Both the position numbers and the translations under genes were made by a program. Positions 1 to 64,000 of a stretch of DNA of 64,000 bases are shown one piece after another. The notes beneath the pieces are model-generated. The model was not told the DNA's origin, ran no database searches, and saw only the letters and a list, made by a program, of their open reading frames with translations. How positions within the stretch are numbered: position 1 is the stretch's first letter; each line of letters starts with the position of its first letter. The stretch comes from Natrinema marinum (GTDB lineage: Archaea; Halobacteriota; Halobacteria; Halobacteriales; Natrialbaceae), in contig NZ_CP100763.1 in NCBI RefSeq assembly GCF_024296685.1, positions 682,001-746,000 of the forward strand, in the 5' to 3' direction.

Positions 1-1
1 G

Positions 2-472
2 ATCAGCAGCGACGAGGACCGCTGGCTCTACGACATCGAGTTCGAGCCGGACACGGTCGACCCCTTCGAGATCGTCTTAGAGGAGGGCGGGACGGTACTG
101 AGCGCCTCGGCCTCGAACGGCGCGTGGCTGCTGAGCATCCGCGTCGTCGACCGCGAGAGCGTCAGTTCGCTGTACGACCGCCTCGACGACAACGGCGTGA
201 CGCCGACGATCGTCCGGCTGTTCGACCTCGCCGAAAAGACCCACTCCCAGTGTGGTCTGACGACGCGCCAGTACGAGACGCTGGTCGCCGCGATCGATCA
301 CGGCTACTTCGAGATCCCTCGCGAGGTCTCGATGCAGGAACTCTCCGAGGAACTGGGGATCTCTCATCAGGCCCTCTCGGAACGGCTGCGCCGAGCCTAC
401 CGCGCGCTGGTCACGTCCGAACTCGACGTGACCGAGGAGGACACCGCCGCATCGCCCGTCCCGTCGAACTGA
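2..472 (+). CDS. Bat-type HTH transcriptional regulator (3' part)
   Basis: The reading frame is open from the first bases of the window, so the start lies outside. The visible 156 residues hold an alpha/beta segment followed by a C-terminal helix-turn-helix of the bacterio-opsin-activator type (HTH_10). Its features are 'LTTRQYETLVAAIDHGYF', an 'IPREVSMQELSEELGIS' recognition-helix region and 'ALSERLRRAYRAL'. Proteins of this family are DNA-binding regulators, often with PAS/GAF sensor domains at the N-terminus; such domains would lie outside the window. A short Ala/Ser/Pro tail ends the protein. No target can be inferred from the neighbours. Confidence 0.9.
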   Translation: MSSDEDRWLYDIEFEPDTVDPFEIVLEEGGTVLSASASNGAWLLSIRVVDRESVSSLYDRLDDNGVTPTIVRLFDLAEKTHSQCGLTTRQYETLVAAIDHGYFEIPREVSMQELSEELGISHQALSERLRRAYRALVTSELDVTEEDTAASPVPSN

Positions 473-652
473 ATACGGCCATCCGGTGTCTCGTCGACGC
501 CGACTCGATGCTTTTCACCGGCCGCTGATTCCGTGTTTCCCGGCGATCGCGACCGACGCCATCGTCGCGGCGAGCCGTCCGCGGCCGGACCCTCGAGACC
601 GAGAGACGACGGAACGACCATCGTTAAGGCGCCGGCCGACGACGCTCGCGGC

Positions 653-1417
653 ATGAACGTCCATAACGACGACGGTATCCTGCGGCTGACATTCGACCGC
701 CCGGACGCGCTCAACGCGCTCACCGGGGAGACGGCCGCCGAACTGGCCGACGAGATCGAGGCGGCCACGCCCGACGCGTACGACGTGATCGTTATCACCG
801 GCGCGGGCGACGCCTTCAGCGCCGGTGGCGATCTCGAGATGCTGGCGGAGACGCCCGACACCTCGCGGCAGGCCTACGAGGAGGTCACCGAGACCTTCGG
901 CCGCGCCGTCGAAGCGATGCTCGAGTGCCCGGTGCCGATCGTCGCGAAGGTCAACGGCGACGCCATCGGCGCGGGGCTCTCGGTTGTCGCGCTCGCGGAC
1001 ATCGCCTACGCCGCCGCGGACGCGACGTTCTCCTGTGCGTTCGTCAGGGTCGGGCTGATCCCCGATACCGGCGGTACCGTCATGCTGCCCCACGTCGTCG
1101 GCTTGCGAGCCGCGAAAGAGCTCGCGTTCACCGGGGAGTTCTTCGACGCCGAGCGCGCCGCCGACCTCGAGTTGGTCAACGAGACGGTCCCCGCCGACGA
1201 ACTCGACGACCGCGTCGCCGAGACCGTCGAGCGCCTCGCGAACGGCCCCACGGCCACCATCGGCATGATGAAACAAGCGATGCACGAGAACATAGGCCGG
1301 TCCTGGGACGAGTCCCTCGACTACGAGAACCTGCTGCAGGCCCAGGCCCGCACGTCGGCCGCCCACGACGAGGGGGTCACGGCCTTCCTCGCGGACCGAG
1401 AGCCGGAGTTCGAGTAA
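653..1417 (+). CDS. Enoyl-CoA hydratase/isomerase family protein
   Basis: 254 residues with the crotonase fold. 'ITGAGDAFSAGGDLEML' and 'KVNGDAIGAGLSVVALADIAYA' form the two oxyanion-hole regions, and 'RVGLIPDTGGTVMLPHVVG' carries the region of the second catalytic glutamate. Crotonases hydrate or isomerise enoyl-CoA thioesters in fatty-acid, branched amino acid or polyhydroxyalkanoate metabolism; the exact substrate cannot be read from sequence. The ATG at 653 is chosen because a TTAAG element lies about 27 bases upstream, as in leaderless haloarchaeal genes, and the crotonase domain begins directly after it. The frame stays open upstream, but that part is not conserved-looking. Confidence 0.92.
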   Translation: MNVHNDDGILRLTFDRPDALNALTGETAAELADEIEAATPDAYDVIVITGAGDAFSAGGDLEMLAETPDTSRQAYEEVTETFGRAVEAMLECPVPIVAKVNGDAIGAGLSVVALADIAYAAADATFSCAFVRVGLIPDTGGTVMLPHVVGLRAAKELAFTGEFFDAERAADLELVNETVPADELDDRVAETVERLANGPTATIGMMKQAMHENIGRSWDESLDYENLLQAQARTSAAHDEGVTAFLADREPEFE

Positions 1418-1508
1418 CCGACATCGCCGGCGGTCAGTGTGGACCGCTCGAGCCTATGCGACTGCAAGCACCACGGCCTTGCGCGGCTCCGTTGTTGTCA
1501 CTACTGCT

Positions 1509-1946
1509 ATGCCAACACAGTTTACCGACGACGATGTCGGCAAGCGCGTCATCAACGCCGACGGCGACGAGGTCGGGATCATCGGCGAGGTCGAACACGG
1601 CACGGCCCACGTCGAGCCCGATCCCGGCATCGCGGACACGATCAAGGCGAAACTCGGCTGGGGCGGGACCGACGAGAACGCGTACCCGCTGCAGGAGGAG
1701 GCCGTCGCCCGCGTCACGGACGATGAAGTCCACCTCGAGAGCAACCTCGAGGGCAGCGCTGCCGGCACGACCGGCGGGACGACGACGTCGGGGACGGCTA
1801 CCGGCACGACCGAAAGCGAGACGGATCGCAACCGCGGTATCGACCGCGACGAGCACGATGTCAGCGGCACCGACGACACCGAGCGGGTCCGCGAGGACGA
1901 TGACGACGAACTCCTCGGCGACGATGATGACGATCGTCGTCGGTAA
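1509..1946 (+). CDS. PRC-barrel-like small acidic protein
   Basis: 145 residues. The first 80 ('TDDDVGKRVINADGDEVGIIGEVEHGTAHVEPDPG') look like a PRC-barrel beta-domain, a fold used for protein or RNA binding. The rest is a low-complexity tail, Gly/Thr-rich and then strongly acidic, ending in an Asp run and a few Arg. Related short haloarchaeal proteins are common and functionally uncharacterised. It has no membrane segment or signal. It follows the enoyl-CoA hydratase by about 90 bases on the same strand. Confidence 0.75.
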   Translation: MPTQFTDDDVGKRVINADGDEVGIIGEVEHGTAHVEPDPGIADTIKAKLGWGGTDENAYPLQEEAVARVTDDEVHLESNLEGSAAGTTGGTTTSGTATGTTESETDRNRGIDRDEHDVSGTDDTERVREDDDDELLGDDDDDRRR

Positions 1947-2083
1947 CGACGCTCCGCAGTCACAGTCCGATTTGCAGCCCCGAGACCGACGGCGAGCCCG
2001 CTGATCGGCAGTTCTCACGATCCGTTCCGGTAGTCTCCTGACTCCCAGAAGCCGCAGGCGACCGCCGGGGGCAATCAGGCGGC

Positions 2084-3295
2084 TTACTCCTGATCGGACG
2101 TACGATCCTCGCCGCGGTTCCCGGTGGTCCGCTGGGAGCCCTTAGTCGAGATATTCATCTCCTCCATCGCGCTCATCTCGTCGGTGCGGTGTCGCTTGCT
2201 GCGGTCTCGCTCGTCGGTCCGCTCCGACCTGGAATCGCGCATGGTCGACTGTTCGGTGTGTCCCTGCTGCGTTTGCGAGAGCGGGCGGCCGCGCTCACTC
2301 TGCTCACTGCGGTCGGTATCGATGCGCTGGGAGTACCCCTCGGGCGACCGACGCTGCCCGGTCTGCTGCTGGGACGGCCGTTGCTGTCGCGTCGGCTGAT
2401 CGCTTCCCCCACCGCCTCGAGTTCGGCCGCCGGTCGGCGTCCGCTGTGTCTCCTGTGGCTGCCGTGACCGCGACTGCTGTGGCTGCTCTCCCTGTCGTTG
2501 CTGCTCGATCTGGCCCGTCGGCGGCGCGCGACCGGACTCCTGTCGCGATCGGTCGGGACCGCTTTGCTGGGGTTGGCCCCCGAACTGACCGGTCGGCTGG
2601 GATCGCCCCGAGTGCGTCGGGGTCGCCGTCAACGGCTCTCGTTCGATGCCGGTCGTGCCGGCGGACTCGCCGCCGTACTCGGCCGGCGAGACCCATTCCC
2701 CCGTCTCCGGATACTCCTGCTGGGGCCGACCGCTCGGCGGGCCTTGACCGGCTGTTTGCGTCTGGGGAGTCGGTTGTGTCTGTTGCGTCTGGGGGGTCGG
2801 TTGTGGCTGGGGCTGTGCCTGTGTCTGCGTTGGCTGGCCGGCCCCTCGGCTATCGAACTGCTGGCCTCCCGTCTGGGCCGCCGGCGTCTGCTGGCTGGTT
2901 CCGTGTTCGCTCGTTCGGCCGTGACCTGGCTGCTGGCCCATCGCCTGCAACTGGCTTCCCATCTGTTCCATCTGCGCTATCTGGGGCTGTGCCGCAGCCT
3001 CGAACCCCCGTTCCATCACCTGCTCCATCTCCGGCATCATCGCCTCCATGCCCTGGAGATAGCTCTCCATCATCGACTCCGTGAACTGCGGGCCCGGCGT
3101 GTTCTCGAGCAGCGACTTCGTCATCTCGAGGCCCTGCTGCTGGGCGACCTCCTGCCACTTGATCGCGCTCAGTGTCATCTTCGCCATGTTGCGCTGGAGA
3201 TCGAAGAGCTGCTCGAACGCCTGCTGGCTCTGGTTCATCGTCGATTCCGCCATTCGCCCGGTGTCCGTCGACTGCTGGGATCGGTTCTGTCTCAT
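2084..3295 (-). CDS. Phasin-like protein with long Gln/Arg-rich disordered tail
   Basis: 403 residues from the ATG at 3295. Later in-frame ATGs at 3253 and 3238 are possible alternatives. Residues about 15-130 are helical and amphipathic, with repeated Met/Gln/Phe ('AFEQLFDLQRNMAKMTLSAI', 'MESYLQGMEAMMPEMEQVM'), resembling phasins, which coat polyhydroxyalkanoate granules. The remaining ~270 residues are low complexity, rich in Gln, Pro, Thr, Arg, Gly and Ser, with (TQ/PQ) repeats and many Arg. That is very unlike the usual acidic haloarchaeal composition. A TTTATC box lies about 65 bases upstream of the ATG. Phasin assignment is inference from composition and helix pattern; another scaffold role is possible. 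Confidence 0.7.
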   Translation of the reverse strand: MRQNRSQQSTDTGRMAESTMNQSQQAFEQLFDLQRNMAKMTLSAIKWQEVAQQQGLEMTKSLLENTPGPQFTESMMESYLQGMEAMMPEMEQVMERGFEAAAQPQIAQMEQMGSQLQAMGQQPGHGRTSEHGTSQQTPAAQTGGQQFDSRGAGQPTQTQAQPQPQPTPQTQQTQPTPQTQTAGQGPPSGRPQQEYPETGEWVSPAEYGGESAGTTGIEREPLTATPTHSGRSQPTGQFGGQPQQSGPDRSRQESGRAPPTGQIEQQRQGEQPQQSRSRQPQETQRTPTGGRTRGGGGSDQPTRQQRPSQQQTGQRRSPEGYSQRIDTDRSEQSERGRPLSQTQQGHTEQSTMRDSRSERTDERDRSKRHRTDEMSAMEEMNISTKGSQRTTGNRGEDRTSDQE

Positions 3296-3550
3296 AGTAG
3301 GTACCCGAGGATCGAGCGTCGGCAGCGACCTCGGTTCACGATTGTGCGCGACCGAGACGTAGATAAAGGGGGGCGTCAGTTCCGGTCGGAAGCACGACCT
3401 CAACCGCTCGTAAACGGCCGGCCCGCGGACTGTTCAGGGTGTCGCGAGATCATCCGTAACCTCGCCGGTATAACGCGATAATCGTCCTGTACAGCGACGT
3501 AATATCCCCTTAGCGGTCGAAACAGTGGTCTGAAAAACACGGTTCGGCGG

Positions 3551-4396
3551 TCAGGCGTCCTCGTCGGAACTCGGGCTACCGTGCGTGACTCCCTCGCGTT
3601 CGTCGGCTCGCATTCGGCGCAGCGCCGCCCGTCCGTTGCTCGCCTCGTAGCCGAAGAAGACGCCCTCCGCGTACTCCTCGGCGACCTCGAGCGCGTGGAT
3701 CAGGTTGTCGACATCGACGTTCACCGCGTACAACTCGATATTAAACGGCGTCTCGAGCGCGCTCTCGAACCCCTTCGCGATCGTCTCGAGCCAGTAGGTC
3801 GTTCCGTAGGCCGTATCGTACAGCGGGACGACGAATTCGTCGACGTACTCCTCGATGGCCTCGAGGTCGATGCCGGCGCGTTCGTAGAGGTGGCCGGGGT
3901 AGGGATCGGGGTAGAGGGTCATGTAGACCGTCCCCGGGATGTGTTCGACGGCTTCCTCGACGAACTCGGTGATGACGCTCGCGCGCCAGGCCATGCGGTC
4001 GTCGTACTCGCTGGCGTCGAACGCCTGTTCGCAGACGCCACAGCGACAGTACTCCGCGCGGGGGAAGCCGATGTCGTCGAGGCGAACGTCCTCGTTTTCG
4101 GCGACGCAGTCGTCGATGACCTCGAGGAGTCCCTGGCGGTAGTCCTCGCGGGAGGGGCAGATGTAGGCCCAGTCGAAGTAGGACCGTTCGCGGTCGGCCG
4201 GCCGGCCCATGTCGTCGACGGGGACGAGCGACGGGTCGGCGTCGGCGGCGGCGTTGTCGCCGAAACAGGAGACCATGTTCACCCCGTCGTCGATCGGTTC
4301 GGCGGACCGGCCGGTCACGTCCTTGACCTCGTAGAAGCCACGGTCGAACTCCGGCCACCGTACTTCTTCGGCATTACGGGTGACGACGCCGTACAT
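3551..4396 (-). CDS. Conserved hypothetical protein, TIM-barrel (glycosidase-like) appearance
   Basis: 281 residues, acidic, with no signal peptide or membrane segment. Alternating strand/helix pattern with motifs such as 'YFDWAYICPSREDYRQGLLEVIDDC', 'DDIGFPRAEYCRCGVC' and 'VYMTLYPDPYPGHLYERAG' resembles TIM-barrel proteins related to glycoside hydrolases. A pair of Cys-X-Cys-X2-Cys-like residues near position 120-125 could bind metal. The ATG at 4396 is directly upstream of the conserved-looking N-terminus. Similar proteins occur in haloarchaea without a known function; no catalytic role can be assigned. Confidence 0.75.
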   Translation of the reverse strand: MYGVVTRNAEEVRWPEFDRGFYEVKDVTGRSAEPIDDGVNMVSCFGDNAAADADPSLVPVDDMGRPADRERSYFDWAYICPSREDYRQGLLEVIDDCVAENEDVRLDDIGFPRAEYCRCGVCEQAFDASEYDDRMAWRASVITEFVEEAVEHIPGTVYMTLYPDPYPGHLYERAGIDLEAIEEYVDEFVVPLYDTAYGTTYWLETIAKGFESALETPFNIELYAVNVDVDNLIHALEVAEEYAEGVFFGYEASNGRAALRRMRADEREGVTHGSPSSDEDA

Positions 4397-4442
4397 AACT
4401 CAGGGTACGGCCCCGTCCCCGTAAGCCGTTCGGAATCGCGCG

Positions 4443-4556
4443 TTACGCTTCGGTCGGTTCGTAGTCGACTTCGACCTCCGGCGAGCCGCTGAAGGCGACC
4501 TTGTAGAGGACAGCGATGACGAACAGGGCGAGTACGATCTTGACGGTACGTGACAT
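4443..4556 (-). CDS. Small single-pass membrane protein (37 aa)
   Basis: Short gene. The translation is one hydrophobic segment ('IVLALFVIAVLYKVAFSG') after a basic start (MSRTVK), followed by an acidic tail (EVEVDYEPTEA). This layout is typical of a membrane-anchored small protein with a cytoplasmic basic N-terminus. A TATA-containing 18-bp inverted repeat lies 23-40 bases upstream of the ATG. It sits between pyrI and the conserved hypothetical gene, on the same strand as both. Function unknown; coding status is inferred from its organised hydrophobic/acidic pattern and promoter. Confidence 0.6.
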   Translation of the reverse strand: MSRTVKIVLALFVIAVLYKVAFSGSPEVEVDYEPTEA

Positions 4557-4578
4557 GTACGCCTAGAGATTCGGCTGG

Positions 4579-4596
4579 AGAATACTTAGGTATTCT
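4579..4596 (-). promoter_or_regulatory. 18-bp inverted repeat in promoter of the 37-aa gene
   Basis: AGAATAC-TTAG-GTATTCT is a perfect 7-bp inverted repeat with a 4-base centre. It lies 23-40 bases upstream of the small gene's ATG (4556), where a TATA box is expected, and 40 bases past the pyrI stop. It could be an operator over the TATA element or the stem of a pyrBI terminator. Confidence 0.45.
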
Positions 4597-4635
4597 GGAT
4601 AGTCATCTCGTCGTGAAAACGCGCGGGCGGTCCGT

Positions 4636-5124
4636 TTACGTGTCGATCAGCGATGCGATTTCGTCGCGGACGATCGTCTCACAGTACGAGCAGCGAACGC
4701 CGTCCTCGAGCACCGAAAACCGGGACGTGACGGGCTCGTTCCCGGTCGTGATGCAGCCGGGGTTGGGACAGGAGAGGACGCCCTCGACGACCGTTGGGCG
4801 CTCGACCCGATGTTTCTCGACGACGTCGTAGCCGCGGACGATGTTGATCGTCGCGTCGGGCGCGATCAGCGAGAGCACGTCGACCTCGTCCTGGCTCAGC
4901 TCGCGGCCCTCGACCTTGACGATGTCCTTGCGAGCGAGCCGATCCGAGGGGACGTTCATGCCGATCGACAGCTCCTCGCCCTCGCTGCCGTCGATGCCGA
5001 GGATCGCGAGGACGTTCAGCGCCTGCCCGCCGCGGACGTGGTCGATGACCGTCCCGTCGCGGATCTTGCTGACGCGCAGCGCGTGATCGTCGTCGCCGTC
5101 GTGGCGGTCGCGATCGTTACTCAT
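4636..5124 (-). CDS. pyrI: Aspartate carbamoyltransferase regulatory subunit
   Basis: 162 residues. The N-terminal allosteric domain ('[29 protein letters not shown]', nucleotide-binding) is followed by a zinc domain with the four ligands in 'CPNPGC' and 'CSYC'. It binds nucleotide effectors and holds catalytic trimers together in aspartate transcarbamoylase, the first committed pyrimidine step. The ATG at 5124 overlaps the last 8 bases of pyrB, indicating translational coupling; an in-frame ATG 9 bases earlier is also possible. The gene order pyrB-pyrI is the usual archaeal operon. Confidence 0.96.
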
Positions 5125-6052
5125 CGCCGTCACCCCCCTGCTCGCTCAACAGCAGATCCAGCAGCGCCATCCGGACCGGAACGCCGTTGTGCGCCTGCTC
5201 GAAGTAGGCCGCGTGGTCGGTCGCGTCGATCTCGGGCGCGATCTCGTCGACCCGGGGCAGCGGGTGCATCACGGTCAGGTCGTCGCTTGCGGCCTCGAGC
5301 GTCTCGGCGTCGATCTGGTACTCGCCGGCGACCTTCTGGTACTCGTTCTCGTCGGGGAACCGCTCGCGCTGGATCCGCGTGACGTAGAGCACGTCCAGCG
5401 AGGGCAGGACCTCCTCTGGGGACTCGTGCTCCCGGATTCCGGTGGTCCCCCCCTGCTGGTGAAGATCGTAGACGACCTCGCGGGGCAGTTGCAGGCTCTC
5501 CGGGCTAATAAAGTGCTGGCGCGCGTCGAAGTTCGTCAGTGCGTAGGCCAGCGAGTGGACGGTCCGGCCGTACTTCAGGTCGCCCATGATGCCGATCGTG
5601 AGGTCCTCCAGCCCGGCGTTCTCTCGGATCGTGTAGAGATCGAGCAGCGTCTGGGACGGATGGTGGCCCGCGCCGTCGCCCGCGTTCACCAGCGGCACGT
5701 CGACGTACTCGCTGGCCATCGTCGCCGACCCCTGTTTCGGATGGCGCAAGACGAGCGCGTCGGCGTACCCCTCGATGACCCGCACCGTGTCGGCGAGCGT
5801 CTCCCCTTTCTTCACGCTCGAGGACTCGACCGAACCCATGTCGACGACATCGCCGCCGAGCCGTTTCATGGCGGTTTCGAAGCTCATCTTCGTCCGCGTG
5901 CTCGGCTCGAAAAAGAGCAGGCCCAGCACCGTCTCGGCGTGGCGGTCGGCGACGGCCGACGGGTCGGCGTCGATCTCGGCCGCGCGGTCGAGGACGGTCT
6001 CGATGTCCGCCCGCGAGAGTTGTTTGCTCGTGATGAGGTGATCGTGGCGCAT
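5117..6052 (-). CDS. pyrB: Aspartate carbamoyltransferase catalytic subunit
   Basis: 311 residues, normal length for the family. It joins carbamoyl phosphate and L-aspartate to make N-carbamoylaspartate. The phosphate-binding loop '[12 protein letters not shown]' is present. So are 'SSSVKKGET' (the loop contributed to the neighbouring active site), '[12 protein letters not shown]' and '[10 protein letters not shown]'. The ATG at 6052 begins '[18 protein letters not shown]', the expected N-terminus; upstream in-frame sequence is not conserved. It is first gene of the pyrBI operon and divergent from the RecA-like gene at 6231. Confidence 0.97.
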
Positions 6053-6230
6053 TCGTTCGTGTAGGCTGTGGCGTGCCCCTTGAATCTCTCCATTCGGCGG
6101 TGCCACCAGCGACGATCGAGGTCGCCACCGACTCGAACGGCCCGTTGTCCGGTCCGTGATCCCCCGGGCCGAAGCGACCGCATCTAAGGCAAAGAGTTAT
6201 ACAGACACTACAGCAATTGGTCATAATCGT

Positions 6231-6854
6231 ATGGTCGGTCGGCTGGACACCGGAATCGACGTGCTCGATCGGAAGCTCGACGGCGGGCTCCCGCCGGGGT
6301 GTATCGTCGCGTACACCGCCGAGCCGGCTAGCCAGTCCGAACTCCTCCTCTACGAACTCACGGCCGCCCGCGGGACGCTCTACCTCTCGACCGAGCGCTC
6401 GGACGACGCCGTCCGCCACGCCATCGAGTCCTCGCCGTCGTCCGTCGGCAGCCCGACGGTCAGACACGTCACCAGCGATACGCCCATCGAAGAGGCGACG
6501 CGACTCATCGGTGCGCTCCCCGACGGCGCGAACCTGATCATCGACACGATGAACGTTCTGGAAGCGTGTGACACCGACGAGTACATCGCCTTCCTCAACG
6601 ATCTCAAATCGCAGATGCTCGAGACCGGAAGCATCGCCGTCCTCCACTGCCTCAAAGGTGACGAGGCCGCGAACCGATCTCGGACCTTTCACGCCGCCGA
6701 CGCCGTCTTCGACCTGCGAACCGAGGTCGCCGGCACCGAACTCGAGAACCACCTGACGGTCCCCAAATTCCGCGGCGGCAGCCAGCCGACCGACGCGATC
6801 AAACTCGAGTTAACCGAGGAAGTGGCGATCGACACGAGCCGCGACATCGCCTGA
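6231..6854 (+). CDS. KaiC/RAD55-like (RecA superfamily) protein without a canonical Walker A
   Basis: 207 residues. 'RLDTGIDVLDRKLDGGLPPGCIVAYTAEPASQSELLLYEL' is the KaiC/RadA-type N-terminal pattern, but the P-loop GxxGxGKT/S is replaced by 'AEPASQSE', so ATP binding is doubtful. The Walker B-like strand 'ANLIIDTMNVL' and the later strand 'GSIAVLHCLKG' remain. Such degenerate RecA-like proteins are common in haloarchaea and often have signalling or regulatory roles. A TTATA box at about 6197-6202 lies ~30 bases upstream of the ATG, supporting a leaderless transcript. Confidence 0.82.
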   Translation: MVGRLDTGIDVLDRKLDGGLPPGCIVAYTAEPASQSELLLYELTAARGTLYLSTERSDDAVRHAIESSPSSVGSPTVRHVTSDTPIEEATRLIGALPDGANLIIDTMNVLEACDTDEYIAFLNDLKSQMLETGSIAVLHCLKGDEAANRSRTFHAADAVFDLRTEVAGTELENHLTVPKFRGGSQPTDAIKLELTEEVAIDTSRDIA

Positions 6855-6893
6855 CCGGGTCGCCGAGTCCGCCTGTCCCGCCATTCGTCCCGC

Positions 6894-7392
6894 TCAATTC
6901 TCCTGTTCGGGGTCGTAAACGGCGTGATCGCCGCGGTCCGTTCGGTCACGGTCACCAGCCGCAGGATATACGAGAAGAGCAACGACACCGGGAGCAGCCC
7001 GACCGTGACGACGACCGGAAAGAGGACGGCGCGGCCCGGTTCGTGACCGCCTCAACCTCCCGGCGGTAGTCGACCGTGGCCTCGATCTCCGACTCGAGTT
7101 CGTCCGGTGTCTGTAACTCCCGCGAGAGCAGCAACTGGTTGCTCGATACGACGACGGTGATCAGCGTCATGTTTCCCGAAACCAGGCCACTGAGAGCGTA
7201 AAACAGTGGCTGCGTTTCAGTCAGCGGCGCGACGTTCGCCATCGTCAGCGCCAGATACGCGATGCCGAACGTGACCGCGACGCCGATGGCGATTACGAAC
7301 CGATTGCCGTTCAACAAGAGCCACTGTTCGAGTCGCCCGATCGTCGTCCGCGAGTGCTCGTCGGCGTCCGTATCGCTCGACGAAACCCCCAT
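6894..7392 (-). pseudogene. Decayed haloarchaeal membrane-protein gene (internal deletion and frameshifts)
   Basis: From ATG 7392 one frame gives an intact start with two membrane segments ('VIAIGVAVTFGIAYLALTM', 'LSGLVSGNMTLITVVVSS') and 'NQLLLSRELQTPDELESEIEATVDYRREVEAV'. Near 7035 the sense continues only in the next frame, as 'VLFPVVVTVGLLPVSLLFSY' then 'ILRLVTVTERTAAITPFTTP'. A third frame then supplies a natural end (PEQEN, stop at 6894-6896). Intact homologues, as I recall them, are about 300 residues with a long soluble region between these two ends, so a central part is also missing. Sequencing error could explain single frameshifts but not the missing middle. Confidence 0.7.
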
Positions 7393-7494
7393 CGTCTCCG
7401 CTGGACGTACGTTTTGTCGGGCGAAAAATCCGTTCCGCGCATCTTCGTGGTCCGACGACCGGCCGGCGGGCGATCCCACCGGTCTGCCGCCGCG

Positions 7495-8460
7495 TTACTC
7501 TTCTGCGCCTTCGAGTTCCTCGACGATCTCGTCGGCGTCGACGTCGGCGTCCTCGAGGGCCTCCTCGATGTCGCCGCCGCCCATGCCGCCCATACCGCCC
7601 ATCATGCCGCCCATACCGCCCATGCCCATGCCGTCGATGACCTCCTGGACGATGACGCGGTCGACGCCAATCTGGTCGATGATCTGTTGGCCGATCTGCT
7701 GTTTGCCCATCATCCACTGCTGGTTCATCGTCATCTGGGGCGTGGCCTCGAGGTAGAGCGTCTCTTTCTCGACGGTCTCGGTCTCGAACTCCGGCTCGGC
7801 GTCCTCGTCGTCTTCGTCGGGCTCGACGGGGACCTCCTCTTCGACCTCGTCGGTCTCGATCCAGAGTTCGGGCTCCATCCCGAGGAACATCTCGAACAGG
7901 CCGGCAGCCTGCTGCTCGCGGTCCTCGACTTCTTGGACGACCGTGTACTCGTACTCGACGTCGTCACCCGCAAGCGGGTGGTTGAAGTCGACGCGGGCGC
8001 GGCCGCCGATGATCGTGCTGATGTAACCCTGCTGGCCGTCGATCTGGACGTTCGCGCCGGGGTAGCGGTCGTCCTCGTCGATCTTCTCGGCGCTGACGGT
8101 CTGGACATCGTCGGGGTCGTACTCGCCGAAGGCGTCCGCGGCGGGGATCGTCACGGTGCCGGAGTCGCCCGGTTCGGAGCCGACGATGGCCGCTTCGACG
8201 CCCTCGAAGATGTGGCCCTCGCCCAGAATGATCGTTCGCGGCTTGAACTCCTGGCCTTGGTCGTCGACGCCCTCCTCTTCAGCGACTTCGGGGTCGGTCG
8301 TGTCGACCAGTTGGTCGTCCTCGACGGTGTAGGCGGTGTACTCGATCTCGACGAAGTCGCCCTCTTGCAGCCCCTCGGCTTCGGCGGCGTCTTCGTCCTC
8401 GACTTCTTCGTCGACGTCATCGGCCTGCTCCTCGAGCTCGGCCTCCTGATCCTCGGTCAT
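7495..8460 (-). CDS. FKBP-type (SlyD-like) peptidyl-prolyl isomerase
   Basis: 321 residues. An acidic leader (1-30) is followed by the FKBP domain ('EGDFVEIEYTAYTVEDDQLVDTTD'), then 'LGEGHIFEGVEAAIVGSEPGD'. An inserted IF-type flap follows ('VDFNHPLAGDDVEYEYTVV'), as in SlyD chaperone-isomerases. A C-terminal extension of about 130 residues contains a helical Gln/Met-rich segment and a Gly-Met repeat run (positions ~284-300), ending in an acidic tail. The enzyme catalyses proline cis-trans isomerisation and likely assists folding in the cytoplasm. It is divergent from the CYTH gene, with a TTAAAT element in the 89-base gap. Confidence 0.93.
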   Translation of the reverse strand: MTEDQEAELEEQADDVDEEVEDEDAAEAEGLQEGDFVEIEYTAYTVEDDQLVDTTDPEVAEEEGVDDQGQEFKPRTIILGEGHIFEGVEAAIVGSEPGDSGTVTIPAADAFGEYDPDDVQTVSAEKIDEDDRYPGANVQIDGQQGYISTIIGGRARVDFNHPLAGDDVEYEYTVVQEVEDREQQAAGLFEMFLGMEPELWIETDEVEEEVPVEPDEDDEDAEPEFETETVEKETLYLEATPQMTMNQQWMMGKQQIGQQIIDQIGVDRVIVQEVIDGMGMGGMGGMMGGMGGMGGGDIEEALEDADVDADEIVEELEGAEE

Positions 8461-8549
8461 ACGTTGTACGTCCCGCCGTCTGCATTTAAGGGCGACGCTT
8501 TGCGGCCGAGAGCGACCGATTCTTACGACCGCCGTCCGTTCGCTCGGAC

Positions 8550-9092
8550 ATGTACGAGGTCGAAGTGAAGGTCCCCGCCGACCTCGAGGCTGTCCGCGAC
8601 CGGCTCGTGGCCCTCGAGGCGACGCCCGAGGGCAGCGTCGTCCAGATCGATACCTACTACGACGCGCCCCACCGTGACTTCCCCGAGACGGACGAGGCGC
8701 TGCGGATTCGCGAGGAACGACCCGCCGACGGGACCGACGAGACGCGAATCACCTACAAGGGGCCGCTCGTCGACGACGAGTCCAAGACCCGTGAGGAAGT
8801 CGAGACCGCCGTCCGAGATGGCGAGAAACTCGACTCAATCTTCGCGAACCTCGGGTTCGAGCCGGCCGCGACGGTTCGCAAGGAGCGCGACCGCTACTCG
8901 CTCGAGGGGTATACCGTCACGCTCGATTCGGTCGACGGCGTCGGCGAGTACGTCGAGGTCGAAACCGAAGTCGGGGACGAAACCGATCTCGAGGCGGCCC
9001 GCGAGGGCGCCTACGACGTTCTCGAATCCCTTGGACTCGATCCGAACGATCAAATTCGAACCTCGTATCTCGGCCTGTTGCTCGAGTCCTAA
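8550..9092 (+). CDS. CYTH-domain protein (class IV adenylate cyclase/thiamine triphosphatase-like)
   Basis: 180 residues. It begins with the CYTH signature E-x-E-x-K ('YEVEVKV', residues 2-8). Then come 'QIDTYYDAPHRDF', 'ALRIREERP', 'RITYKGP', 'EEVETAV' and a late 'YVEVETEV' acidic strand, which together line the tunnel that binds triphosphates and metal ions. Members are class IV adenylyl cyclases or triphosphatases acting on thiamine triphosphate or polyphosphate. Which activity applies here is not visible. It precedes the SAM synthetase gene by about 140 bases on the same strand. Confidence 0.88.
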   Translation: MYEVEVKVPADLEAVRDRLVALEATPEGSVVQIDTYYDAPHRDFPETDEALRIREERPADGTDETRITYKGPLVDDESKTREEVETAVRDGEKLDSIFANLGFEPAATVRKERDRYSLEGYTVTLDSVDGVGEYVEVETEVGDETDLEAAREGAYDVLESLGLDPNDQIRTSYLGLLLES

Positions 9093-9168
9093 CGACGCTC
9101 GCTTCCCGACCGCCTCGCTCGTGTGCGCCGGGGCGATAGTGCTCGAGTGCTGACGCATAACTCACGGC

Positions 9169-9221
9169 AGTTATGATCTCGCTCCCTAATCATATCCGCA
9201 AGTTATAGAACCTCGCTCCCT
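9169..9221 (+). promoter_or_regulatory. Directly repeated element in the SAM synthetase promoter
   Basis: Two near-identical units, each starting AGTTAT and ending CTCGCTCCCT, occupy 9169-9187 and 9201-9221, spaced 32-34 bases apart (about three helical turns). The downstream unit contains the likely TATA box (AGTTATAGA), about 28 bases before the ATG at 9234, so the transcript is expected to be leaderless. The repeat may be a duplicated promoter or a tandem regulator site. Confidence 0.5.
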
Positions 9222-9233
9222 CTATGGCCGTCA

Positions 9234-10439
9234 ATGAGCGAGCGGAACATCCGAATCGAATCCGTCGACCGGCAGGCGGTCGAGGATCAGGACGTCGAAA
9301 TCGTCGAGCGAAAGGGGATCGGCCATCCCGACTCAATCTGTGACGGAATCGCCGAGAGCGTCGCCGGGGCGCTCGCCCGCGAGTACCTCGAGCGCGTCGG
9401 CGAGGTGTTGCACTTCAACACCGACGAGACGCAACTCGTCGCGGGCGAGGCCGCGCCCGCCTTCGGCGGCGGCGAGGTCGTCGACCCCATTTATCTCCTG
9501 ATCGTCGGCCGCGCGACCAAACACTACGAGGGCCAGACCATCCCCGCCGAGACGATCGCGCTGCGGGCCGCCCGCGAGTACCTCGAGTCCGAAATTCCCC
9601 AGCTGACCGTCGGCGAGGACATCGTCGTCGACGTGAAACTCGGCGAGGGCAGCGGCGACCTCCAGGAAGTCTTCGGCGAGGACGAAGTGAGCGTCCCGAT
9701 GGCCAACGACACCAGTTTCGGCGTCGGCCACGCGCCCCTGACCGAGACCGAAGAGATCGTCCACGAGACCGAGCGACGGCTGAACGGCGAGTACGCCGAC
9801 GAGAATCCGGCACTCGGTCCCGACGTGAAAATCATGGGCAAGCGCGAGGGCGATACGATCGATGTCACCGTCGCGGCCGCGATGGTCGACGAGTACGTTC
9901 CGAACCTGGACGGCTACATCGAGGCGGTCGAGTCCGTCCGCGAGTTCGTCGAGGGCGTCGCGCGCGAGCACACCGACCGCGAGGTCAACGTCCACGTCAA
10001 CACGGCTGACGACTACGAGGAGGGGTCGATCTATCTCACCGTGACGGGAACCTCCGCCGAGCAGGGCGACGACGGTTCCGTCGGCCGGGGGAATCGTGCG
10101 AACGGGCTCATCACGCCCAACCGCTCGATGTCGATGGAAGCGACCAGCGGCAAGAACCCGGTCAACCACATCGGGAAGATCTACAACCTGCTCTCGACGG
10201 AGATCGCCGAGGAGGTCGTCGCGGAGGTCGACGGCATCCGCGACCTGCGCGTCCGCCTCCTCTCCCAGATCGGCCGTCCGATCGACCAGCCCCACGTCGC
10301 CGACGTGCAGGTCGTCACCGACGACGGCGTCGCGGTTTCGGACGTTCGGGCCGACGTCGAGACGATCGTCGATCAGGAACTCGCCGACGTGACCGAGATC
10401 ACCCGCCGCGTGATCGAGGGCGAACTGTCGACGTTCTGA
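9234..10439 (+). CDS. mat: Archaeal S-adenosylmethionine synthetase
   Basis: 401 residues, the usual length of the archaeal-type methionine adenosyltransferase, which is very divergent from bacterial MetK. It makes SAM from methionine and ATP. Visible motifs are '[17 protein letters not shown]' near the N-terminus, '[20 protein letters not shown]', and the glycine-rich segment '[20 protein letters not shown]' followed by '[14 protein letters not shown]'. SAM feeds the methyltransferases in this window, such as the one at 43096. The ATG at 9234 lies ~28 bases after a TATA box. Confidence 0.97.
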
Positions 10440-10610
10440 GGACGGTGCGTCGGCTCCTCGAGCCGCCGTTTCCCAGCCCGTCGTCCCGTTTCCGACCGCC
10501 ACCGAACCGCCGTTTTCCGGCGCGAAACCGGAACCGCGGCTCCGGTGTCCGAATACTCAAGCACCGCCTCGGTGTACGGTGTTACGAATCGAAACACGTA
10601 GTGAGCGCCA

Positions 10611-11870
10611 GTGTCCGACTCGAGTTCCGAATCCGCGTCCAGCCCGGTTATCTACGCCGTCGTCGCGAGCACCTTCTTCGTCGGTTTCGGCGGCGGCGTC
10701 GTCTTCCCGATCCTGCCGAACCTCGGCGAGGTGCTCGGAATTTCGGCGTTCATGGTCGGCGTCATCCTCTCGGCGAACCGCTGGACGCGACTGTTCGCGA
10801 ACGGCCCGGCCGGGGCGCTGGTCGACCGGATCGGCACTCGAAAACCGTTCGTCGCGGGGCTGGCGATCGAGGGCGTCGCGACGGCGGGCTATGTGGTCGC
10901 GATCACCTCCTCGGTGCCGGAGTTCTGGTTCGTCCTCGCGCGGGTCTGCTGGGGCGTCGGCAGTGCGCTCGTGTTCGCGACGGCCTACACGATCACCGCC
11001 GACGTCAGCGAGGCCGCCTCTCGGGGGACGAGCATGGGGATCGTCCGTGCCGGGATCACGTTCGGCTTCCCCGCGGGCATGGTACTGGGCGGCATCGTCA
11101 GCGAGGTTTACAGCAACGTCGCGGCGTTCGTCCTCGCGGCCTCGTTCGCCGGCCTCGCGAGCGTCATCGCCTACTTCATCGTCCCCGAGACCCACGTCGA
11201 GTCGGCCGACTCGTCGATCAAACCCTGGGACCTCGAGACGACCCTGCCCGCGCTGACCGTCGGACTGGTCAACTTCGGGCTCTACTTCGCCTTTTTCGGC
11301 GTTCTCTTCTCGACGCTCGTCTTGTACCTCGAGGTCGAATCGATGACGCTCGCGCTCGAGTTCGCGGGGCTGGGGATCGACTACGGCGAACAGGGGACCT
11401 CCGGCCTGCTGATGGCGGCCGCCGCGCTGTCGGGCGCGGTCTTTACGATCCTCGGCGGGAAGATCAGTGACGGCGTCGGCGCTCGGGTTCCCGTCCTGCT
11501 CGTCTTCCTCGTGACGAGCTGTGCCGGCTTCGCCGTTCTCACGCTCGCGCCCTCGCTCGGCACCGTCGTCCTCGGCTGCGTGCTGATCGGCGCGGGTCAA
11601 GGCGGCGTCGGGGGTCCGTTGACCGCGCTGCTCGCGGATCTCTCGCCCGAGGAGCGGATGGGGCGGGCGATGGGGACCAACAACGTCTTCGGCGACGTCG
11701 GCGGCGCGCTCGGCCCGCTGATCTCGCTGCCCTTCGCCGACGCGGCCGGGTTCGACACGCTGTACGCGATCAGCGCCGTCATCCCGCTGCTGGCCGGCGG
11801 CGTTCTCGTCGCCGGCATCTACACCTATACGGGGAGTCTGAGCCCGACGGTCGACGAGTCGATGATCTGA
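10611..11870 (+). CDS. Major facilitator superfamily transporter
   Basis: 419 residues with about 12 hydrophobic segments, starting at a GTG. Typical MFS features are 'NRWTRLFANGPAGALVDRIGTRKPF' (the loop 2-3 Asp/Arg motif), 'GSALVFATAYTITADVS', and the second-half loop 'GGKISDGVGARVPVL'. The substrate is unknown; the family includes drug and sugar exporters and importers. It follows the SAM synthetase gene by 171 bases, and precedes thiI with a separate promoter in between. Confidence 0.92.
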   Translation: MSDSSSESASSPVIYAVVASTFFVGFGGGVVFPILPNLGEVLGISAFMVGVILSANRWTRLFANGPAGALVDRIGTRKPFVAGLAIEGVATAGYVVAITSSVPEFWFVLARVCWGVGSALVFATAYTITADVSEAASRGTSMGIVRAGITFGFPAGMVLGGIVSEVYSNVAAFVLAASFAGLASVIAYFIVPETHVESADSSIKPWDLETTLPALTVGLVNFGLYFAFFGVLFSTLVLYLEVESMTLALEFAGLGIDYGEQGTSGLLMAAAALSGAVFTILGGKISDGVGARVPVLLVFLVTSCAGFAVLTLAPSLGTVVLGCVLIGAGQGGVGGPLTALLADLSPEERMGRAMGTNNVFGDVGGALGPLISLPFADAAGFDTLYAISAVIPLLAGGVLVAGIYTYTGSLSPTVDESMI

Positions 11871-11935
11871 ATCCGTGCTCGAGGCCGACGCCGACCTCGC
11901 AATCCCCTTATAGCTCCGGTCATCTACCACTTGCC

Positions 11936-13114
11936 ATGCACCCCCCGGGAGCCGACACCGTCCTCGTCCGACACGGGGACGTAAACACCAAGAGCAACAC
12001 CGTCAAGCGGTACATGGAGGGGCTCCTCGTCGAGAATCTCGAGGCCGTCCTCGCCGACCGATCGATCCCCGGCGAGGTCGAGCGCCGGTGGAACCGACCG
12101 CTGATCCACACGAGCGAGGACGCCGTGGCCGACGCGACCGCGGCCGCGACCGATACCTTCGGGGTCGTCTCCGCCAGTCCCGCGCTGACCGTCAGCACCG
12201 AGAAAGAACGAATCATAGCGGCGCTCGAAGAGACCGCTCGCGAACACTACGACGGCGGGACGTTCGCGGTCGACGCCCGTCGAGCGGACAAAACCCTCCC
12301 CTACGACAGCGAGGACCTGGCCCGCGAGGCCGGAGCGGCCATCTGGGAGGCCGTCGAGGACGAGTTCGAGCCCGCGGTCGACCTCGACGATCCGGATCTT
12401 ACCTTCGGCGTCGAAGTCCGCGAGGATCTGGCATTTCTCTATCTCGAGCAGCGAGACGGACCAGGGGGGCTCCCGCTTGGCTCTCAGGAGCCGGTGATCG
12501 CGTTAGTCAGCGGCGGGATCGACTCGCCGGTCGCGGCCTACGAGATGATGAAACGCGGCAGCCCGGTCGTCCCGGCCTACGTCGACCTCGGCGATTACGG
12601 CGGGATCGACCACGAGGCGCGCGCGATGGAGACCGTTCGGCTCCTCTCGGAGTACGCGCCGAACTTCGACATGCAGGTCTATCGAATCCCCGGCGGCGAG
12701 ACGGTCGACCTGCTCGTCCGGGAGATGGAACAGGGCCGGATGCTCTCGCTGCGCCGCTTTTTCTACCGCGCGGCCGAGACGCTGGCCGAGCGCGTCGACG
12801 CCAACGGCATCGTCACCGGGGAGGCCGCGGGCCAGAAGTCCAGCCAGACCGTCCGGAACCTCGGCGTCACCAGCCGTGCGACCCGGCTTCCGATCCACCG
12901 CCCGCTGCTGACTCGAGACAAGCAGTACATCGTCGCGCAGGCCCGCGAGATCGGTACCTTCACCGACTCGACGATCGACGCCGGCTGTAACCGCGTCACC
13001 CCCGATCGCGTCGAGACCAACGCCCGCCTCGAGCCCCTGCTGGCCGCCGAACCCAACGGTTTGCTCGAGCGCGCCGAAGAAGCCGCCAAGAACGCAGACC
13101 TGGTCGAGCCCTGA
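11936..13114 (+). CDS. thiI: tRNA 4-thiouridine synthase ThiI
   Basis: 392 residues. The N-terminal ferredoxin-like and THUMP RNA-binding region (~1-165) is followed by the PP-loop adenylation domain with 'SGGIDSP' starting at residue 192. Further signatures are 'GEAAGQKSSQTVRNL' and 'RPLLTRDKQYIVAQARE'. The family adenylates and thiolates U8 of tRNA. There is no C-terminal rhodanese domain, as in most archaeal ThiI, so sulfur must come from another route; one Cys in 'DAGCNRV' is a candidate. A CTTATAG box about 28 bases upstream supports the ATG at 11936. Confidence 0.94.
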   Translation: MHPPGADTVLVRHGDVNTKSNTVKRYMEGLLVENLEAVLADRSIPGEVERRWNRPLIHTSEDAVADATAAATDTFGVVSASPALTVSTEKERIIAALEETAREHYDGGTFAVDARRADKTLPYDSEDLAREAGAAIWEAVEDEFEPAVDLDDPDLTFGVEVREDLAFLYLEQRDGPGGLPLGSQEPVIALVSGGIDSPVAAYEMMKRGSPVVPAYVDLGDYGGIDHEARAMETVRLLSEYAPNFDMQVYRIPGGETVDLLVREMEQGRMLSLRRFFYRAAETLAERVDANGIVTGEAAGQKSSQTVRNLGVTSRATRLPIHRPLLTRDKQYIVAQAREIGTFTDSTIDAGCNRVTPDRVETNARLEPLLAAEPNGLLERAEEAAKNADLVEP

Positions 13115-13159
13115 AACGGAGTCTCGGCACTCGCTTCCGCACTGTCGTAGACGGCCCAG

Positions 13160-13345
13160 CCAACCACCGCCGGGCGGGACTGAAAGGGGCTGCACCGGTG
13201 AGCGCGAACAGCGTGAGCGCGATTCACGGGAGAGCAAGCTCTCCCGGTGGTCGGCGAAGACGGGCGACGCAAGCACTGCAGCGGTGAGCGAAGCGAACCC
13301 GAAGCGCGCAGCGAGCCCCTCGAGTCGACCGGTGCAGGTGCTTTC
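13160..13345 (+). repeat. Structured dispersed repeat, copy 1
   Basis: It starts with a pyrimidine-rich/GC block and GGGACTGAAAGGGGCTG and ends with GCTTTC. A 10-bp stem (CTGCACCGGT, 13190-13199, with ACCGGTGCAG, 13328-13337) closes the element, and a second perfect 8-bp hairpin sits at 13228-13245. Blocks GAAGACGGGCGA and GCGCGCAGCGAGCCC are shared with copy 2. It fills most of the 338-base gap between thiI and the next gene; nothing else is visible there. Similar short elements are, as I recall, widespread in haloarchaeal genomes; function unknown. Confidence 0.75.
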
Positions 13346-13452
13346 GAAACTGTTTCGATCATAGCGAACGCCGCGATTCCGCGGACAGAAGCCCGATCGA
13401 AATCGTCTAGAAGGCGAAACCGACATTACGCGACCGCTCCCAGCATAGCGTA

Positions 13453-14043
13453 GTGACCCGCGTCTGTCTCATCGGCGAGGATGGGAGCAATCTCCAGTAC
13501 GAACTGCTCTCCCGGGAGACCGCCCGCGAGGCGCTCGCGACCTACGACCTCGAGCGGCCGTTCGAGAACTCGCTGGCCCTGCGGACGGTCAGCATCGGAG
13601 CCGCCGTCTCGCTGCTGAACGACCTGAACTGGTATCTCACCCGGTTCGTCGACGCGGCGCTGGTCCAGGAGCCGAGCATCAGCGACGACGAGTGGCTCTC
13701 GCGGTCGCTGGCCACCGAGCTTCGAAACGGCGCGATCGAGCCCGCGGAAACGGCCGAATTCTGCAAGATTTACGGCCTCGAGCGGGTCGATGCGGGGCTC
13801 GAGGCTGACGAAGAGGAGGCGCTCGATCGAGGACCGGAAAACGAGTCAGGGACCGTCGACGCGGCGGACGCGGCCGATAGCGACTCGAACGATGCTGCCC
13901 GATCAGGGGCGGTCGAGCCGACGTACCGGCTCGTCGAACCGCTGTACGTTCGCCGGACCGACGGCGACCTCCCCGAGTACGATCTCAGAGACGTCGAGGA
14001 CACCCTCGTCGTCCGACTGACCGAAGCCGAGTACTCGCCGTAG
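13453..14043 (+). CDS. Haloarchaeal conserved protein (DUF5804-like)
   Basis: 196 residues from a GTG start. The N-terminal ~115 residues ('TRVCLIGEDGSNLQYELLSRETAREALATYDLERPFENSLALRTVS', helical thereafter) look like a compact alpha/beta domain. An acidic Asp/Ser/Ala linker (~120-155) follows, then a short C-terminal beta segment ('PTYRLVEPLYVRRTDGDLPEYDLRDVEDTLVVRLT'). No catalytic motif, signal or membrane segment is seen. The protein appears restricted to haloarchaea and its role is unknown. It converges with the lipoprotein gene downstream, with a 9-base gap. Confidence 0.75.
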   Translation: MTRVCLIGEDGSNLQYELLSRETAREALATYDLERPFENSLALRTVSIGAAVSLLNDLNWYLTRFVDAALVQEPSISDDEWLSRSLATELRNGAIEPAETAEFCKIYGLERVDAGLEADEEEALDRGPENESGTVDAADAADSDSNDAARSGAVEPTYRLVEPLYVRRTDGDLPEYDLRDVEDTLVVRLTEAEYSP

Positions 14044-14052
14044 TGGCGACGG

Positions 14053-14793
14053 TCAGGAATCGTCCGCGGTGCTCTCGTTACCGCCGCTTGACGACGAGCC
14101 GCCGTCCACGCTCGTGGACCGGCTCGCGCTCCCCGACGCGCTCTCGCTCGCGATTCCGAAGCCGTGTTCCTGTCCGTCGCTGTCGACGATCGTCGCGGAG
14201 ACCCGCGTCAGCCGTTCGGAGTCGAACGTCGCCCGGACGAGCCGCCCGACGGTCACCAGCTGTTGGGTACAGACCTTGTCAGCGTCGCTGGTGTCGCGGA
14301 CTGCGGCGTCGAGGGCGAGCGCGTCGTCGTCCGCATCGTCCGCGTCGTTCTCGTCGATGTCGACCTCGTCGAGCTGCAGTTCGTGACAGGGGTTCGGCGC
14401 ACCGGACTCGAGCGCAACGATGACCGACGTTTCGAAGTCGGTCTCGTCGACGAAGTCGGCGAGGGGCGCTGCCTCGAGTTCGCGCTCGGCGAGCCAGTCG
14501 GTCGCGTCGTCCGCGCCGAGCAACAGCGCGGCGTCGGGCGAGGATGACTGCGCGGGGTGCTGGAGCGGCTGCGTGTCGTAGCTCGCCAATCCGTCTGGAA
14601 GTCCCTCGCCGACGTCGTTCTCGCCGTCGGTCGGGGACTCGTTGTCGCTCGGATCGGTCTCACCGTCGTCGTCACCGTTACCGTTTCCGCCGTCGTCCGA
14701 CGCGCTGCCGGGGTCGTCGGCGAGACAGCCGGCCGAGAGGGCGAGCATCGATGCGGTACCGCACAGCAGACCTCGTCTGGAGGGACGTGTCAT
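14053..14793 (-). CDS. Tat-exported lipoprotein, function unknown
   Basis: 246 residues. 'RPSRRGLLCGTASMLALSAGC' is a twin-arginine signal with a lipobox (LSAGC), so the protein should be exported folded and anchored by the Cys. After a long Gly/Asp/Asn-rich linker comes a folded domain (~70-205) with two conserved-looking cysteines ('NPCHELQ', 'KVCTQQLVTVGRLVRATF') that could form a disulfide. A Ser/Gly-rich tail ends it. Role at the cell surface is unknown. Confidence 0.85.
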   Translation of the reverse strand: MTRPSRRGLLCGTASMLALSAGCLADDPGSASDDGGNGNGDDDGETDPSDNESPTDGENDVGEGLPDGLASYDTQPLQHPAQSSSPDAALLLGADDATDWLAERELEAAPLADFVDETDFETSVIVALESGAPNPCHELQLDEVDIDENDADDADDDALALDAAVRDTSDADKVCTQQLVTVGRLVRATFDSERLTRVSATIVDSDGQEHGFGIASESASGSASRSTSVDGGSSSSGGNESTADDS

Positions 14794-14880
14794 CGTACCC
14801 GACCGTACGAAGGGGTACCTAAAGGGGATTTGGCTAGGTAAAAGAGCTCTTTTCGCTGGCGGCGTGCCGGAGCCCGACGA

Positions 14881-15861
14881 TCAGTCGAACAGGCCGGTCG
14901 AGAGGTATCGCTCGCCACTGTCCCAGAAGACGGTGACCACGAGCGGGCAGTCGTCGGCCCGACCGCCGTCGGTCTCTGGCGAGGCTGGCTCGCCGACGTC
15001 GTCGAAGGCGGTCGGGATCTCCGGACACTCGACGCTGGGATCGGCGATCTCTCGAGCGATTCGCTGGGAAGCCAGGCTCGTCGCGCCGCTGGACTGGCCG
15101 ACGAGGACGCCCTCTTCGCGAGCGAGGCGGCGACACTCGTCTTCGGCGTCCTCGAGTTTCACGGTCTCGACGCGGTCGATCAGGTCGACGTCGAGGTTGT
15201 CGCTGACGAAGCCGGGGCCCATTCCCTGGAACTCGTCCTGGCCGGATTCGCCGGTCGAGAGGACGGCGTTTCTGGCCGGTTCGACCGCCACGATATCCAT
15301 ATCGGGGAACGCCTCGCGGAGGCGGCGGCCGGTGCCCGAGAGCGTGCCGCCGGTGCCGACGCCGGCCACGAAGGCGTCTATCTCGCGGTCGCCGACCTGC
15401 TCGATGATCTCCTCGCCCGTCGTCTTGTAGTGGGCCTCGGGATTCGCCGGGTTCTCGAACTGCCCGAGCTGGATCGCGCCCTCGGCCTCGAGTTCGTCGG
15501 CGCGGTCGCGGGCTGTCGACATGTCGCCGTCGACCAGCTCGAGGTCGGCCCCGTAGGCGGCCATGATCTGCCGGCGCTCCTTCGATTTGTCCGACGGCAT
15601 GACGATCGTCAGATCGTAGCCGCGGGCGGCCGCGACGAGCGCGAGGCCGATCCCCGTGTTGCCGCTGGTCGGTTCGACGAGGCTGTCGCCGGGTTCGATC
15701 AGCCCGTCTCGCTCGGCGGCCCGGATCATCTCGCGGGCCGGCCGATCCTTGGCCGAGCCGCCGGGGTTGAACGATTCGATCTTGGCCGCGACCGTCACGC
15801 CCTCTGGCGAATCGACCTGGACGAGCGGCGAGCCGATGGTGTCCAGAATGCTCCCTTTCAT
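14881..15861 (-). CDS. cysK: Cysteine synthase family PLP enzyme
   Basis: 326 residues. The PLP lysine lies in 'NPGGSAKDRPA' (SxKD), the substrate loop is 'EPTSGNTGIGLALVA', the phosphate loop is 'GVGTGGTLSGTGR', and 'GQSSGA' is near the C-terminus. The enzyme condenses O-acetylserine (or O-phosphoserine in some archaea) with sulfide to make cysteine. A ~25-residue hydrophilic insertion occurs near residues 285-305, before the last strand. The gene stands alone between the lipoprotein gene and repeat copy 2. Confidence 0.93.
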   Translation of the reverse strand: MKGSILDTIGSPLVQVDSPEGVTVAAKIESFNPGGSAKDRPAREMIRAAERDGLIEPGDSLVEPTSGNTGIGLALVAAARGYDLTIVMPSDKSKERRQIMAAYGADLELVDGDMSTARDRADELEAEGAIQLGQFENPANPEAHYKTTGEEIIEQVGDREIDAFVAGVGTGGTLSGTGRRLREAFPDMDIVAVEPARNAVLSTGESGQDEFQGMGPGFVSDNLDVDLIDRVETVKLEDAEDECRRLAREEGVLVGQSSGATSLASQRIAREIADPSVECPEIPTAFDDVGEPASPETDGGRADDCPLVVTVFWDSGERYLSTGLFD

Positions 15862-15973
15862 TGCACCACTCTAGGGAATCGAGACGTAAACGCGTGCTGG
15901 ACTCAGGCAGGACGTGCCGGCTCATCAGTAGCGCGCTCCTCAACACCGGTCTAGTATGAGACCGCAGACAACC

Positions 15974-16107
15974 AGAAAGCCCCTGGGCGTCTCGAGTCGA
16001 TGGGCTCGCTGCGCGCCGTCCTCACGCCGTTCGGACGGTGCTTACATCGCCCGTCTTCCCCCGAGACGCCCAGCCCCTTTCAGTCCCACCCCGCGGTGGG
16101 TGGTCGG
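15974..16107 (-). repeat. Structured dispersed repeat, copy 2
   Basis: Read on the minus strand it has the same left end (GGGACTGAAAGGGGCTG) and right end (GGCTTTC) as copy 1, with the same inner blocks. The closing stem is different in sequence but perfectly paired: CTGGGCGTCTCG (15983-15994 on the plus strand) with CGAGACGCCCAG (16062-16073). It lacks about 50 bases present in copy 1 (13200-13252 region). It occupies the gap upstream of cysK and the thioredoxin gene. Confidence 0.75.
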
Positions 16108-16189
16108 GCGGCTACGAGAAAAGGTGACGGCGCGCGAGACTACCGCCTGAAACACCGCGGTTAAGCCCGCCGAGGCGTAAGTCGTGCGT

Positions 16190-16570
16190 ATGAGTCTCGA
16201 GACCATGCGGCCGAACCCCACCTGGGATGCGGCCAGCTACGAGGAGGCGGTCGATACGCTTGCAGCGCACTGCGACGAACTGACCTACAAGATCTGGGGC
16301 GGCGACTGGTGCAAGGACTGTCGCGCCTTGCTGCCCGACTTCGGCGCGGCGCTCGAGGCCGCCGAGGTGCCCGACGAGCGCATCGAGGAGTACGCTCTCG
16401 ACGAGGACAAACAGGGCCCCGGCGTCGAGGAGTACGAGATCGAACTCATCCCGACGATCGTCGTAGAGAACGACGAGGGCGAGGAGATTACGCGCTTCGT
16501 CGAGGAAGAGGACGTGCCCCCGGCGGTTTGGCTCGCCGACGAGATCGAAACCGCGCTCGAGTCGTCGTAG
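16190..16570 (+). CDS. Thioredoxin-fold protein
   Basis: 126 residues. The active site is 'GDWCKDCRALLPDF' (CxxC at about residues 43-46), and 'IPTIVVENDEGEEITRF' supplies the cis-proline strand. Likely a cytoplasmic thiol-disulfide oxidoreductase. Unlike classic WCGPC thioredoxins, the dipeptide between the cysteines is Lys-Asp. A GTTAAG box ~30 bases before the ATG at 16190 supports this start over an upstream in-frame GTG at 16184. Confidence 0.88.
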   Translation: MSLETMRPNPTWDAASYEEAVDTLAAHCDELTYKIWGGDWCKDCRALLPDFGAALEAAEVPDERIEEYALDEDKQGPGVEEYEIELIPTIVVENDEGEEITRFVEEEDVPPAVWLADEIETALESS

Positions 16571-16617
16571 GTCGATCGGACTGTACGGCGACGGCGGCCG
16601 CAAGCAACCCGAATAGC

Positions 16618-18183
16618 TCAGATCGGGTTGATCGGTCGTTTCTTCGGCGGCCAGTCGTCTTCGTGCGGTTCGTCCGCTCGAGCGAACGCTCGGATGACCC
16701 GGTCGCGGGTATCCTCGGGCTGGACGACGCCGTCGGTGCCGACGCGGGAGGCCGCTCGGACGGCATCGGTTCGGTCCTTGAACTTCTCGATCAGTTCCGT
16801 ACGTCGGGCCTCGGGGTCGTCTGCGGACTCGATCTCTCGGCGGTACGCGATGTCGACGGCTCCTTCGATGCCCATGGCGGCGAGTTCGGCCGTGGGCCAC
16901 AGCACCGTCAACTCCGAGTCGAGCGAGCGGCCGCCGCCCATCGCCACGTAGCCGAAGCCGTAGCCGCGTCTGAGGACGACGTTGGCGATCGGGACCGTCG
17001 CGCGAGCGAGTTCGAAGGGCAACTTCGCGGAGTGGCGAGCGATCCCCTCGCGCTCCGAGTCCGGTCCGGGCAAGATTCCGGGCACGTCGGACAGCGTGAG
17101 GATCGGGAGCCCGTAGGCGTCACAGACCGCCGCGAAGTGGGCGGCCTTCTCCGATGCACCCGTATCGATGGTCCCCGCCTTGATCCGCGGATTGTTGGCG
17201 ATGACGCCGATCGGCTCACCGTCGAGGCGAGCGAACGCGGTGACGATGTTCTGTGCGTAGGTCGGCTTCAGTTCGAACACCGAATCCTGGTCGACGATCC
17301 CCTCGATGATCGCGTCGATATCGTACCCTTTGCGCGGACTCGAGGGGATGATCTCTCGCAACTGCTCGCCGTCGACGGCCGGCGGTCGCGAGTCGGCCGA
17401 CGGCGGCTCTCGGCGAGCGTTTCGCGGCAGGTACGAGAGGAAGGTCCGGATCGCGTCGAGGCAGGCCTCGTCGTCCTCGCAGGCGAGGTCTGCCATACCG
17501 GTCTCGGTCGTCTGGAACCGCGCGCTGCCGAGTTCCTCCTTGGTGCCGTCGACGCCGAGCGCGGCCTCGACGAGCGACGGACCGGCGACGCCCATCGTTC
17601 CCGTCCCCTCGACGATCGGGACGAAGTCCGACAGCGCCGCGAAGTTGGTCGGCGCGGCGAAGGCCGGCCCCATCATCGCCGAGACGACCGGCACCCACCC
17701 GGAGAGGGCGGTCTGGCGCTTCGAGAAGCCGTTGTCGCCGCGAGCGAAGGGGGCGGCGTCGAGCCCCTCCTGAATGCGGTGGCCGCCGCCGTCGTGGAGC
17801 ATGATTAGCGGGAGCCCGCGGTCGAGGGCGCGCTCGGTAACCCGCGACATCTTCCGGCCGCCGGCGTGGCCGATCGAACCGCCCTTGACCGTGAAGTCGG
17901 TGGCGATCAGCGCGATCGAACGGCCGTCGACTTCGCCATAGCCCGTGACGACGCCGTCGGAGGGGGCGTCCTCGCGCTCCCAATCGGTCGTCTCCGGCGT
18001 CGTCGGCATCGGCGACGCGAGACGGCCGACCTCATCGAACGTCCCCTCGTCGAGCAGGTAGTCGACGCGCTCTCTGGCGGTTAGCTTGCCGAGGTCGCGC
18101 TGGCGCTCGATAGCCTCTTCGCGCGCTTCGTCGGACAGTGCCCGCTTCGCGTCGGCGACGTCCTCGAACGGATCGTCGCTCAT
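16618..18183 (-). CDS. Acyl-CoA carboxylase carboxyltransferase subunit
   Basis: 521 residues, the size of PccB/AccD5-type subunits. It transfers carboxyl from biotin to acyl-CoA (acetyl- or propionyl-CoA). Both crotonase-like halves are visible: 'DFTVKGGSIGHAGGRKMSRV', 'HDGGGHRIQEG' and 'GVAGPSLVEAALG' in the first; 'VFELKPTYAQNIVTAFARLDGE', 'TLSDVPGILPGPDSEREGI' and 'RRGYGFGYVAMGGG' in the second. The ATG at 18183 overlaps the stop of a 47-residue gene by the ATGA tetranucleotide, so the two are probably co-translated. The biotin carboxylase and biotin carrier subunits are not in the window. Confidence 0.93.
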   Translation of the reverse strand: MSDDPFEDVADAKRALSDEAREEAIERQRDLGKLTARERVDYLLDEGTFDEVGRLASPMPTTPETTDWEREDAPSDGVVTGYGEVDGRSIALIATDFTVKGGSIGHAGGRKMSRVTERALDRGLPLIMLHDGGGHRIQEGLDAAPFARGDNGFSKRQTALSGWVPVVSAMMGPAFAAPTNFAALSDFVPIVEGTGTMGVAGPSLVEAALGVDGTKEELGSARFQTTETGMADLACEDDEACLDAIRTFLSYLPRNARREPPSADSRPPAVDGEQLREIIPSSPRKGYDIDAIIEGIVDQDSVFELKPTYAQNIVTAFARLDGEPIGVIANNPRIKAGTIDTGASEKAAHFAAVCDAYGLPILTLSDVPGILPGPDSEREGIARHSAKLPFELARATVPIANVVLRRGYGFGYVAMGGGRSLDSELTVLWPTAELAAMGIEGAVDIAYRREIESADDPEARRTELIEKFKDRTDAVRAASRVGTDGVVQPEDTRDRVIRAFARADEPHEDDWPPKKRPINPI

Positions 18184-18323
18184 TCGAAGTGCGCCTCCCG
18201 GAACTCGAGCGTTGCCGTCTCGTTCGCTTCTGCCGTCGATGTTCCGTCGGTTCGCGCGATTTCGGGGATGGCGTCGCCGATCGAGCCCCATTCGATCGGT
18301 CGATCGTCGAACGTGGTAGCCAT
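18180..18323 (-). CDS. 47-aa acyl-CoA carboxylase-associated small protein
   Basis: A short frame from ATG 18323 to TGA 18180-18182, overlapping the carboxyltransferase start by ATGA. The product (starts MATTFDDRPIEWGSIGDAI, ends EFREAHFE) is acidic and soluble. An ATTAAT element about 30 bases before the ATG is a good TATA box, so this is the first gene of the carboxylase operon. In Haloferax a small third protein, PccX, is needed for propionyl-CoA carboxylase; this gene has the matching size class and position, but homology is not established here. Sequence, spacing and overlap together make it very likely real. Confidence 0.72.
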   Translation of the reverse strand: MATTFDDRPIEWGSIGDAIPEIARTDGTSTAEANETATLEFREAHFE

Positions 18324-18462
18324 AGTCTCTCGTGGACTTAGCCAACGACGTACATTAATTCCTCCGAAGCGGTAACACTGTTCGCGAAAAGCCCGCCGAG
18401 CGCTAACGATATACGCGACACGTGAAGCGACGGTCGCGCTCGAGGCCCGTTCGGCGACGGGT

Positions 18463-20733
18463 TCAGAAGGGCGCGTCCGACTCGTCTTCCGTGCTCCCGT
18501 CCGAATCGCCGAGCCACGCGAGCGCCTCGTCGGCGTCGTGGGTCGGCGGTGAGCACGTCCGATCGCGACAGACGTACAGCGTCGGCTCGCCGTCGCGGGC
18601 CTCGCGCCCGGCCCAGATCGGCGGCGCCTCTGCGAGACCCAGCCGGTCGAGCCACGACTCGAGTCCGTCCTCGGTTGGCGGCCGAAGCGCGAAGAGCCGA
18701 TCGGGGAGGTACCGCGAGGCGAACCGGTCGCGCCACGTCTCGGGTAACTCGTCGGCGGCGACCGTCACCTCGAGCGCGCCGGACTCGAGGCGGTCGGCGG
18801 CGAGACAGAGCGTCGCGTGCTCGAGGGCGTTGGCCTCGAGTTTGCTCGCGTGAGTCTCGAGGACGGTCGCGGCGATCTCCCCGAACTCCTCGTCGACGGC
18901 TTCTTCTCGCGGGCGTTGCCCGCTCGAATGGTCCGCGGAGCTTCGCTCCGCGCTATCGCCGTCTGCTCGAGAGATCTCCGATCCCTCGCTGTCGGCGAAC
19001 TCGTCGAGCGCGAGTAGCGTCTCGACAGCCACGCCGGCCGCCGAGGGCGTCGACTGGTCGCCCAGTTCCTGGGGCCGCGTGACGAGGGACTCGCCGCTCT
19101 CGGGCGTGAAGTAGAGCGTCCCGCGGCCGGCGTCCCAGAACTCGGCTTCGATGACGCGAGCCAACTCGAGCGCGAAGACGAGGTGGTCGACCTCGCCGGT
19201 GGCCTGATAGCAATCGAGCGCCCCGCGCGCGAGGAAGGCGTAATCCTCGAGGTAGCCGTCGACTTTGACATCCCCGTCTTTATATCGTCGCGAGAGTCGC
19301 CGCTCGTCGTCGTCCCAGAGCCGCTCCCGGACGAACTCGAGCGCGTCGACGGCCGTCTCGGCGTAACCGTCTTCGCCGAGCACCAGTGCCGCCTCGGCGT
19401 ACGTCGAGATCAACAGCCCGTTCCAGCCGGCGAGAATCTTCTCGTCTCGGTTCGGCCGTAGGCGCTCCTCGCGGGCCTCGAACAGCCGCTGGCGGGCCGA
19501 GTCGAGGCGCTTCAAGATCTCGCTGGCCTCGAGATCGAACTCGTCGGCGAGTTCCGAGATCTTGACGACGCGGTTGGGCTGGGTGCGCCCCTCGAAGTTA
19601 CCCGATTCGCTGATGTCGTAGCGGCGGCAGAAAAGCGCGGCATCCGTCTGGTCCTCGAGGATCTCGTGGACCTCGGCGGGCGTCCAGACGTAGAACGCAC
19701 CCTCCTCGCGCTCGCCGGTCTCGGGCGACTCGCTCTGGGCGTCGAGCGTGCTGAAGAAGCCGCCGTCGTCGTGAGTTAGCTCCCGATCGACGAACCGAAG
19801 CGTCTCCTCGACCACCTCGGCGTAGCGCCCCTCGCCCGTCAGTTGATAGCCGGCGAGGAAGGCCCGCGGAATCTCGGCGTTGTCGTAGAGCATCTTCTCG
19901 AAGTGGGGGACCGTCCAGTCCCGGTCGACGCAGTAGCGGTGAAAGCCCCCGCCGACGTGATCGTAGAGCCCGCCCGAGGCCATCGCGCCGAGGGTCTCCT
20001 CGAGCACCTCGAGGTACTCCTCTCGGCCGGTTCGATCGTACGCCCTCGCGAGCACGCGAAGACGCGAGGGCTGGGGGAACTTCTGGCCCGTGCCGAACCC
20101 GCCGTACTCCCGGTCCGCGCTCCGCAGAACCGCGTTGGCGGCTTTCTCGAGGACTTCGCTGGAGGGCGGCTCCGCCCCGCTGCCGGCCCCCGCCGCGTCG
20201 GGGGTCTCCTCGAGCCGGTCTTTCGCCGCGTCGGTCCACTGCTGGGCGCGGTGTTCCATCTCCTCGCGGTCTTCCTCGCTCTCCCAGGAGTCGCTGATGC
20301 GCTCGAGCAGGTCGCGAAAGCCGGGCTGGCCGCGTTGGCCCTCCGGCGGGAAGTAGGTCCCGATGAAGAAGGGCTTGCCCTCTGGGGTGAGCCACGCGGA
20401 AAGGGGCCAGCCGCCCTGCCCGCGGACGAGTTGGCAGACGGTCATGTAGATGCTGTCGACGTCCGGGCGCTCCTCGCGGTCGACCTTGATCGGGACGAAG
20501 TGCTCGTTCAAGACCTCGGCGACGGCCTCGTCCTGGAAGCTCTCTTCTTCCATGACGTGACACCAGTGACACGCCGAGTAGCCGATCGAAAGGAAGATCG
20601 GCACGTCGCGTTCCTTCGCCGCCTCGAGCGCGTCTTCGTCCCAGGGTTGCCAGTTGACGGGGTTGTCCGCGTGCTGGCGCAGATAGGGGCTCTCCTCCTC
20701 TGCGAGCCGATTGCGCCGCGTGGGATCGGTCAT
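18463..20733 (-). CDS. Thioredoxin-domain YyaL/SSP411-type protein (DUF255)
   Basis: 756 residues. The N-terminal thioredoxin-like domain (DUF255) has 'ESPYLRQHADNPVNWQPW', the CxxC site 'GYSACHWCHVMEEESF' and 'IKVDREERPDVDSIYM'. A large alpha/alpha-toroid (six-hairpin, glycosidase-like) domain follows, with 'GLYDHVGGGFHRYCVDRDW' and 'HFEKMLYDNA'. Function is not settled; the family is widespread. A hydrophilic insertion near residues 595-620 (Ser/Asp/Arg-rich, around 18900-18970) contains a GC-rich hairpin and looks like an added linker. The ATG at 20733 starts the conserved N-terminus. Confidence 0.92.
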   Translation of the reverse strand: MTDPTRRNRLAEEESPYLRQHADNPVNWQPWDEDALEAAKERDVPIFLSIGYSACHWCHVMEEESFQDEAVAEVLNEHFVPIKVDREERPDVDSIYMTVCQLVRGQGGWPLSAWLTPEGKPFFIGTYFPPEGQRGQPGFRDLLERISDSWESEEDREEMEHRAQQWTDAAKDRLEETPDAAGAGSGAEPPSSEVLEKAANAVLRSADREYGGFGTGQKFPQPSRLRVLARAYDRTGREEYLEVLEETLGAMASGGLYDHVGGGFHRYCVDRDWTVPHFEKMLYDNAEIPRAFLAGYQLTGEGRYAEVVEETLRFVDRELTHDDGGFFSTLDAQSESPETGEREEGAFYVWTPAEVHEILEDQTDAALFCRRYDISESGNFEGRTQPNRVVKISELADEFDLEASEILKRLDSARQRLFEAREERLRPNRDEKILAGWNGLLISTYAEAALVLGEDGYAETAVDALEFVRERLWDDDERRLSRRYKDGDVKVDGYLEDYAFLARGALDCYQATGEVDHLVFALELARVIEAEFWDAGRGTLYFTPESGESLVTRPQELGDQSTPSAAGVAVETLLALDEFADSEGSEISRADGDSAERSSADHSSGQRPREEAVDEEFGEIAATVLETHASKLEANALEHATLCLAADRLESGALEVTVAADELPETWRDRFASRYLPDRLFALRPPTEDGLESWLDRLGLAEAPPIWAGREARDGEPTLYVCRDRTCSPPTHDADEALAWLGDSDGSTEDESDAPF

Positions 20734-20896
20734 ACGCACCGATACGGCTGTCAGTTGTAAAAGCCCGCGGTGGATGCTCCTGTCGCCGACCGTGGTTTGG
20801 AGCACCGCGTCGAGTGGGTCGTAGCTGTCGACGGGGGCCGCGAAATCTGCGCGTCTCTCGGTAGTATTTGGCGACCAGCAGGGCCTCGCGACGTGT

Positions 20897-20940
20897 TAGT
20901 ACACCGACCCTGCATCGAAATCGCGCTCGCAGGTGTACTA
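20897..20940 (+). promoter_or_regulatory. Inverted repeat upstream of the histidine kinase promoter
   Basis: TAGTACACC (20897-20905) and GGTGTACTA (20932-20940) are perfect 9-base inverted copies 26 bases apart. They end about 10 bases before the TATA box (AATTTATC, ~20950-20956) of the histidine kinase gene (ATG 20983). This could be a pair of half-sites for a dimeric regulator or an RNA stem ending the opposite transcript. Confidence 0.45.
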
Positions 20941-20982
20941 CGGCCGACTAATTTATCAGGCTTCTCGGAATGACTCCTATCG

Positions 20983-22737
20983 ATGAACGGTCGGGGACAG
21001 GTCGTCGCTGCCATGCGGAACGGGGCAGTGGTGTTCGACAGCGAGGGACGGTACACGGATGTCAACGAGTCCTTCCTGAACCTGACCGGCTACGATCGCG
21101 AGCGAGTGATCGGCGCTACGTTGGGGCTGCTACACGACAGGGTCGATATCGGACGAATCACGCGAGCGACGGACCGACTCCAGCGCTCGGGCGGCGGTGG
21201 TCACGAGGTCGTCACCGCAGTCGTCGAAACGGCCGCGGACGAGCGGGTCCCGGTGGAGATCGATCTGTCGCCGCTGACGGGCGACGACGGGAGTATCCGC
21301 GGAACCATTGGTGTCGTCCGTGATATCTCGGATCGGGACGTGCGCGAGCACCGTCTGAACAGTTACGAGCATGAACTCGAGCGCTACGAACGGCTCGTCG
21401 AAGTGATGGGCGACGGGGTGTACGCTCTCGACGCCGACGGTCGGTACACGATGGTCAACGAGTATCTCCTCGATATGGTGGGAGAAGATCGGAAGACGGT
21501 ACTCGGCGAAACGCCGTCGTTGTTCCACGACGACGTGGATATCGACGCGTTCGAGTCGGCAATCGAGTCGTTACTGAACGGGACCAGCAGCATCGAAACG
21601 GTCGAGACCACCATCGAAACGGACGGCGATGAGACGATCGCTGTCGCGGTCAACCTGACGCTGCTGCCGAGAGACGACGGTGAATTCAACGGCACGGTCG
21701 GGGTGGTTCGGGACATCACCGAGCAGAAGCGACGCGAGCGCGAACTCGAGCGCTACCAGCGACTCATCGAGGCCACGGGCGACGCAGTATACGCTCTCAA
21801 CACTGAGGGGGAATTTACGTTCTCCAACGGGGCCCACCAAGCGATCGTCGACCGCGACGAGGCGGAACTGCTGGGCGAACACGCAGCGATCTCGTTACCG
21901 GACGAGGCCGTCGAGGACGGTAGGGGACTGATAAGCGAGTTGTTGGCCAGTGATCGGCGGTGTAGTACGTACGAAATGAACGTGCTCAGGCCCGACGGCG
22001 AACTGATACGCACGGAAAACCACGTCGCGCTGTTGACGGACGAGGCCGGCGAGTTCAGAGGGACCGTCGGCGTGTTACGAGACATCACCGAGCGCAAACA
22101 GCGCGAGCGCGAACTGCGACGGCAAAACGAGCGACTCGAACAGTTCGCGTCGGTCGTCTCCCACGATCTGCGGAATCCGCTGAACGTCGCGCAGGGATAC
22201 CTCACGGAGATCGACGATCCAGCGGCCGGAGCAGTCGATCAGTCGTTAGATCGCATGGAAACCATCATCGAGGAAGTGCTCGAGCTCGCTCGACAGGGCC
22301 AGACCATCGACGATCCCGAGCCGGTCCCCATCGAGGAAACTGTGCGGGCTGCGTGGGGGAACGTCGAGACGGGAGCGCTGACGCTCGTCGTCGAGGTAAC
22401 TGGGTGCGTGCTCGCCGACCGGAACCGTCTGGTGACGCTGTTCGAGAACCTCTTTCGGAACAGCGTCGAACACGCCGCGGCTGAGGAAGTCGTGGTCGGA
22501 ACCGACGCCGGTGTGGATTTCTCAGTGGCCGACGACGGCACCGGCATTCCGGACGGCGATCGTGAGGCGGTCTTCGAGATGGGACGGACAACCAGTCAGA
22601 CCGGGACCGGCTTCGGGCTGGCTATCGTCGCCGAAATCGCCGCCGCTCACGGCTGGAACGTCGCCGTCACGGAAGGACGCGACGGCGGTGCACGCTTCGA
22701 GTTCAGCGGCGTCGAACAGACCGTCGACGAGTGCTAA
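20983..22737 (+). CDS. PAS-domain sensor histidine kinase
   Basis: 584 residues, no membrane segment, so a cytoplasmic sensor. Three PAS domains in tandem (~1-110, ~130-240, ~250-365), each ending with a 'GVxRDITE'-type strand, are followed by HisKA. There the phosphorylated His is in 'ASVVSHDLRNPLNVA'. The ATPase domain has N-box 'NLFRNSVEHA', G1 'VADDGTGIPDG' and G2 'GTGFGLAIVAEIAA'. It autophosphorylates in response to an unknown cytoplasmic signal. No response regulator lies next to it, as is common in haloarchaea. Confidence 0.93.
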   Translation: MNGRGQVVAAMRNGAVVFDSEGRYTDVNESFLNLTGYDRERVIGATLGLLHDRVDIGRITRATDRLQRSGGGGHEVVTAVVETAADERVPVEIDLSPLTGDDGSIRGTIGVVRDISDRDVREHRLNSYEHELERYERLVEVMGDGVYALDADGRYTMVNEYLLDMVGEDRKTVLGETPSLFHDDVDIDAFESAIESLLNGTSSIETVETTIETDGDETIAVAVNLTLLPRDDGEFNGTVGVVRDITEQKRRERELERYQRLIEATGDAVYALNTEGEFTFSNGAHQAIVDRDEAELLGEHAAISLPDEAVEDGRGLISELLASDRRCSTYEMNVLRPDGELIRTENHVALLTDEAGEFRGTVGVLRDITERKQRERELRRQNERLEQFASVVSHDLRNPLNVAQGYLTEIDDPAAGAVDQSLDRMETIIEEVLELARQGQTIDDPEPVPIEETVRAAWGNVETGALTLVVEVTGCVLADRNRLVTLFENLFRNSVEHAAAEEVVVGTDAGVDFSVADDGTGIPDGDREAVFEMGRTTSQTGTGFGLAIVAEIAAAHGWNVAVTEGRDGGARFEFSGVEQTVDEC

Positions 22738-22875
22738 ATTGGCGTCGAGACGGAATTCATCCCGTCGCGACGGGGTCGGACTCGAGCCCGATCGCCACCG
22801 CTCTCGAGGTCGCGCCGGAAACCGGAGATCGGAAAACAGCTGCGCGTGTCGCGTCGAGCGGATTCGCTCGCGCCC

Positions 22876-25641
<2,766 letters not shown>

Positions 25642-25890
25642 AAACTGGCTTGGAGACGGGGGCATTTGAATCCCTCGAGAATATCCAGTAGCGCTATCGT
25701 ACGCCCCGTATTTGAGGGGTGCGGTGTGTCATTATATAATACCAATTCTATGATGGTGTACGATCGAGGAACTGTGCGGTCGGCGTGACCGAGGCGAAAA
25801 CGCTCCTGCGATGAAGACAGTCCGAACGCTACCGGCGATCGGACACGGCCGTCCCGGCGCCGAGAGGCCGACCGGACAGTTCCCGACGGC
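25642..25890. other. Intergenic region, AT-rich segment upstream of acnA
   Basis: About 250 bases between the acnA start and the folA end. The part around 25730-25750 is very AT-rich for this genome and contains the palindrome ATTATATAAT. No gene is supported. It probably holds the acnA promoter and the end of the folA transcript. Confidence 0.5.
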
Positions 25891-26451
25891 TCAGGATCGA
25901 ACGTATTCGGCGAAGGTAAAGCCCTCACGCTCGTCTCGAGCCGTTTCCGTCCACGTCTCGCGATCCCAATCCGGGAAGAACGTATCGCCCTCAGGTTCGC
26001 GGTGCACCTCCGTCACGATCAGCCGATCGACCGCGGGCAACAACTGTTCGTAGACGGTCGCGCCGCCCGCGACGAAGACCCGATCGGCACCGTCGTGGTG
26101 CTCGCGCGCGGCCGTCTCCGCCGCCTCGAGAGCGTCCGCGAGTCCGTGGGCAACCACGGCACCCTCCGGCGTCTCGAGGTTCCGGCTCGTCAGCACCACC
26201 GTCGTTCGGCCGGGCAGCGGTTCGCCGAGGGTCTCGAGAATGCCCTCGTAGGTCACTCGGCCCATGATGACGGGGTGGTCCATCGTGGTCTCCTTGAAGT
26301 GCTCGAGGTCGGCGGGGATGTGCCACGGCATGTCGCCGTCCTTTCCGATGACGCCGTTGTCGGCGACGGCGACGATGGCGACGAGTTCGCGATCCGTCTC
26401 GAGTTCCGGCGGCGTGGCCGCCGTCGCGTCTCGGTCCTCGTCCGCGCTCAT
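25891..26451 (-). CDS. folA: Dihydrofolate reductase
   Basis: 186 residues. It reduces dihydrofolate with NADPH, regenerating the folate oxidised by thymidylate synthase. 'VADNGVIGKDGDMPWHIPADLEHFKE' holds the Met20-type loop and the acidic active-site residue in the helix. 'VIMGRVTYEGI', 'TTVVLTSRN' and 'VFVAGGATVYEQLLP' are the NADPH-binding segments, and 'TEVHREPEGDTFFPDWD' is the C-terminal motif. It overlaps the thyA stop by 4 bases (ATGA at 26448-26451), so it is the second gene of a thyA-folA operon. The ~20-residue N-terminal extension is acidic. Confidence 0.95.
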   Translation of the reverse strand: MSADEDRDATAATPPELETDRELVAIVAVADNGVIGKDGDMPWHIPADLEHFKETTMDHPVIMGRVTYEGILETLGEPLPGRTTVVLTSRNLETPEGAVVAHGLADALEAAETAAREHHDGADRVFVAGGATVYEQLLPAVDRLIVTEVHREPEGDTFFPDWDRETWTETARDEREGFTFAEYVRS

Positions 26452-27464
26452 TCGGCCACCGCGAATTCGATCCCGTCGTGGGACTCGTAGTCGCGAAGCT
26501 CGACGTCCTCGTAGGACAGGTCGTCGATCGAGACATCCGCGACCTCGAGCGTCGGCCGTTCGAGGGGCTCTCGTGAGAGTTGCTCGAGCAGGCCGGGGAC
26601 GTGATCCAGTCGCTCGTCGCCCTCGGCCTCGGCGGGCGCTTCGGCTTCGAGCCAGGCCTTCACATCAAGATAGTCCGCGCGCGCGTCTGCCTCGGCTAGC
26701 CGGGATTGGAGGGCCTCGAGATTGTCGGCGTACCAGTCGCCGCGCGCACCGCGGCCGCAGTAGACGTGGGCGTCGACGACGGTGTGCGCGAAGGTTCCGG
26801 GTTCGAAGCCGGTCTGCTGTGCGATGACTTTCGTCAGGAGCGCGTAGGCCGCGATGTTGAACGGGATGCCGAGCGCGGTGTCGCCCGAGCGCTGCGTCAG
26901 ATGGCAGTTCAGCCGGTCACCCTGCACGTTGAAGACGAAGCTGTAGTGACAGGGCGGTAGCGTCGAAACGGCCGCGTTCGCCGGGTGCCACGCGTTGACC
27001 ACCAGTCGGCGCGAGTTCGGCGACTCCGAGAGCGTGTCGATCACGTACTGCAACTGATCGAACGTCTGCCGACCGTCGGCCTCTTCGGTGACCCACCGGT
27101 GGGCCGCGTCGGGCCAGGTCTCGCCCTCGAGTCGCGCGTCGTCTTCCGGGACCGGGAACCGCCGCCAGAAGCGGCCGTACGCGGTATCCAGCCGACCCTC
27201 GTCGTCGGCCCAGGCGTCCCAGATCTTGGTCTCTTCGCGGAGATTTTTGATGTGTTCCTCGCCGGAGAGATACCAGCAGACCTCGTGGAGCATCGAGTTC
27301 CAGCGGTAGCCGTCCATCTCCTTCGTCGTCAACAGCGGATACCCCTCCCGCAGATCGACCTCGTAGTGTTCGCTGAACGACGAAATCGTGTCGACGCCGG
27401 TCCGATTGGGCTTGTGGGTTCCCGACGAGAGGACCGCGTCGACGAGCTCGAGGTACTGTCGCAT
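26448..27464 (-). CDS. thyA: Thymidylate synthase (ThyA type)
   Basis: 338 residues, longer than the ~264 of the E. coli enzyme because of an insertion near residues 240-300 (from 'ARGDWYADNLEALQS' onward). It methylates dUMP to dTMP using methylene-tetrahydrofolate. The catalytic Cys is in 'LPPCHYSFVFNV', followed by 'LTQRSGDTALGIPFNIAAYALL' and 'FAHTVVDAHVY'. The cofactor is supplied by glyA and folD in this same window, and the dihydrofolate product is recycled by folA, which overlaps its end. Start MRQYLELVDAVL is normal for the family. Confidence 0.96.
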   Translation of the reverse strand: MRQYLELVDAVLSSGTHKPNRTGVDTISSFSEHYEVDLREGYPLLTTKEMDGYRWNSMLHEVCWYLSGEEHIKNLREETKIWDAWADDEGRLDTAYGRFWRRFPVPEDDARLEGETWPDAAHRWVTEEADGRQTFDQLQYVIDTLSESPNSRRLVVNAWHPANAAVSTLPPCHYSFVFNVQGDRLNCHLTQRSGDTALGIPFNIAAYALLTKVIAQQTGFEPGTFAHTVVDAHVYCGRGARGDWYADNLEALQSRLAEADARADYLDVKAWLEAEAPAEAEGDERLDHVPGLLEQLSREPLERPTLEVADVSIDDLSYEDVELRDYESHDGIEFAVAE

Positions 27465-27597
27465 TGGGAGTGACGTTCAGAGCGTGTCGGTAAAAGCGTA
27501 AGCATTCTTCGGCCCGTAGTCGGCCGGGACTCGGCGTTTCCCGACGGTTATTGCGCCGGCTCCGGATTTTAGTGAACCCGCGTCCCAACTGTCACCG

Positions 27598-28107
27598 GTG
27601 ACGCTCGAGCAACTCGTACACGGCCGGCGGGCGAACGCCGCCATCGGGTGGGTGCTGCTGAGCGTCGTGGCGGTTTTCGCCCTCGAGAGCGTGCTAACGG
27701 CCACCCTCCTCTGGCGCGCGCTCGCGCTGTTGGTCGTCGTCGCAGCCGCGGTGCCGGCGCTTGCTGCCCGCGACTGGACGGCCATGCTCCCCTGGCCGCT
27801 GCTCGCCGTCGCGGGCGTCGGGTACGCCTCCTTCCGTGCGTTCGAACTCCACTCCGAGGAGATCGACGTGCCGTCCGCGTTCCATGGGGTGTTCATCGTC
27901 GTCTTCGTCCTCGCGGCCGGCGTCCTCTGGGAAGTCCTCGAGTACGCGCTCGGCGATCTGGTCCCCGTCTACGGCGTCGACGACATCGTCACAGACTTCG
28001 TGTTCAACGGGCTCGGCGGGCTGATCGTAGCGATCTGGGGAACCGGCCACGTCGGGGAACTCGTCGACTTCTTTCAGGAGCGACTGCGAGCCGATACCGA
28101 CCGGTGA
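27598..28107 (+). CDS. Integral membrane protein, YjdF/DUF2238-like
   Basis: 169 residues from a GTG start, placed by an ATTTTAG box ~30 bases upstream. About four membrane segments. The conserved part is 'VLAAGVLWEVLEYALGDLVPVYGVDDIVTDFVFNGLGGLI', resembling the acidic, membrane-embedded motif of DUF2238 (YjdF) proteins. Function of this family is unknown. It is divergent from thyA. Confidence 0.75.
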   Translation: MTLEQLVHGRRANAAIGWVLLSVVAVFALESVLTATLLWRALALLVVVAAAVPALAARDWTAMLPWPLLAVAGVGYASFRAFELHSEEIDVPSAFHGVFIVVFVLAAGVLWEVLEYALGDLVPVYGVDDIVTDFVFNGLGGLIVAIWGTGHVGELVDFFQERLRADTDR

Positions 28108-28236
28108 TCGGATATCGCCAGCGGGAGGACCGACGGGTCGCCCGACGCTCGCGGATAAACGGCTGCACAATCCGGCATCGGGACTATTCCCTACCGGGCC
28201 GAACGCTGACACGACCCGAGAGGGCCCTGATTCAGT

Positions 28237-29076
28237 ATGACGGATTCATCACGTTCCAAGACGAGACGCAGGCTGCTTCAGGCAGGTGGGGTGACCGCGG
28301 GCGCGCTCGCGGTCGGACTGCCCACGACCGTACTGACACAGGACGGCGACGGTAACGCGGCGGCAAAGCAGTCGGAGAGCGACGACGGGTCCGGCGACAC
28401 GCCGTTCCGGAACGCCATCGCGACCCGCGAGACGTTCTTCTCCGGGGCAATCTTCAGAGTCGTCTCGCCGGCGCTCGAGTCCGCACCCGTCGTACAGAAC
28501 CCGGAGGCCGTGCGAGACCACGAGGTCCGCGTTATCGAGTACTTCAACACCAACGAGGAGGGGTACATCTTCGTCCCCCCGGACACTCGAGTCGAGGAGG
28601 GGAACGTCTACATCTTCGACGATCTGCTGTCTGACAGAACGGAAGAGGACGTTCCAGCGCCGGGCCTCATCACGGTCGAGTTCCGGCCACTCAGAGAACA
28701 GAACCTCCCCTTCGAATACGACGCGGCCGAGGACTTCGAGCTACTGGGCGACGGTGGCGGCGAGGCGGCCGTCCGTCCCGACGACTTCTACTCGGAGGCG
28801 CTGTTCGAGATCACCTCGGGTGCGCAGGGGTGGGTCCCGCCGGACATCGAACAGAGCGGCCTGTTCACAGACTACAACACCGTCCACGCCAGATACCTCG
28901 GCACGAATCAGCGGTTCCTCCTCTTCGCACAGGAGGCCGCTGTGACGGAGACGGGGGCGCTCTACGTGATGCGCGACGACTCGGAGATCTTCGATCCGGC
29001 GGGGAACCTCGTCGCCGCCGAGTTCACCCCCGTCGACGAGGAGAGCCTCACCTTCGACGACGACTTCCTCCGATAA
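28237..29076 (+). CDS. Tat-exported protein, function unknown
   Basis: 279 residues. 'SKTRRRLLQAGGVTAGALAVGLP' is a twin-arginine signal without a lipobox Cys, so a soluble extracellular or surface protein is expected. The mature part is acidic, cysteine-free, beta-rich, with repeated Tyr/Phe and Asp/Glu, and holds no motif I recognise. Internal similarity between 'TFFSGAIFRVVSPALESAPVVQ' and later 'YSEALFEITSGAQGWVPPDIEQ' hints at two related halves, but this is weak. It ends 132 bases before purD. Confidence 0.78.
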   Translation: MTDSSRSKTRRRLLQAGGVTAGALAVGLPTTVLTQDGDGNAAAKQSESDDGSGDTPFRNAIATRETFFSGAIFRVVSPALESAPVVQNPEAVRDHEVRVIEYFNTNEEGYIFVPPDTRVEEGNVYIFDDLLSDRTEEDVPAPGLITVEFRPLREQNLPFEYDAAEDFELLGDGGGEAAVRPDDFYSEALFEITSGAQGWVPPDIEQSGLFTDYNTVHARYLGTNQRFLLFAQEAAVTETGALYVMRDDSEIFDPAGNLVAAEFTPVDEESLTFDDDFLR

Positions 29077-29136
29077 CGCGGCGGTAACGTCCACCGGCCG
29101 GTTCCGACCGCTCTCCTCCTCGAGCAAGCGTCGTAC

Positions 29137-29154
29137 TATCCACGAACGTGGATA
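29137..29154. promoter_or_regulatory. 18-bp palindrome upstream of purD (candidate purine/one-carbon operator)
   Basis: TATCCAC-GAAC-GTGGATA, a perfect 7-bp inverted repeat with a 4-base spacer, centred 63 bases before the purD ATG and just upstream of its likely TATA region. A nearly identical site, with one mismatched base, lies upstream of folD at 36488-36505. Confidence 0.6.
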
Positions 29155-29208
29155 CTTCCGCCCGAAGAAAAAGCAACGCTTACAGGTTCGTGCGTTCCGC
29201 TGTCGAGT

Positions 29209-30501
29209 ATGCGAGAACACGTCCTGTTGGTCGGGGGTGGCGGCCGCGAACACGCCATCGCCCGCGCGCTCGCGGACAGCGAGGCCGACCTCTACGCCTG
29301 CGCCGGCAACAAAAACCCCGGCATCGCCCGCATCGCGACCGGATTCGAGACGCTCGAGACGACCGATCCCGAAGCGGTCGTCGACTACGCCGAGACCGTC
29401 GACGCGACCATCGCCGTCATCGGCCCCGAAGCGCCGCTGGAGGCCGGCGTCGCCGACGCGCTCGAAGCCGCAGGCGTCTACGCCTTCGGGCCGAAGGAAG
29501 ACGACGCCCGCATCGAGACGGACAAGGCCTTCCAGCGCCGGTTCATGGAGGAACACGACATCCCCGGCTGCCCCGATTTCGAAACGTTCGACGACATGGA
29601 GGCCGCCTGTGAGTTCATCGACGACTACGACGGCGACCTCGCTATCAAGCCCGCCGGACTGACCGGCGGCAAGGGCGTCAAGGTCATCGGCGATCAGGTC
29701 ACCGCCGAGGAAGGGAAGGAGTACATCCGCGACTCGGACTACGACCGGATCGTCTTGGAAGAACGACTCATCGGCGAGGAGTTCACCGTGCAGGCGTTCG
29801 TCGCCAACGGCGAGTTCAGCACCGCCCCCGCGGTGCAAGACCACAAGCGCGCCTACGAGGGCGACGAAGGCCCCAACACCGGCGGGATGGGCAGCTACTC
29901 CGACGCGACGAACGAACTGCCCTTCATGACCGCCGCGGATTACGACGACGCCGTCTCGATCATCGAAGCCACCGTCGACGCCCTCGAGGACTACCGCGGG
30001 ATCCTCTACGGCCAGTTCATGCTGACCGAGACCGGCCCGCGCGTCGTCGAGTTCAACGCCCGCTTCGGCGACCCCGAGGCGATGAACACGCTGCCGGTGC
30101 TCGAGACGGACTTCCTCGACGTGCTCACCGCCGCCCGCGACGGCGAGGCCCCGCCGGAACTCGAATTCGCCTCCCAGGCGACGGTCTGCAAGTACGCCGT
30201 CCCGGAGGGATATCCGACCGATCCCGAAGCCGGCGCCAAGGTGCAGGTCGACGAGGAGAGCGCCGGCGACGCTCTGCTGTATTACGCCAGCGTCGACGAG
30301 CGCGACGACGGCATCTACACGACGACCTCCAGGTCGTTCGCGCTGGTCGGCGTCGCCGACTCGATCGACGAGGCCGAGGAGATCGCCGAAGACGCGCTCG
30401 CGGTCGCCGGCGAGGAGGGACTGCACGTCCGCCACGACATCGGCAAAGCGGACCTCGTCCAGCGTCGGATCGATCACGTGAACGAGCTTCGCGGCGAGTA
30501 G
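29209..30501 (+). CDS. purD: Phosphoribosylamine-glycine ligase
   Basis: 430 residues, the normal single-domain length. It catalyses ATP-dependent joining of glycine to phosphoribosylamine in purine synthesis. The N-terminal 'VLLVGGGGREHAIARAL' motif, the ATP-grasp region with 'IKPAGLTGGKGVKVIGD' and 'VLEERLIGEEFTVQAFV', 'EGDEGPNTGGMGSYS' and 'VVEFNARFGDPEAMNTLP' are all intact. It stands alone here, separated from other pur genes. An 18-bp palindrome shared with folD precedes it. Confidence 0.97.
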   Translation: MREHVLLVGGGGREHAIARALADSEADLYACAGNKNPGIARIATGFETLETTDPEAVVDYAETVDATIAVIGPEAPLEAGVADALEAAGVYAFGPKEDDARIETDKAFQRRFMEEHDIPGCPDFETFDDMEAACEFIDDYDGDLAIKPAGLTGGKGVKVIGDQVTAEEGKEYIRDSDYDRIVLEERLIGEEFTVQAFVANGEFSTAPAVQDHKRAYEGDEGPNTGGMGSYSDATNELPFMTAADYDDAVSIIEATVDALEDYRGILYGQFMLTETGPRVVEFNARFGDPEAMNTLPVLETDFLDVLTAARDGEAPPELEFASQATVCKYAVPEGYPTDPEAGAKVQVDEESAGDALLYYASVDERDDGIYTTTSRSFALVGVADSIDEAEEIAEDALAVAGEEGLHVRHDIGKADLVQRRIDHVNELRGE

Positions 30502-30559
30502 CGGTCGGTCGTCGGCACCGGCCAGCGCGCTCGGCCCGCCGTCGCTCGTTCTCCGTGTT

Positions 30560-31912
30560 CTACGCCGCGTCACCGACCGCTTCGATCGCCTCGAGCAACA
30601 CCTCTACCCCTAGTCTGAGCTCCCGTTCGGTCACGTCCAGCGGCGGGAGCAGGCGCAGCGTTTTGTAGCCACAGCCGAGCGTCAGCAGCCCACGGTTGAA
30701 CGCGCCCTCGAGGACGTCGTCTCGTCGCGCTTTCGTATCGAACTCGACGCCGAGCATCAGTCCGCGACCGCGGACGTCGACCACGCCGGGCGCGTCGCCG
30801 TCGTCGACGGCGTCCTCGAGTCGGGCCCGAAGCTGTCGGCCGCGTTCACGGACGGTCGCGAGCAGGTTCTCCTCGTGGATGACGTCGATCGTGAGCACGC
30901 CCGCCATCGCGGCGAGGAGGTCGCCGGCACCCCACGTCGAGGAGAGGCGGCCCCGATCAGTGGGGAAGACATCGGAACGCGAGATCGTCGCGCCCACGCG
31001 GAGGCCTTTCCCGCTCGCGATCACGTCCGGAGTGAGATCGAGGTGATCGACGGCCCAGAACTCGCCCGTCCGGCCCACGCCCGACTGAATTTCGTCGGCG
31101 ATGATTCGAAGGTCGTACGCTTCGCGCAGCGCCTCGAGGTCGCGCGCGAACTCGGGATGGGCGACCCGGTAGCCCCCCTCTCCCTGAATCGGCTCGAGGA
31201 TGAGGTAGGCGACCTCGTCGGGGTCGATCACGCCGCGGTCGGGGTGGAGCGCGTCGGCGACGACGTTGCCGCCGGGGCCGTCGGTCAGCCAGCGGGTCTC
31301 GTAGGCTTCGTCGGTCGACGGGTAGGAGACGCTGACGACGCCCGGAATCTCGGGGAAGCCGCTGCGGTGGACGGCCTTCGACCGGTTGAGCGAGAGCGCG
31401 CCGAGCGTCCGGCCGTGGAAGGCTCCATCGAAGGTGAACGCGCGGTGGCCGCCCGCGGCGTAGCAGATCTTGATGGCGTTCTCGACGGCCTCCGCGCCGG
31501 AGTTCGAGAGGAAGACCCGATCCATGTCGTAGCGGTCGGCCACCGCGACCAGCCGGTCCATCAACTGCGTCGGGCCGGGGAAGTCGGGGTCGTCCGGCGG
31601 CCCGCCGCCGCTGACGTAGAAGTCCTGGCCCGCGATCTTCTCCGGATCGACGGGATCGAACGCGCGGAGCTTCTCACGGATCGTCGGGTTGTTGTAGCCC
31701 AGCGGCGCTGCCGCGACGTGACTCGTGAAATCGAGCAGGACGTTGCCGTCGACGTCGGTACAGAACGGGCCGACCGCCTCGCCGCCGGCGTCCCAGACGA
31801 ACTCGTAGACGTACGTACTCGGCGCGGACAACTGGTGGTGGTAGTCGACCCACTCGCGCGCTCGCTCGCCGGGCAGGGTGTCGACCCGAGGCTCGGCCGT
31901 TGCTCGGTCCAT
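30560..31912 (-). CDS. Class III aminotransferase (4-aminobutyrate/ornithine type)
   Basis: 450 residues, PLP enzyme. 'SNSGAEAVENAIKIC' (phosphate loop), 'FDGAFHGRTLGALS', 'DEIQSGVGRTGEFWAVDH' (the Asp holding the PLP ring) and the lysine in 'IASGKGLRVG' are present. The class transfers amino groups from omega-amino acids such as GABA, ornithine or lysine to 2-oxoglutarate. An insertion around residues 95-110 ('YVSGGGPPDDPDFPGP') is unusual. The substrate cannot be told from sequence. It is convergent with purD. Confidence 0.92.
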   Translation of the reverse strand: MDRATAEPRVDTLPGERAREWVDYHHQLSAPSTYVYEFVWDAGGEAVGPFCTDVDGNVLLDFTSHVAAAPLGYNNPTIREKLRAFDPVDPEKIAGQDFYVSGGGPPDDPDFPGPTQLMDRLVAVADRYDMDRVFLSNSGAEAVENAIKICYAAGGHRAFTFDGAFHGRTLGALSLNRSKAVHRSGFPEIPGVVSVSYPSTDEAYETRWLTDGPGGNVVADALHPDRGVIDPDEVAYLILEPIQGEGGYRVAHPEFARDLEALREAYDLRIIADEIQSGVGRTGEFWAVDHLDLTPDVIASGKGLRVGATISRSDVFPTDRGRLSSTWGAGDLLAAMAGVLTIDVIHEENLLATVRERGRQLRARLEDAVDDGDAPGVVDVRGRGLMLGVEFDTKARRDDVLEGAFNRGLLTLGCGYKTLRLLPPLDVTERELRLGVEVLLEAIEAVGDAA

Positions 31913-31951
31913 ACGATAGCTTCGACCGTCGGCGGGTAAAGTTACTGACCG

Positions 31952-33250
31952 CTATACGACGACGATCACCGACGCTACCGCGCCGCCGACCAGGAGGATC
32001 GTGCTGTAGGCGGCGACCCGATTCCGGAAGCCGTCGTCCGACGAGGTCGCTGCCAGCAGCGCCTTGACGACGATGCTCGAGACGGTCGCGAGCAGAATAG
32101 CCAGCGTCGCCTCCGCCGGTCCGAGCTGGCCACCGCGGTAGAGGACGACCGCCGAGGTGGTCGCACCCGCACTCGAAACGAAGCCGCTGGCGACCGCCGT
32201 GGCGTAAAAGCCCAGCGTTCCGAACCAGGTCTCGGCCAGCGACCCGAAGACGAGGACCACGAGGAAGACGGCCCCGAACGCGAGCGCGTTGCGCAGCGAG
32301 AACGGGCTCTCGAGGTCCATCGGCCCGGTCTCGCCCCAGTCTGCGGTGAGCGCGGCGACGGCGAACGCGAGGAGGATGACCGCCCCCAGCGGGGCGATCG
32401 CCTCGACGAGGATGTCGGTGTCGTTGCCGGCCGTGAAGCCGACCGCGATCGCGAGGTTTCGGGCGGCCATCGCGGCGTTGGCGAGTAAGATCGCAGCGAC
32501 GGCGTAGGAGGCCGCCTCGGGTCGCTGGTCGACGTGGTCCAACATCGTCCCGACGACGGCCGTCGAGGAGGCCAACCCGCCGAAGAAGCCGGTGATCGCG
32601 ATGCCGCGTCCGCCGTAGGTCGAGACGATCGCGTAGTTGGCGATGCCGATCCCCGCGACGGCGACGACCATCAGCCAGATGACCTGCGGCTCGAGCGGAA
32701 TGGCAATCCCGGCGAATTCGACCGTCGTCTCGGCCGGCAACAGCGGGTAGATGACGAACGCGAGGATGGCGAACTCCGTCGTCGAGCGCATCTCTTCGTG
32801 GGAGAGCCCCCACGCAAACTCGTGGAGTTCGCGCTTCAAGACGAGCAACAGCGACGAGAGGACGGCGACGGTCACCCCCTCGAGGATGAAGCCGACGGTA
32901 ACGAGAATGCCGACGCCGTAAGCGACGAGCATCGAGACGGAGGTCGTCAGCGAGAGTCCCGCCTCGCCCTCGCTCATGAGTCCCTGAACGGCCAGCAACA
33001 CGCCTTGAGAGATCACGAGCACGCCGCCAAGCACCAGCAGACTCTCGCCGATTACGGTGTCCGATTCGGTGACGAGGACGGTGAAAACGGACGCGAGCAG
33101 GCTGATGAGCGAGAACGTCCGGATGCCGGCGGACTTCTGGGACCACTCGCGCTCGAGGCCGAGGAACATCCCCAGCGCACCCGCAAGCGCCATCCGGACG
33201 ACCGTCTCCTCCAGCGGCGCGTCGCCGAGTTGCAGTACGACCTCGTTCAC
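31952..33250 (-). CDS. MgtC/DUF4010 family membrane protein
   Basis: 432 residues, mostly membrane segments (about 11-12). The N-terminal part has the MgtC/SapB pattern ('RMALAGALGMFLGLEREW', 'AGIRTFSLISLLASVF'); the rest matches the DUF4010 layout ('ITGFFGGLASSTAVVGTM', 'ASGFVSSAGATTSAVVLY'). Magnesium or phosphate homeostasis is a guess from the MgtC part. I chose the GTG at 33250 because a strong TATA box (CTTATATG) lies 26 bases upstream; the frame is open further upstream but that sequence looks non-coding. Confidence 0.86.
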   Translation of the reverse strand: MNEVVLQLGDAPLEETVVRMALAGALGMFLGLEREWSQKSAGIRTFSLISLLASVFTVLVTESDTVIGESLLVLGGVLVISQGVLLAVQGLMSEGEAGLSLTTSVSMLVAYGVGILVTVGFILEGVTVAVLSSLLLVLKRELHEFAWGLSHEEMRSTTEFAILAFVIYPLLPAETTVEFAGIAIPLEPQVIWLMVVAVAGIGIANYAIVSTYGGRGIAITGFFGGLASSTAVVGTMLDHVDQRPEAASYAVAAILLANAAMAARNLAIAVGFTAGNDTDILVEAIAPLGAVILLAFAVAALTADWGETGPMDLESPFSLRNALAFGAVFLVVLVFGSLAETWFGTLGFYATAVASGFVSSAGATTSAVVLYRGGQLGPAEATLAILLATVSSIVVKALLAATSSDDGFRNRVAAYSTILLVGGAVASVIVVV

Positions 33251-33272
33251 TTCCGGAGATTCACTGTGGGCG

Positions 33273-33280
33273 CATATAAG
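33273..33280 (-). promoter_or_regulatory. TATA box of the MgtC/DUF4010 gene
   Basis: CTTATATG on the minus strand, centred ~26 bases before the GTG at 33250. It decides the start codon and implies a leaderless transcript. Confidence 0.6.
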
Positions 33281-33433
33281 CGACCCGCCGGCGACACTGA
33301 CCGGTCGCCCCGCCTCGTCTCGAGGGCCCCGCGGCGGGCGACGGCTCTCGTCGGGGAGATCGAACAGGCGAGGACCGAACGAACACCGACTGTCCGATGT
33401 AGCTGTAGCGATCACCGAGCAGAACGAGTCGTC

Positions 33434-33709
33434 TTACAGGTCGACGTACTGAGACTCCCACTCGCGGCGCGCCTCGAGTTCGCGACGGCCGCGGCGGGTG
33501 AGCGTGTAGAAGTTCGTCCGACGGTCGCGCCGCCCCTTCTCGACCAGTCCCTTGTCGACGAGCGTGTCGAGGTTCGGATAGAGCCGGCCGTGATGGATCT
33601 CCTTCTCGTAGTACTGCTCGAGTTCTTCTTTGATCGCCAGTCCGTGCGGTTCCTCCTCGCCAGCGATGACGTAGAGCAAGTCACGCTGAAATCCTGTCAG
33701 GTCGTACAT
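33434..33709 (-). CDS. PadR-family transcriptional regulator
   Basis: 91 residues, a minimal winged helix-turn-helix of the PadR family. 'FQRDLLYVIAGEEEPHGLAIKEELEQYY' is followed by 'HHGRLYPNLDTLVDKGLVEKGRRDRRTNFYTLTRRGRREL'. The length fits haloarchaeal single-domain PadR proteins, which usually repress genes in response to a small ligand. It has an AT-rich promoter (CTTATTAAAATTC region ~33745) with an inverted repeat AGCTGT...ACAGCT further upstream (33862-33886), which could be its own operator. Targets unknown. Confidence 0.9.
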   Translation of the reverse strand: MYDLTGFQRDLLYVIAGEEEPHGLAIKEELEQYYEKEIHHGRLYPNLDTLVDKGLVEKGRRDRRTNFYTLTRRGRRELEARREWESQYVDL

Positions 33710-34153
33710 TGGGAAAGTACCAATCTCACTTACTGTCGAATTTTAATAAGGCTATCGGGTTGTTTCGATCGAAAGAGCGCTATTACCATCGAGACGGCTC
33801 GTTTCGAGCGTGAGGGACTCATAACGGCAGTGACGGTTCGTCAGGCGGATCTCACATAATGAGCTGTTCATGTTTACAGTACAGCTATTTCATTTCGGCA
33901 CGATTATATACTCGGCTGTCTCCGCGTCGTCCGCTCGCGGTGCAAACGAGAACGTTTCGCTACGCACAACTAGTACTTATTCGAAACAGGAAAGCAGATC
34001 GCGTGACGGAAAAGTGTCACGCGATCGCTTGCCGCCCTGAATTGGTCCCCGCTGACGCTTCGGCCCTCCAAGCGAAGCGTCACGTGGAAGATTTCGCTGG
34101 TAGGACTTAAAGGTAACGACAGCGCGTCGGCCGCAAGGCGTTTCTGCAGCCGA
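33710..34153. other. 444-bp intergenic region with two strong tandem hairpins
   Basis: No convincing gene. Low GC relative to the window. It holds the PadR promoter, an 11-bp perfect hairpin (GATCGCGTGAC 33997-34007 with GTCACGCGATC 34016-34026, 8-base loop) and a 10-bp perfect hairpin (TGACGCTTCG 34053-34062 with CGAAGCGTCA 34073-34082). A TTATATA element at ~33904-33910 could start a plus-strand transcript through both hairpins. Confidence 0.6.
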
Positions 34154-34300
34154 TCAGATGTGCTCTTCTTCGAGCACCCAGCCGAGCGCGCGCCTGTAGT
34201 AAGTAAACATCTCTCTGACGCCCTCGTGGCGCATCTCGTCGCTTTCAAGATTTTCTTTGAGGAACTCGTACTGCTCGCGGATTTCTTCTTCGTCGCGCAT
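34154..34300 (-). CDS. 48-aa conserved-looking small haloarchaeal protein
   Basis: Short frame ATG 34300 to TGA 34154. The product (starts MRDEEEIREQYEFLKENLE, ends RALGWVLEEEHI) is charged, helical and ordered, with Tyr/Phe/Trp spaced like a small folded or coiled-coil helix pair. This is unlike shadow frames in this genome, which are Arg/Pro/Ser-rich. I recall very similar small proteins in other haloarchaea, but have no function for them. Confidence 0.72.
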   Translation of the reverse strand: MRDEEEIREQYEFLKENLESDEMRHEGVREMFTYYRRALGWVLEEEHI

Positions 34301-34749
34301 ACCCCACACTATCGACCGAAGGGGGAAAAAAGTCGCTACGCAGCCGCGCGGGCGATCGGCGGCCGCTCGAGTCAGCGATTGTTACCGACCGTTTCGCTCG
34401 GGAATGTCACGGTTTCGGCCACGAAACGGACTGCGAACCGCGAGCAATACGGCGAGAGTCAGCGCACTTACTGTTCCTGCGGCGGTCACGAACGTCCGTC
34501 GGTTCAGCCGTTGCTGGGACAGATTCTTCGATCGGACGGTCAGACTGGTTGCAACGTGGCCTCCACGTGCGATCCGTAATCACCTATTGAACGAGCTACA
34601 GAATCCGATGACGATCATCGGTTCCGTCTCGTCGACCGATCACCGCTTCCTCGCTCGGAGTAGCGTTGATGTCGCGGGGGCGAGGCAGGATATGTCCGGA
34701 GCGGGCCACTCCGGTGGGACTTTTTGTATCCCCCGCCGTAGCTATCGGC
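34301..34749. other. 449-bp intergenic region; possible degraded gene and a hairpin
   Basis: On the minus strand 34382-34565 reads as a frame ending '..RRTFVTAAGTVSALTLAVLL..' with a Tat/TM-like stretch but no usable start codon, so it may be a decayed exported protein. Near the plus-strand gene, CCGGAG (34696-34701) and CTCCGG (34709-34714) form a stem followed by a T run at 34721-34725 that also serves as TATA-like sequence. Confidence 0.4.
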
Positions 34750-35475
34750 ATGAAAATCCGGGGTGAGCGCGAGTGTCAGGAATGTGGGACGCGCTGGTCG
34801 TACTACGAGACGGGGAGCGTCGGCTGTCCGGCCTGCGGGAGCCTTCGGAGCGTCGGGGTCGACGAGCGCACCGAACACACCGATCTGCAGGTGGCGTTCG
34901 ATCTCACCCCCGTCCGGAACGCGATCGACGAGATCGACACCGACGACCTCGCAGAACGCGCCCGCGACCGCTGTCGCGAGTACATCCGCCGGCGCGGCTT
35001 CGTTAACGCGGGCACCCTCCGCGATCTCGATGACCCCTACCTCGCCGCGACCGAACTCCTCCACGTCGCCGACATCGTCGCCCGCGAAATCCGGCTCGAG
35101 GACCGCGAAGAGCTCTACTTCCTCGCACTGCTGCGCGATGCCGATCAGGGGGATCGGCCGCCCGCCGAGGAAGTGCCCCGAACGCTGCAGGCCGCCCGCG
35201 GACTCGCCTACGCGAACGCGGTCCGCGAGTACCGTCGCGACGTACGCACCTGGGCCGAGGACCGCGACCTGACCGCCAGCGAACGGGGTGCCCTCGAGAC
35301 GCTCGGCGAGCACGTCAAGCGCATTCGAATGCTCGACGGCGACGTCGAGCCGAGGATCGCCGATCGTCTCGTCGAAGCGACGCGCGACCTGGCGAACGGC
35401 CTGCGCGGCGACGAGTTCGCGTTCTCGCAGGCTCAAGAACGGCTCGACGCCCTCGAGTTCGATTCGACCGAGTGA
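34750..35475 (+). CDS. Haloarchaeal zinc-ribbon protein (DUF7117-like)
   Basis: 241 residues. An N-terminal zinc ribbon with 'CQECGTRW' and 'CPACGS' (four Cys, residues ~8-31) is followed by an all-helical, Arg/Glu-rich domain ('AERARDRCREYIRRRGFVNAGTLRDLDDPYLAATELLHVADIV'). It may bind nucleic acid or protein, but no activity is known. The ATG at 34750 is followed directly by the ribbon, and a TTTTTGTAT box lies ~24 bases upstream. Converges with folD. Confidence 0.8.
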   Translation: MKIRGERECQECGTRWSYYETGSVGCPACGSLRSVGVDERTEHTDLQVAFDLTPVRNAIDEIDTDDLAERARDRCREYIRRRGFVNAGTLRDLDDPYLAATELLHVADIVAREIRLEDREELYFLALLRDADQGDRPPAEEVPRTLQAARGLAYANAVREYRRDVRTWAEDRDLTASERGALETLGEHVKRIRMLDGDVEPRIADRLVEATRDLANGLRGDEFAFSQAQERLDALEFDSTE

Positions 35476-35520
35476 GAACGAGCCGCCGCGACGGGACGAA
35501 AATAGGGTGTCGTGTTCGAC

Positions 35521-36414
35521 TCAGGGGAGGTCGACGTCGATGCCTTCCTGCAGGCTCGCGGCTTTGACCGTGTTATAGAGCAACATCGCGCGGGTCATCG
35601 GGCCGACGCCGCCGGGAACGGGCGTGATCGCGCTGGCTTTCGCCTCGGCGCTCTCGTACTCCACGTCGCCGACGAGTTCGTACCCCTTCTCGGTGTCGGC
35701 GTCGACGCGGTTGACGCCCACGTCGATGACGACCGTTCCCTCGGAGAGCATCGAGCCGTCGACGAGTTCGGGGACGCCGACGGCCGCAACGACGATGTCC
35801 GCGCGACAGGTCTTCTCGGCGAGGTCCTCGGTTCGGGAGTGACAGACCGTCACGGTCGCGTTCCCGTCGTCTTCCTTCTGGATCAGGAGGTTCGCAAGGG
35901 GCTTCCCGACGATGTCCGAGCGGCCGACGATCGTCACGTCCTTGCCCTCGGTGTCGACGCCGGTGGACTCGAGCAGCTTCTGGACCCCGTGGGGCGTGCA
36001 GGGACGGAAGCGGGCGTCGCCGGCGACGAGGCGACCGACGTTCTCGGGGTGGAAGCCGTCGACGTCCTTCGCGGGGTCGACCCGGCGGATCACGTCGCGG
36101 TAGTCGACGTGGTCCGGGACCGGTGCCTGGACGATGTAACCGTGTATATCGTCGTTCTCGTTGAGGTCCGCGATGGCGTCGTAGAGGTCCTCGGGCGGCG
36201 CGTCGCCGTCGACGTCGACGTGGTGGCTCTCGATGCCGACCTCCTCGCAGTCGCGCTGTTTCATGTTCACGTAGGTCTGGCTCGCCGGGTCGTCGCCCAT
36301 GAGGACGGTCGCCAGGCCCGGCCGCGCGCCCGCGTCGGCCAGCGTCTCGATCGCGTCCGTCAAACCGTCTCGAATATCGCTCGCGACGGCGTTGCCGTCG
36401 ATGATCTCGGTCAT
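35521..36414 (-). CDS. folD: Methylenetetrahydrofolate dehydrogenase/cyclohydrolase
   Basis: 297 residues. It interconverts methylene-, methenyl- and formyl-tetrahydrofolate, feeding purine synthesis and, with glyA, thymidylate synthesis. The substrate region has 'YVNMKQRDCEEVGIESHH' with the catalytic Lys, then 'GYIVQAPVPDHVD', 'PCTPHGVQKLLE', 'VTIVGRSDIVGKPLANLL' (NADP site) and 'VGVNRVDADTEKGYELVGDV', and the end 'TPVPGGVGPMTRAML'. A GATTAATG TATA box lies ~30 bases before the ATG. Confidence 0.96.
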   Translation of the reverse strand: MTEIIDGNAVASDIRDGLTDAIETLADAGARPGLATVLMGDDPASQTYVNMKQRDCEEVGIESHHVDVDGDAPPEDLYDAIADLNENDDIHGYIVQAPVPDHVDYRDVIRRVDPAKDVDGFHPENVGRLVAGDARFRPCTPHGVQKLLESTGVDTEGKDVTIVGRSDIVGKPLANLLIQKEDDGNATVTVCHSRTEDLAEKTCRADIVVAAVGVPELVDGSMLSEGTVVIDVGVNRVDADTEKGYELVGDVEYESAEAKASAITPVPGGVGPMTRAMLLYNTVKAASLQEGIDVDLP

Positions 36415-36487
36415 TACTCGAGTGGGCGGCCGCGAGGCTCATTAATCCCCGGATTCGTGCCCAGAACGGTCCTCGGCGGACGGTAAA

Positions 36488-36505
36488 TATACACGTCCGT
36501 GGATA
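36488..36505. promoter_or_regulatory. 18-bp palindrome upstream of folD, like the purD site
   Basis: TATACAC-GTCC-GTGGATA: same layout as the purD site, with one mismatch. It is centred about 82 bases before the folD ATG and about 50 bases before its TATA box. Confidence 0.55.
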
Positions 36506-36820
36506 GCCTCACTCAGAGGCGGTCGTCAAGGTGCGCGCCGATGGCATCGACGAAACAATATCATGTATACCATACGAACCTATCTGCCGACAAATTGGGA
36601 CTCAACACGTTCCCCGTGGCTACGATGTGGCCGATATCGCACGTCTGCGGTGACGGCTACCGCTCGAGTACCCAGTCACAGTCGAGGACGGTACCGGTCG
36701 AACGCGTAGACATGCGTGGCGAGACGACCAACCAATGCAACAGGCGCGTGCCGGTGAGTGCTAGGGGCCGACCGGCGTCCGATCCCGGTCAGAAGCGAGT
36801 CGAAACGAGGGTCCGCGTCG
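36506..36820. other. Intergenic region between folD and glyA
   Basis: About 315 bases with lower GC in its middle (36555-36620). A plus-strand frame exists here, but it runs into the opposite end of glyA and lacks convincing protein features. I see no gene. Confidence 0.5.
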
Positions 36821-38068
36821 CTACTCGTAGAGGGGGTTCTCGTCACAGAGTGTCGCGACGTCGGCGCGAACCTCCTCGATGACTCCCTCGTCGTCGGGGC
36901 TGTCGACGACGCGAGCGATCAGGTCGCCGACTTTTCGACAGTCGTCCTCGTCGAAGCCCCGCGTGGTCAGCGCCGGCGTCCCGGCGCGGATGCCGCTGGG
37001 GTTGAACGGCGAGCGCGTCTCGCCCGGTACCGTGTTCCCGTTGAGGACGATGCCGGCGTCCTCGAGCGCCTCCTCGGCGTCGCCGCCGGTCGTGTCGGGG
37101 TGGCTCTCCCGGAGGTCGACGAGCACGAGGTGGTTGTCGGTGCCGCCGGAAACCAGCGAGAGGCCGTTCTCCGACAGGGACTCGCCGAGCGCTCGCGCGT
37201 TCGCGACGGTCTGCTCGGCGTAGTCCTCGAACTCGGGCTCGAGGGCTTCCTTGAACCCGACGGCCTTGCCGGCGACGTTGTGCATGAGCGGACCGCCCTG
37301 GCCGCCGGGGAAGACGGCGGCGTCGATGTCGTCGGCGTACTCCTCGTCGCACATGACGATACCGCCCCGGCCCGAGCGGATGGTCTTGTGCGTCGAGCCC
37401 GTGACGAAGTCGGCGACGCCGACCGGCGAGGGGTGGACGCCCGCGGCCACGAGGCCCGTGATGTGGGCGATGTCCGCGAGGTGGAGCGCGTCGACATCGT
37501 CGACGACGGCCTGAATGCGCTCCCACTCGATCTCGCGTGGGTACGCGGAGTAGCCCGAGACGACGATATCGGGATCGAACTCGGCGGCGTGCTCCGCGAG
37601 GGCCTCGTAGTCGAGATAGCCCGTCTCGGGGTCGACCTCGTACTGCTCGACCTCGTAGAGCTGCCCGGTGAAGTTCGCCGGATGACCGTGGCTCAGGTGG
37701 CCGCCGTGGTTGAGATCTAAGGAAAGGATCTTGTCGCCGGGCTCGAGCATCGCGAAATACACGGCTTGGTTGGCCTGCGTGCCCGAATGGGGCTGGACGT
37801 TGACGTGTTCCGCGCCGAACAGCTCCGTCGCGCGGTCGATCGCGAGTTCCTCGACCTCGTCGGCGTACTCACAGCCGCCGTAGTAGCGCTCGCCGGGATA
37901 CCCCTCCGCGTACTTGTTCGTCAGGGCGCTGCCCTGTGCATCGAGGACGGCCTCGCTGACGTGGTTCTCGCTGGCGATCATCTGCAGCGTTTCCCGCTGG
38001 CGGTCTACCTCGCCCTCGAGGGCGTCTGCGACGGCGGGATCGACCTCGCGAACCTGGTCGTGGTTCAT
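36821..38068 (-). CDS. glyA: Serine hydroxymethyltransferase
   Basis: 415 residues. It converts serine and tetrahydrofolate to glycine and methylenetetrahydrofolate, giving glycine for purD and one-carbon units for thyA and folD. Signatures: 'MIASENHVSEAVLDAQGSALTNKYAEGYPGERYYGG' (shown in parts), 'SGTQANQAVYFAML', 'LNHGGHLSHG' and the PLP lysine in 'TGSTHKTIRSGRGG'. The ATG at 38068 gives MNHDQVREVDPAV; longer starts lack family support. Confidence 0.97.
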   Translation of the reverse strand: MNHDQVREVDPAVADALEGEVDRQRETLQMIASENHVSEAVLDAQGSALTNKYAEGYPGERYYGGCEYADEVEELAIDRATELFGAEHVNVQPHSGTQANQAVYFAMLEPGDKILSLDLNHGGHLSHGHPANFTGQLYEVEQYEVDPETGYLDYEALAEHAAEFDPDIVVSGYSAYPREIEWERIQAVVDDVDALHLADIAHITGLVAAGVHPSPVGVADFVTGSTHKTIRSGRGGIVMCDEEYADDIDAAVFPGGQGGPLMHNVAGKAVGFKEALEPEFEDYAEQTVANARALGESLSENGLSLVSGGTDNHLVLVDLRESHPDTTGGDAEEALEDAGIVLNGNTVPGETRSPFNPSGIRAGTPALTTRGFDEDDCRKVGDLIARVVDSPDDEGVIEEVRADVATLCDENPLYE

Positions 38069-38229
38069 GTTCGAACTGCGGTCTGGCGGCTGCATAAGTG
38101 TACCCGTCTTCGGCAAGTCGAGCCACTATCGCCGGGCGGTTTCGGACCGATCGTCCGTGGGCGATTTCGTGCCGCCGACTGACCACGCCCCGATACAACT
38201 AACTTGTCCGAGTGACATTCAACCAACGA

Positions 38230-40377
38230 ATGATCGAGTGGGCGGTAGACGGCGACACCCTCCACGTCACCGACGCAGATAACGCGGAGCTGACGGTCAC
38301 CGGTGATGGGTTCGCCGTCGACGGCTCCGGCGTCGACATCCCGCGCCCGGCCGACGAGACGGTCGTCGTGACGGCCACCGAGCTTCGGTTTCCGCACGCG
38401 GTCGTCTACGCGTTCTCGCTCGGACTCGAAGACCAGTACGAACTCGATCCCAACGGGGACCCTCTCTCGCTGTCGCCCGGCGAGTACGTGATCGACATCG
38501 ACACGGAGATCAAGGCCTACCTCCGCTTTTCCGGTGCAGCGCGGATCGAAAAGACCGACGGCTACGAGGAGATCGTCGTCTCCTTTCCAGACCGAACGCG
38601 CGTCATCCTCGGGCTTCGGTGCCGTCACGAGTTCCCCGCGGGGACGATCACCGTCCCCGACTCCCCGTCGGCGATCGCCGACGCCATCACGCACATGGCC
38701 GCCTCCCACAAGACGGAGAGCCCCGACCGCTCGTATCCCACGCTTCGGGGTCATCCCTCCCTGCTCGAGCACGGTGACGAGCTCGAGATTCCCGACTGTA
38801 TCCGCTCCGATACGCCCGACCACGGGATCGAACTGGTCGTCCCACCCGACTACGAATCGCTGTTCGTGACCGCGCCGCTCGCGTACTACCTCCAGGCAAC
38901 CGTGCGAACGACTGACGAGGCCTTCGGCAACCGATCTCGCGCGCGGGCCGACGAGTCCCGGCCTCGTCTCCGGCTCCCGGCACACGCGATCGAGGAGCCT
39001 CTCTCTCCGATGCCCGATCTGGAGCGCGACGTCGAGCGGCTGCTCCGGAAGACGTTCTTCCTCGACTGCCTCGTCCGCAACGCCGGGCCCTACGGCACGT
39101 TGCTCTCCGAACTCAGTCTGCTCGAGGCGCTGGGCCTCGACGCAGACCCGCTCTACGAAGCCTCCCCGCAGGACCGACTCGCGGCCTACCTCGACGTGCC
39201 CTACGCGGCGATCAAACACCGACTCCCCGACTGGCATCTCTCGACGTACGTCGCCCCCGAGTACGACAGCCTCGAGACGCTTCCGTTCCTGCTCGACCGG
39301 CTGAGCATGATTTACACGCCGCGAACGTCCGAGCTCGAGGGCAGAGAACTGGTCGAGCGCTCGCTCGAGGACTTCTATCGGGGGGCTGATCCCGTCCCCA
39401 GAGCCGGCCCGCAGCCGCCGCGTATCGACAGGGCCACCGGACAGGTCGCCTCCGTCGACATCGTCAAACCGGACCTCCGAAGCGGGCGCACCCACGGCTG
39501 GCTCGCCGACGGCGTTCCGATCGACGTCTTCAAATCCGCCCCGGAGGCGTATCACAATCGCCTCGACTTCCTCGGAGGGGCGAGCGATTCCACCTCGATC
39601 TGCGTCGTCCTCAACGATCCCGAGATGGCCGGCGAACACGACCACGTCGCGGAGATCTACCGCCAGCGCTCCGAGGAACTCACGCTCGATCTCACCGTCG
39701 AGGAGTCACTCGGAACCGCGGCGCTCGCCCGCGTCTTCGAGACGGATCACGATTTCGTCCACTACATCGGTCACTGCGAAACTGACGGGCTTCGCTGTCC
39801 CGACGGCACGCTCGCGGCCTCGAGCCTCGATCGCTGTAACGTCCAGACGTTCTTCCTCAACGCCTGTGGCTCCTTCTACGAAGGGATGCAACTGATCGAG
39901 AAAGGGAGCGTCGCGGGTGCGGTCACCTTTACCAAGGTCCTGAACGACCACGCGGTCAAGGTCGGATCGACGTTCGCCAAGCTGCTGGTCCACGGCTTCA
40001 GCATCGAGCGCGCGATGGCGCTCGCACGCAGACGCATCATGATGGGAAAAGATTACGCCGTCGTCGGGGACGGCACGCACTCGCTGACCCAGGCCGAGAG
40101 CCGGCTCCCGACGACAGCGACGCTCGAGGAACTCGACGAGGACGGGGACGAACGGCGGTTCTTGTTGACGCTGGACTGTTTTTCGACGCGCGTGACCGGC
40201 TCGTACTACTTCCCACACACCGAGCACAACGAGTACGCCCATCTCTGTGGAAACGAGTCGAGCTTCACGCTGACAGAGCCGGAGCTAGCGACGATGTTCA
40301 AAGAAACCGAAGCGTCCGTGATCTACGACGGCGACATCTACTGGTCGAAAGAACTGTGGTCGCGGTTCGACCAGTAA
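38230..40377 (+). CDS. CHAT-domain (caspase-like) protein
   Basis: 715 residues. The C-terminal part has the CHAT/caspase dyad: His515 in 'FVHYIGHC' after a beta strand, and Cys546 in 'FFLNACGSF', followed by the 'AGAVTFTKVLNDHAVKVGSTFAKLLVHG' helix that closes CHAT folds. The N-terminal ~300 residues are beta-rich, then helical; no transmembrane segment. CHAT proteins are cysteine proteases in caspase-like, gasdermin-type or Craspase systems; here the substrate is unknown and no partner sits next to it. I prefer the ATG at 38230 because a TAACTT element lies ~28 bases upstream; a GTG at 38212 is the alternative. Confidence 0.83.
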   Translation: MIEWAVDGDTLHVTDADNAELTVTGDGFAVDGSGVDIPRPADETVVVTATELRFPHAVVYAFSLGLEDQYELDPNGDPLSLSPGEYVIDIDTEIKAYLRFSGAARIEKTDGYEEIVVSFPDRTRVILGLRCRHEFPAGTITVPDSPSAIADAITHMAASHKTESPDRSYPTLRGHPSLLEHGDELEIPDCIRSDTPDHGIELVVPPDYESLFVTAPLAYYLQATVRTTDEAFGNRSRARADESRPRLRLPAHAIEEPLSPMPDLERDVERLLRKTFFLDCLVRNAGPYGTLLSELSLLEALGLDADPLYEASPQDRLAAYLDVPYAAIKHRLPDWHLSTYVAPEYDSLETLPFLLDRLSMIYTPRTSELEGRELVERSLEDFYRGADPVPRAGPQPPRIDRATGQVASVDIVKPDLRSGRTHGWLADGVPIDVFKSAPEAYHNRLDFLGGASDSTSICVVLNDPEMAGEHDHVAEIYRQRSEELTLDLTVEESLGTAALARVFETDHDFVHYIGHCETDGLRCPDGTLAASSLDRCNVQTFFLNACGSFYEGMQLIEKGSVAGAVTFTKVLNDHAVKVGSTFAKLLVHGFSIERAMALARRRIMMGKDYAVVGDGTHSLTQAESRLPTTATLEELDEDGDERRFLLTLDCFSTRVTGSYYFPHTEHNEYAHLCGNESSFTLTEPELATMFKETEASVIYDGDIYWSKELWSRFDQ

Positions 40378-40771
40378 CTCAGGGTCCGCCGTACGTGCTC
40401 ACTCGCTTCGCTCGCACCGCGAATCGTCGCGTCGGGCGGTCGAATTCCGCCTTGGCCCGTGCGCTGTCGACCAACTCGTGAACGACCCACCGCAGTCGGT
40501 TGTGTCGAACACCCATACGATACTGTAATAACACGTTCCCGGTATATAGTTATTGTTAATATTCAAACAAATGCTCGTCGATCGGTCGACACTCCGGATT
40601 CTGTCACAGTTCAGTTTCCAATACAAATTTCTGTTAGCGACGACGATATTCCGTCGGTGAACTAACGGATTATGAGACAAAAATTACCGGTTCGGCCGTC
40701 AGAGCAGATGTTCTGCTGTGCAAACGGCCACCAAAATTAAGTACGACGACTGCGATTACTTCTGTATACAC
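40378..40771. other. AT-rich intergenic region with the tbsP promoter
   Basis: About 390 bases. The first 70 contain a GC-rich, self-complementary stretch (CACTCGCTTCGCTCGC) typical of haloarchaeal gene ends. From ~40510 to 40680 the sequence is strikingly AT-rich, with no gene. The last part holds a nested palindrome and the TATA box of the downstream regulator. Confidence 0.55.
40694..40729. promoter_or_regulatory. Nested palindrome at the tbsP promoter
   Basis: AGCAGA-TGT-TCTGCT (40703-40717) is a perfect inner palindrome, flanked by GGCCGT (40694-40699) and ACGGCC (40724-40729), which also pair. It lies directly before the TATA box (AAAATTAAG, ~40733-40741) of the gene starting at 40772, the usual place for an activator or autoregulator site. 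Confidence 0.55.
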
Positions 40772-41590
40772 ATGGCTTCGAATTTACTCAACCATCAGAT
40801 TGACGATATACTCGAGTCCGTGCTCGAGGATGCAAGCGGCGACGTGTACATGGTCAACCCGTCGCGAGACGCCATCGAGGAGTTCGTTTCCGTCGCGACC
40901 GCGTTCGACGGCGAGCTTCCCGCTGTCCACATGCTCGCCGACGAGCGGACCCTGAAAGACGTGATGGACGACTTCATCATCGCCTCGAACGCCGCCGACC
41001 TCATCAGCGAGGGCGCGCTGGCGCTGCGAACGCTCGCCGAAGCGCCCGAGAACTCGCTTCTGGTCACCGGCGAGCGCGTCATCGCCGTCGTTCACGCCGG
41101 CGACCGCGTCGGGGGGCTCATCACCGACGACGAGAGCTTCGTCGACGACACCTACGACACCTACGCGGCCCGCTGGGACGACGCCTCTCAGTTCAACCTC
41201 CGGACGCCCCCGATCACGGACGTTCGCGAGACCCTCTCCGAGGAGATCAGCCCCGAGGCCGAAGACGACTTCACCGCGATCCTCGACTCGCTCGAGACCG
41301 CTCGCGGCGACGGCGACGGCCTCGACGAGGTCACCATCTCGCTTTTGGTCGCGGCCAAAAACGAGGCCCTGCTGTACGACATCAGCAAGTGGGGCGAGGA
41401 TGTCGGGATCGCCTCCAAGGCGACGTTCAGCCGGACGAAGACCAAACTCGAGGACATGGGCCTGATCGATACCGAGAAGGTCCCGATCGACGTCGGCCGC
41501 CCGCGCCTGCGTCTGAAAATCGGCGACGAGCGCCTCAGCGAGGCCGACAACGGCCAGCTCGCGACCGTCGCACAGTCGATCCTCAACTAG
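40772..41590 (+). CDS. tbsP: TbsP-family transcriptional regulator
   Basis: 272 residues. The N-terminal 'NLLNHQIDDILESVLEDASGDVYMVNPSRDAIEEF' and the middle 'SNAADLISEGALALRTLAEAPENSLLVTGERVIAVVHAGD' match TbsP-type regulators of haloarchaea. The C-terminal winged helix is 'EVTISLLVAAKNEALLYDISKWGEDVGIASKATFSRTKTKLEDMGLI'. TbsP works with TrmB in sugar-metabolism control in Haloferax. The ATG at 40772 is ~30 bases after the TATA box. It ends one base before a dispersed repeat. Confidence 0.88.
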   Translation: MASNLLNHQIDDILESVLEDASGDVYMVNPSRDAIEEFVSVATAFDGELPAVHMLADERTLKDVMDDFIIASNAADLISEGALALRTLAEAPENSLLVTGERVIAVVHAGDRVGGLITDDESFVDDTYDTYAARWDDASQFNLRTPPITDVRETLSEEISPEAEDDFTAILDSLETARGDGDGLDEVTISLLVAAKNEALLYDISKWGEDVGIASKATFSRTKTKLEDMGLIDTEKVPIDVGRPRLRLKIGDERLSEADNGQLATVAQSILN

Positions 41591-41880
41591 AACCGAACTT
41601 TTGCTCTGCGGGCGCGGCTTTGCCGCGCCCTCGGCAAAACTTCGATGAAAAGCACTCCTCCTTCCGTTCCGACTCGCGTCGCGAGTCTCCACGTCAGTCG
41701 TCGGCCCGCTCGCTCCCTTCGGTCGCTCACGGCTGCGCCGTTCGCGTATCCGAGGCGTCTTTGCCGCCTCGCTTCGCTCGCGGTTGTAACGGGTGACGGC
41801 CTGCCCTCCCCCGGGTCGTGCGTCCTCACTTTCGTTCGGACGCACTCCCGGCCACGTGATTCTGCACGTACTTCGGTAGC
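41590..41880. repeat. Haloarchaeal dispersed intergenic element (GC-rich hairpins)
   Basis: Starts right at the tbsP stop. TTTTGC (41599-41604) pairs with GCAAAA (41634-41639) around the perfect hairpin GGGCGCGGC-TTT-GCCGCGCCC (41610-41630). It is followed by a 17-bp palindrome (41671-41687) and more stems down to ~41880. I recall near-identical sequence in many haloarchaeal genomes. The first hairpin may end the tbsP transcript. No gene is visible in the ~370-base gap. Confidence 0.6.
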
Positions 41881-41961
41881 GAATTGGGGGGTCAAGTCCG
41901 GCGGGACGAGTGGTCGGCAGATACATATCCCCCGTGTATGTAGTGTCGTCCCAGTGTAACG

Positions 41962-42246
41962 ATGGGGCCTTGGAAGCTCTATGTCGTCGGACTCGGACTG
42001 GGACTGGTCGGAACGCTCGTGACTGTCGTCAGCCTCGTACTGGCCGGGTTCGTGACCAGCAGCGTCATTGGGCTGGGAGCGGCGTTCACCTTCGCGGTCA
42101 GTCTCACCAACGTCTCTAGAGCGGATTCGGATCGAGACCATTTGTTGCTCTACCGCGTCGGCAACTGGGCCGGTGCCGTCATCGTGATCGCTATCGGTCT
42201 CCTGATGCTCACAGTCGGTATCGTGTCGTTCAGGACGTTCGTGTGA
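41962..42246 (+). CDS. Small membrane protein (94 aa)
   Basis: 94 residues with three predicted membrane segments ('LYVVGLGLGLVGTLVTVVSLVLAG', 'SSVIGLGAAFTFAVSLT', 'AGAVIVIAIGLLMLTVGIV') and a short polar loop 'NVSRADSDRDHLLLYRVG'. Not recognised. It starts with ATG 41962, with possible TATA-like sequence (TGTATGTAG) ~25 bases upstream. It lies between the repeat element and the RNase P gene. Confidence 0.7.
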   Translation: MGPWKLYVVGLGLGLVGTLVTVVSLVLAGFVTSSVIGLGAAFTFAVSLTNVSRADSDRDHLLLYRVGNWAGAVIVIAIGLLMLTVGIVSFRTFV

Positions 42247-42407
42247 CGCTCATCTCGTCATCGGTTGACACAACGTCGTAACGTCCGTTTGGTTCGACTT
42301 TCAGTTCAGGCTTGGAACAGACGAACACTCCCGCTGAGCGGACTTCCGTATTCGGCCGGTCGCCGCATGGCGCAAACCCCAAGTCGACGCCGTGAGACGG
42401 TTTAAAT

Positions 42408-43112
42408 ATGTACGAGGCCGTCCACGCCCATCCCGACGGACAGAGCACGGTCGCCAGATTCGCCAAGACGGCGGCCGACTACGGCTTCGAGGGCGTGGTC
42501 GTGCGAAACCATTCGGACGCTCGAGCCGATTACGACCCCGACCGGATCCGTGAGGAGTACGGGGTCGACGTCGTCGAGGGCGTCGAGATCCGGGCCGATG
42601 ATCGGGAGCAAGCCAGCGGCGCGATCGGGAACTTCCGGACCTCGCAGACGATCGTCGGCATCCACGGCGGGACGGCAGCGCTGAACCGCTTCGCCGTCGA
42701 ACAGGCGAAAGTCGACGTGCTCGCACACCCGATGGCCGGCGACGGCGACGTCAATCACGTGCTGGTGAAAGCCGCCCTCGAGAACGGCGTCCGCCTCGAG
42801 TTCGATCTCTCTACGGTGCTCCGGACGAGCGGCGGCCGCCGAGTTCGCCACATCCAGTCGCTGCGCAAACTCCGGGAGATCGTCACCCACTACGACGCGC
42901 CCTACGTCGTGAGCGCAAGACCGACCTCGCACCTCGAGCTACGGGCTCCTCGCGAACTGAAAGCCGTCGGCGAGCAGATCGGCTTTTCGGCGGCGTTCAT
43001 CGAGGAGGGGCTCGCCGAGTGGGGGCGGCTCGCCGAACGGAATCGCCACGTACAGTCCGAGTCGTTCATTGAGCCGGGGGTCGAACGTGGCAGGTATGAA
43101 GAGGACTCTTGA
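42408..43112 (+). CDS. rnp3: RNase P protein component 3 (Rpp30 family)
   Basis: 234 residues with the TIM-barrel (PHP-like) pattern of Rpp30: 'YEAVHAHPDGQSTVARFAKTAADYGFEGVVVRNHSDA', 'VDVLAHPMAGDGDVNHVLVKAALENGVRLEFDLS' and 'LRKLREIVTHYDAPYVVSARPTSHLELRAPREL'. It is a protein subunit of archaeal RNase P, the tRNA 5'-end processing enzyme. It starts a tight operon with a methyltransferase (17-base overlap), rnp2 and psmA. A TTTAAAT box lies just before the ATG region (~42399-42405), closer than usual. Confidence 0.95.
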   Translation: MYEAVHAHPDGQSTVARFAKTAADYGFEGVVVRNHSDARADYDPDRIREEYGVDVVEGVEIRADDREQASGAIGNFRTSQTIVGIHGGTAALNRFAVEQAKVDVLAHPMAGDGDVNHVLVKAALENGVRLEFDLSTVLRTSGGRRVRHIQSLRKLREIVTHYDAPYVVSARPTSHLELRAPRELKAVGEQIGFSAAFIEEGLAEWGRLAERNRHVQSESFIEPGVERGRYEEDS

Positions 43113-43725
43113 GGAACACGCCGCTCGGTTCGACGAGAAGGCCGGGGAGTACGACGACTCGAAGTCCGACGAGTACCACGCCTGCGCGAACCTCGTCGTC
43201 GAACACGCCGCACCCGACGCCGACGATGTCGTCCTCGATCTCGGCACCGGCACGGGCGCGATCGCCCTCGCGCTCGCCCCCGACGCGGGCCGCGTCGTCG
43301 GCCGCGACATCAGCGAGGGAATGCTCGCGGAGGCCGAACGGAAGGCCGCCGAGGCAGGCCTCGAGAACCTCGAGTTCGGCGACGGGACGTTCCGGGAGCC
43401 CGGCTACGACGGTCCGGTCGATATCGTCACCTCGAACTTCGCCCTGCACCACCTCTCGGACGCCGAAAAACGCGAGGCGATCGCGGTCATCGCCGATCTC
43501 GAGCCCCGCAAATTCGTCCTCGGGGACGTGATGTTCTTCGGCGAACCGAACCCCGACGAGCCGTTCTACTCGCCCGAGGTCGACGACCCGGCGACCGTCG
43601 GGGCGCTTGCCGACGCTTTCACCGACGCGGGCTTCTCGTTGACGGCCGTCGAGCGCGTCCACGATCAGGTCGGCGTGTTGGTCGCGGAGCGAAGTCCGAC
43701 CGAGACCGCGTCCGACGAGGAGTGA
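43096..43725 (+). CDS. Class I SAM-dependent methyltransferase
   Basis: 209 residues. SAM-binding motif I is 'VVLDLGTGTGAIALAL', and 'VVGRDISEGMLAEAERKA' (acidic end of strand 2) and 'VDIVTSNFALHHLSDAEKREAI' follow. The substrate is unknown; its fixed place between the two RNase P genes in haloarchaea suggests an RNA-linked role (inference). The ATG at 43096 overlaps the rnp3 end, and rnp2 begins one base after its stop, so the three are probably one transcript. Confidence 0.9.
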   Translation: MKRTLEEHAARFDEKAGEYDDSKSDEYHACANLVVEHAAPDADDVVLDLGTGTGAIALALAPDAGRVVGRDISEGMLAEAERKAAEAGLENLEFGDGTFREPGYDGPVDIVTSNFALHHLSDAEKREAIAVIADLEPRKFVLGDVMFFGEPNPDEPFYSPEVDDPATVGALADAFTDAGFSLTAVERVHDQVGVLVAERSPTETASDEE

Positions 43726-43726
43726 G

Positions 43727-44212
43727 ATGAAACACCTCCCGAAACACCTCCGGCCGCGCTGGCGATATCTCGCCGTGGCACTCGAGACGTGGCCCGACGA
43801 ACGGATCGGTCGCCGGTCGTTCCAGCGCGAACTCTGGTACGCGGGCCAGAACCTGCTGGGCGATCCGGGGAGCGCCGACGCCGACCTGACCGTCATGCGG
43901 TTTTCCTTCGGCGACGGCACCGGCGAAGCGATCGTCAGAGCCCGCCGCGGCGAGACCGAGCCCGCCCGTGCGGCGCTGGCCTGCATCGACGAGATCGACG
44001 GCGCTCCCGTCGGCCTGCGGGTCCGCGGTATCAGTGGCACGATCCGTGCCGCTGAAGAAAACTATTTAGGACGCCGCGGGCAAGATTCGGGAGAGAGAAA
44101 CGTCGTGTTCGGGAACGAGGAGCGAGTCGCCGTCCTCCGGGACCGCGTAGGGGACGTCCGACTCGATGAGGCGTTCGCGGGCGCGACAGACCTCGATTAC
44201 GATTTAGCGTGA
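43727..44212 (+). CDS. rnp2: RNase P protein component 2 (Pop5 family)
   Basis: 161 residues. 'MKHLPKHLRPRWRYLAVALETWPDERIGRRSFQRELWYAGQNLLGD' (in parts) is the Pop5 N-terminus, and 'GEAIVRARRGETEPARAALACIDEIDGAPVGLRVRGISGTI' the RRM-like core. A ~45-residue acidic tail is longer than in many archaea. Pairs with Rnp3 in the catalytic-core module of RNase P. Followed 4 bases later by psmA. Confidence 0.93.
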   Translation: MKHLPKHLRPRWRYLAVALETWPDERIGRRSFQRELWYAGQNLLGDPGSADADLTVMRFSFGDGTGEAIVRARRGETEPARAALACIDEIDGAPVGLRVRGISGTIRAAEENYLGRRGQDSGERNVVFGNEERVAVLRDRVGDVRLDEAFAGATDLDYDLA

Positions 44213-44216
44213 TACT

Positions 44217-44975
44217 ATGCAGGGACAAGCCCAACAGCAGGCGTACGACCGTGGCATCACGATCTTCTCGCCCGACGGCCGACTCTACCAGGTCGAATAC
44301 GCTCGCGAGGCGGTCAAGCGAGGCACGGCCAGTATCGGCGTTCGAACGAGCGACGGCGTCGTTCTCGCCGTCGATAAACGAGTCCCCTCCCCGCTGCTCG
44401 AGGACTCGAGCGTCGAGAAGATTCACAAGGCCGACGACCACGTCGGCATCGCTAGCGCGGGCCACGTCGCCGACGCCCGCCAGCTGATCGACTTCGCGCG
44501 CCGACAGACGCAGGTCAACCAGCTGCGCTACGGCGAGCCGATCGGCGTCGAGACGCTCACGAAGGAGGTCACCGACCACATCCAGCAGTACACCCAGGTC
44601 GGCGGTGCCCGCCCGTTCGGCGTCGCGCTGATCGTCGGCGGCATCGACAACGGCGAACCGCGCCTCTTCGAGACCGACCCCTCGGGCACGCCCTACGAGT
44701 GGAAGGCCCTCGCCGTCGGTGCCGACCGCGGCGAACTCCAGAACTATCTCGAGGAGAATTACGACGAGGAGGCCGATCTGGACGGCGGCATCCAGCTCGC
44801 ACTCGACGCGCTCGCGTCGGTCAACGACGGCTCCCTGCTCCCCAGCGAAGTGGGGCTGGCGACGGTCGACGTCGAGACCGAGAGCTTCGAGCAGTTCGAC
44901 CACGACCGGATCGAGTCCCACCTCGAGGAGAACGATCTCCTCGACACCGGTGAGGACGAAGACAGCGACGAGTAA
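44217..44975 (+). CDS. psmA: Proteasome alpha subunit
   Basis: 252 residues. The N-terminal gate and alpha signature 'QAYDRGITIFSPDGRLYQVEYAREAVKRGTASIGVR' (in parts) are intact, with 'KIHKADDHVGIASAGHVADARQL' and 'LIVGGIDNGEPRLFETDPSGT'. It forms the outer rings of the 20S proteasome and needs a beta subunit, which is not in the window. The acidic C-terminal tail is typical of halophiles. A T run (45001-45005) after the stop may be a terminator. Confidence 0.97.
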   Translation: MQGQAQQQAYDRGITIFSPDGRLYQVEYAREAVKRGTASIGVRTSDGVVLAVDKRVPSPLLEDSSVEKIHKADDHVGIASAGHVADARQLIDFARRQTQVNQLRYGEPIGVETLTKEVTDHIQQYTQVGGARPFGVALIVGGIDNGEPRLFETDPSGTPYEWKALAVGADRGELQNYLEENYDEEADLDGGIQLALDALASVNDGSLLPSEVGLATVDVETESFEQFDHDRIESHLEENDLLDTGEDEDSDE

Positions 44976-45167
44976 TCGAGCCGACGCCGCTCCGAACTGC
45001 GTTTTTCCGCCCGCTACCGACGCCGCTCGAGCGGCCGGTCCGTCCGTCGAACCGACCGCCGCCGATTCGCCGCGGTCGTCCGGCCGTCCTCTCCCTCACC
45101 GCGGTCGCCGCCCTATCGGGCCGTCGGTCGGGAAACACTCTTTAAATTGGCGAGGGTACCGTCTGGT

Positions 45168-45893
45168 ATGATTTCGCTAGACGAGGCAGTGACGGCGCGA
45201 CTCGAGTCACACGGGGCGCGCTTCGAGGTGCTCGTAGACCCGGACGCGGCGCTTGCGATCAAACGCGACGAGTTCGACGGCGATCTAGAGGACGTAATCG
45301 CCGCCGAGGACGTCTTCGAGGACGCCTCGCGTGGCGATCGGCCGGCGGAAAACGACCTCGAGACGGTTTTCGACACGACCGAGCCCCTCGAGATCATCCC
45401 GGAAGTGATCAAGCAAGGAGAGATCCAGATCACGGCCGATCAGCGCCGCGAGATGCAAGAACAGAAGCGCAGGCAGCTGGTCGATACGATCACGCGAAAC
45501 GCGGTCAACCCGCAGATGGACAACGCGCCCCATCCGCCAGAGCGGATCGAGAACGCCTTAGAGGAGGCCGGCTTCACCGTCGACCCGATGGAGCCGGTCC
45601 AGCAGCAGGTCGACGATGCTCTGGACGCCTTGCGCCCGGTGATCCCGATCCGGTTCGAGGAGGTCACCGTCGCCGTCAACATTCCGGCCGAGTACGCCGG
45701 TAGCGCGCAGTCACAGGTCCGTCAGTTCGGCGATCTCGAGCGCGAAGAGTGGCAAAACGACGGCTCGTGGATCGGCGTGTTGACGTTCCCCGCGGGGCTG
45801 CAAAACGAGTTCTACGACGTGGTCAACGAACACTCCAGCGGCGAGGCCGAAACGGAGATCATCAAAGACAAAGACGACCTGAAGACGCGGTAG
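45168..45893 (+). CDS. SBDS-family ribosome maturation protein
   Basis: 241 residues. 'MISLDEAVTARLESHGARFEVLVDPDAALAIKRDEFDGDLEDVIAAEDVFEDASRG' (in parts) is the FYSH domain, followed by 'KQGEIQITADQRREMQEQKRRQLVDTITRNAVNPQ' and the C-terminal ferredoxin-like domain. It acts with elongation-factor-like GTPases in large-subunit maturation. The TTTAAAT box at ~45140-45146 is ~26 bases before the ATG at 45168, which gives a separate promoter after psmA and excludes the upstream in-frame start at 45147. Confidence 0.95.
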   Translation: MISLDEAVTARLESHGARFEVLVDPDAALAIKRDEFDGDLEDVIAAEDVFEDASRGDRPAENDLETVFDTTEPLEIIPEVIKQGEIQITADQRREMQEQKRRQLVDTITRNAVNPQMDNAPHPPERIENALEEAGFTVDPMEPVQQQVDDALDALRPVIPIRFEEVTVAVNIPAEYAGSAQSQVRQFGDLEREEWQNDGSWIGVLTFPAGLQNEFYDVVNEHSSGEAETEIIKDKDDLKTR

Positions 45894-45924
45894 CGGACCG
45901 CTCAAACGGCCGACTCGGCCGCGA

Positions 45925-46239
45925 CTATCCCCGCTTGAAGCCGATCAGGAAGCCGCCGGTAAAGCCCGCGCCGATCGACAGCGTCGAGAGGATCGACTGC
46001 AGCCAGTGGACGTCGACGTTCTGAGCGTGCTCTTGGGTCTTCAGGAGACCGGCCGAGAGCCGGTTCCAGTCCACGGTGATGATGCCCTGTGACTCGAGAT
46101 AGCGAAAGACCATCAATTGGACGCCGACCAGAATCGCGACGAGTTTCGCGATCTTCTTCGCAGCGAACCCCATGACCCCGCCGATGGCTGCGCCGCCACC
46201 GAATTCGAGGCCGAGCGCCGTCGGATCGATATCTATCAT
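45925..46239 (-). CDS. FUN14-family membrane protein
   Basis: 104 residues. 'LEFGGGAAIGGVMGFAAKKIAKLVAILVGVQLMVFRYLESQGIITVDWNRL' (in parts) and the end 'LSIGAGFTGGFLIGFKRG' are the FUN14 signature. Small membrane proteins of unknown function in archaea, mitochondrial mitophagy receptors in eukaryotes. The ATG at 46239 gives the compact family length; upstream in-frame sequence is Arg/Pro-rich and unlikely to be translated. Confidence 0.9.
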   Translation of the reverse strand: MIDIDPTALGLEFGGGAAIGGVMGFAAKKIAKLVAILVGVQLMVFRYLESQGIITVDWNRLSAGLLKTQEHAQNVDVHWLQSILSTLSIGAGFTGGFLIGFKRG

Positions 46240-46590
46240 TATCCGTTCCCATTCGAGTCGGTTCCTATGACTGTTGTGGTCAACGGGATGGATCGGCGAC
46301 GGGCTCCCGGCGAGCGGGTGAGTCGACCGTTCGACGGCGCGGACCGCCCGCGTGGGAACCGAACGAGGGCGTCGGGCACGGGATTGAAGACGGTCGGCCG
46401 CGTACGGGCGACTATGAGTCACGGGCGTTCAACGGAGGTGTCCGACCGGCATCGTTAGCGTGTCCGGGTTCGCGCGGCGGCGTCTACACCGTCGCGACCG
46501 GTTCGGGCGCGCGGCCGGTCGCGGGACCGACGAGCCGCGGCACTCCGAGGTGCGCGACCGACCACGCCCGGGAGACACACAGCCACCTGC
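46240..46590. other. Divergent intergenic region FUN14-hflX
   Basis: About 350 GC-rich bases between divergent genes. I see no gene, RNA or clear repeat. It must hold both promoters, but no strong TATA box stands out. Confidence 0.4.
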
Positions 46591-47892
46591 ATGAACACGA
46601 TCATCGCCAAACGCGTCGATTCGGGGACGGCAGACACGAGCGAGGTTCGCGATCTGGCCCGCGCGGCGGGATACACCGTCGTCGGCGAGGTCACGCAGTC
46701 CAGACGGGCCGATCCGGCCCTCCAGATCGGCGAGGGGAAAGCCGAGGAACTGGCCGCGCTCGTGGCGGAGACCGACGCCACGACCGTCATCTTCGACAAC
46801 CGACTGGGCCCGTATCAGACGTACAACCTCGGCCAACTCCTGCCCGAGGGCGTCGAGGTCATCGACCGATTCACGCTGATTCTCGAGATCTTCGGCCAGC
46901 GCGCCCAGACCCGCAAGGCACAGCTGCAGGTCGAACTTGCCGAACTCCGGTACGAACTTCCGCGCGCCGAGGCGAAGACGAGCCTCGCAAAGCGCGAGGA
47001 ACACCCCGGCTTCATGGGGCTGGGCGAGTACGACGAGAGCCGCGAGCGGGACATCAAAGACCAGATCAGCCGGATCAAAGACGAACTCGAGCGGATCGAG
47101 CAGACCGAGCAGCACCGCCGAGAACGCCGTCGCGATTCGGGCTTCGATCTGGTCGCGCTCGCGGGCTACACCAACGCGGGGAAATCGACCCTGCTGCGCC
47201 GGCTGGCCGCCGACCTCGAGGTCGACGAGAACGAGGACCTCCACCCCGATCTGGACGCGACGGCCGAGTCCCAGGATAAGCTGTTCACGACGCTGGGGAC
47301 GACGACCCGACGCGCCGACCTCGAGCCGCGGGACGTGCTGGTGACCGACACTGTCGGGTTCATCAGCGACCTGCCTCACTGGCTGGTCGAGTCGTTCAAG
47401 TCGACGCTCGACTCCGTCTATCGGGCCGACCTCGTCTTGCTCGTCGTCGACATCAGCGAACCCGTCGACGAGATCCACGAGAAGCTCGTGACCTGCCACG
47501 ACACCCTCTACGAGCGCAACGAGGCCCCGATCGTGACCGTCCTGAACAAGATCGACAAGGTCGACGACGCGGAGCTCGCCGAGAAGCGCGAGGCCCTCTC
47601 CTCGCTCGCGCCGAACCCGGTCACCGTCAGCGCGAAGGAGGGATTCAACGTGGGCGGACTCCTCGAGCGTATCGATCGGGAGCTCCCCGATTGGGAGCGC
47701 GAACGGCTGATGCTTCCGATGACCGACGACACGATGAGCGTCGTCTCGTGGCTCCACGATAACGCACACGTCGAGAACGTCGACTACAGCGACGAGGACG
47801 TCGTCGTCTCTTTCGAGGCCCGGCCCGCGGTGGTCTCGCAGGCCCGCTCGCGCGCGAGCGATCTGCGCACGACCGCGGCGGAGTCCGCGTAG
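46591..47892 (+). CDS. hflX: HflX-type ribosome-associated GTPase
   Basis: 433 residues. The N-terminal glycine-rich HflX domain ('GEVTQSRRADPALQIGEGKAEEL', 'VIFDNRLGPYQTYNLGQLL') is followed by a coiled-coil region, then the G domain: G1 'AGYTNAGKSTLL', G3 'DTVGFISDLP', G4 'VLNKIDKVD' and G5 'VSAKEG'. It binds large ribosomal subunits and helps split or rescue ribosomes. A ~70-residue C-terminal domain follows. Confidence 0.95.
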   Translation: MNTIIAKRVDSGTADTSEVRDLARAAGYTVVGEVTQSRRADPALQIGEGKAEELAALVAETDATTVIFDNRLGPYQTYNLGQLLPEGVEVIDRFTLILEIFGQRAQTRKAQLQVELAELRYELPRAEAKTSLAKREEHPGFMGLGEYDESRERDIKDQISRIKDELERIEQTEQHRRERRRDSGFDLVALAGYTNAGKSTLLRRLAADLEVDENEDLHPDLDATAESQDKLFTTLGTTTRRADLEPRDVLVTDTVGFISDLPHWLVESFKSTLDSVYRADLVLLVVDISEPVDEIHEKLVTCHDTLYERNEAPIVTVLNKIDKVDDAELAEKREALSSLAPNPVTVSAKEGFNVGGLLERIDRELPDWERERLMLPMTDDTMSVVSWLHDNAHVENVDYSDEDVVVSFEARPAVVSQARSRASDLRTTAAESA

Positions 47893-47908
47893 TCGCCGTC
47901 CGCGCGGC

Positions 47909-50296
47909 TTACCCTTCTACGTCGCCGGACTGGCCGCGATCCACGGCCTGCTGATCGGGCGTCCGAAGCTTCTCGAAGTACCGATAGAGTGGGAAGATCA
48001 GATCCTCTGCCAGGTCCCTGACGCCCGTTTCGCTGGCGTAGACGATCACGGGAACGTCGGCGTCCTCCGCGAGATCGATGACGCGATCCGGCGTGCTGCC
48101 GAGGATCCACTGGCGGAGCCGCCGCGTTCGCGACGCGCCCATGACGAGGATGCCTCCGTTCTCGGCGGCGGTCGTCACGAGCCCCTCGGCGACCGAATCC
48201 GCGGTGACGTTGTGGACTTCCACCGATCCCGCCGCCGGGAGGGCCTTCAGCGTCTCGCCGGGGTCTTCGGCGGTCCCGCTCCCGGTGGGTCTGACATTGA
48301 TGACGTGGATCGACGAGCCGCCGGCCGCCAGTTCGTTGATGAACGGCAACAGCGCCGCGTGATGGGGACCGCCGCCGGCGCCGACGTTGACCGTGGTGGG
48401 GACCCCGGTCTTCCGTCCCACGAATCCCTTCGAAAACAGCACGTCACACGGCGCGTCGAACTCGACGCGCTGGGTGATCTCGGGGCTCTCTTCAGGGTAG
48501 CCCATCAGGATCAGATCGACCCGATCCTCTCTGGCCGTTTGGACGATGCTGAATCCGACGTCGCGCGAGATGTGTCCCTCGACGGTGTAATCGATCTCGA
48601 GGTCGGCGGCGGCGAGTTCGTCGCCGATTCGGGCGGCACGATCTTCGGCGGTGTCGACGACCATCTCGCTCGGCGTCTGATCGGGGATCTGCGTGACGGT
48701 GACGACCTGCACGATCGGGTCGTCCGCGTACAGGTTTCCGATCGTCGCGGCCAACCGGACGTGCGTGGGGGAGCGATCCGGCCGGTAGACGGGGACGAGA
48801 ATACGGAAGCGGTCCGTCTCGACCGTCGCCGCCGCTTCGCTCGCGGCTTCGATCGGCTGGGCGTCGGCAGCTGATCCGCCCCCGCTGGCGGCCGATTGTG
48901 CCGCCATTTCGTCCGGTGAGTACGGCGAGACGATCCGTTCGAACAACTCTTCGGTCTCCGGTGCGCCGCCCCAGACCAGATACGCGCCGATCAGTGCAGT
49001 GATCAGGAGCGTCCCGACTATAACCCCGATGAGCGGCAGGCTCGTGATGAGCCCCAGATTCGCCGCGATTCCGATGAGTGGCAACAAGGGCACCAGCGGG
49101 ATTTTGAGCGGGCGATCCATGTCGGGGAAGCGCCGCCTCGAGACGATGAGCGCGACGTTGACCACCGACAGCGGCGCGAGCAGGTTGAACGTCGCGAAGC
49201 CGGTCAGAGCCTCGAGCCCCAGTCCGATGCCGGCGATCCCACCCTCGGCGGGAAAGAGCATGATGAAGGCGACGATGAGAGCGACGATGGTTCCGGTGAC
49301 GGCCATGACGCTCCAGAAGGGCGTGCCGAAGGAGGGATGGATGCGGGAGAACCGCCGCGGTGCTTGGCCCTGTCGCCCCATCAGCGAGCCGATGCTGCTG
49401 GCCGCGAGGACGCTCGCGTTCGACGCGCTGATCATGCTGAAGATCGCCCCCGCGACGATCAGCGCCATCCCGATGCTGCCCAGGAAGGCGTTCGCGACGC
49501 TGCCCATCGCGGTCTCGCCTTCCTCCGCGATGACCTCGGCCGGGATCGGCGCGTTGACCATCGCGATGATGACGAACGCGTAGAGGATCGTGACGGTGAT
49601 GATACTCGCGGCAATGGCGCGGGGAACCGTCTTCCGCGGTTCGATGATCTCGCCGGCGCTGGCCGCGATCGCGGAGAAGCCGAAGAACGTGATGAACGCG
49701 AGCGCGGCGATGGAGATTATGCCGCCGATGTCGGTCGAGATTTCGGCCGTGAACGTGCCGATCGTCGCCGCCGGTGCTTTGTAGGCAAAGGCCCCGCCGA
49801 TGAACGCGATGAGGACGGCGACTTTCGCGCCGCTGACGACGACCTGAAATGTCCCGCTCTCTTCGGTCCCTTGTGCGTTGAGCGCTCCCAACAGCAGAGC
49901 CGCCAGCACGCCGACCGAGCCGTGTGGAACCGGCCACCCGTGGGGAATCACGAACTCGAGGAACCACTCGTCCATCGTCGCGAGGTAGAACGCGGTCGTC
50001 CCGGTGTAACCCAGAAAGAGCGACGCACCGACGGCGTACTCGAGGAGGTCGCGATCGAAAGTCCGCGAACTGAATAGATAGCCGCCACCGTTCTCGGAGT
50101 AGATAGAGGCGAATTCGGAGTAGGATGCCGCCGTGATCCCTGCGATGAGCGCCGCGATGACGAACGCGAGCACCGCGCTGCTCCCGATGGCCGCAACCGC
50201 GGTCCCGGACAACGAAAAAATCCCGGCTGCGATCATCGTCCCCAGCCCCAGCGCGAATGCCACCCAAAAACCCAGCGTACGGGTGTGCTCAACCAT
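47909..50296 (-). CDS. APC-type amino acid permease with two C-terminal UspA domains
   Basis: 795 residues. Residues 1-~445 have 12 membrane segments with the APC start 'GFWVAFALGLGTMIAAGIFSLSGTA' and 'FFGFSAIAASAGEIIEPRKTVPRAI'. After an Ala/Ser linker come two universal-stress-protein domains ('FRILVPVYRPDRSPTHVRLAATI' and 'TTVNVGAGGGPHHAALLPFINEL', with 'ILVMGASRTRRLRQWILGSTPDRVI' as the nucleotide loop). The Usp part probably regulates transport by binding nucleotide. The ATG at 50296 gives a normal permease N-terminus. Substrate unknown. Confidence 0.93.
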   Translation of the reverse strand: MVEHTRTLGFWVAFALGLGTMIAAGIFSLSGTAVAAIGSSAVLAFVIAALIAGITAASYSEFASIYSENGGGYLFSSRTFDRDLLEYAVGASLFLGYTGTTAFYLATMDEWFLEFVIPHGWPVPHGSVGVLAALLLGALNAQGTEESGTFQVVVSGAKVAVLIAFIGGAFAYKAPAATIGTFTAEISTDIGGIISIAALAFITFFGFSAIAASAGEIIEPRKTVPRAIAASIITVTILYAFVIIAMVNAPIPAEVIAEEGETAMGSVANAFLGSIGMALIVAGAIFSMISASNASVLAASSIGSLMGRQGQAPRRFSRIHPSFGTPFWSVMAVTGTIVALIVAFIMLFPAEGGIAGIGLGLEALTGFATFNLLAPLSVVNVALIVSRRRFPDMDRPLKIPLVPLLPLIGIAANLGLITSLPLIGVIVGTLLITALIGAYLVWGGAPETEELFERIVSPYSPDEMAAQSAASGGGSAADAQPIEAASEAAATVETDRFRILVPVYRPDRSPTHVRLAATIGNLYADDPIVQVVTVTQIPDQTPSEMVVDTAEDRAARIGDELAAADLEIDYTVEGHISRDVGFSIVQTAREDRVDLILMGYPEESPEITQRVEFDAPCDVLFSKGFVGRKTGVPTTVNVGAGGGPHHAALLPFINELAAGGSSIHVINVRPTGSGTAEDPGETLKALPAAGSVEVHNVTADSVAEGLVTTAAENGGILVMGASRTRRLRQWILGSTPDRVIDLAEDADVPVIVYASETGVRDLAEDLIFPLYRYFEKLRTPDQQAVDRGQSGDVEG

Positions 50297-50437
50297 AGGC
50301 ACCGTTCGAGGAGCAGTCGGGTAAACGTTAATATCGAAGACGCAACCCGAATGGGTATCCCGTGACCGTGCCGGACGTCGACTGGCCATCCAGCGGAGCC
50401 GAGACCGGCCGCGTCGGTTCCTTCTCCCAACCCCATG

Positions 50438-50444
50438 TTATAAA
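50438..50444 (+). promoter_or_regulatory. TATA box of the beta-ketothiolase operon
   Basis: TTATAAA, centred ~28 bases before the ATG at 50469, with an upstream GC-rich BRE-like stretch. It supports a leaderless two-gene operon. Confidence 0.6.
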
Positions 50445-50468
50445 CGGGAGTCTCGAGTCCGGTAGGAT

Positions 50469-51629
50469 ATGGAACGTGTTGCAATCATCGGCGCCTCGAT
50501 GACCCAGTTCGGGCAACGCGAGGGAGAGTGGGTGATGGATCTCCTCGCTGAGGCCGGAATCGAGTGTCTCGAGGACGCGGGTGTCGATGCCGAGACCGTC
50601 GAGCACCTGTACGTCTCGAATATGGCCAGCGGCGAGTTCGAAGGACAGACCGGCGTGCCCAACGCGTTGGCACACGACCTGAACGCGATGCCCGCCTATA
50701 CCCAACGCATCGACCAGACGAGTTCCAGCGGCGGTGCGGGCATCTTCGCCGCCTGGCAGTCGGTCGCGAGCGGAGCGAGCGACATGACGCTGCTCGTCGG
50801 CGGCGAGAAGATGACCCACAAGACGACCGGCGAGGCTACCGACGTCATCGCGTCGCTGGCCCACCCCGTCGAGTACAAGACCGGCGTCACGCTGCCCTCG
50901 TTCGCCGGACTCACCGCCCGCCACTATCTGGAGCGATTCGACGCGCCCCGCGAGAGCTTAGCGAAGGTCGCGGTCAAGAACCACAAGAACGGCGTCGACA
51001 ATCCGAACGCGCAGTTCCGGAAGGAGATCGACATGGAAACGGCGCTGGAGTCGCCGATCGTCGCCGATCCGCTGCGGCTGTACGACTTCTGTCCGATCAC
51101 GGACGGCTCCGCGGCGCTCATGCTCTGCCCCGAGTCCGTCGCCGCAGAGTACACAGACGAGTACGTCGTCATCTCGGGGATCGACGGCGCGACAGACACC
51201 CACGTCGTCCACGAGCGCGAGGATCCGACCGTCATGGGCGGCGTCGTCGAGAGCGGGAAGGGCGCTTACGAGATGAGCGGCTTGGGTCCCGAGGACATCG
51301 ACGTGGCCGAACTCCACGACATGTTCACTATCCTCGAGTTCCTGCAGATGGAGGGGCTGGGCTTCGCCGAGCAGGGCGAGGCCTGGAAGCTCGTCGAGGA
51401 GGGATACACCGAGCGCGACACCGGCGACCTGCCGATCAACACGTCGGGCGGGCTTAAATCGAAAGGGCATCCCCTCGGCGCGAGCGGCGTCGCACAGGGC
51501 GTCGAGATCTACGAACAGCTCGTCGGCGAGGCCGGCCCGCGACAGGTCGACGCCGAGACGGGGCTGTGCTGTAACGTCGGCGGCTTCGGCAACTGCGTGA
51601 TCACCACCATCATGGAGGCTGCACAATGA
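50469..51629 (+). CDS. Thiolase, alpha subunit of haloarchaeal-type beta-ketothiolase
   Basis: 386 residues with the SCP2-type thiolase fold. The site where bacterial thiolases have the nucleophilic Cys reads 'QTSSSGGAG', with Ser85 in its place. His334 lies in 'SKGHPLGASG' and the end motif is 'CCNVGGFGN'. Haloferax PHA-related beta-ketothiolases (PhaA/BktB) are known to use Ser-His-His and to need a small second subunit, which fits the gene overlapping its end by 4 bases. It would condense acetyl-CoA with acyl-CoA for PHA or cleave ketoacyl-CoA; which direction is not visible. Confidence 0.88.
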   Translation: MERVAIIGASMTQFGQREGEWVMDLLAEAGIECLEDAGVDAETVEHLYVSNMASGEFEGQTGVPNALAHDLNAMPAYTQRIDQTSSSGGAGIFAAWQSVASGASDMTLLVGGEKMTHKTTGEATDVIASLAHPVEYKTGVTLPSFAGLTARHYLERFDAPRESLAKVAVKNHKNGVDNPNAQFRKEIDMETALESPIVADPLRLYDFCPITDGSAALMLCPESVAAEYTDEYVVISGIDGATDTHVVHEREDPTVMGGVVESGKGAYEMSGLGPEDIDVAELHDMFTILEFLQMEGLGFAEQGEAWKLVEEGYTERDTGDLPINTSGGLKSKGHPLGASGVAQGVEIYEQLVGEAGPRQVDAETGLCCNVGGFGNCVITTIMEAAQ

Positions 51630-51985
51630 GCATGGACGCGACGCGATACGAGGACGGTTCGATCAGTTACCCCGGTCACCCGCGCGGCCCCAACGGCGCG
51701 GAGCCGGTCGAGACGATCGATCTCAGTGAGTACACCGCCGAGGTCGTCACCTGGACGACCAGCACCGCGACGCCGCCCGGCGTCCGCGAACCCAACACGC
51801 TCGCGATCGTCGAGTTCGACGTAGATGGCGAGTCGGTTCGCGCGATCGGACAAGTGACGACCGACGACGTCGAAACCGGCGACGAGGTCGAACCCGTCCA
51901 CGTCGAGGAACTCCGCGAACCCGGTGCCGGCATTCGCGAACCCGAGAGCCAGGAGTGGGACGGCTACCGGTTCGAACCGGTTTAG
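51626..51985 (+). CDS. OB-fold (DUF35) beta subunit of beta-ketothiolase
   Basis: 119 residues, starting within the thiolase stop (ATGA overlap). 'EYTAEVVTWTTSTATPPGVREPNTLAIVEFDVDGESVRAIGQVTTDDVETGDEVEPVHV' (in parts) is the DUF35 OB fold. The usual N-terminal rubredoxin-like zinc ribbon is absent: the protein has no Cys. DUF35 proteins pair with SCP2-type thiolases as acyl-CoA channelling partners. Its last 4 bases overlap the end of the convergent gene. Confidence 0.85.
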   Translation: MSMDATRYEDGSISYPGHPRGPNGAEPVETIDLSEYTAEVVTWTTSTATPPGVREPNTLAIVEFDVDGESVRAIGQVTTDDVETGDEVEPVHVEELREPGAGIREPESQEWDGYRFEPV

Positions 51986-52767
51986 GAGCCTTCGTCTTCC
52001 TCACCGCCGTTTTCGGACCCGTCAGCGGCGGTACCACCATCGCTATCGTCCGCGTTCGTATCGTCGGCGGCCGTGTCACCGCTCGCGCTCGAGCCGTCTC
52101 CCTCGCCCTCGTCGGCCCCGTAGCGATCCCGCAGCGTCTCGAGTTCGGCGTCGACGTCGACGGCCGAGTCGCGACCGTCGTCTTCCGCCTCACGCTCTGC
52201 GTCCCCGCTGTGCTCGACATCGCCCAGCGGTCCGTCGTCGATGTCGATCGTGACGCCCCCCTCGGACCCCGTTCGGTCCGTGTCCGCCGTCTCGGTCTCC
52301 CGGTCGGCGGCGTCCCGAAGCCGGCGATCCACGTCGTCCCGGAGCCTGCGGGCGTCCTCGAGTAAGTCACGCGCCTGCTCGTCGGCGGGGAGGCCGCCTT
52401 CCGAGGTGGCCCGCTGGAGCTCCGCCAGTACGCTGTCGAGCTGCGAGAGCGTCGTTCGCCGAAGCTCGCTCGCCCGCTCGCTCGTCGCTTCGGCGGCCGC
52501 CGTCGTGCGGTCTCTGGCCTCTCGTCCGCCGCGGACGACTCGGAGGCTTTGCTGGAACGCCTCGAGCGCGCGGACGCTGGCCTCGAGGACGGCCAGCGTC
52601 GCCGGAAGCGCGACTTCGTCGGTGAACCGAAGCACCTCCCGCGGCGTTGGCGGTCGGAGCGGCGGCCGGCGGCGCGGGCGCGACTCCGCGAGTTCCGCTC
52701 GCAGGTCGTCGATCGTTCGCGTGAGTTCGCGAACGGCGTCGGCGAGTTCGTCGTCGTGGTCGGCCAT
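51982..52767 (-). CDS. Haloarchaeal coiled-coil protein with acidic tail
   Basis: 261 residues. The first ~150 residues are helical, with heptad-like Leu and Arg/Glu spacing ('LADAVRELTRTIDDLRAELAE', 'ERASELRRTTLSQLDSVLAELQRA', 'RDLLEDARRLRDDVDRRLRDA'). The last ~100 are Asp/Glu/Gly/Ser-rich and probably disordered. No membrane segment or catalytic motif. Family known only from haloarchaea as a domain of unknown function (I believe the DUF7547 type). Convergent with the thiolase operon. Confidence 0.75.
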   Translation of the reverse strand: MADHDDELADAVRELTRTIDDLRAELAESRPRRRPPLRPPTPREVLRFTDEVALPATLAVLEASVRALEAFQQSLRVVRGGREARDRTTAAAEATSERASELRRTTLSQLDSVLAELQRATSEGGLPADEQARDLLEDARRLRDDVDRRLRDAADRETETADTDRTGSEGGVTIDIDDGPLGDVEHSGDAEREAEDDGRDSAVDVDAELETLRDRYGADEGEGDGSSASGDTAADDTNADDSDGGTAADGSENGGEEDEGS

Positions 52768-52897
52768 ACGCGAGCTACGGCCGCCGGGATGAAAAGCCGG
52801 CCGATCGTGTCAGTCGCGTCGCTCGAGCCTCGAGTTCTATTCCAGAGGGTCGCAAGCCACAATTTTTATTGTAGCACCGCGAGTTCAGGTAAACGGA

Positions 52898-53560
52898 ATG
52901 GATGACGAGCGTGAGAGCCTCGTGCCAGATGGTGCGGTGTTCGCACGAACGCTCGGGACGCTCAAGCGCGACGGCAGTAACATTTTGCTCGTCGGCTCGG
53001 TGCCGACGGACGTCCACGAAACCGCCTGCCAGCAGATGCTAGGTTCGACGGAACGACACTCCCGGTATCGACTGTTCGTGACGGATTCGGACGACCGGGC
53101 GGCGTGCAGCGCGACCGGGGACGCCGCGTCCGAACGGGTTCGCACCATCGAGTACTCGGCTACCGAGACGGAGCCGGCCGAGAATCTGGCAGCCGCTGGC
53201 AGCCAGCCGTCGCCCGCAGCGCTCGGAATCAGGATCGTCGAAACGATCGACCAGTTCGCCGAGACCGCCGGCGGATTCGAACCGTCGGAGCTTCGCGTCT
53301 GCGTCGACTCGCTGGTCCCGCTTCTCGAGGACTACGACGCCGAGACCGTGTTTCGCTTGCTGCACATAGCGACGGCGCGCGTCGGCAAGGCCCGCGGTAT
53401 GGGTCACTACCACGTCCCACTCGAGCCGGACCACGAGGCGGTCAGCCTTCTCGAGCCGATGTTCGATGCGGTCGTCACGGTTCGGTCGCGTAACGGGACC
53501 GCCGAACAGCAGTGGTACCTCCGCGAAGCGGACACCGAATCCGACTGGCTCGAGCTGTGA
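52898..53560 (+). CDS. DUF7504-like RecA-type protein
   Basis: 220 residues with alternating strands and helices of the RecA/KaiC kind: 'GSNILLVGSVPTDVHETACQQML', 'SRYRLFVTD' and 'SELRVCVDSLVPLLEDYDAETVFRLLHIATARVGKARGMGHYHVP'. The P-loop is not recognisable ('GSVPTDVHE'), so it is probably not an ATPase. Haloarchaeal proteins of this kind occur beside sensory and regulatory genes. A TTTTTATT box lies ~28 bases before the ATG. Confidence 0.78.
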   Translation: MDDERESLVPDGAVFARTLGTLKRDGSNILLVGSVPTDVHETACQQMLGSTERHSRYRLFVTDSDDRAACSATGDAASERVRTIEYSATETEPAENLAAAGSQPSPAALGIRIVETIDQFAETAGGFEPSELRVCVDSLVPLLEDYDAETVFRLLHIATARVGKARGMGHYHVPLEPDHEAVSLLEPMFDAVVTVRSRNGTAEQQWYLREADTESDWLEL

Positions 53561-53744
53561 GCAACACCGCCGCGCCAGGTATAAGAAACGGAATATATCG
53601 TCGGCCGTGATTCTAGTTCCGAGGTGAACGAGCCCGATAGACCGCAGCGTTAGTCCGTCTGCTGTCGATGTGCCTCCAGTGATATCGGTGTTACGGCACA
53701 AGGTCTATATATCGAACGAACTATCGGTTTACAGAGTCGCATAC

Positions 53745-55583
53745 ATGGTCGAAGCCACCACTGAGCTTCTCGGCGGAGCCGCTGTTACCGTTTTCCTCGC
53801 ACTCCTCTTCTTCGGCGTCGTGGTCCTCTGGGACGTTGCCCTCGCCCTGCGTAGCGTCGGCGACAAGATCGACAAACTCGAGGACAACATCGACGACGAC
53901 CTGACGGACATCGCCCACAGTCTGGACGGCATGTCCAACGCCGGCGGCGGTGGAACGCAGCTCCATCTGAACGGTGGCGGAACGATCAGTTCCGGTCCGG
54001 GTGCGAACCAGCCCCAGCAGCCCCAACAGCCCGGTCACGGACAGGGCGGGGCCACGCAGCAGGCCACAGCGGGAGGGGCCACGGCCGCCGGCGGCGTCGG
54101 TCCCCAACACCAGCCCCAGTCCCAACACCACGAGCAGGGGCCCCGAGCCGCTCGACGAGAGCGAGACGAGGGCGACACGACCGACGGCCGCGAGCCCGAC
54201 CAGTCGGCGGAGCCGGACGACGCAGCTGCCAAAGCGGACGACGAAGCTCCGCAATCGGCGGCCGATACCGCCGCCGAAGACGACCCTGAGAGCTCGAGCG
54301 ATCGGGCGGACGATGCGACGCCCGCCGCCGAGGACGAGGGCGAAGACGAACCGCCTCATCCGCGGGCCGAAGCCAGCCGCGGCCGATTTATCACGTCACC
54401 CGATCGAACGGCCTGGTACGCCACCCCGCTGGACCGGGCGGCCATCGACGCGGCGCGGCCGGTCATCGCCGGCGAACTCCCCGCCGGGGATGACGACGAA
54501 GTCGACGAGTCCGAGGTTATCGCGGCGGGACCGGTCGGCTCGAGCGAGACGGTTCCGGACGATGCGGCGGGAGTGGACGACGCGGCCGACACGACAGAGA
54601 GCGACCCGTCCGACACGGCTGCCGACACCGACGCCGAGTCCTCGCGGTCGGCCGATCCGAGCGACGAATCAGATGCGGCGGACGATGCGGACTCGAGTGA
54701 CGAATCGACGGCGGCGACCGTCGACAGTGCGGACGCGGAGAGGGCCGACGATGCGGATGTGGAACGCAGCGACGATGCGGACACGGCGTCCGACATCGAC
54801 GATGGCGCAGAGGGCGGGAGCGAAGACGACAGTGACGAACCCGGCGACGACACCCTCGAGATCGACGACGGCGACGAGATCCCGACATCGGCCGACGAGA
54901 TCGACGTGCTGTCGTTCGAGGAGGACGACGCTACGGATTCGGACGACGGGGGCGACGACGCCGACGACTCGGCCAGCGGGACGGCAGACGAACCGGCCGA
55001 CGACGCCGAGTCCACTACGGCGAGCGGCGCGGGCCGATCCGACGTTCCCGACCTCGTCGACGAACCGACCGAACCGGAGCCGACCGACGGGCCGTTCGCC
55101 TCGACTGAGACCGATGTCGTCGAGGCGGACGTGACCGACGACGTCCCCCCGGACGCCGACGACGCCCCGCCAGCGGACCCCCTCTCAGAGTTCGCGTTCG
55201 ACGAGGCCGAGGCGTTCGACCCCGAGGAGGACGTGACCGTCGAGGAGGCCGTCGACACCATGAACGAGGACGCGCCGGCCCCGGAACTCTCGAGCCACCG
55301 GTTCGACGTGACGGCGACGGAGACCGACGACGGCGGCGCGACCCTGACGTTCGAGTTCGACACCGAGACGGTCGACATCACCGGCTCGACGAAGCGGCTC
55401 CTCCAGTACCAGATGCAGAGCTTCGCCGACCGGGAGTCGACGCCGGCCGGGGACGTGACCATCGGCCGAGATCGGATCGTGATCGAGATCTTCGACTCGG
55501 ACGGGACGGCGGTCCAGCAGTGGGGCGAAGCGGCGGTCAGCATCATCGACCGGACGCTGTACCTCTCGGACAACAGTAGCTGA
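53745..55583 (+). CDS. Membrane-anchored acidic disordered protein with a conserved C-terminal domain
   Basis: 612 residues. One N-terminal membrane helix ('AAVTVFLALLFFGVVVLWDVALAL'), a short coiled coil ('DKIDKLEDNIDDDLTDIAHSL'), then ~80 residues rich in Gly/Gln/Pro. About 320 residues of Asp/Ser/Ala/Thr/Glu low complexity follow. A folded C-terminal domain (~515-612) has a beta-rich pattern ('RFDVTATETDDGGATLTFEFDTETVDITGSTKRLLQYQMQSFA' in parts, 'RDRIVIEIFDSDGTAVQQWG'). The long spacer would hold the end domain well away from the membrane. Not recognised. A TATATATC box lies ~35 bases before the ATG. Confidence 0.78.
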   Translation: MVEATTELLGGAAVTVFLALLFFGVVVLWDVALALRSVGDKIDKLEDNIDDDLTDIAHSLDGMSNAGGGGTQLHLNGGGTISSGPGANQPQQPQQPGHGQGGATQQATAGGATAAGGVGPQHQPQSQHHEQGPRAARRERDEGDTTDGREPDQSAEPDDAAAKADDEAPQSAADTAAEDDPESSSDRADDATPAAEDEGEDEPPHPRAEASRGRFITSPDRTAWYATPLDRAAIDAARPVIAGELPAGDDDEVDESEVIAAGPVGSSETVPDDAAGVDDAADTTESDPSDTAADTDAESSRSADPSDESDAADDADSSDESTAATVDSADAERADDADVERSDDADTASDIDDGAEGGSEDDSDEPGDDTLEIDDGDEIPTSADEIDVLSFEEDDATDSDDGGDDADDSASGTADEPADDAESTTASGAGRSDVPDLVDEPTEPEPTDGPFASTETDVVEADVTDDVPPDADDAPPADPLSEFAFDEAEAFDPEEDVTVEEAVDTMNEDAPAPELSSHRFDVTATETDDGGATLTFEFDTETVDITGSTKRLLQYQMQSFADRESTPAGDVTIGRDRIVIEIFDSDGTAVQQWGEAAVSIIDRTLYLSDNSS

Positions 55584-55628
55584 CCGACGCGCCGCGCTCG
55601 CGCTACCGCTGCCTCTCTATCGCACGTT

Positions 55629-56144
55629 TTACCGCGCTCGAGCGAACGCGCGCCGCAGCACGGTCAACAGCACGTACGTCTCGTATTTCTGCGTGCGACA
55701 GTGCGCGCAAGGTTCCATCTCGGCGACGAGCGCGTCGATCGCGTCGCCGTGCTCGTCGGTCAGCGTCTCGAGGAGCGCCTCGACTTTGGGGGTAGCTGCT
55801 TCGACGAGTTCCTCGAGGTCGTCGTCGCCGCTCTCGGGGAGCGTATACGAGAGGAGCATCGTCGTCGCGCCGTAGTACTTCGTGGTCCCGCCCCGCCCCT
55901 CCTCGTAGCGGACCACGTCGACGAGTCCCGCGTCCCGGAGCGTGTTGATGTGGTGTCGGATCGTGTTCTCCGTCCGGTCGAAGCCGCGGCTCGTGAGTTC
56001 GGCGTCCACGTCGCCGGCGGTCATCGGTTCGTCGGCGAGCATGTCGAGGATCATCGCCCGCACCGGCTCGTCGACCGCGCTCGAGACGTCGGCGTCCTGA
56101 ATCGCGATGTCCTGTAGCTGGATCTCCGGGTGCGACTCGTGCAT
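55629..56144 (-). CDS. Winged-helix regulator with a Cys pair, likely metal-responsive
   Basis: 171 residues. The HTH is 'VRAMILDMLADEPMTAGDVDAELTSRGFDRTENTIRHHINTLRDAGLVDVVRYEEGRGGTTKYYG' (in parts), an ArsR-like winged helix. The C-terminus has 'EMEPCAHCRTQKYETYVLLTVLRRA' with a CxxC that may bind metal. It faces, across a shared promoter region with direct repeats, an HMA chaperone and a metal-transport ATPase, so it very likely controls them (inference). Confidence 0.85.
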   Translation of the reverse strand: MHESHPEIQLQDIAIQDADVSSAVDEPVRAMILDMLADEPMTAGDVDAELTSRGFDRTENTIRHHINTLRDAGLVDVVRYEEGRGGTTKYYGATTMLLSYTLPESGDDDLEELVEAATPKVEALLETLTDEHGDAIDALVAEMEPCAHCRTQKYETYVLLTVLRRAFARAR

Positions 56145-56226
56145 ACGCTCATTCGGCGCTCGAGGCCCGAAAGCTGTTGTCCCGTTCCCGTTCGCCGGGG
56201 CTGCGCGGTCGAAGCCCTAGACGACT

Positions 56227-56271
56227 CGTCTCACCGGTCAGACGATCGCTCTCACCACTCAAACATATCAT
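56227..56271. promoter_or_regulatory. Operator-like repeats in the regulator/HMA divergent promoter
   Basis: TCTCACCGGTCA (56229-56240) and TCTCACCACTCA (56250-56261) are direct repeats 21 bases apart (two helical turns). The first also lies in the inverted pair CGTCT...AGACG (56227-56244). The CATATC element right after them (56264-56269) is the probable TATA region for the HMA-ATPase transcript. Confidence 0.55.
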
Positions 56272-56316
56272 CTGAAAAATGCTTTTGGGAACAGGGTGCC
56301 AACGATGAACTGTCCC

Positions 56317-56532
56317 ATGAGCCAGACCACTCAGTTCCGCGTGCTGGACTTCGACTGCCCGACGTGTGCGAGCGTCGTCGAACGGGCGCTCGAGTCGACC
56401 GAGGGCGTCGAGTCGGCCGCGGTCCACTACACGACCGGTCGCGTCGAGATCACCTACGACGAGAACGCAGCCGAGCCGGCGACGCTCGAGCGGACGATCG
56501 AGAACCAGGGCTACACCCCCCAGCCCGCCTGA
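56317..56532 (+). CDS. HMA-domain metallochaperone
   Basis: 71 residues, one heavy-metal-associated domain: 'FRVLDFDCPTCASVVERALESTEGVESAAVHYTTGRVEITYDENAAEPATLERTIENQGY' in parts, with the metal pair CPTC near residue 15. It would carry copper or zinc to the ATPase encoded 21 bases downstream, which has no HMA domain of its own. An in-frame ATG at 56305 (MNCPMSQ..) is an alternative start that adds one more Cys. Confidence 0.9.
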   Translation: MSQTTQFRVLDFDCPTCASVVERALESTEGVESAAVHYTTGRVEITYDENAAEPATLERTIENQGYTPQPA

Positions 56533-56553
56533 ACCGAGGCCAAGAGGATCACC

Positions 56554-58491
56554 ATGACACTCGACCGGCTGCCGCCCGACTGGCGTCGCTACTACGCGAA
56601 ACACCGCAAGGCCGTCGTCACGGCGGTCACGGGGCTGCTCTACGTCGTCGGCTGGAGCCTCGGCTTCCTCGCCGACGCCGCCCTCGCGAGCGCCGCCGTC
56701 CTCGTCCTCGCGACGATCGTCGGCGGCTACGACATCGCCAAGCGCGGCTACTACGAACTGCGGAGTCGAACCCTCGGCATCAAGACGCTCGTGACGCTGG
56801 CCGCCGTCGGCGCGATCGGCATCGGCGCGTACTGGGAGGCCGCGGCCGTGGTCTTCCTCTTCAGCCTCGGGAGCTATCTCGAGGGGCGGACGATGCGCAA
56901 GACGCGCTCGGCGCTTCAGGAGTTGCTCGAGCTGACGCCGGATACAGCGATCGTTCGCCGCGACGGCGAACTGGTCGACGTTCCCGCCCGCGAGGTCGAG
57001 GTCGGCGAGATCGTCCTCGTCAAGCCGGGCGGGAAGATCCCCGTCGACGGCGAGGTCGTCGACGGCGAAAGCGCCGTGGATCAGGCTCCAGTCACCGGCG
57101 AGAGCGCGCCGGTCCACAAGGCCGACGGTGACGAGGTCTACGCCGGGACCATCAACCAGGACGGCGCGCTCGAGGTCCGGACGACCGGCGCGGGATCGGA
57201 CACGACCCTCCAGCGGATCATTCGGCGGGTCGAGGAGGCCCAGGAGGCCCAGTCGCCGACCGAGAGCCTCATCGACCGGTTCGCGACGTACTACACGCCC
57301 GCGATCCTCGCGCTGTCGATCGGGGCGTTCGCGGTCACGCGCGACGCCATGCTGGCGCTGACGCTGCTGGTGATCGGCTGTCCCGGCGCACTGGTCATCG
57401 GGCCGCCCGTCAGCATCGTCTCGGCGATTGGCAACGCCGCGCGCAACGGCATCCTGCTGAAAGGCGGCGAACACCTCGAGACAGCGGGGAAGATCGATCT
57501 CGTCGCCTTCGACAAGACCGGGACGCTGACGAGAGGCGAGACGACCGTCGCCGACGTGGCGGGTTTCGGGGTCGAGGCCGACGAGGTCCTCCGGCTGGCG
57601 GCGGTCGCCGAGAAGAAGAGCGAACACCACCTCGCGAGCGCCGTCCTCGAGGCGGCCGCCGAGCGCGACGTCGCAGGCGGTCGCGTCGAGACCGACGGCG
57701 GCGCGGCCGTCGAAGCGACGCGTCCCGGCGGGGAGACGGCGATCACGGACCCCGACGCGTTCGATGTCGTCCCCGGAAAAGGCGTCGTCGCCAGCCACGA
57801 CGGCCGCGAGATCGTCGTCGGCAACCGCGCGCTCCTCGCTGACGAGGGGATCGCCGTTCCCGACGAGGTCGCCGACTACGTCCGCGAGCGCGAAGCGGGC
57901 GGCGAGACGGCCGTCCACGTCGTCCGTGACGGAACGGTCGTCGGCGCGGTCGCGCTCCGCGACGAACTCCGCGAAGCCGCGCCCGAAGTCGTCCGGTCGC
58001 TGCAGGACGCCGGCGTCCGGACGGTGATGCTCACCGGCGACAACAAGCGGACCGCCCGCACCGTCGCCGAAGAGATCGGTATCGACGAGTATCGGGCCGC
58101 ATTGCTCCCGGAGGACAAGCAGGCGGCGATCGAGGCGTTCCGCGAGGCGGGCCACGTCGTGGCGATGGTCGGCGACGGCATCAACGACGCGCCGTCGCTG
58201 GCGACCGCCGACGTTGGCATCGCGATGGGTGCCGCGGGAACCGACACGGCGATCGAGACCGCCGACATGGCGCTGATGGCCGACGAACTGACGCGGATCC
58301 CCGACGCGATCGCCCTGAGCAAGGCGACCCGATGGAACGTGTACGAGAACGTCGCCATCGCCGTGCTGACCGTTGGCCTCCTACTCGCGGCCGTTCTCGG
58401 CAGCGTCGTTCACCTCGCCGGCGGGATGCTCGTCCACGAGGGCAGCGTGCTCCTCGTCATCGTCAACGGAATGCGCCTGCTGCGGTACTGA
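56554..58491 (+). CDS. P1B-type heavy-metal ATPase with atypical metal motifs
   Basis: 645 residues, starting directly with membrane helices (no N-terminal HMA). Actuator 'PVTGESAPVHK', phosphorylation site 'DKTGTLT' (Asp320) and hinge 'MVGDGINDAPSLA' are intact, so it should be active. The membrane metal motif is C276-P-G-A instead of CPC or SPC, and the nucleotide-domain His-Pro pair is His358-His359 ('SEHHLASAV'). The last helix has 'VHEGSVLLVIVNGMRLL', as in zinc/cobalt-type pumps. Metal specificity cannot be predicted. It follows the HMA gene and is probably controlled by the regulator at 55629. Confidence 0.93.
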   Translation: MTLDRLPPDWRRYYAKHRKAVVTAVTGLLYVVGWSLGFLADAALASAAVLVLATIVGGYDIAKRGYYELRSRTLGIKTLVTLAAVGAIGIGAYWEAAAVVFLFSLGSYLEGRTMRKTRSALQELLELTPDTAIVRRDGELVDVPAREVEVGEIVLVKPGGKIPVDGEVVDGESAVDQAPVTGESAPVHKADGDEVYAGTINQDGALEVRTTGAGSDTTLQRIIRRVEEAQEAQSPTESLIDRFATYYTPAILALSIGAFAVTRDAMLALTLLVIGCPGALVIGPPVSIVSAIGNAARNGILLKGGEHLETAGKIDLVAFDKTGTLTRGETTVADVAGFGVEADEVLRLAAVAEKKSEHHLASAVLEAAAERDVAGGRVETDGGAAVEATRPGGETAITDPDAFDVVPGKGVVASHDGREIVVGNRALLADEGIAVPDEVADYVREREAGGETAVHVVRDGTVVGAVALRDELREAAPEVVRSLQDAGVRTVMLTGDNKRTARTVAEEIGIDEYRAALLPEDKQAAIEAFREAGHVVAMVGDGINDAPSLATADVGIAMGAAGTDTAIETADMALMADELTRIPDAIALSKATRWNVYENVAIAVLTVGLLLAAVLGSVVHLAGGMLVHEGSVLLVIVNGMRLLRY

Positions 58492-58533
58492 CTCGTCTCA
58501 CGACGAACTATTACCCACTCGAGCTACGAACCT

Positions 58534-59193
58534 ATGTCAACAGAATCCACTCCGACCGACGCACAGCAAATCGAAACGAACTGGGCCCTCTCCTACGATA
58601 TCGATCCGATCCGAATTCGCGATCCGGTCGCCGAGGCGCTGGCCGTCCTCGAGCCGGGCGACCCCTTCGTCGTCGGCTACGAGGACGTGGTCACGGTCGC
58701 GGGCCACTCGTGTCCGACCGCGGCGGGCGCGTACCGCATTGCCCAGCTGGGGCTCGAGGCGCTGTATCCCGACTCGCTCCCCGTTCGCAGCGAGATCGAG
58801 GTACTGGCAGCCGGTCCGCGGGACGACCCCGGCTACGGCATCACCGGCCGACTCGTCTCGGTCGTCACCGGCGCGGCGGGCGTCGACGGCTTCGGCGGGC
58901 TGGCCGGTGGTTTCGGCGGTCGGCAGGGTCTGCTCTCGTTCGACGCCTTTCAGACCGACGCCGTCGGCCCGACGTTCCGCCTGCGCCGCACGGATACGAA
59001 CGAGACGGTCGAGGTGACCTACCGCGTCGCCGACGTGCCCGACGGCGGGCCCGCGGTCGGGCATCTCGGCGACCTCGTCCAGGGGACCGCGAGCGACGAC
59101 CAGCGAGCGGCGTTCGCCGAAGCGTGGCACGGCCGCGTCCGGGCCGTTCTCGAGGACGATAGCCTCTTCTCGGTCGCGTCGCTCGAGGATTAA
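58534..59193 (+). CDS. FmdE-like protein
   Basis: 219 residues. 'GYEDVVTVAGHSCPTAAGAYRIAQLGLEALYPDSLPVRSEIEV' (in parts) is the FmdE signature, with a His-x-Cys that may bind metal. FmdE was named after the molybdenum formylmethanofuran dehydrogenase operon, but haloarchaea have no methanogenesis, so the role is something else, probably metal- or cofactor-related. It is 42 bases downstream of the metal ATPase and likely part of its transcript. Confidence 0.83.
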   Translation: MSTESTPTDAQQIETNWALSYDIDPIRIRDPVAEALAVLEPGDPFVVGYEDVVTVAGHSCPTAAGAYRIAQLGLEALYPDSLPVRSEIEVLAAGPRDDPGYGITGRLVSVVTGAAGVDGFGGLAGGFGGRQGLLSFDAFQTDAVGPTFRLRRTDTNETVEVTYRVADVPDGGPAVGHLGDLVQGTASDDQRAAFAEAWHGRVRAVLEDDSLFSVASLED

Positions 59194-59304
59194 TCGCGAC
59201 TACCCTGTATACGAGCCGCGTCTCGCGACCGCGCCGTTCGCGGACCGGCCGCGGACGCATCCCGACCCACACGTTTTTACTCACCCCGTGCCCCTTCATC
59301 GGTA

Positions 59305-60057
59305 ATGCGAATCGAGAACAGCTTCATTCCCGTCCGCGGGGTCGGGGAAGCCACCGAACGACGCCTCTGGGAGAACGGCGTTACCCACTGGGAGGAGTTC
59401 GACGGCAGTGTCGTCGGCTCGACGCTGGCCGACCGGATCGAGACCTTCATCGACGAGGGTTGGACCCACTTGGAGCGGGGTGACGTCTCCGTCTTCGCGG
59501 AGGCGCTGCCGGCCGCGAGCCGCTGGCGGTGCTACGAGAACGTGAGCGACGAGGCCTGCTTTCTGGACATCGAGACGACCGGCCTGAGCGCCGATAGAAA
59601 CGACGTGACGACCGTTTCCCTCCACCGCGGCGGCGAGACCAAGACGTTCGTGAAAGACCGCGATCTGACGGGCGATCGGCTCGCGCGCGAACTCGAGGAG
59701 TCGGCCCTGCTGGTCACGTTCAACGGGCAGCGCTTCGACGTGCCCTTCCTCGAGACGTGCTTCGACCTCGAGGTGGACCTGCCACACGTCGACCTCATGT
59801 ACCCCTGCAAGAAGATCGGCCTCGACGGCGGCCTGAAGGCGATCGAACGCGATCTGGGTATCGATCGCGACATGCCCGACATCAGCGGCCGCGACGCGGT
59901 CCGCCTCTGGCACGAGTACGAGGCCGGCGACGACGCGGCCCTCGAGACGCTCGTCGAGTACAACCGCGCCGACACTCGCAACATGGAACCGCTGATGGAG
60001 ATCGTCACGGATCGGCTCCACGAAGATGTCTTCGCGTCCGTGACTGCCGGCGAGTAA
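59305..60057 (+). CDS. RNase H-like 3'-5' exonuclease (YprB-like)
   Basis: 250 residues. An N-terminal helix-hairpin-helix-like segment ('GVGEATERRLWENGVTHWEEF') is followed by a DEDDy-type exonuclease fold: 'CFLDIETTGL' (D-x-E), 'LVTFNGQRFDVPFLE' and 'LVEYNRADTRNM' (Y-x3-D). It probably degrades or trims single-stranded nucleic acid. A CGTTTTTA box ~30 bases upstream supports the ATG at 59305. Confidence 0.88.
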   Translation: MRIENSFIPVRGVGEATERRLWENGVTHWEEFDGSVVGSTLADRIETFIDEGWTHLERGDVSVFAEALPAASRWRCYENVSDEACFLDIETTGLSADRNDVTTVSLHRGGETKTFVKDRDLTGDRLARELEESALLVTFNGQRFDVPFLETCFDLEVDLPHVDLMYPCKKIGLDGGLKAIERDLGIDRDMPDISGRDAVRLWHEYEAGDDAALETLVEYNRADTRNMEPLMEIVTDRLHEDVFASVTAGE

Positions 60058-60150
60058 TCCTGTTTCGGGTCGGCTGAGCGGAGCGCGATCGATCGACGAT
60101 GCCGGTGCCGACGAGCAGGTATTTACGCTGGCCGCTTCGTACTCGTCTCC

Positions 60151-60543
60151 ATGACCGATTACGAGACGGCCGTCGACGTTCGACTCCGCGACATCGACTT
60201 CATGGGTCACGTCAACAACGCGACCTACGCGACCTACCTCGAGCAGGCCCGCGAGGACTACTTCCGCGACGTGCTCGGCGTTTCTCTGGTCGAGACCGAT
60301 ACCGTCCTCGTGAGCCTCGAACTCGAATACGCAATGCCCATCGAGGCCGGCGACGACGTGACCGTCGCGATCAGCGTCGACGAACTTGGGAGCTCGAGCA
60401 TCCCCATGAGCTACGAGCTCCGGGCCAACGGCGAACGTTCGGCGACGGCACACACCGTTCAGGTGCTCGTCGATCCTGAAACGGGCGAGTCGCGGCCGCT
60501 ACCGTCGGAGTGGCGGACGCAGATCGAGCAGCGGGGTGCGTAG
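60151..60543 (+). CDS. Acyl-CoA thioesterase, hotdog fold (4-hydroxybenzoyl-CoA thioesterase-like)
   Basis: 130 residues. 'VRLRDIDFMGHVNNATYATYLEQAREDYFRDVLG' carries the catalytic Asp and the H-V-N-N motif of this thioesterase class, followed by 'LVSLELEYAMPIEAGDDVTVAISV'. It hydrolyses an acyl-CoA thioester; substrate unknown. A short intergenic region with a TATTTACG element (~60119-60126) precedes the ATG. It converges with the HalOD1 gene. Confidence 0.93.
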   Translation: MTDYETAVDVRLRDIDFMGHVNNATYATYLEQAREDYFRDVLGVSLVETDTVLVSLELEYAMPIEAGDDVTVAISVDELGSSSIPMSYELRANGERSATAHTVQVLVDPETGESRPLPSEWRTQIEQRGA

Positions 60544-60569
60544 CGTCGTGGTCGCTCTCGGCTGCGGGC

Positions 60570-60851
60570 TCACTCGAGATCGGAGACGGTTATCTCACCG
60601 TCGCTCGTAATCGCGACGTGATAGCCACAGAAAGGGAATTCGACGCGACCCGTCGGTCGCTTCCGACCGTTTTCGCGGGCTGCAAAGAGCGAATCGAGGG
60701 CTTCGGGATTGATAACCTCGTAGAGGGCCTGATACTCCGGTGGTTCGAGTTCCATCGGATCGATACCTTCTCGTTCGGCGACAGCAGCGATGACTTCGAA
60801 ACTCACAGACTGGCTGATTGTCGCATCCGACCGATCGGTTGAGAGTAGCAT
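60570..60851 (-). CDS. HalOD1 (haloarchaeal output domain 1) protein
   Basis: 93 residues consisting of HalOD1 alone: 'ISQSVSFEVIAAVAEREGIDPMELEPPEYQALYEVINPEALDSLF' (in parts) and 'VEFPFCGYHVAITSDGEITVSDL'. HalOD1 is a haloarchaeal signalling or regulatory domain of unknown biochemistry. The start is ATG 60851, with TTTATACC centred ~28 bases upstream (60875-60883), so the longer frame is not used. It faces the membrane-protein cluster across the palindrome region. Confidence 0.9.
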   Translation of the reverse strand: MLLSTDRSDATISQSVSFEVIAAVAEREGIDPMELEPPEYQALYEVINPEALDSLFAARENGRKRPTGRVEFPFCGYHVAITSDGEITVSDLE

Positions 60852-60908
60852 TGGCCGGACTCTTTCTTCGATCCGGTATAAATCCTCTGGCCTCAACCAG
60901 CTCTTGGA

Positions 60909-60977
60909 CCACACGTGTGGGCACAAATGGACATATATGTCCATCGAGGCATTTATTTGACTAATATTTTAATAAAA
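60909..60977. promoter_or_regulatory. Phased double palindrome and AT-rich promoter
   Basis: CCACACGTGTGG (60909-60920) and ATGGACATATATGTCCAT (60927-60944) are both perfect palindromes with centres 21 bases apart, two helical turns. An AT-rich TATA region (ACTAATATTTTAATAAA, 60960-60976) follows for the rightward genes; the HalOD1 TATA box lies 25 bases to the left. Confidence 0.6.
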
Positions 60978-61147
60978 ACCAATTACTATGTTCGAGTTTG
61001 GAACACTTCAAGCGCCGACAGCAGGCGGCCAATCGGCGATTGTAGCGACGAGAACCCGGCAAAACGAAGGTGAACGTTCACGATTCCGGATGACAGAACA
61101 TGTTCGGGAAGACATACTGGCCGATGGAGCATGTACCTGCTGGCAGT

Positions 61148-61732
61148 ATGAACCCCTTCTCGAGCGGCCGATCGACTGACGCGACCGACGGCGAGAGCGG
61201 CTTCGACGAGCCGGGGACCTTCGTTCCCGACAACGTCCCGGAACCGGGCGCGTTCCTCGCGAGCCACGACGTTCTCGAGGGCGACGACCACGTCGCATTC
61301 CACGAGATCACGCGCGAGCTGTTCGAAGAGCGGGGCGTCTACGACGCGACGTTCGGTTACAATCTGGCGCGGCTCAACCTCGACCGCCGCCATCCAAACG
61401 CGGGCTATCGGTACGCCGTCGATGCCGAGGACCCCGCCGTCCTGCGGGCGGAGTTTAGCCCCACCACGGAGTTCTGTCCGCAGGCCGACGCGCTCGTCAA
61501 GGGGTCGTTCCGCGCCTGGAACGGCCTGAGCGACCGCCACGAGTACGACCTGGTGCGCGTCCGCGTCCGGCCGAGCCACCACCAGTCGGCAGCGCTCAAC
61601 GAGACGCTCGCGGACCTCGAGGAGCGGTACCGAGAAACCGGCGAAGTGCCCGACGACTCGGCCAGTCCCGGACCGAGCAGCGTCTTCGGACGGGGGAGCG
61701 AAGACGAGTCGTCCGTAGGGTCGCCGTTCTGA
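61148..61732 (+). CDS. Conserved-looking hypothetical protein of the membrane-protein cluster
   Basis: 194 residues from ATG 61148; in-frame ATGs at 61100 and 61124 are alternatives. After a short Gly/Ser/Asp start comes a soluble alpha/beta domain ('DDHVAFHEITRELFEERGVYDATFGYNLARLNLDRRH', 'LRAEFSPTTEFCPQADALVKGSFRAW', 'HEYDLVRVRVRPSHHQSAALNETLADLEERY'), reminiscent of the small DUF59/FeS-assembly-like fold with a Cys in 'TEFCPQ'. The Ser/Gly-rich end is probably disordered. The membrane protein begins 4 bases after its stop, so they are co-transcribed. Role unknown; the leader before it is unusually long (about 150 bases from the predicted transcription start). Confidence 0.72.
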   Translation: MNPFSSGRSTDATDGESGFDEPGTFVPDNVPEPGAFLASHDVLEGDDHVAFHEITRELFEERGVYDATFGYNLARLNLDRRHPNAGYRYAVDAEDPAVLRAEFSPTTEFCPQADALVKGSFRAWNGLSDRHEYDLVRVRVRPSHHQSAALNETLADLEERYRETGEVPDDSASPGPSSVFGRGSEDESSVGSPF

Positions 61733-61735
61733 GTC

Positions 61736-62935
61736 ATGGGGAACGCGACCGCGACCGTCACGCGCTGGTCGCGCGCGTTCGTCGCGGTCGGCATCGGCTT
61801 CTTTCTCGCGTGGCAAGTGGCCGTGGCCGCGGGCCTGCCGCGAGCGGCGACGGTTCCACTTGGCGTCACCGGGTTCGTCCTCCACGTCGCCTTCGGGAAG
61901 GCGTACACGCTGATTCCGTCGTACTTCGCCCGCGAGCTCGCGGTCCCGCGCGCGCCGGCGGTCCACCTCCCGCTCGCGGTCGTCGGCACGGTCGGTGCCG
62001 CCGCGGCCGGTGCGGGGCTCGGTCCGCCCGCGCTCGCGCTCCTCGGCGCGGGGAGCTGGTTCGTCGGCTGTCTCGTCTTCGTCGCCGCGATCGGCTGGAC
62101 CGTTCGGGATAATCCGACCGGGCAGGAGACCGGAACCGGCACGACCGACGCCCACCGCGAGCGAGTCGATCGCCTCGCGAACGCGGCCGTCCCCGCCGTC
62201 CTCGCGTACCTGCTCGTCGGCTCGTCGCTGTCGCTCGCGATCGAACTCGGCCTCGAGCCACCGGTGGTCGCGCCGGGCCCGGCGACGACCCACCTGCTTG
62301 CGGCCGGCACCGTGGCCCTGCTGGTGTTCGCGGTCGGCTTCCGCCTGTTCCCGCGCCTGTTGGTCGCCTCGGTCAGGCCCTCGCTCGTCGGACTCGTACT
62401 GGCCGCCGGCGTCGCCGGTCCCGCCCTGCTCGCCGCCGACTTCCGCGGCGGGGCGCTCTTTCGCCTCGGCGGTGCCCTCGAGGCGACCGCGCTCGTCGGC
62501 TTCGCGGTCGCCGTTGCGGACCTCTTTCGACGGACCGACCGCCGACGCGTCGGCGGCCGGGCGATCCTCGCTGCGGCCTGCTGTGGCGCGCTGATCGCCG
62601 CCCTCGGACTGCTGTTCGCGTTCGCACCGGCCGCGAGCGTTCCCCCGGCCGCGTACGACGCTCACTACCGGCTCGCCGTCGGCGGTTTCGTCGGCCTGAC
62701 GATCGTCGGCGTCACCTACCGCTTCTATCCGCCCGCCGTCGCGTCGCAGTGGGGTGTCGGCGACCGGACCGCACGGCTCTCGGTGGCGTCGCTGATCGGC
62801 GGGCTGGGCTTCGAGGTCACGGGGCTACTCGCGTCGGCCCCGTCGCTGGTCGGAGCCGGACGCTGGCTCTCCGTCCTCGGCGCGGCGCTCTACGTCACCG
62901 TTCTCTGGACGGTTTTCCTCGAGCGCGCCCGATAG
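61736..62935 (+). CDS. Multi-pass membrane protein, NnrS/heme-copper-like
   Basis: 399 residues, about 12 membrane segments. 'HVAFGKAYTLIPSYFARELAVPRAPAVHLPLAVVG' and 'AHYRLAVGGFVGLTIVGVTYRFYPPAV' contain conserved-looking His, Tyr and Arg within or next to helices, as in NnrS-type or oxidase-like heme proteins. This could be a heme membrane protein linked to nitric-oxide or oxygen response (inference only). It is coupled to the gene at 61148 and converges with a second protein of similar layout. Confidence 0.7.
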   Translation: MGNATATVTRWSRAFVAVGIGFFLAWQVAVAAGLPRAATVPLGVTGFVLHVAFGKAYTLIPSYFARELAVPRAPAVHLPLAVVGTVGAAAAGAGLGPPALALLGAGSWFVGCLVFVAAIGWTVRDNPTGQETGTGTTDAHRERVDRLANAAVPAVLAYLLVGSSLSLAIELGLEPPVVAPGPATTHLLAAGTVALLVFAVGFRLFPRLLVASVRPSLVGLVLAAGVAGPALLAADFRGGALFRLGGALEATALVGFAVAVADLFRRTDRRRVGGRAILAAACCGALIAALGLLFAFAPAASVPPAAYDAHYRLAVGGFVGLTIVGVTYRFYPPAVASQWGVGDRTARLSVASLIGGLGFEVTGLLASAPSLVGAGRWLSVLGAALYVTVLWTVFLERAR

Positions 62936-62973
62936 AAATCGACGTCCGCACGCGGTATCCGAATCGCGTCCCG

Positions 62974-63999
62974 CTACCGCTCCGGCGAGACGTCGACGTC
63001 GGGACCGCTCGACTCGACGCCAGCCGATTCCTCGCCGGACTCGAGCGCGCTCGAGAGCACGCCGCCGATCCCGTCGGGGCCGTGGCGGTGGATCGTCAAT
63101 AGGACGTTCGCCACGAACAGAGCGACGCCGACCGTCGCGAGGGCACTGCTCGCGGCGAGGACGGCGGGTGGGAGGCCGACGAGCGGACCCGCCGCCAGCC
63201 CGCCGAAGCCGACGAGCGTCGTCCAGAAGTCGGCCCGCTCGAGCCGGTCGTCGTAGAGGTCGTCGATCATCGGTACCTTCTCGAAGCCGAGCCGATCGCT
63301 GTAGCGCTCGATCCAGACGATGAAGGGGACGATATGGTAGAGCGAGCCGATGACGACGAAGCCGAAGACGCCGTAGAGGAGGATACCTCGGCCGTCGGGG
63401 TGGCCGAACAGGGAGCCGTAGGCGAGCGGATCGGCCCACCAGGTCGGTGCGGCCAACGCGATCCACGCGAGCAGCGATCCGACCACGACCCAGTAGCGGT
63501 CGATCATCGGCGACCGCTCGACCGTCGCGCCGGCCAGCAGCCGCCCGACGACGACCGCGAACGCGGCGAGGCCGACGAGTAACGCGACCGCGCCGATCCG
63601 CGCCAGCGCCTCGAGGGTGAGCCCGCGACCGAACGCGAGCAGCACCAACCCCGTCGGAAAACACAGTTGCTCGAGCGCCAGCAGCCGCTCGTCGTACCGG
63701 TCGGGCTCGGCCTGCGTGAACATCTTTCCGAGCTGGAAGAGCGCGCCGACGACCGTCGCGAGCAGGGCGCCGAACAGCGCAACCGTCGCGTGAGCGAGGT
63801 GGACCTCGAGCCGACCGACCGGAAGCGAATCGAACACCGGCGTCGCGAAGTCAGTCGCCAGCAGGACTCCCAGCGGCGCGACGAGCGCGAAACAGGCGAG
63901 CGCGAGCGCGAAGTGGCGCTCGGTGAAATCGGACGGCCGCGCCCGTGCGAGCGTGCGACCGATGTTGTAGACGAACGTCCAGACGCCCAGCAGCATGAG
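62974..63999 (-). CDS. Multi-pass membrane protein, NnrS-like (5' end outside window)
   Basis: The frame is open to the window edge; an ATG at 63996 exists but the sequence there ('MLLGVWTFVYNIGRTLARA') looks like an internal helix, so the start probably lies outside. The visible 340 residues have about nine membrane segments with 'VHLAHATVALFGALLATVVGALFQLGKMF' and 'GSLYHIVPFIVWIERYSDRLG', and a Ser/Gly/Glu-rich tail. The layout resembles the protein at 61736. A heme-binding or NO-related role is plausible but unproven. Confidence 0.72.
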   Translation of the reverse strand, partial: LMLLGVWTFVYNIGRTLARARPSDFTERHFALALACFALVAPLGVLLATDFATPVFDSLPVGRLEVHLAHATVALFGALLATVVGALFQLGKMFTQAEPDRYDERLLALEQLCFPTGLVLLAFGRGLTLEALARIGAVALLVGLAAFAVVVGRLLAGATVERSPMIDRYWVVVGSLLAWIALAAPTWWADPLAYGSLFGHPDGRGILLYGVFGFVVIGSLYHIVPFIVWIERYSDRLGFEKVPMIDDLYDDRLERADFWTTLVGFGGLAAGPLVGLPPAVLAASSALATVGVALFVANVLLTIHRHGPDGIGGVLSSALESGEESAGVESSGPDVDVSPER

Positions 64000-64000
64000 T

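Follow-up and report, generated by a model that had tools for sequence, protein, structure and literature searches.

The window, a stretch of 64,000 nucleotides (G000:C1:682001-746000), is a piece of the 3.77-Mb haloarchaeal chromosome of Natrinema marinum. It contains two copies of a hairpin-forming repeat, each between two protein-coding genes. The features of both loci are summarized in Table 1.

Table 1. Features at the two repeat loci (positions counted from the first base of the window)
Feature	Position	Strand	Description
thiI, upstream neighbour of copy 1	11936..13114	+	PF02568, E 4e-40
Copy 1, 5' flank	13154..13181	+	ends in GGGCGGGACT
Copy 1, core hairpin	13182..13345	+	164 nt, stem CTGCACCGGT/ACCGGTGCAG; direct reading of the sequence
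Copy 1, extra segment	13200..13252	+	about 53 bases with further hairpins (GTGAGCGCG..., CGGGAGAGCAAGCTCTCCCGG)
DUF5804 gene, downstream neighbour of copy 1	13453..14043	+	PF19120, E 2e-54
Cysteine-synthase-like (PALP) gene, 3' side of copy 2	14881..15861	-	PF00291, E 1e-68
Copy 2, 3' tail	15960..15974	-	TGGTTGTCTGCGGTC
Copy 2, core hairpin GAAAG...CTTTC	15975..16081	-	107 nt; direct reading of the sequence
Copy 2, parts of the core			helix GAAAG/CTTTC that closes the hairpin; internal loop GGG/GGG; stem of 12 bp, free to vary in sequence; inner domain in which GAAGACGGGCGATGTAAGCAC / GCGCGCAGCGAGCCC are conserved
Copy 2, 5' flank	16082..16117	-	GTAGCCGCCCGACCACCCACCGCGGGGTGGGACT; small hairpin and conserved GGGTGGGACT; conservation profile, own-genome alignment
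Thioredoxin-like gene, divergent, 5' side of copy 2	16184..16570	+	PF00085, E 5e-6

Architecture of the repeat

The two copies share the frame GGGACTGAAAGGGGC...GGGGCTTTC; their stems are unrelated and fully paired in each. Copy 1 reads GAAAGGGGC-TGCACCGGT ... ACCGGTGCA-GGTGCTTTC on the plus strand, and copy 2 reads GGGTGGGACTGAAAGGGGC-TGGGCGTCTCG ... CGAGACGCCCA-GGGGCTTTC on the minus strand. The original prediction had described perfect pairing of different stems inside a conserved frame; direct reading of the sequence bore out its coordinates, the stems it quoted and the pairing in both copies, and the inner blocks GAAGACGGGCGA and GCGCGCAGCGAGCCC, which it took to be kept, are present in both. 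The frame is shared as proposed, with the addition of the extra segment in copy 1. The GGCTTTC border, given as common to both, is exact in copy 2; copy 1 ends in GGTGCTTTC instead.

A model was built from five copies of the same genome; it comprises 43 pairs, 17 of which show two-sided changes. It matched copy 2, one of its own source copies, at G000:C1:697971-698117 (E 1.4e-23), and copy 1 at G000:C1:695190-695349 (E 1.8e-8). The genome contains eight model matches at E <= 0.01, one of them a short form in which the inner domain is missing; another short form was matched at E 0.016. The two short forms are located at C1:1216516-1216582 and 1567328-1567389 (L067, L068). An expansion similar to the extra segment of copy 1, and larger, is present in a copy between cysM-like and thioredoxin genes of another genome (G007).

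The hairpin formed by the GGGACTGAAAG strand has a GAAAG/CTTTC base, a GGG/GGG loop, a stem of 10-14 bp that is free in sequence, and an inner helix interrupted by A-rich bulges. The outer GAAAG/CTTTC is also paired and encloses the conserved 3x3 GGG/GGG internal loop. The order of the frame is GGGTGGGACTGAAAGGGGC, stem, inner domain, stem', and GGGGCTTTC (GGTGCTTTC in copy 1), and the core is mostly 100-119 nt long. In a profile of 184 copies, conservation of the 5' flank is strong from -10 to -1 and weak to about -20; across the family the 3' tail is conserved to about +14. In the QS_9_67_17 MAG the unit measures about 54 + 107 + 54 nt, with shared 5' flanks and tails and the ends GTGTTCAG/CTGAACAC.

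A three-base rhythm follows the hairpin and continues to about +45. From +9 to +44 after CTTTC every third base avoids G (0.11 vs 0.30) and favours C (0.43) in elements L124-L243. When each of the 85 genomes contributes a single copy, the median p is 6e-12; beyond +60 the rhythm has almost disappeared. A reading frame was ruled out as the source of this period, as it would contain stop codons and would not be GC-rich at its third position.

Two variants of the architecture were observed. A different inner domain (AGCGACCCCTATC...GATATGTCGCT) lies inside the same outer frame in L142, L146, L177, L180, L187, L198, and L215, as if inner domains were exchangeable. The 3' arm and tail are tandemly duplicated in L233, L241, L219, L202, and L215, the duplication being exact in L233 and L241; a single 5' arm could pair with several of these 3' arms.

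Stem pairing is maintained while the stem sequence is free

Two copies by themselves would be weak evidence of a structure under selection. We collected an unbiased set, using a motif that ignores the stem, from 84,980 species genomes; the matches listed contain 127 unique copies. In these 127 listed copies, Watson-Crick pairs occupy 9.18 of the 10 stem positions 9-18, while shuffling the partners leaves 4.50 (sd 0.15); 109 distinct 11-base stem sequences occur. Sliding the arms by 1-3 bases lowers the paired fraction in the listed motif-only matches from 0.92 to 0.20-0.30. In a model-fitted alignment of 113 copies, 93.6% of the cells are paired, compared to 71.9% after shuffling and at most 49% after sliding; two-sided changes are found at 36 of the 43 pairs, and none of 500 shuffles reached any of these measures. 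The 113-copy alignment leans towards the model, which makes the set collected by motif alone the better test.

Orthologous copies, identified through locus-wide synteny, are located between thiI and DUF5804 in related species. At this locus the pairs have been swapped in place: the stems are CTGATCCGATCGAC/GTCGATCGGATCAG, CTGCTCCGATCGAC/GTCGATCGGAGCAG, and CTGGCTCTCTCGAG/CTCGAGAGAGACAG, among others, and the copies remain paired in the different species, with an overall identity of about 75-80%. The stem pairing is thus maintained while the sequence is free, orthologous loci included. The original prediction had read the compensatory change between copies 1 and 2 as the mark of a structure under selection, and had proposed aligning the copies of one genome and looking for excess covariation over many copies. 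The five-copy model supplied the former, and the excess in the 127 listed copies is far above the controls; together with the in-place swaps at thiI, the covariation above shuffled and slid controls supports that reading.

Distribution, subfamilies, and loss of copies

The repeat was matched in 24 of 197 genomes of the phylum, all of them in Halobacteriales, the order of the window. In the scan of 84,980 species genomes, the matches listed fall throughout in the class Halobacteria. The number of copies per genome ranges from 0 to 69 (69 in G028, 53 in G031, 14 each in G007 and G021, and 8 in G000, the genome of the window), and cultivated species with many copies include Haloarcula rara and Halosimplex salinum. 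The copies sit in intergenic DNA; 17 seeming gene overlaps are probably due to over-extended gene starts.

The copies form genome-specific subfamilies and inverted pairs. The similarity of the 5' flanks is 0.48 within genomes and 0.30 between genomes (p 8e-24), and even inside one genome the flanks are weakly alike. Among the matches listed, 33 of the 127 copies are in head-to-head pairs. In L126, L131, L163, L182, and L185 (Haloarcula rara) and in L141, L152, and L186, about 30 bp separate the two members of such a pair; in Haloarcula rara this spacer approximates the palindrome GCCGGTTGGCCAACCGGC.

Copies are often lost via deletions at the hairpin base. Genome G014 has lost three copies by deletion, which left GGGACT^TTC at two sites and GAAAGGGGCTTTC at the third. 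Both deletion forms recur across the family, and reversed control patterns gave no matches. The recurrent GGGACT^TTC junction was considered as the product of a dedicated excision, and this was rejected: the longer-homology collapse to GAAAGGGGCTTTC is no rarer, so both forms can be put down to ordinary deletion across short direct repeats. The alleles examined included no pre-insertion site with clean junctions; the empty alleles look like deletions, and around the copy at 3441 kb the intergenic DNA is too diverged for precise insertion boundaries.

Eight plasmid records had matches, all outside annotated genes, and no common neighbour gene was found in the five plasmid records inspected. Large haloarchaeal plasmids of Halobaculum, Salinigranum, Halobiforma, and Natrinema (L120-L123) carry the repeat outside annotated genes; the gene layouts around it are similar in the L122 and L123 plasmids. 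No match was found in annotated phages. The 15-base motif matched 33 viral contigs, which were considered as carriers; these matches are probably due to chance, because the hairpin is present in none of them.

The folded strand and the nature of the element

Were the pairing held by a double helix or by symmetric repair, each strand should carry G-T and A-C mismatches at equal frequency. The GGGACTGAAAG strand shows an excess of G-U over A-C mismatches: 72 to 19 in the listed matches of the unbiased set (p 2e-8), 83 to 16 in 160 copies, and 74 to 15 within the inner helices. What is selected is therefore the single strand of this polarity in its folded form, and the folding strand is fixed. 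This asymmetry is unexpected from strand-symmetric repair, and it bears on the idea that intrastrand template switching or cruciform repair keeps a DNA palindrome perfect, with no selection for structure. Long hairpins are deletion-prone, and copying one arm onto the other would mimic compensation; however, such repair would also erase the GGG/GGG loop and the inner bulges, which survive in nearly all copies. We consider this explanation improbable.

The same strand preference, together with the GA-rich bulged internal loops, is typical of RNA. The GGGACTGAAAG strand might be transcribed alone or within longer transcripts, the RNA binding a protein or regulating each locus as a multi-copy small-RNA or UTR element. 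In-place conservation at thiI agrees with this, as does an excess of sense copies in tandem gene contexts in the motif-and-pairing set (54 vs 34, p 0.04); in the listed matches of the unbiased set, however, the bias is only 28 vs 20. A stand-alone small RNA gene would have its own promoter and terminator, whereas in the listed copies a TATA-like hexamer within the 90 nt upstream (-90..0) occurs in 0 of 127, and T-runs of at least five bases in 7 of 124 downstream regions. Gene context makes no difference to pairing (11.4 of 12 pairs in copies antisense to both neighbours, 11.0 in sense copies), and a UTR role is unlikely because the antisense copies pair just as well. The repeat resembles the structured RNAs of Rfam 15 in its covarying helices and conserved internal loops, yet no family matched at the gathering cut-off; a relaxed threshold likewise gave nothing on either copy, and the only two sub-threshold matches lie outside copies 1 and 2. 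A structured non-coding RNA is a possibility we take seriously, though we would not call it probable. Since there is no promoter and pairing is independent of the direction of the neighbouring genes, these sequence patterns make folded single-stranded DNA slightly preferred; it appears at least as likely as RNA, by a small margin.

Several dispersed repeats are comparable. SMR-A elements of Haloquadratum walsbyi are described as commonly more than 95% identical within a type and as inserting into PATE and IS605 palindromes (PMC3119063). Compared by description, the present repeat resembles SMR-A in being haloarchaeal, about 110 bp long, and without coding capacity, in its terminal inverted repeats and tens of copies, and in ends unrelated to a known transposon: the core is mostly 100-119 nt with GAAAG/CTTTC ends and no link to a transposase. 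It is set apart from SMR-A, again by description, by its 109 distinct and covarying stems in 127 listed copies, its weakly alike flanks, and the absence of its border at 60 TnpA/TnpB loci sampled. REPINs are REP hairpins in inverted pairs. These REP/REPIN (BIME) elements of bacteria, which go with RAYT transposases (PMC2817692, PMC3116915), are likewise intergenic, hairpin-forming, dispersed, and found in inverted pairs; the haloarchaeal core is about 100-115 nt versus 20-40 in REP, and the motif is another one. RAYT-driven REPs would have a Y1_Tnp gene (PF01797) in the host and repeats flanking the transposase gene, whereas no Y1_Tnp match was found in G028, G031, G007, G021, or G000, and no border was found at the 60 TnpA/TnpB loci.

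The same loci bear on whether the repeat descends, as an inactive form, from IS200/IS605 elements (PATE) or from a TnpB transposon. In Haloquadratum, PATEs have been described that carry near-terminal palindromes and show deletions of the core, and the repeat shares with them the lack of a transposase, the palindromic form, and repeat-mediated core deletions (PMC3119063). However, copy number does not follow the counts of TnpA (rho 0.15, p 0.36) or TnpB (rho 0.07, p 0.64), the border was found at 0 of the 60 loci, and kinship to IS605-type termini was not found in this sample of IS loci. Such a derivation is very unlikely. A MITE would share its terminal inverted repeats with an autonomous transposon and be flanked by a target-site duplication; among the alleles examined no clean pre-insertion site was found, and the check for a partner covered the IS200/IS605 class. 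A search of the open literature found no paper on this haloarchaeal hairpin element or its motif.

We favour, tentatively and at somewhat less than even confidence, a Halobacteriales-specific, non-coding, transposase-free, REP/SMR-like dispersed repeat that is recognised as a folded strand and spread by a host-encoded factor. A chromosomally encoded factor would recognise the folded single strand, with single-stranded DNA slightly preferred over RNA, together with the fixed GAAAGGGGC/GGGGCTTTC borders, akin to the recognition of REP/REPIN hairpins, and would copy the repeat into new intergenic sites. A purely selfish repeat would be expected to decay after insertion, yet the copies at the thiI locus stay paired across species; this in-place conservation suggests that some copies also act locally, and it is the chief argument against a wholly selfish element. 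More doubtful is whether the repeat represents a new class of archaeal self-spreading structured nucleic acid, in which a host enzyme other than an IS200/IS605 transposase would spread a folded single strand whose borders are fixed, whose inner domains can be exchanged, and whose tail is read three bases at a time.

Covariation of such strength generally counts as proof of a functional RNA. The repeat that shows it here lacks a promoter, reaches 69 copies per genome, and pairs equally well whatever the direction of the genes around it. Either a large haloarchaeal RNA family has gone unnoticed, or a mobile hairpin of DNA produces the complete signature of covariation, and both answers bear on structured-RNA discovery and on archaeal mobile DNA.
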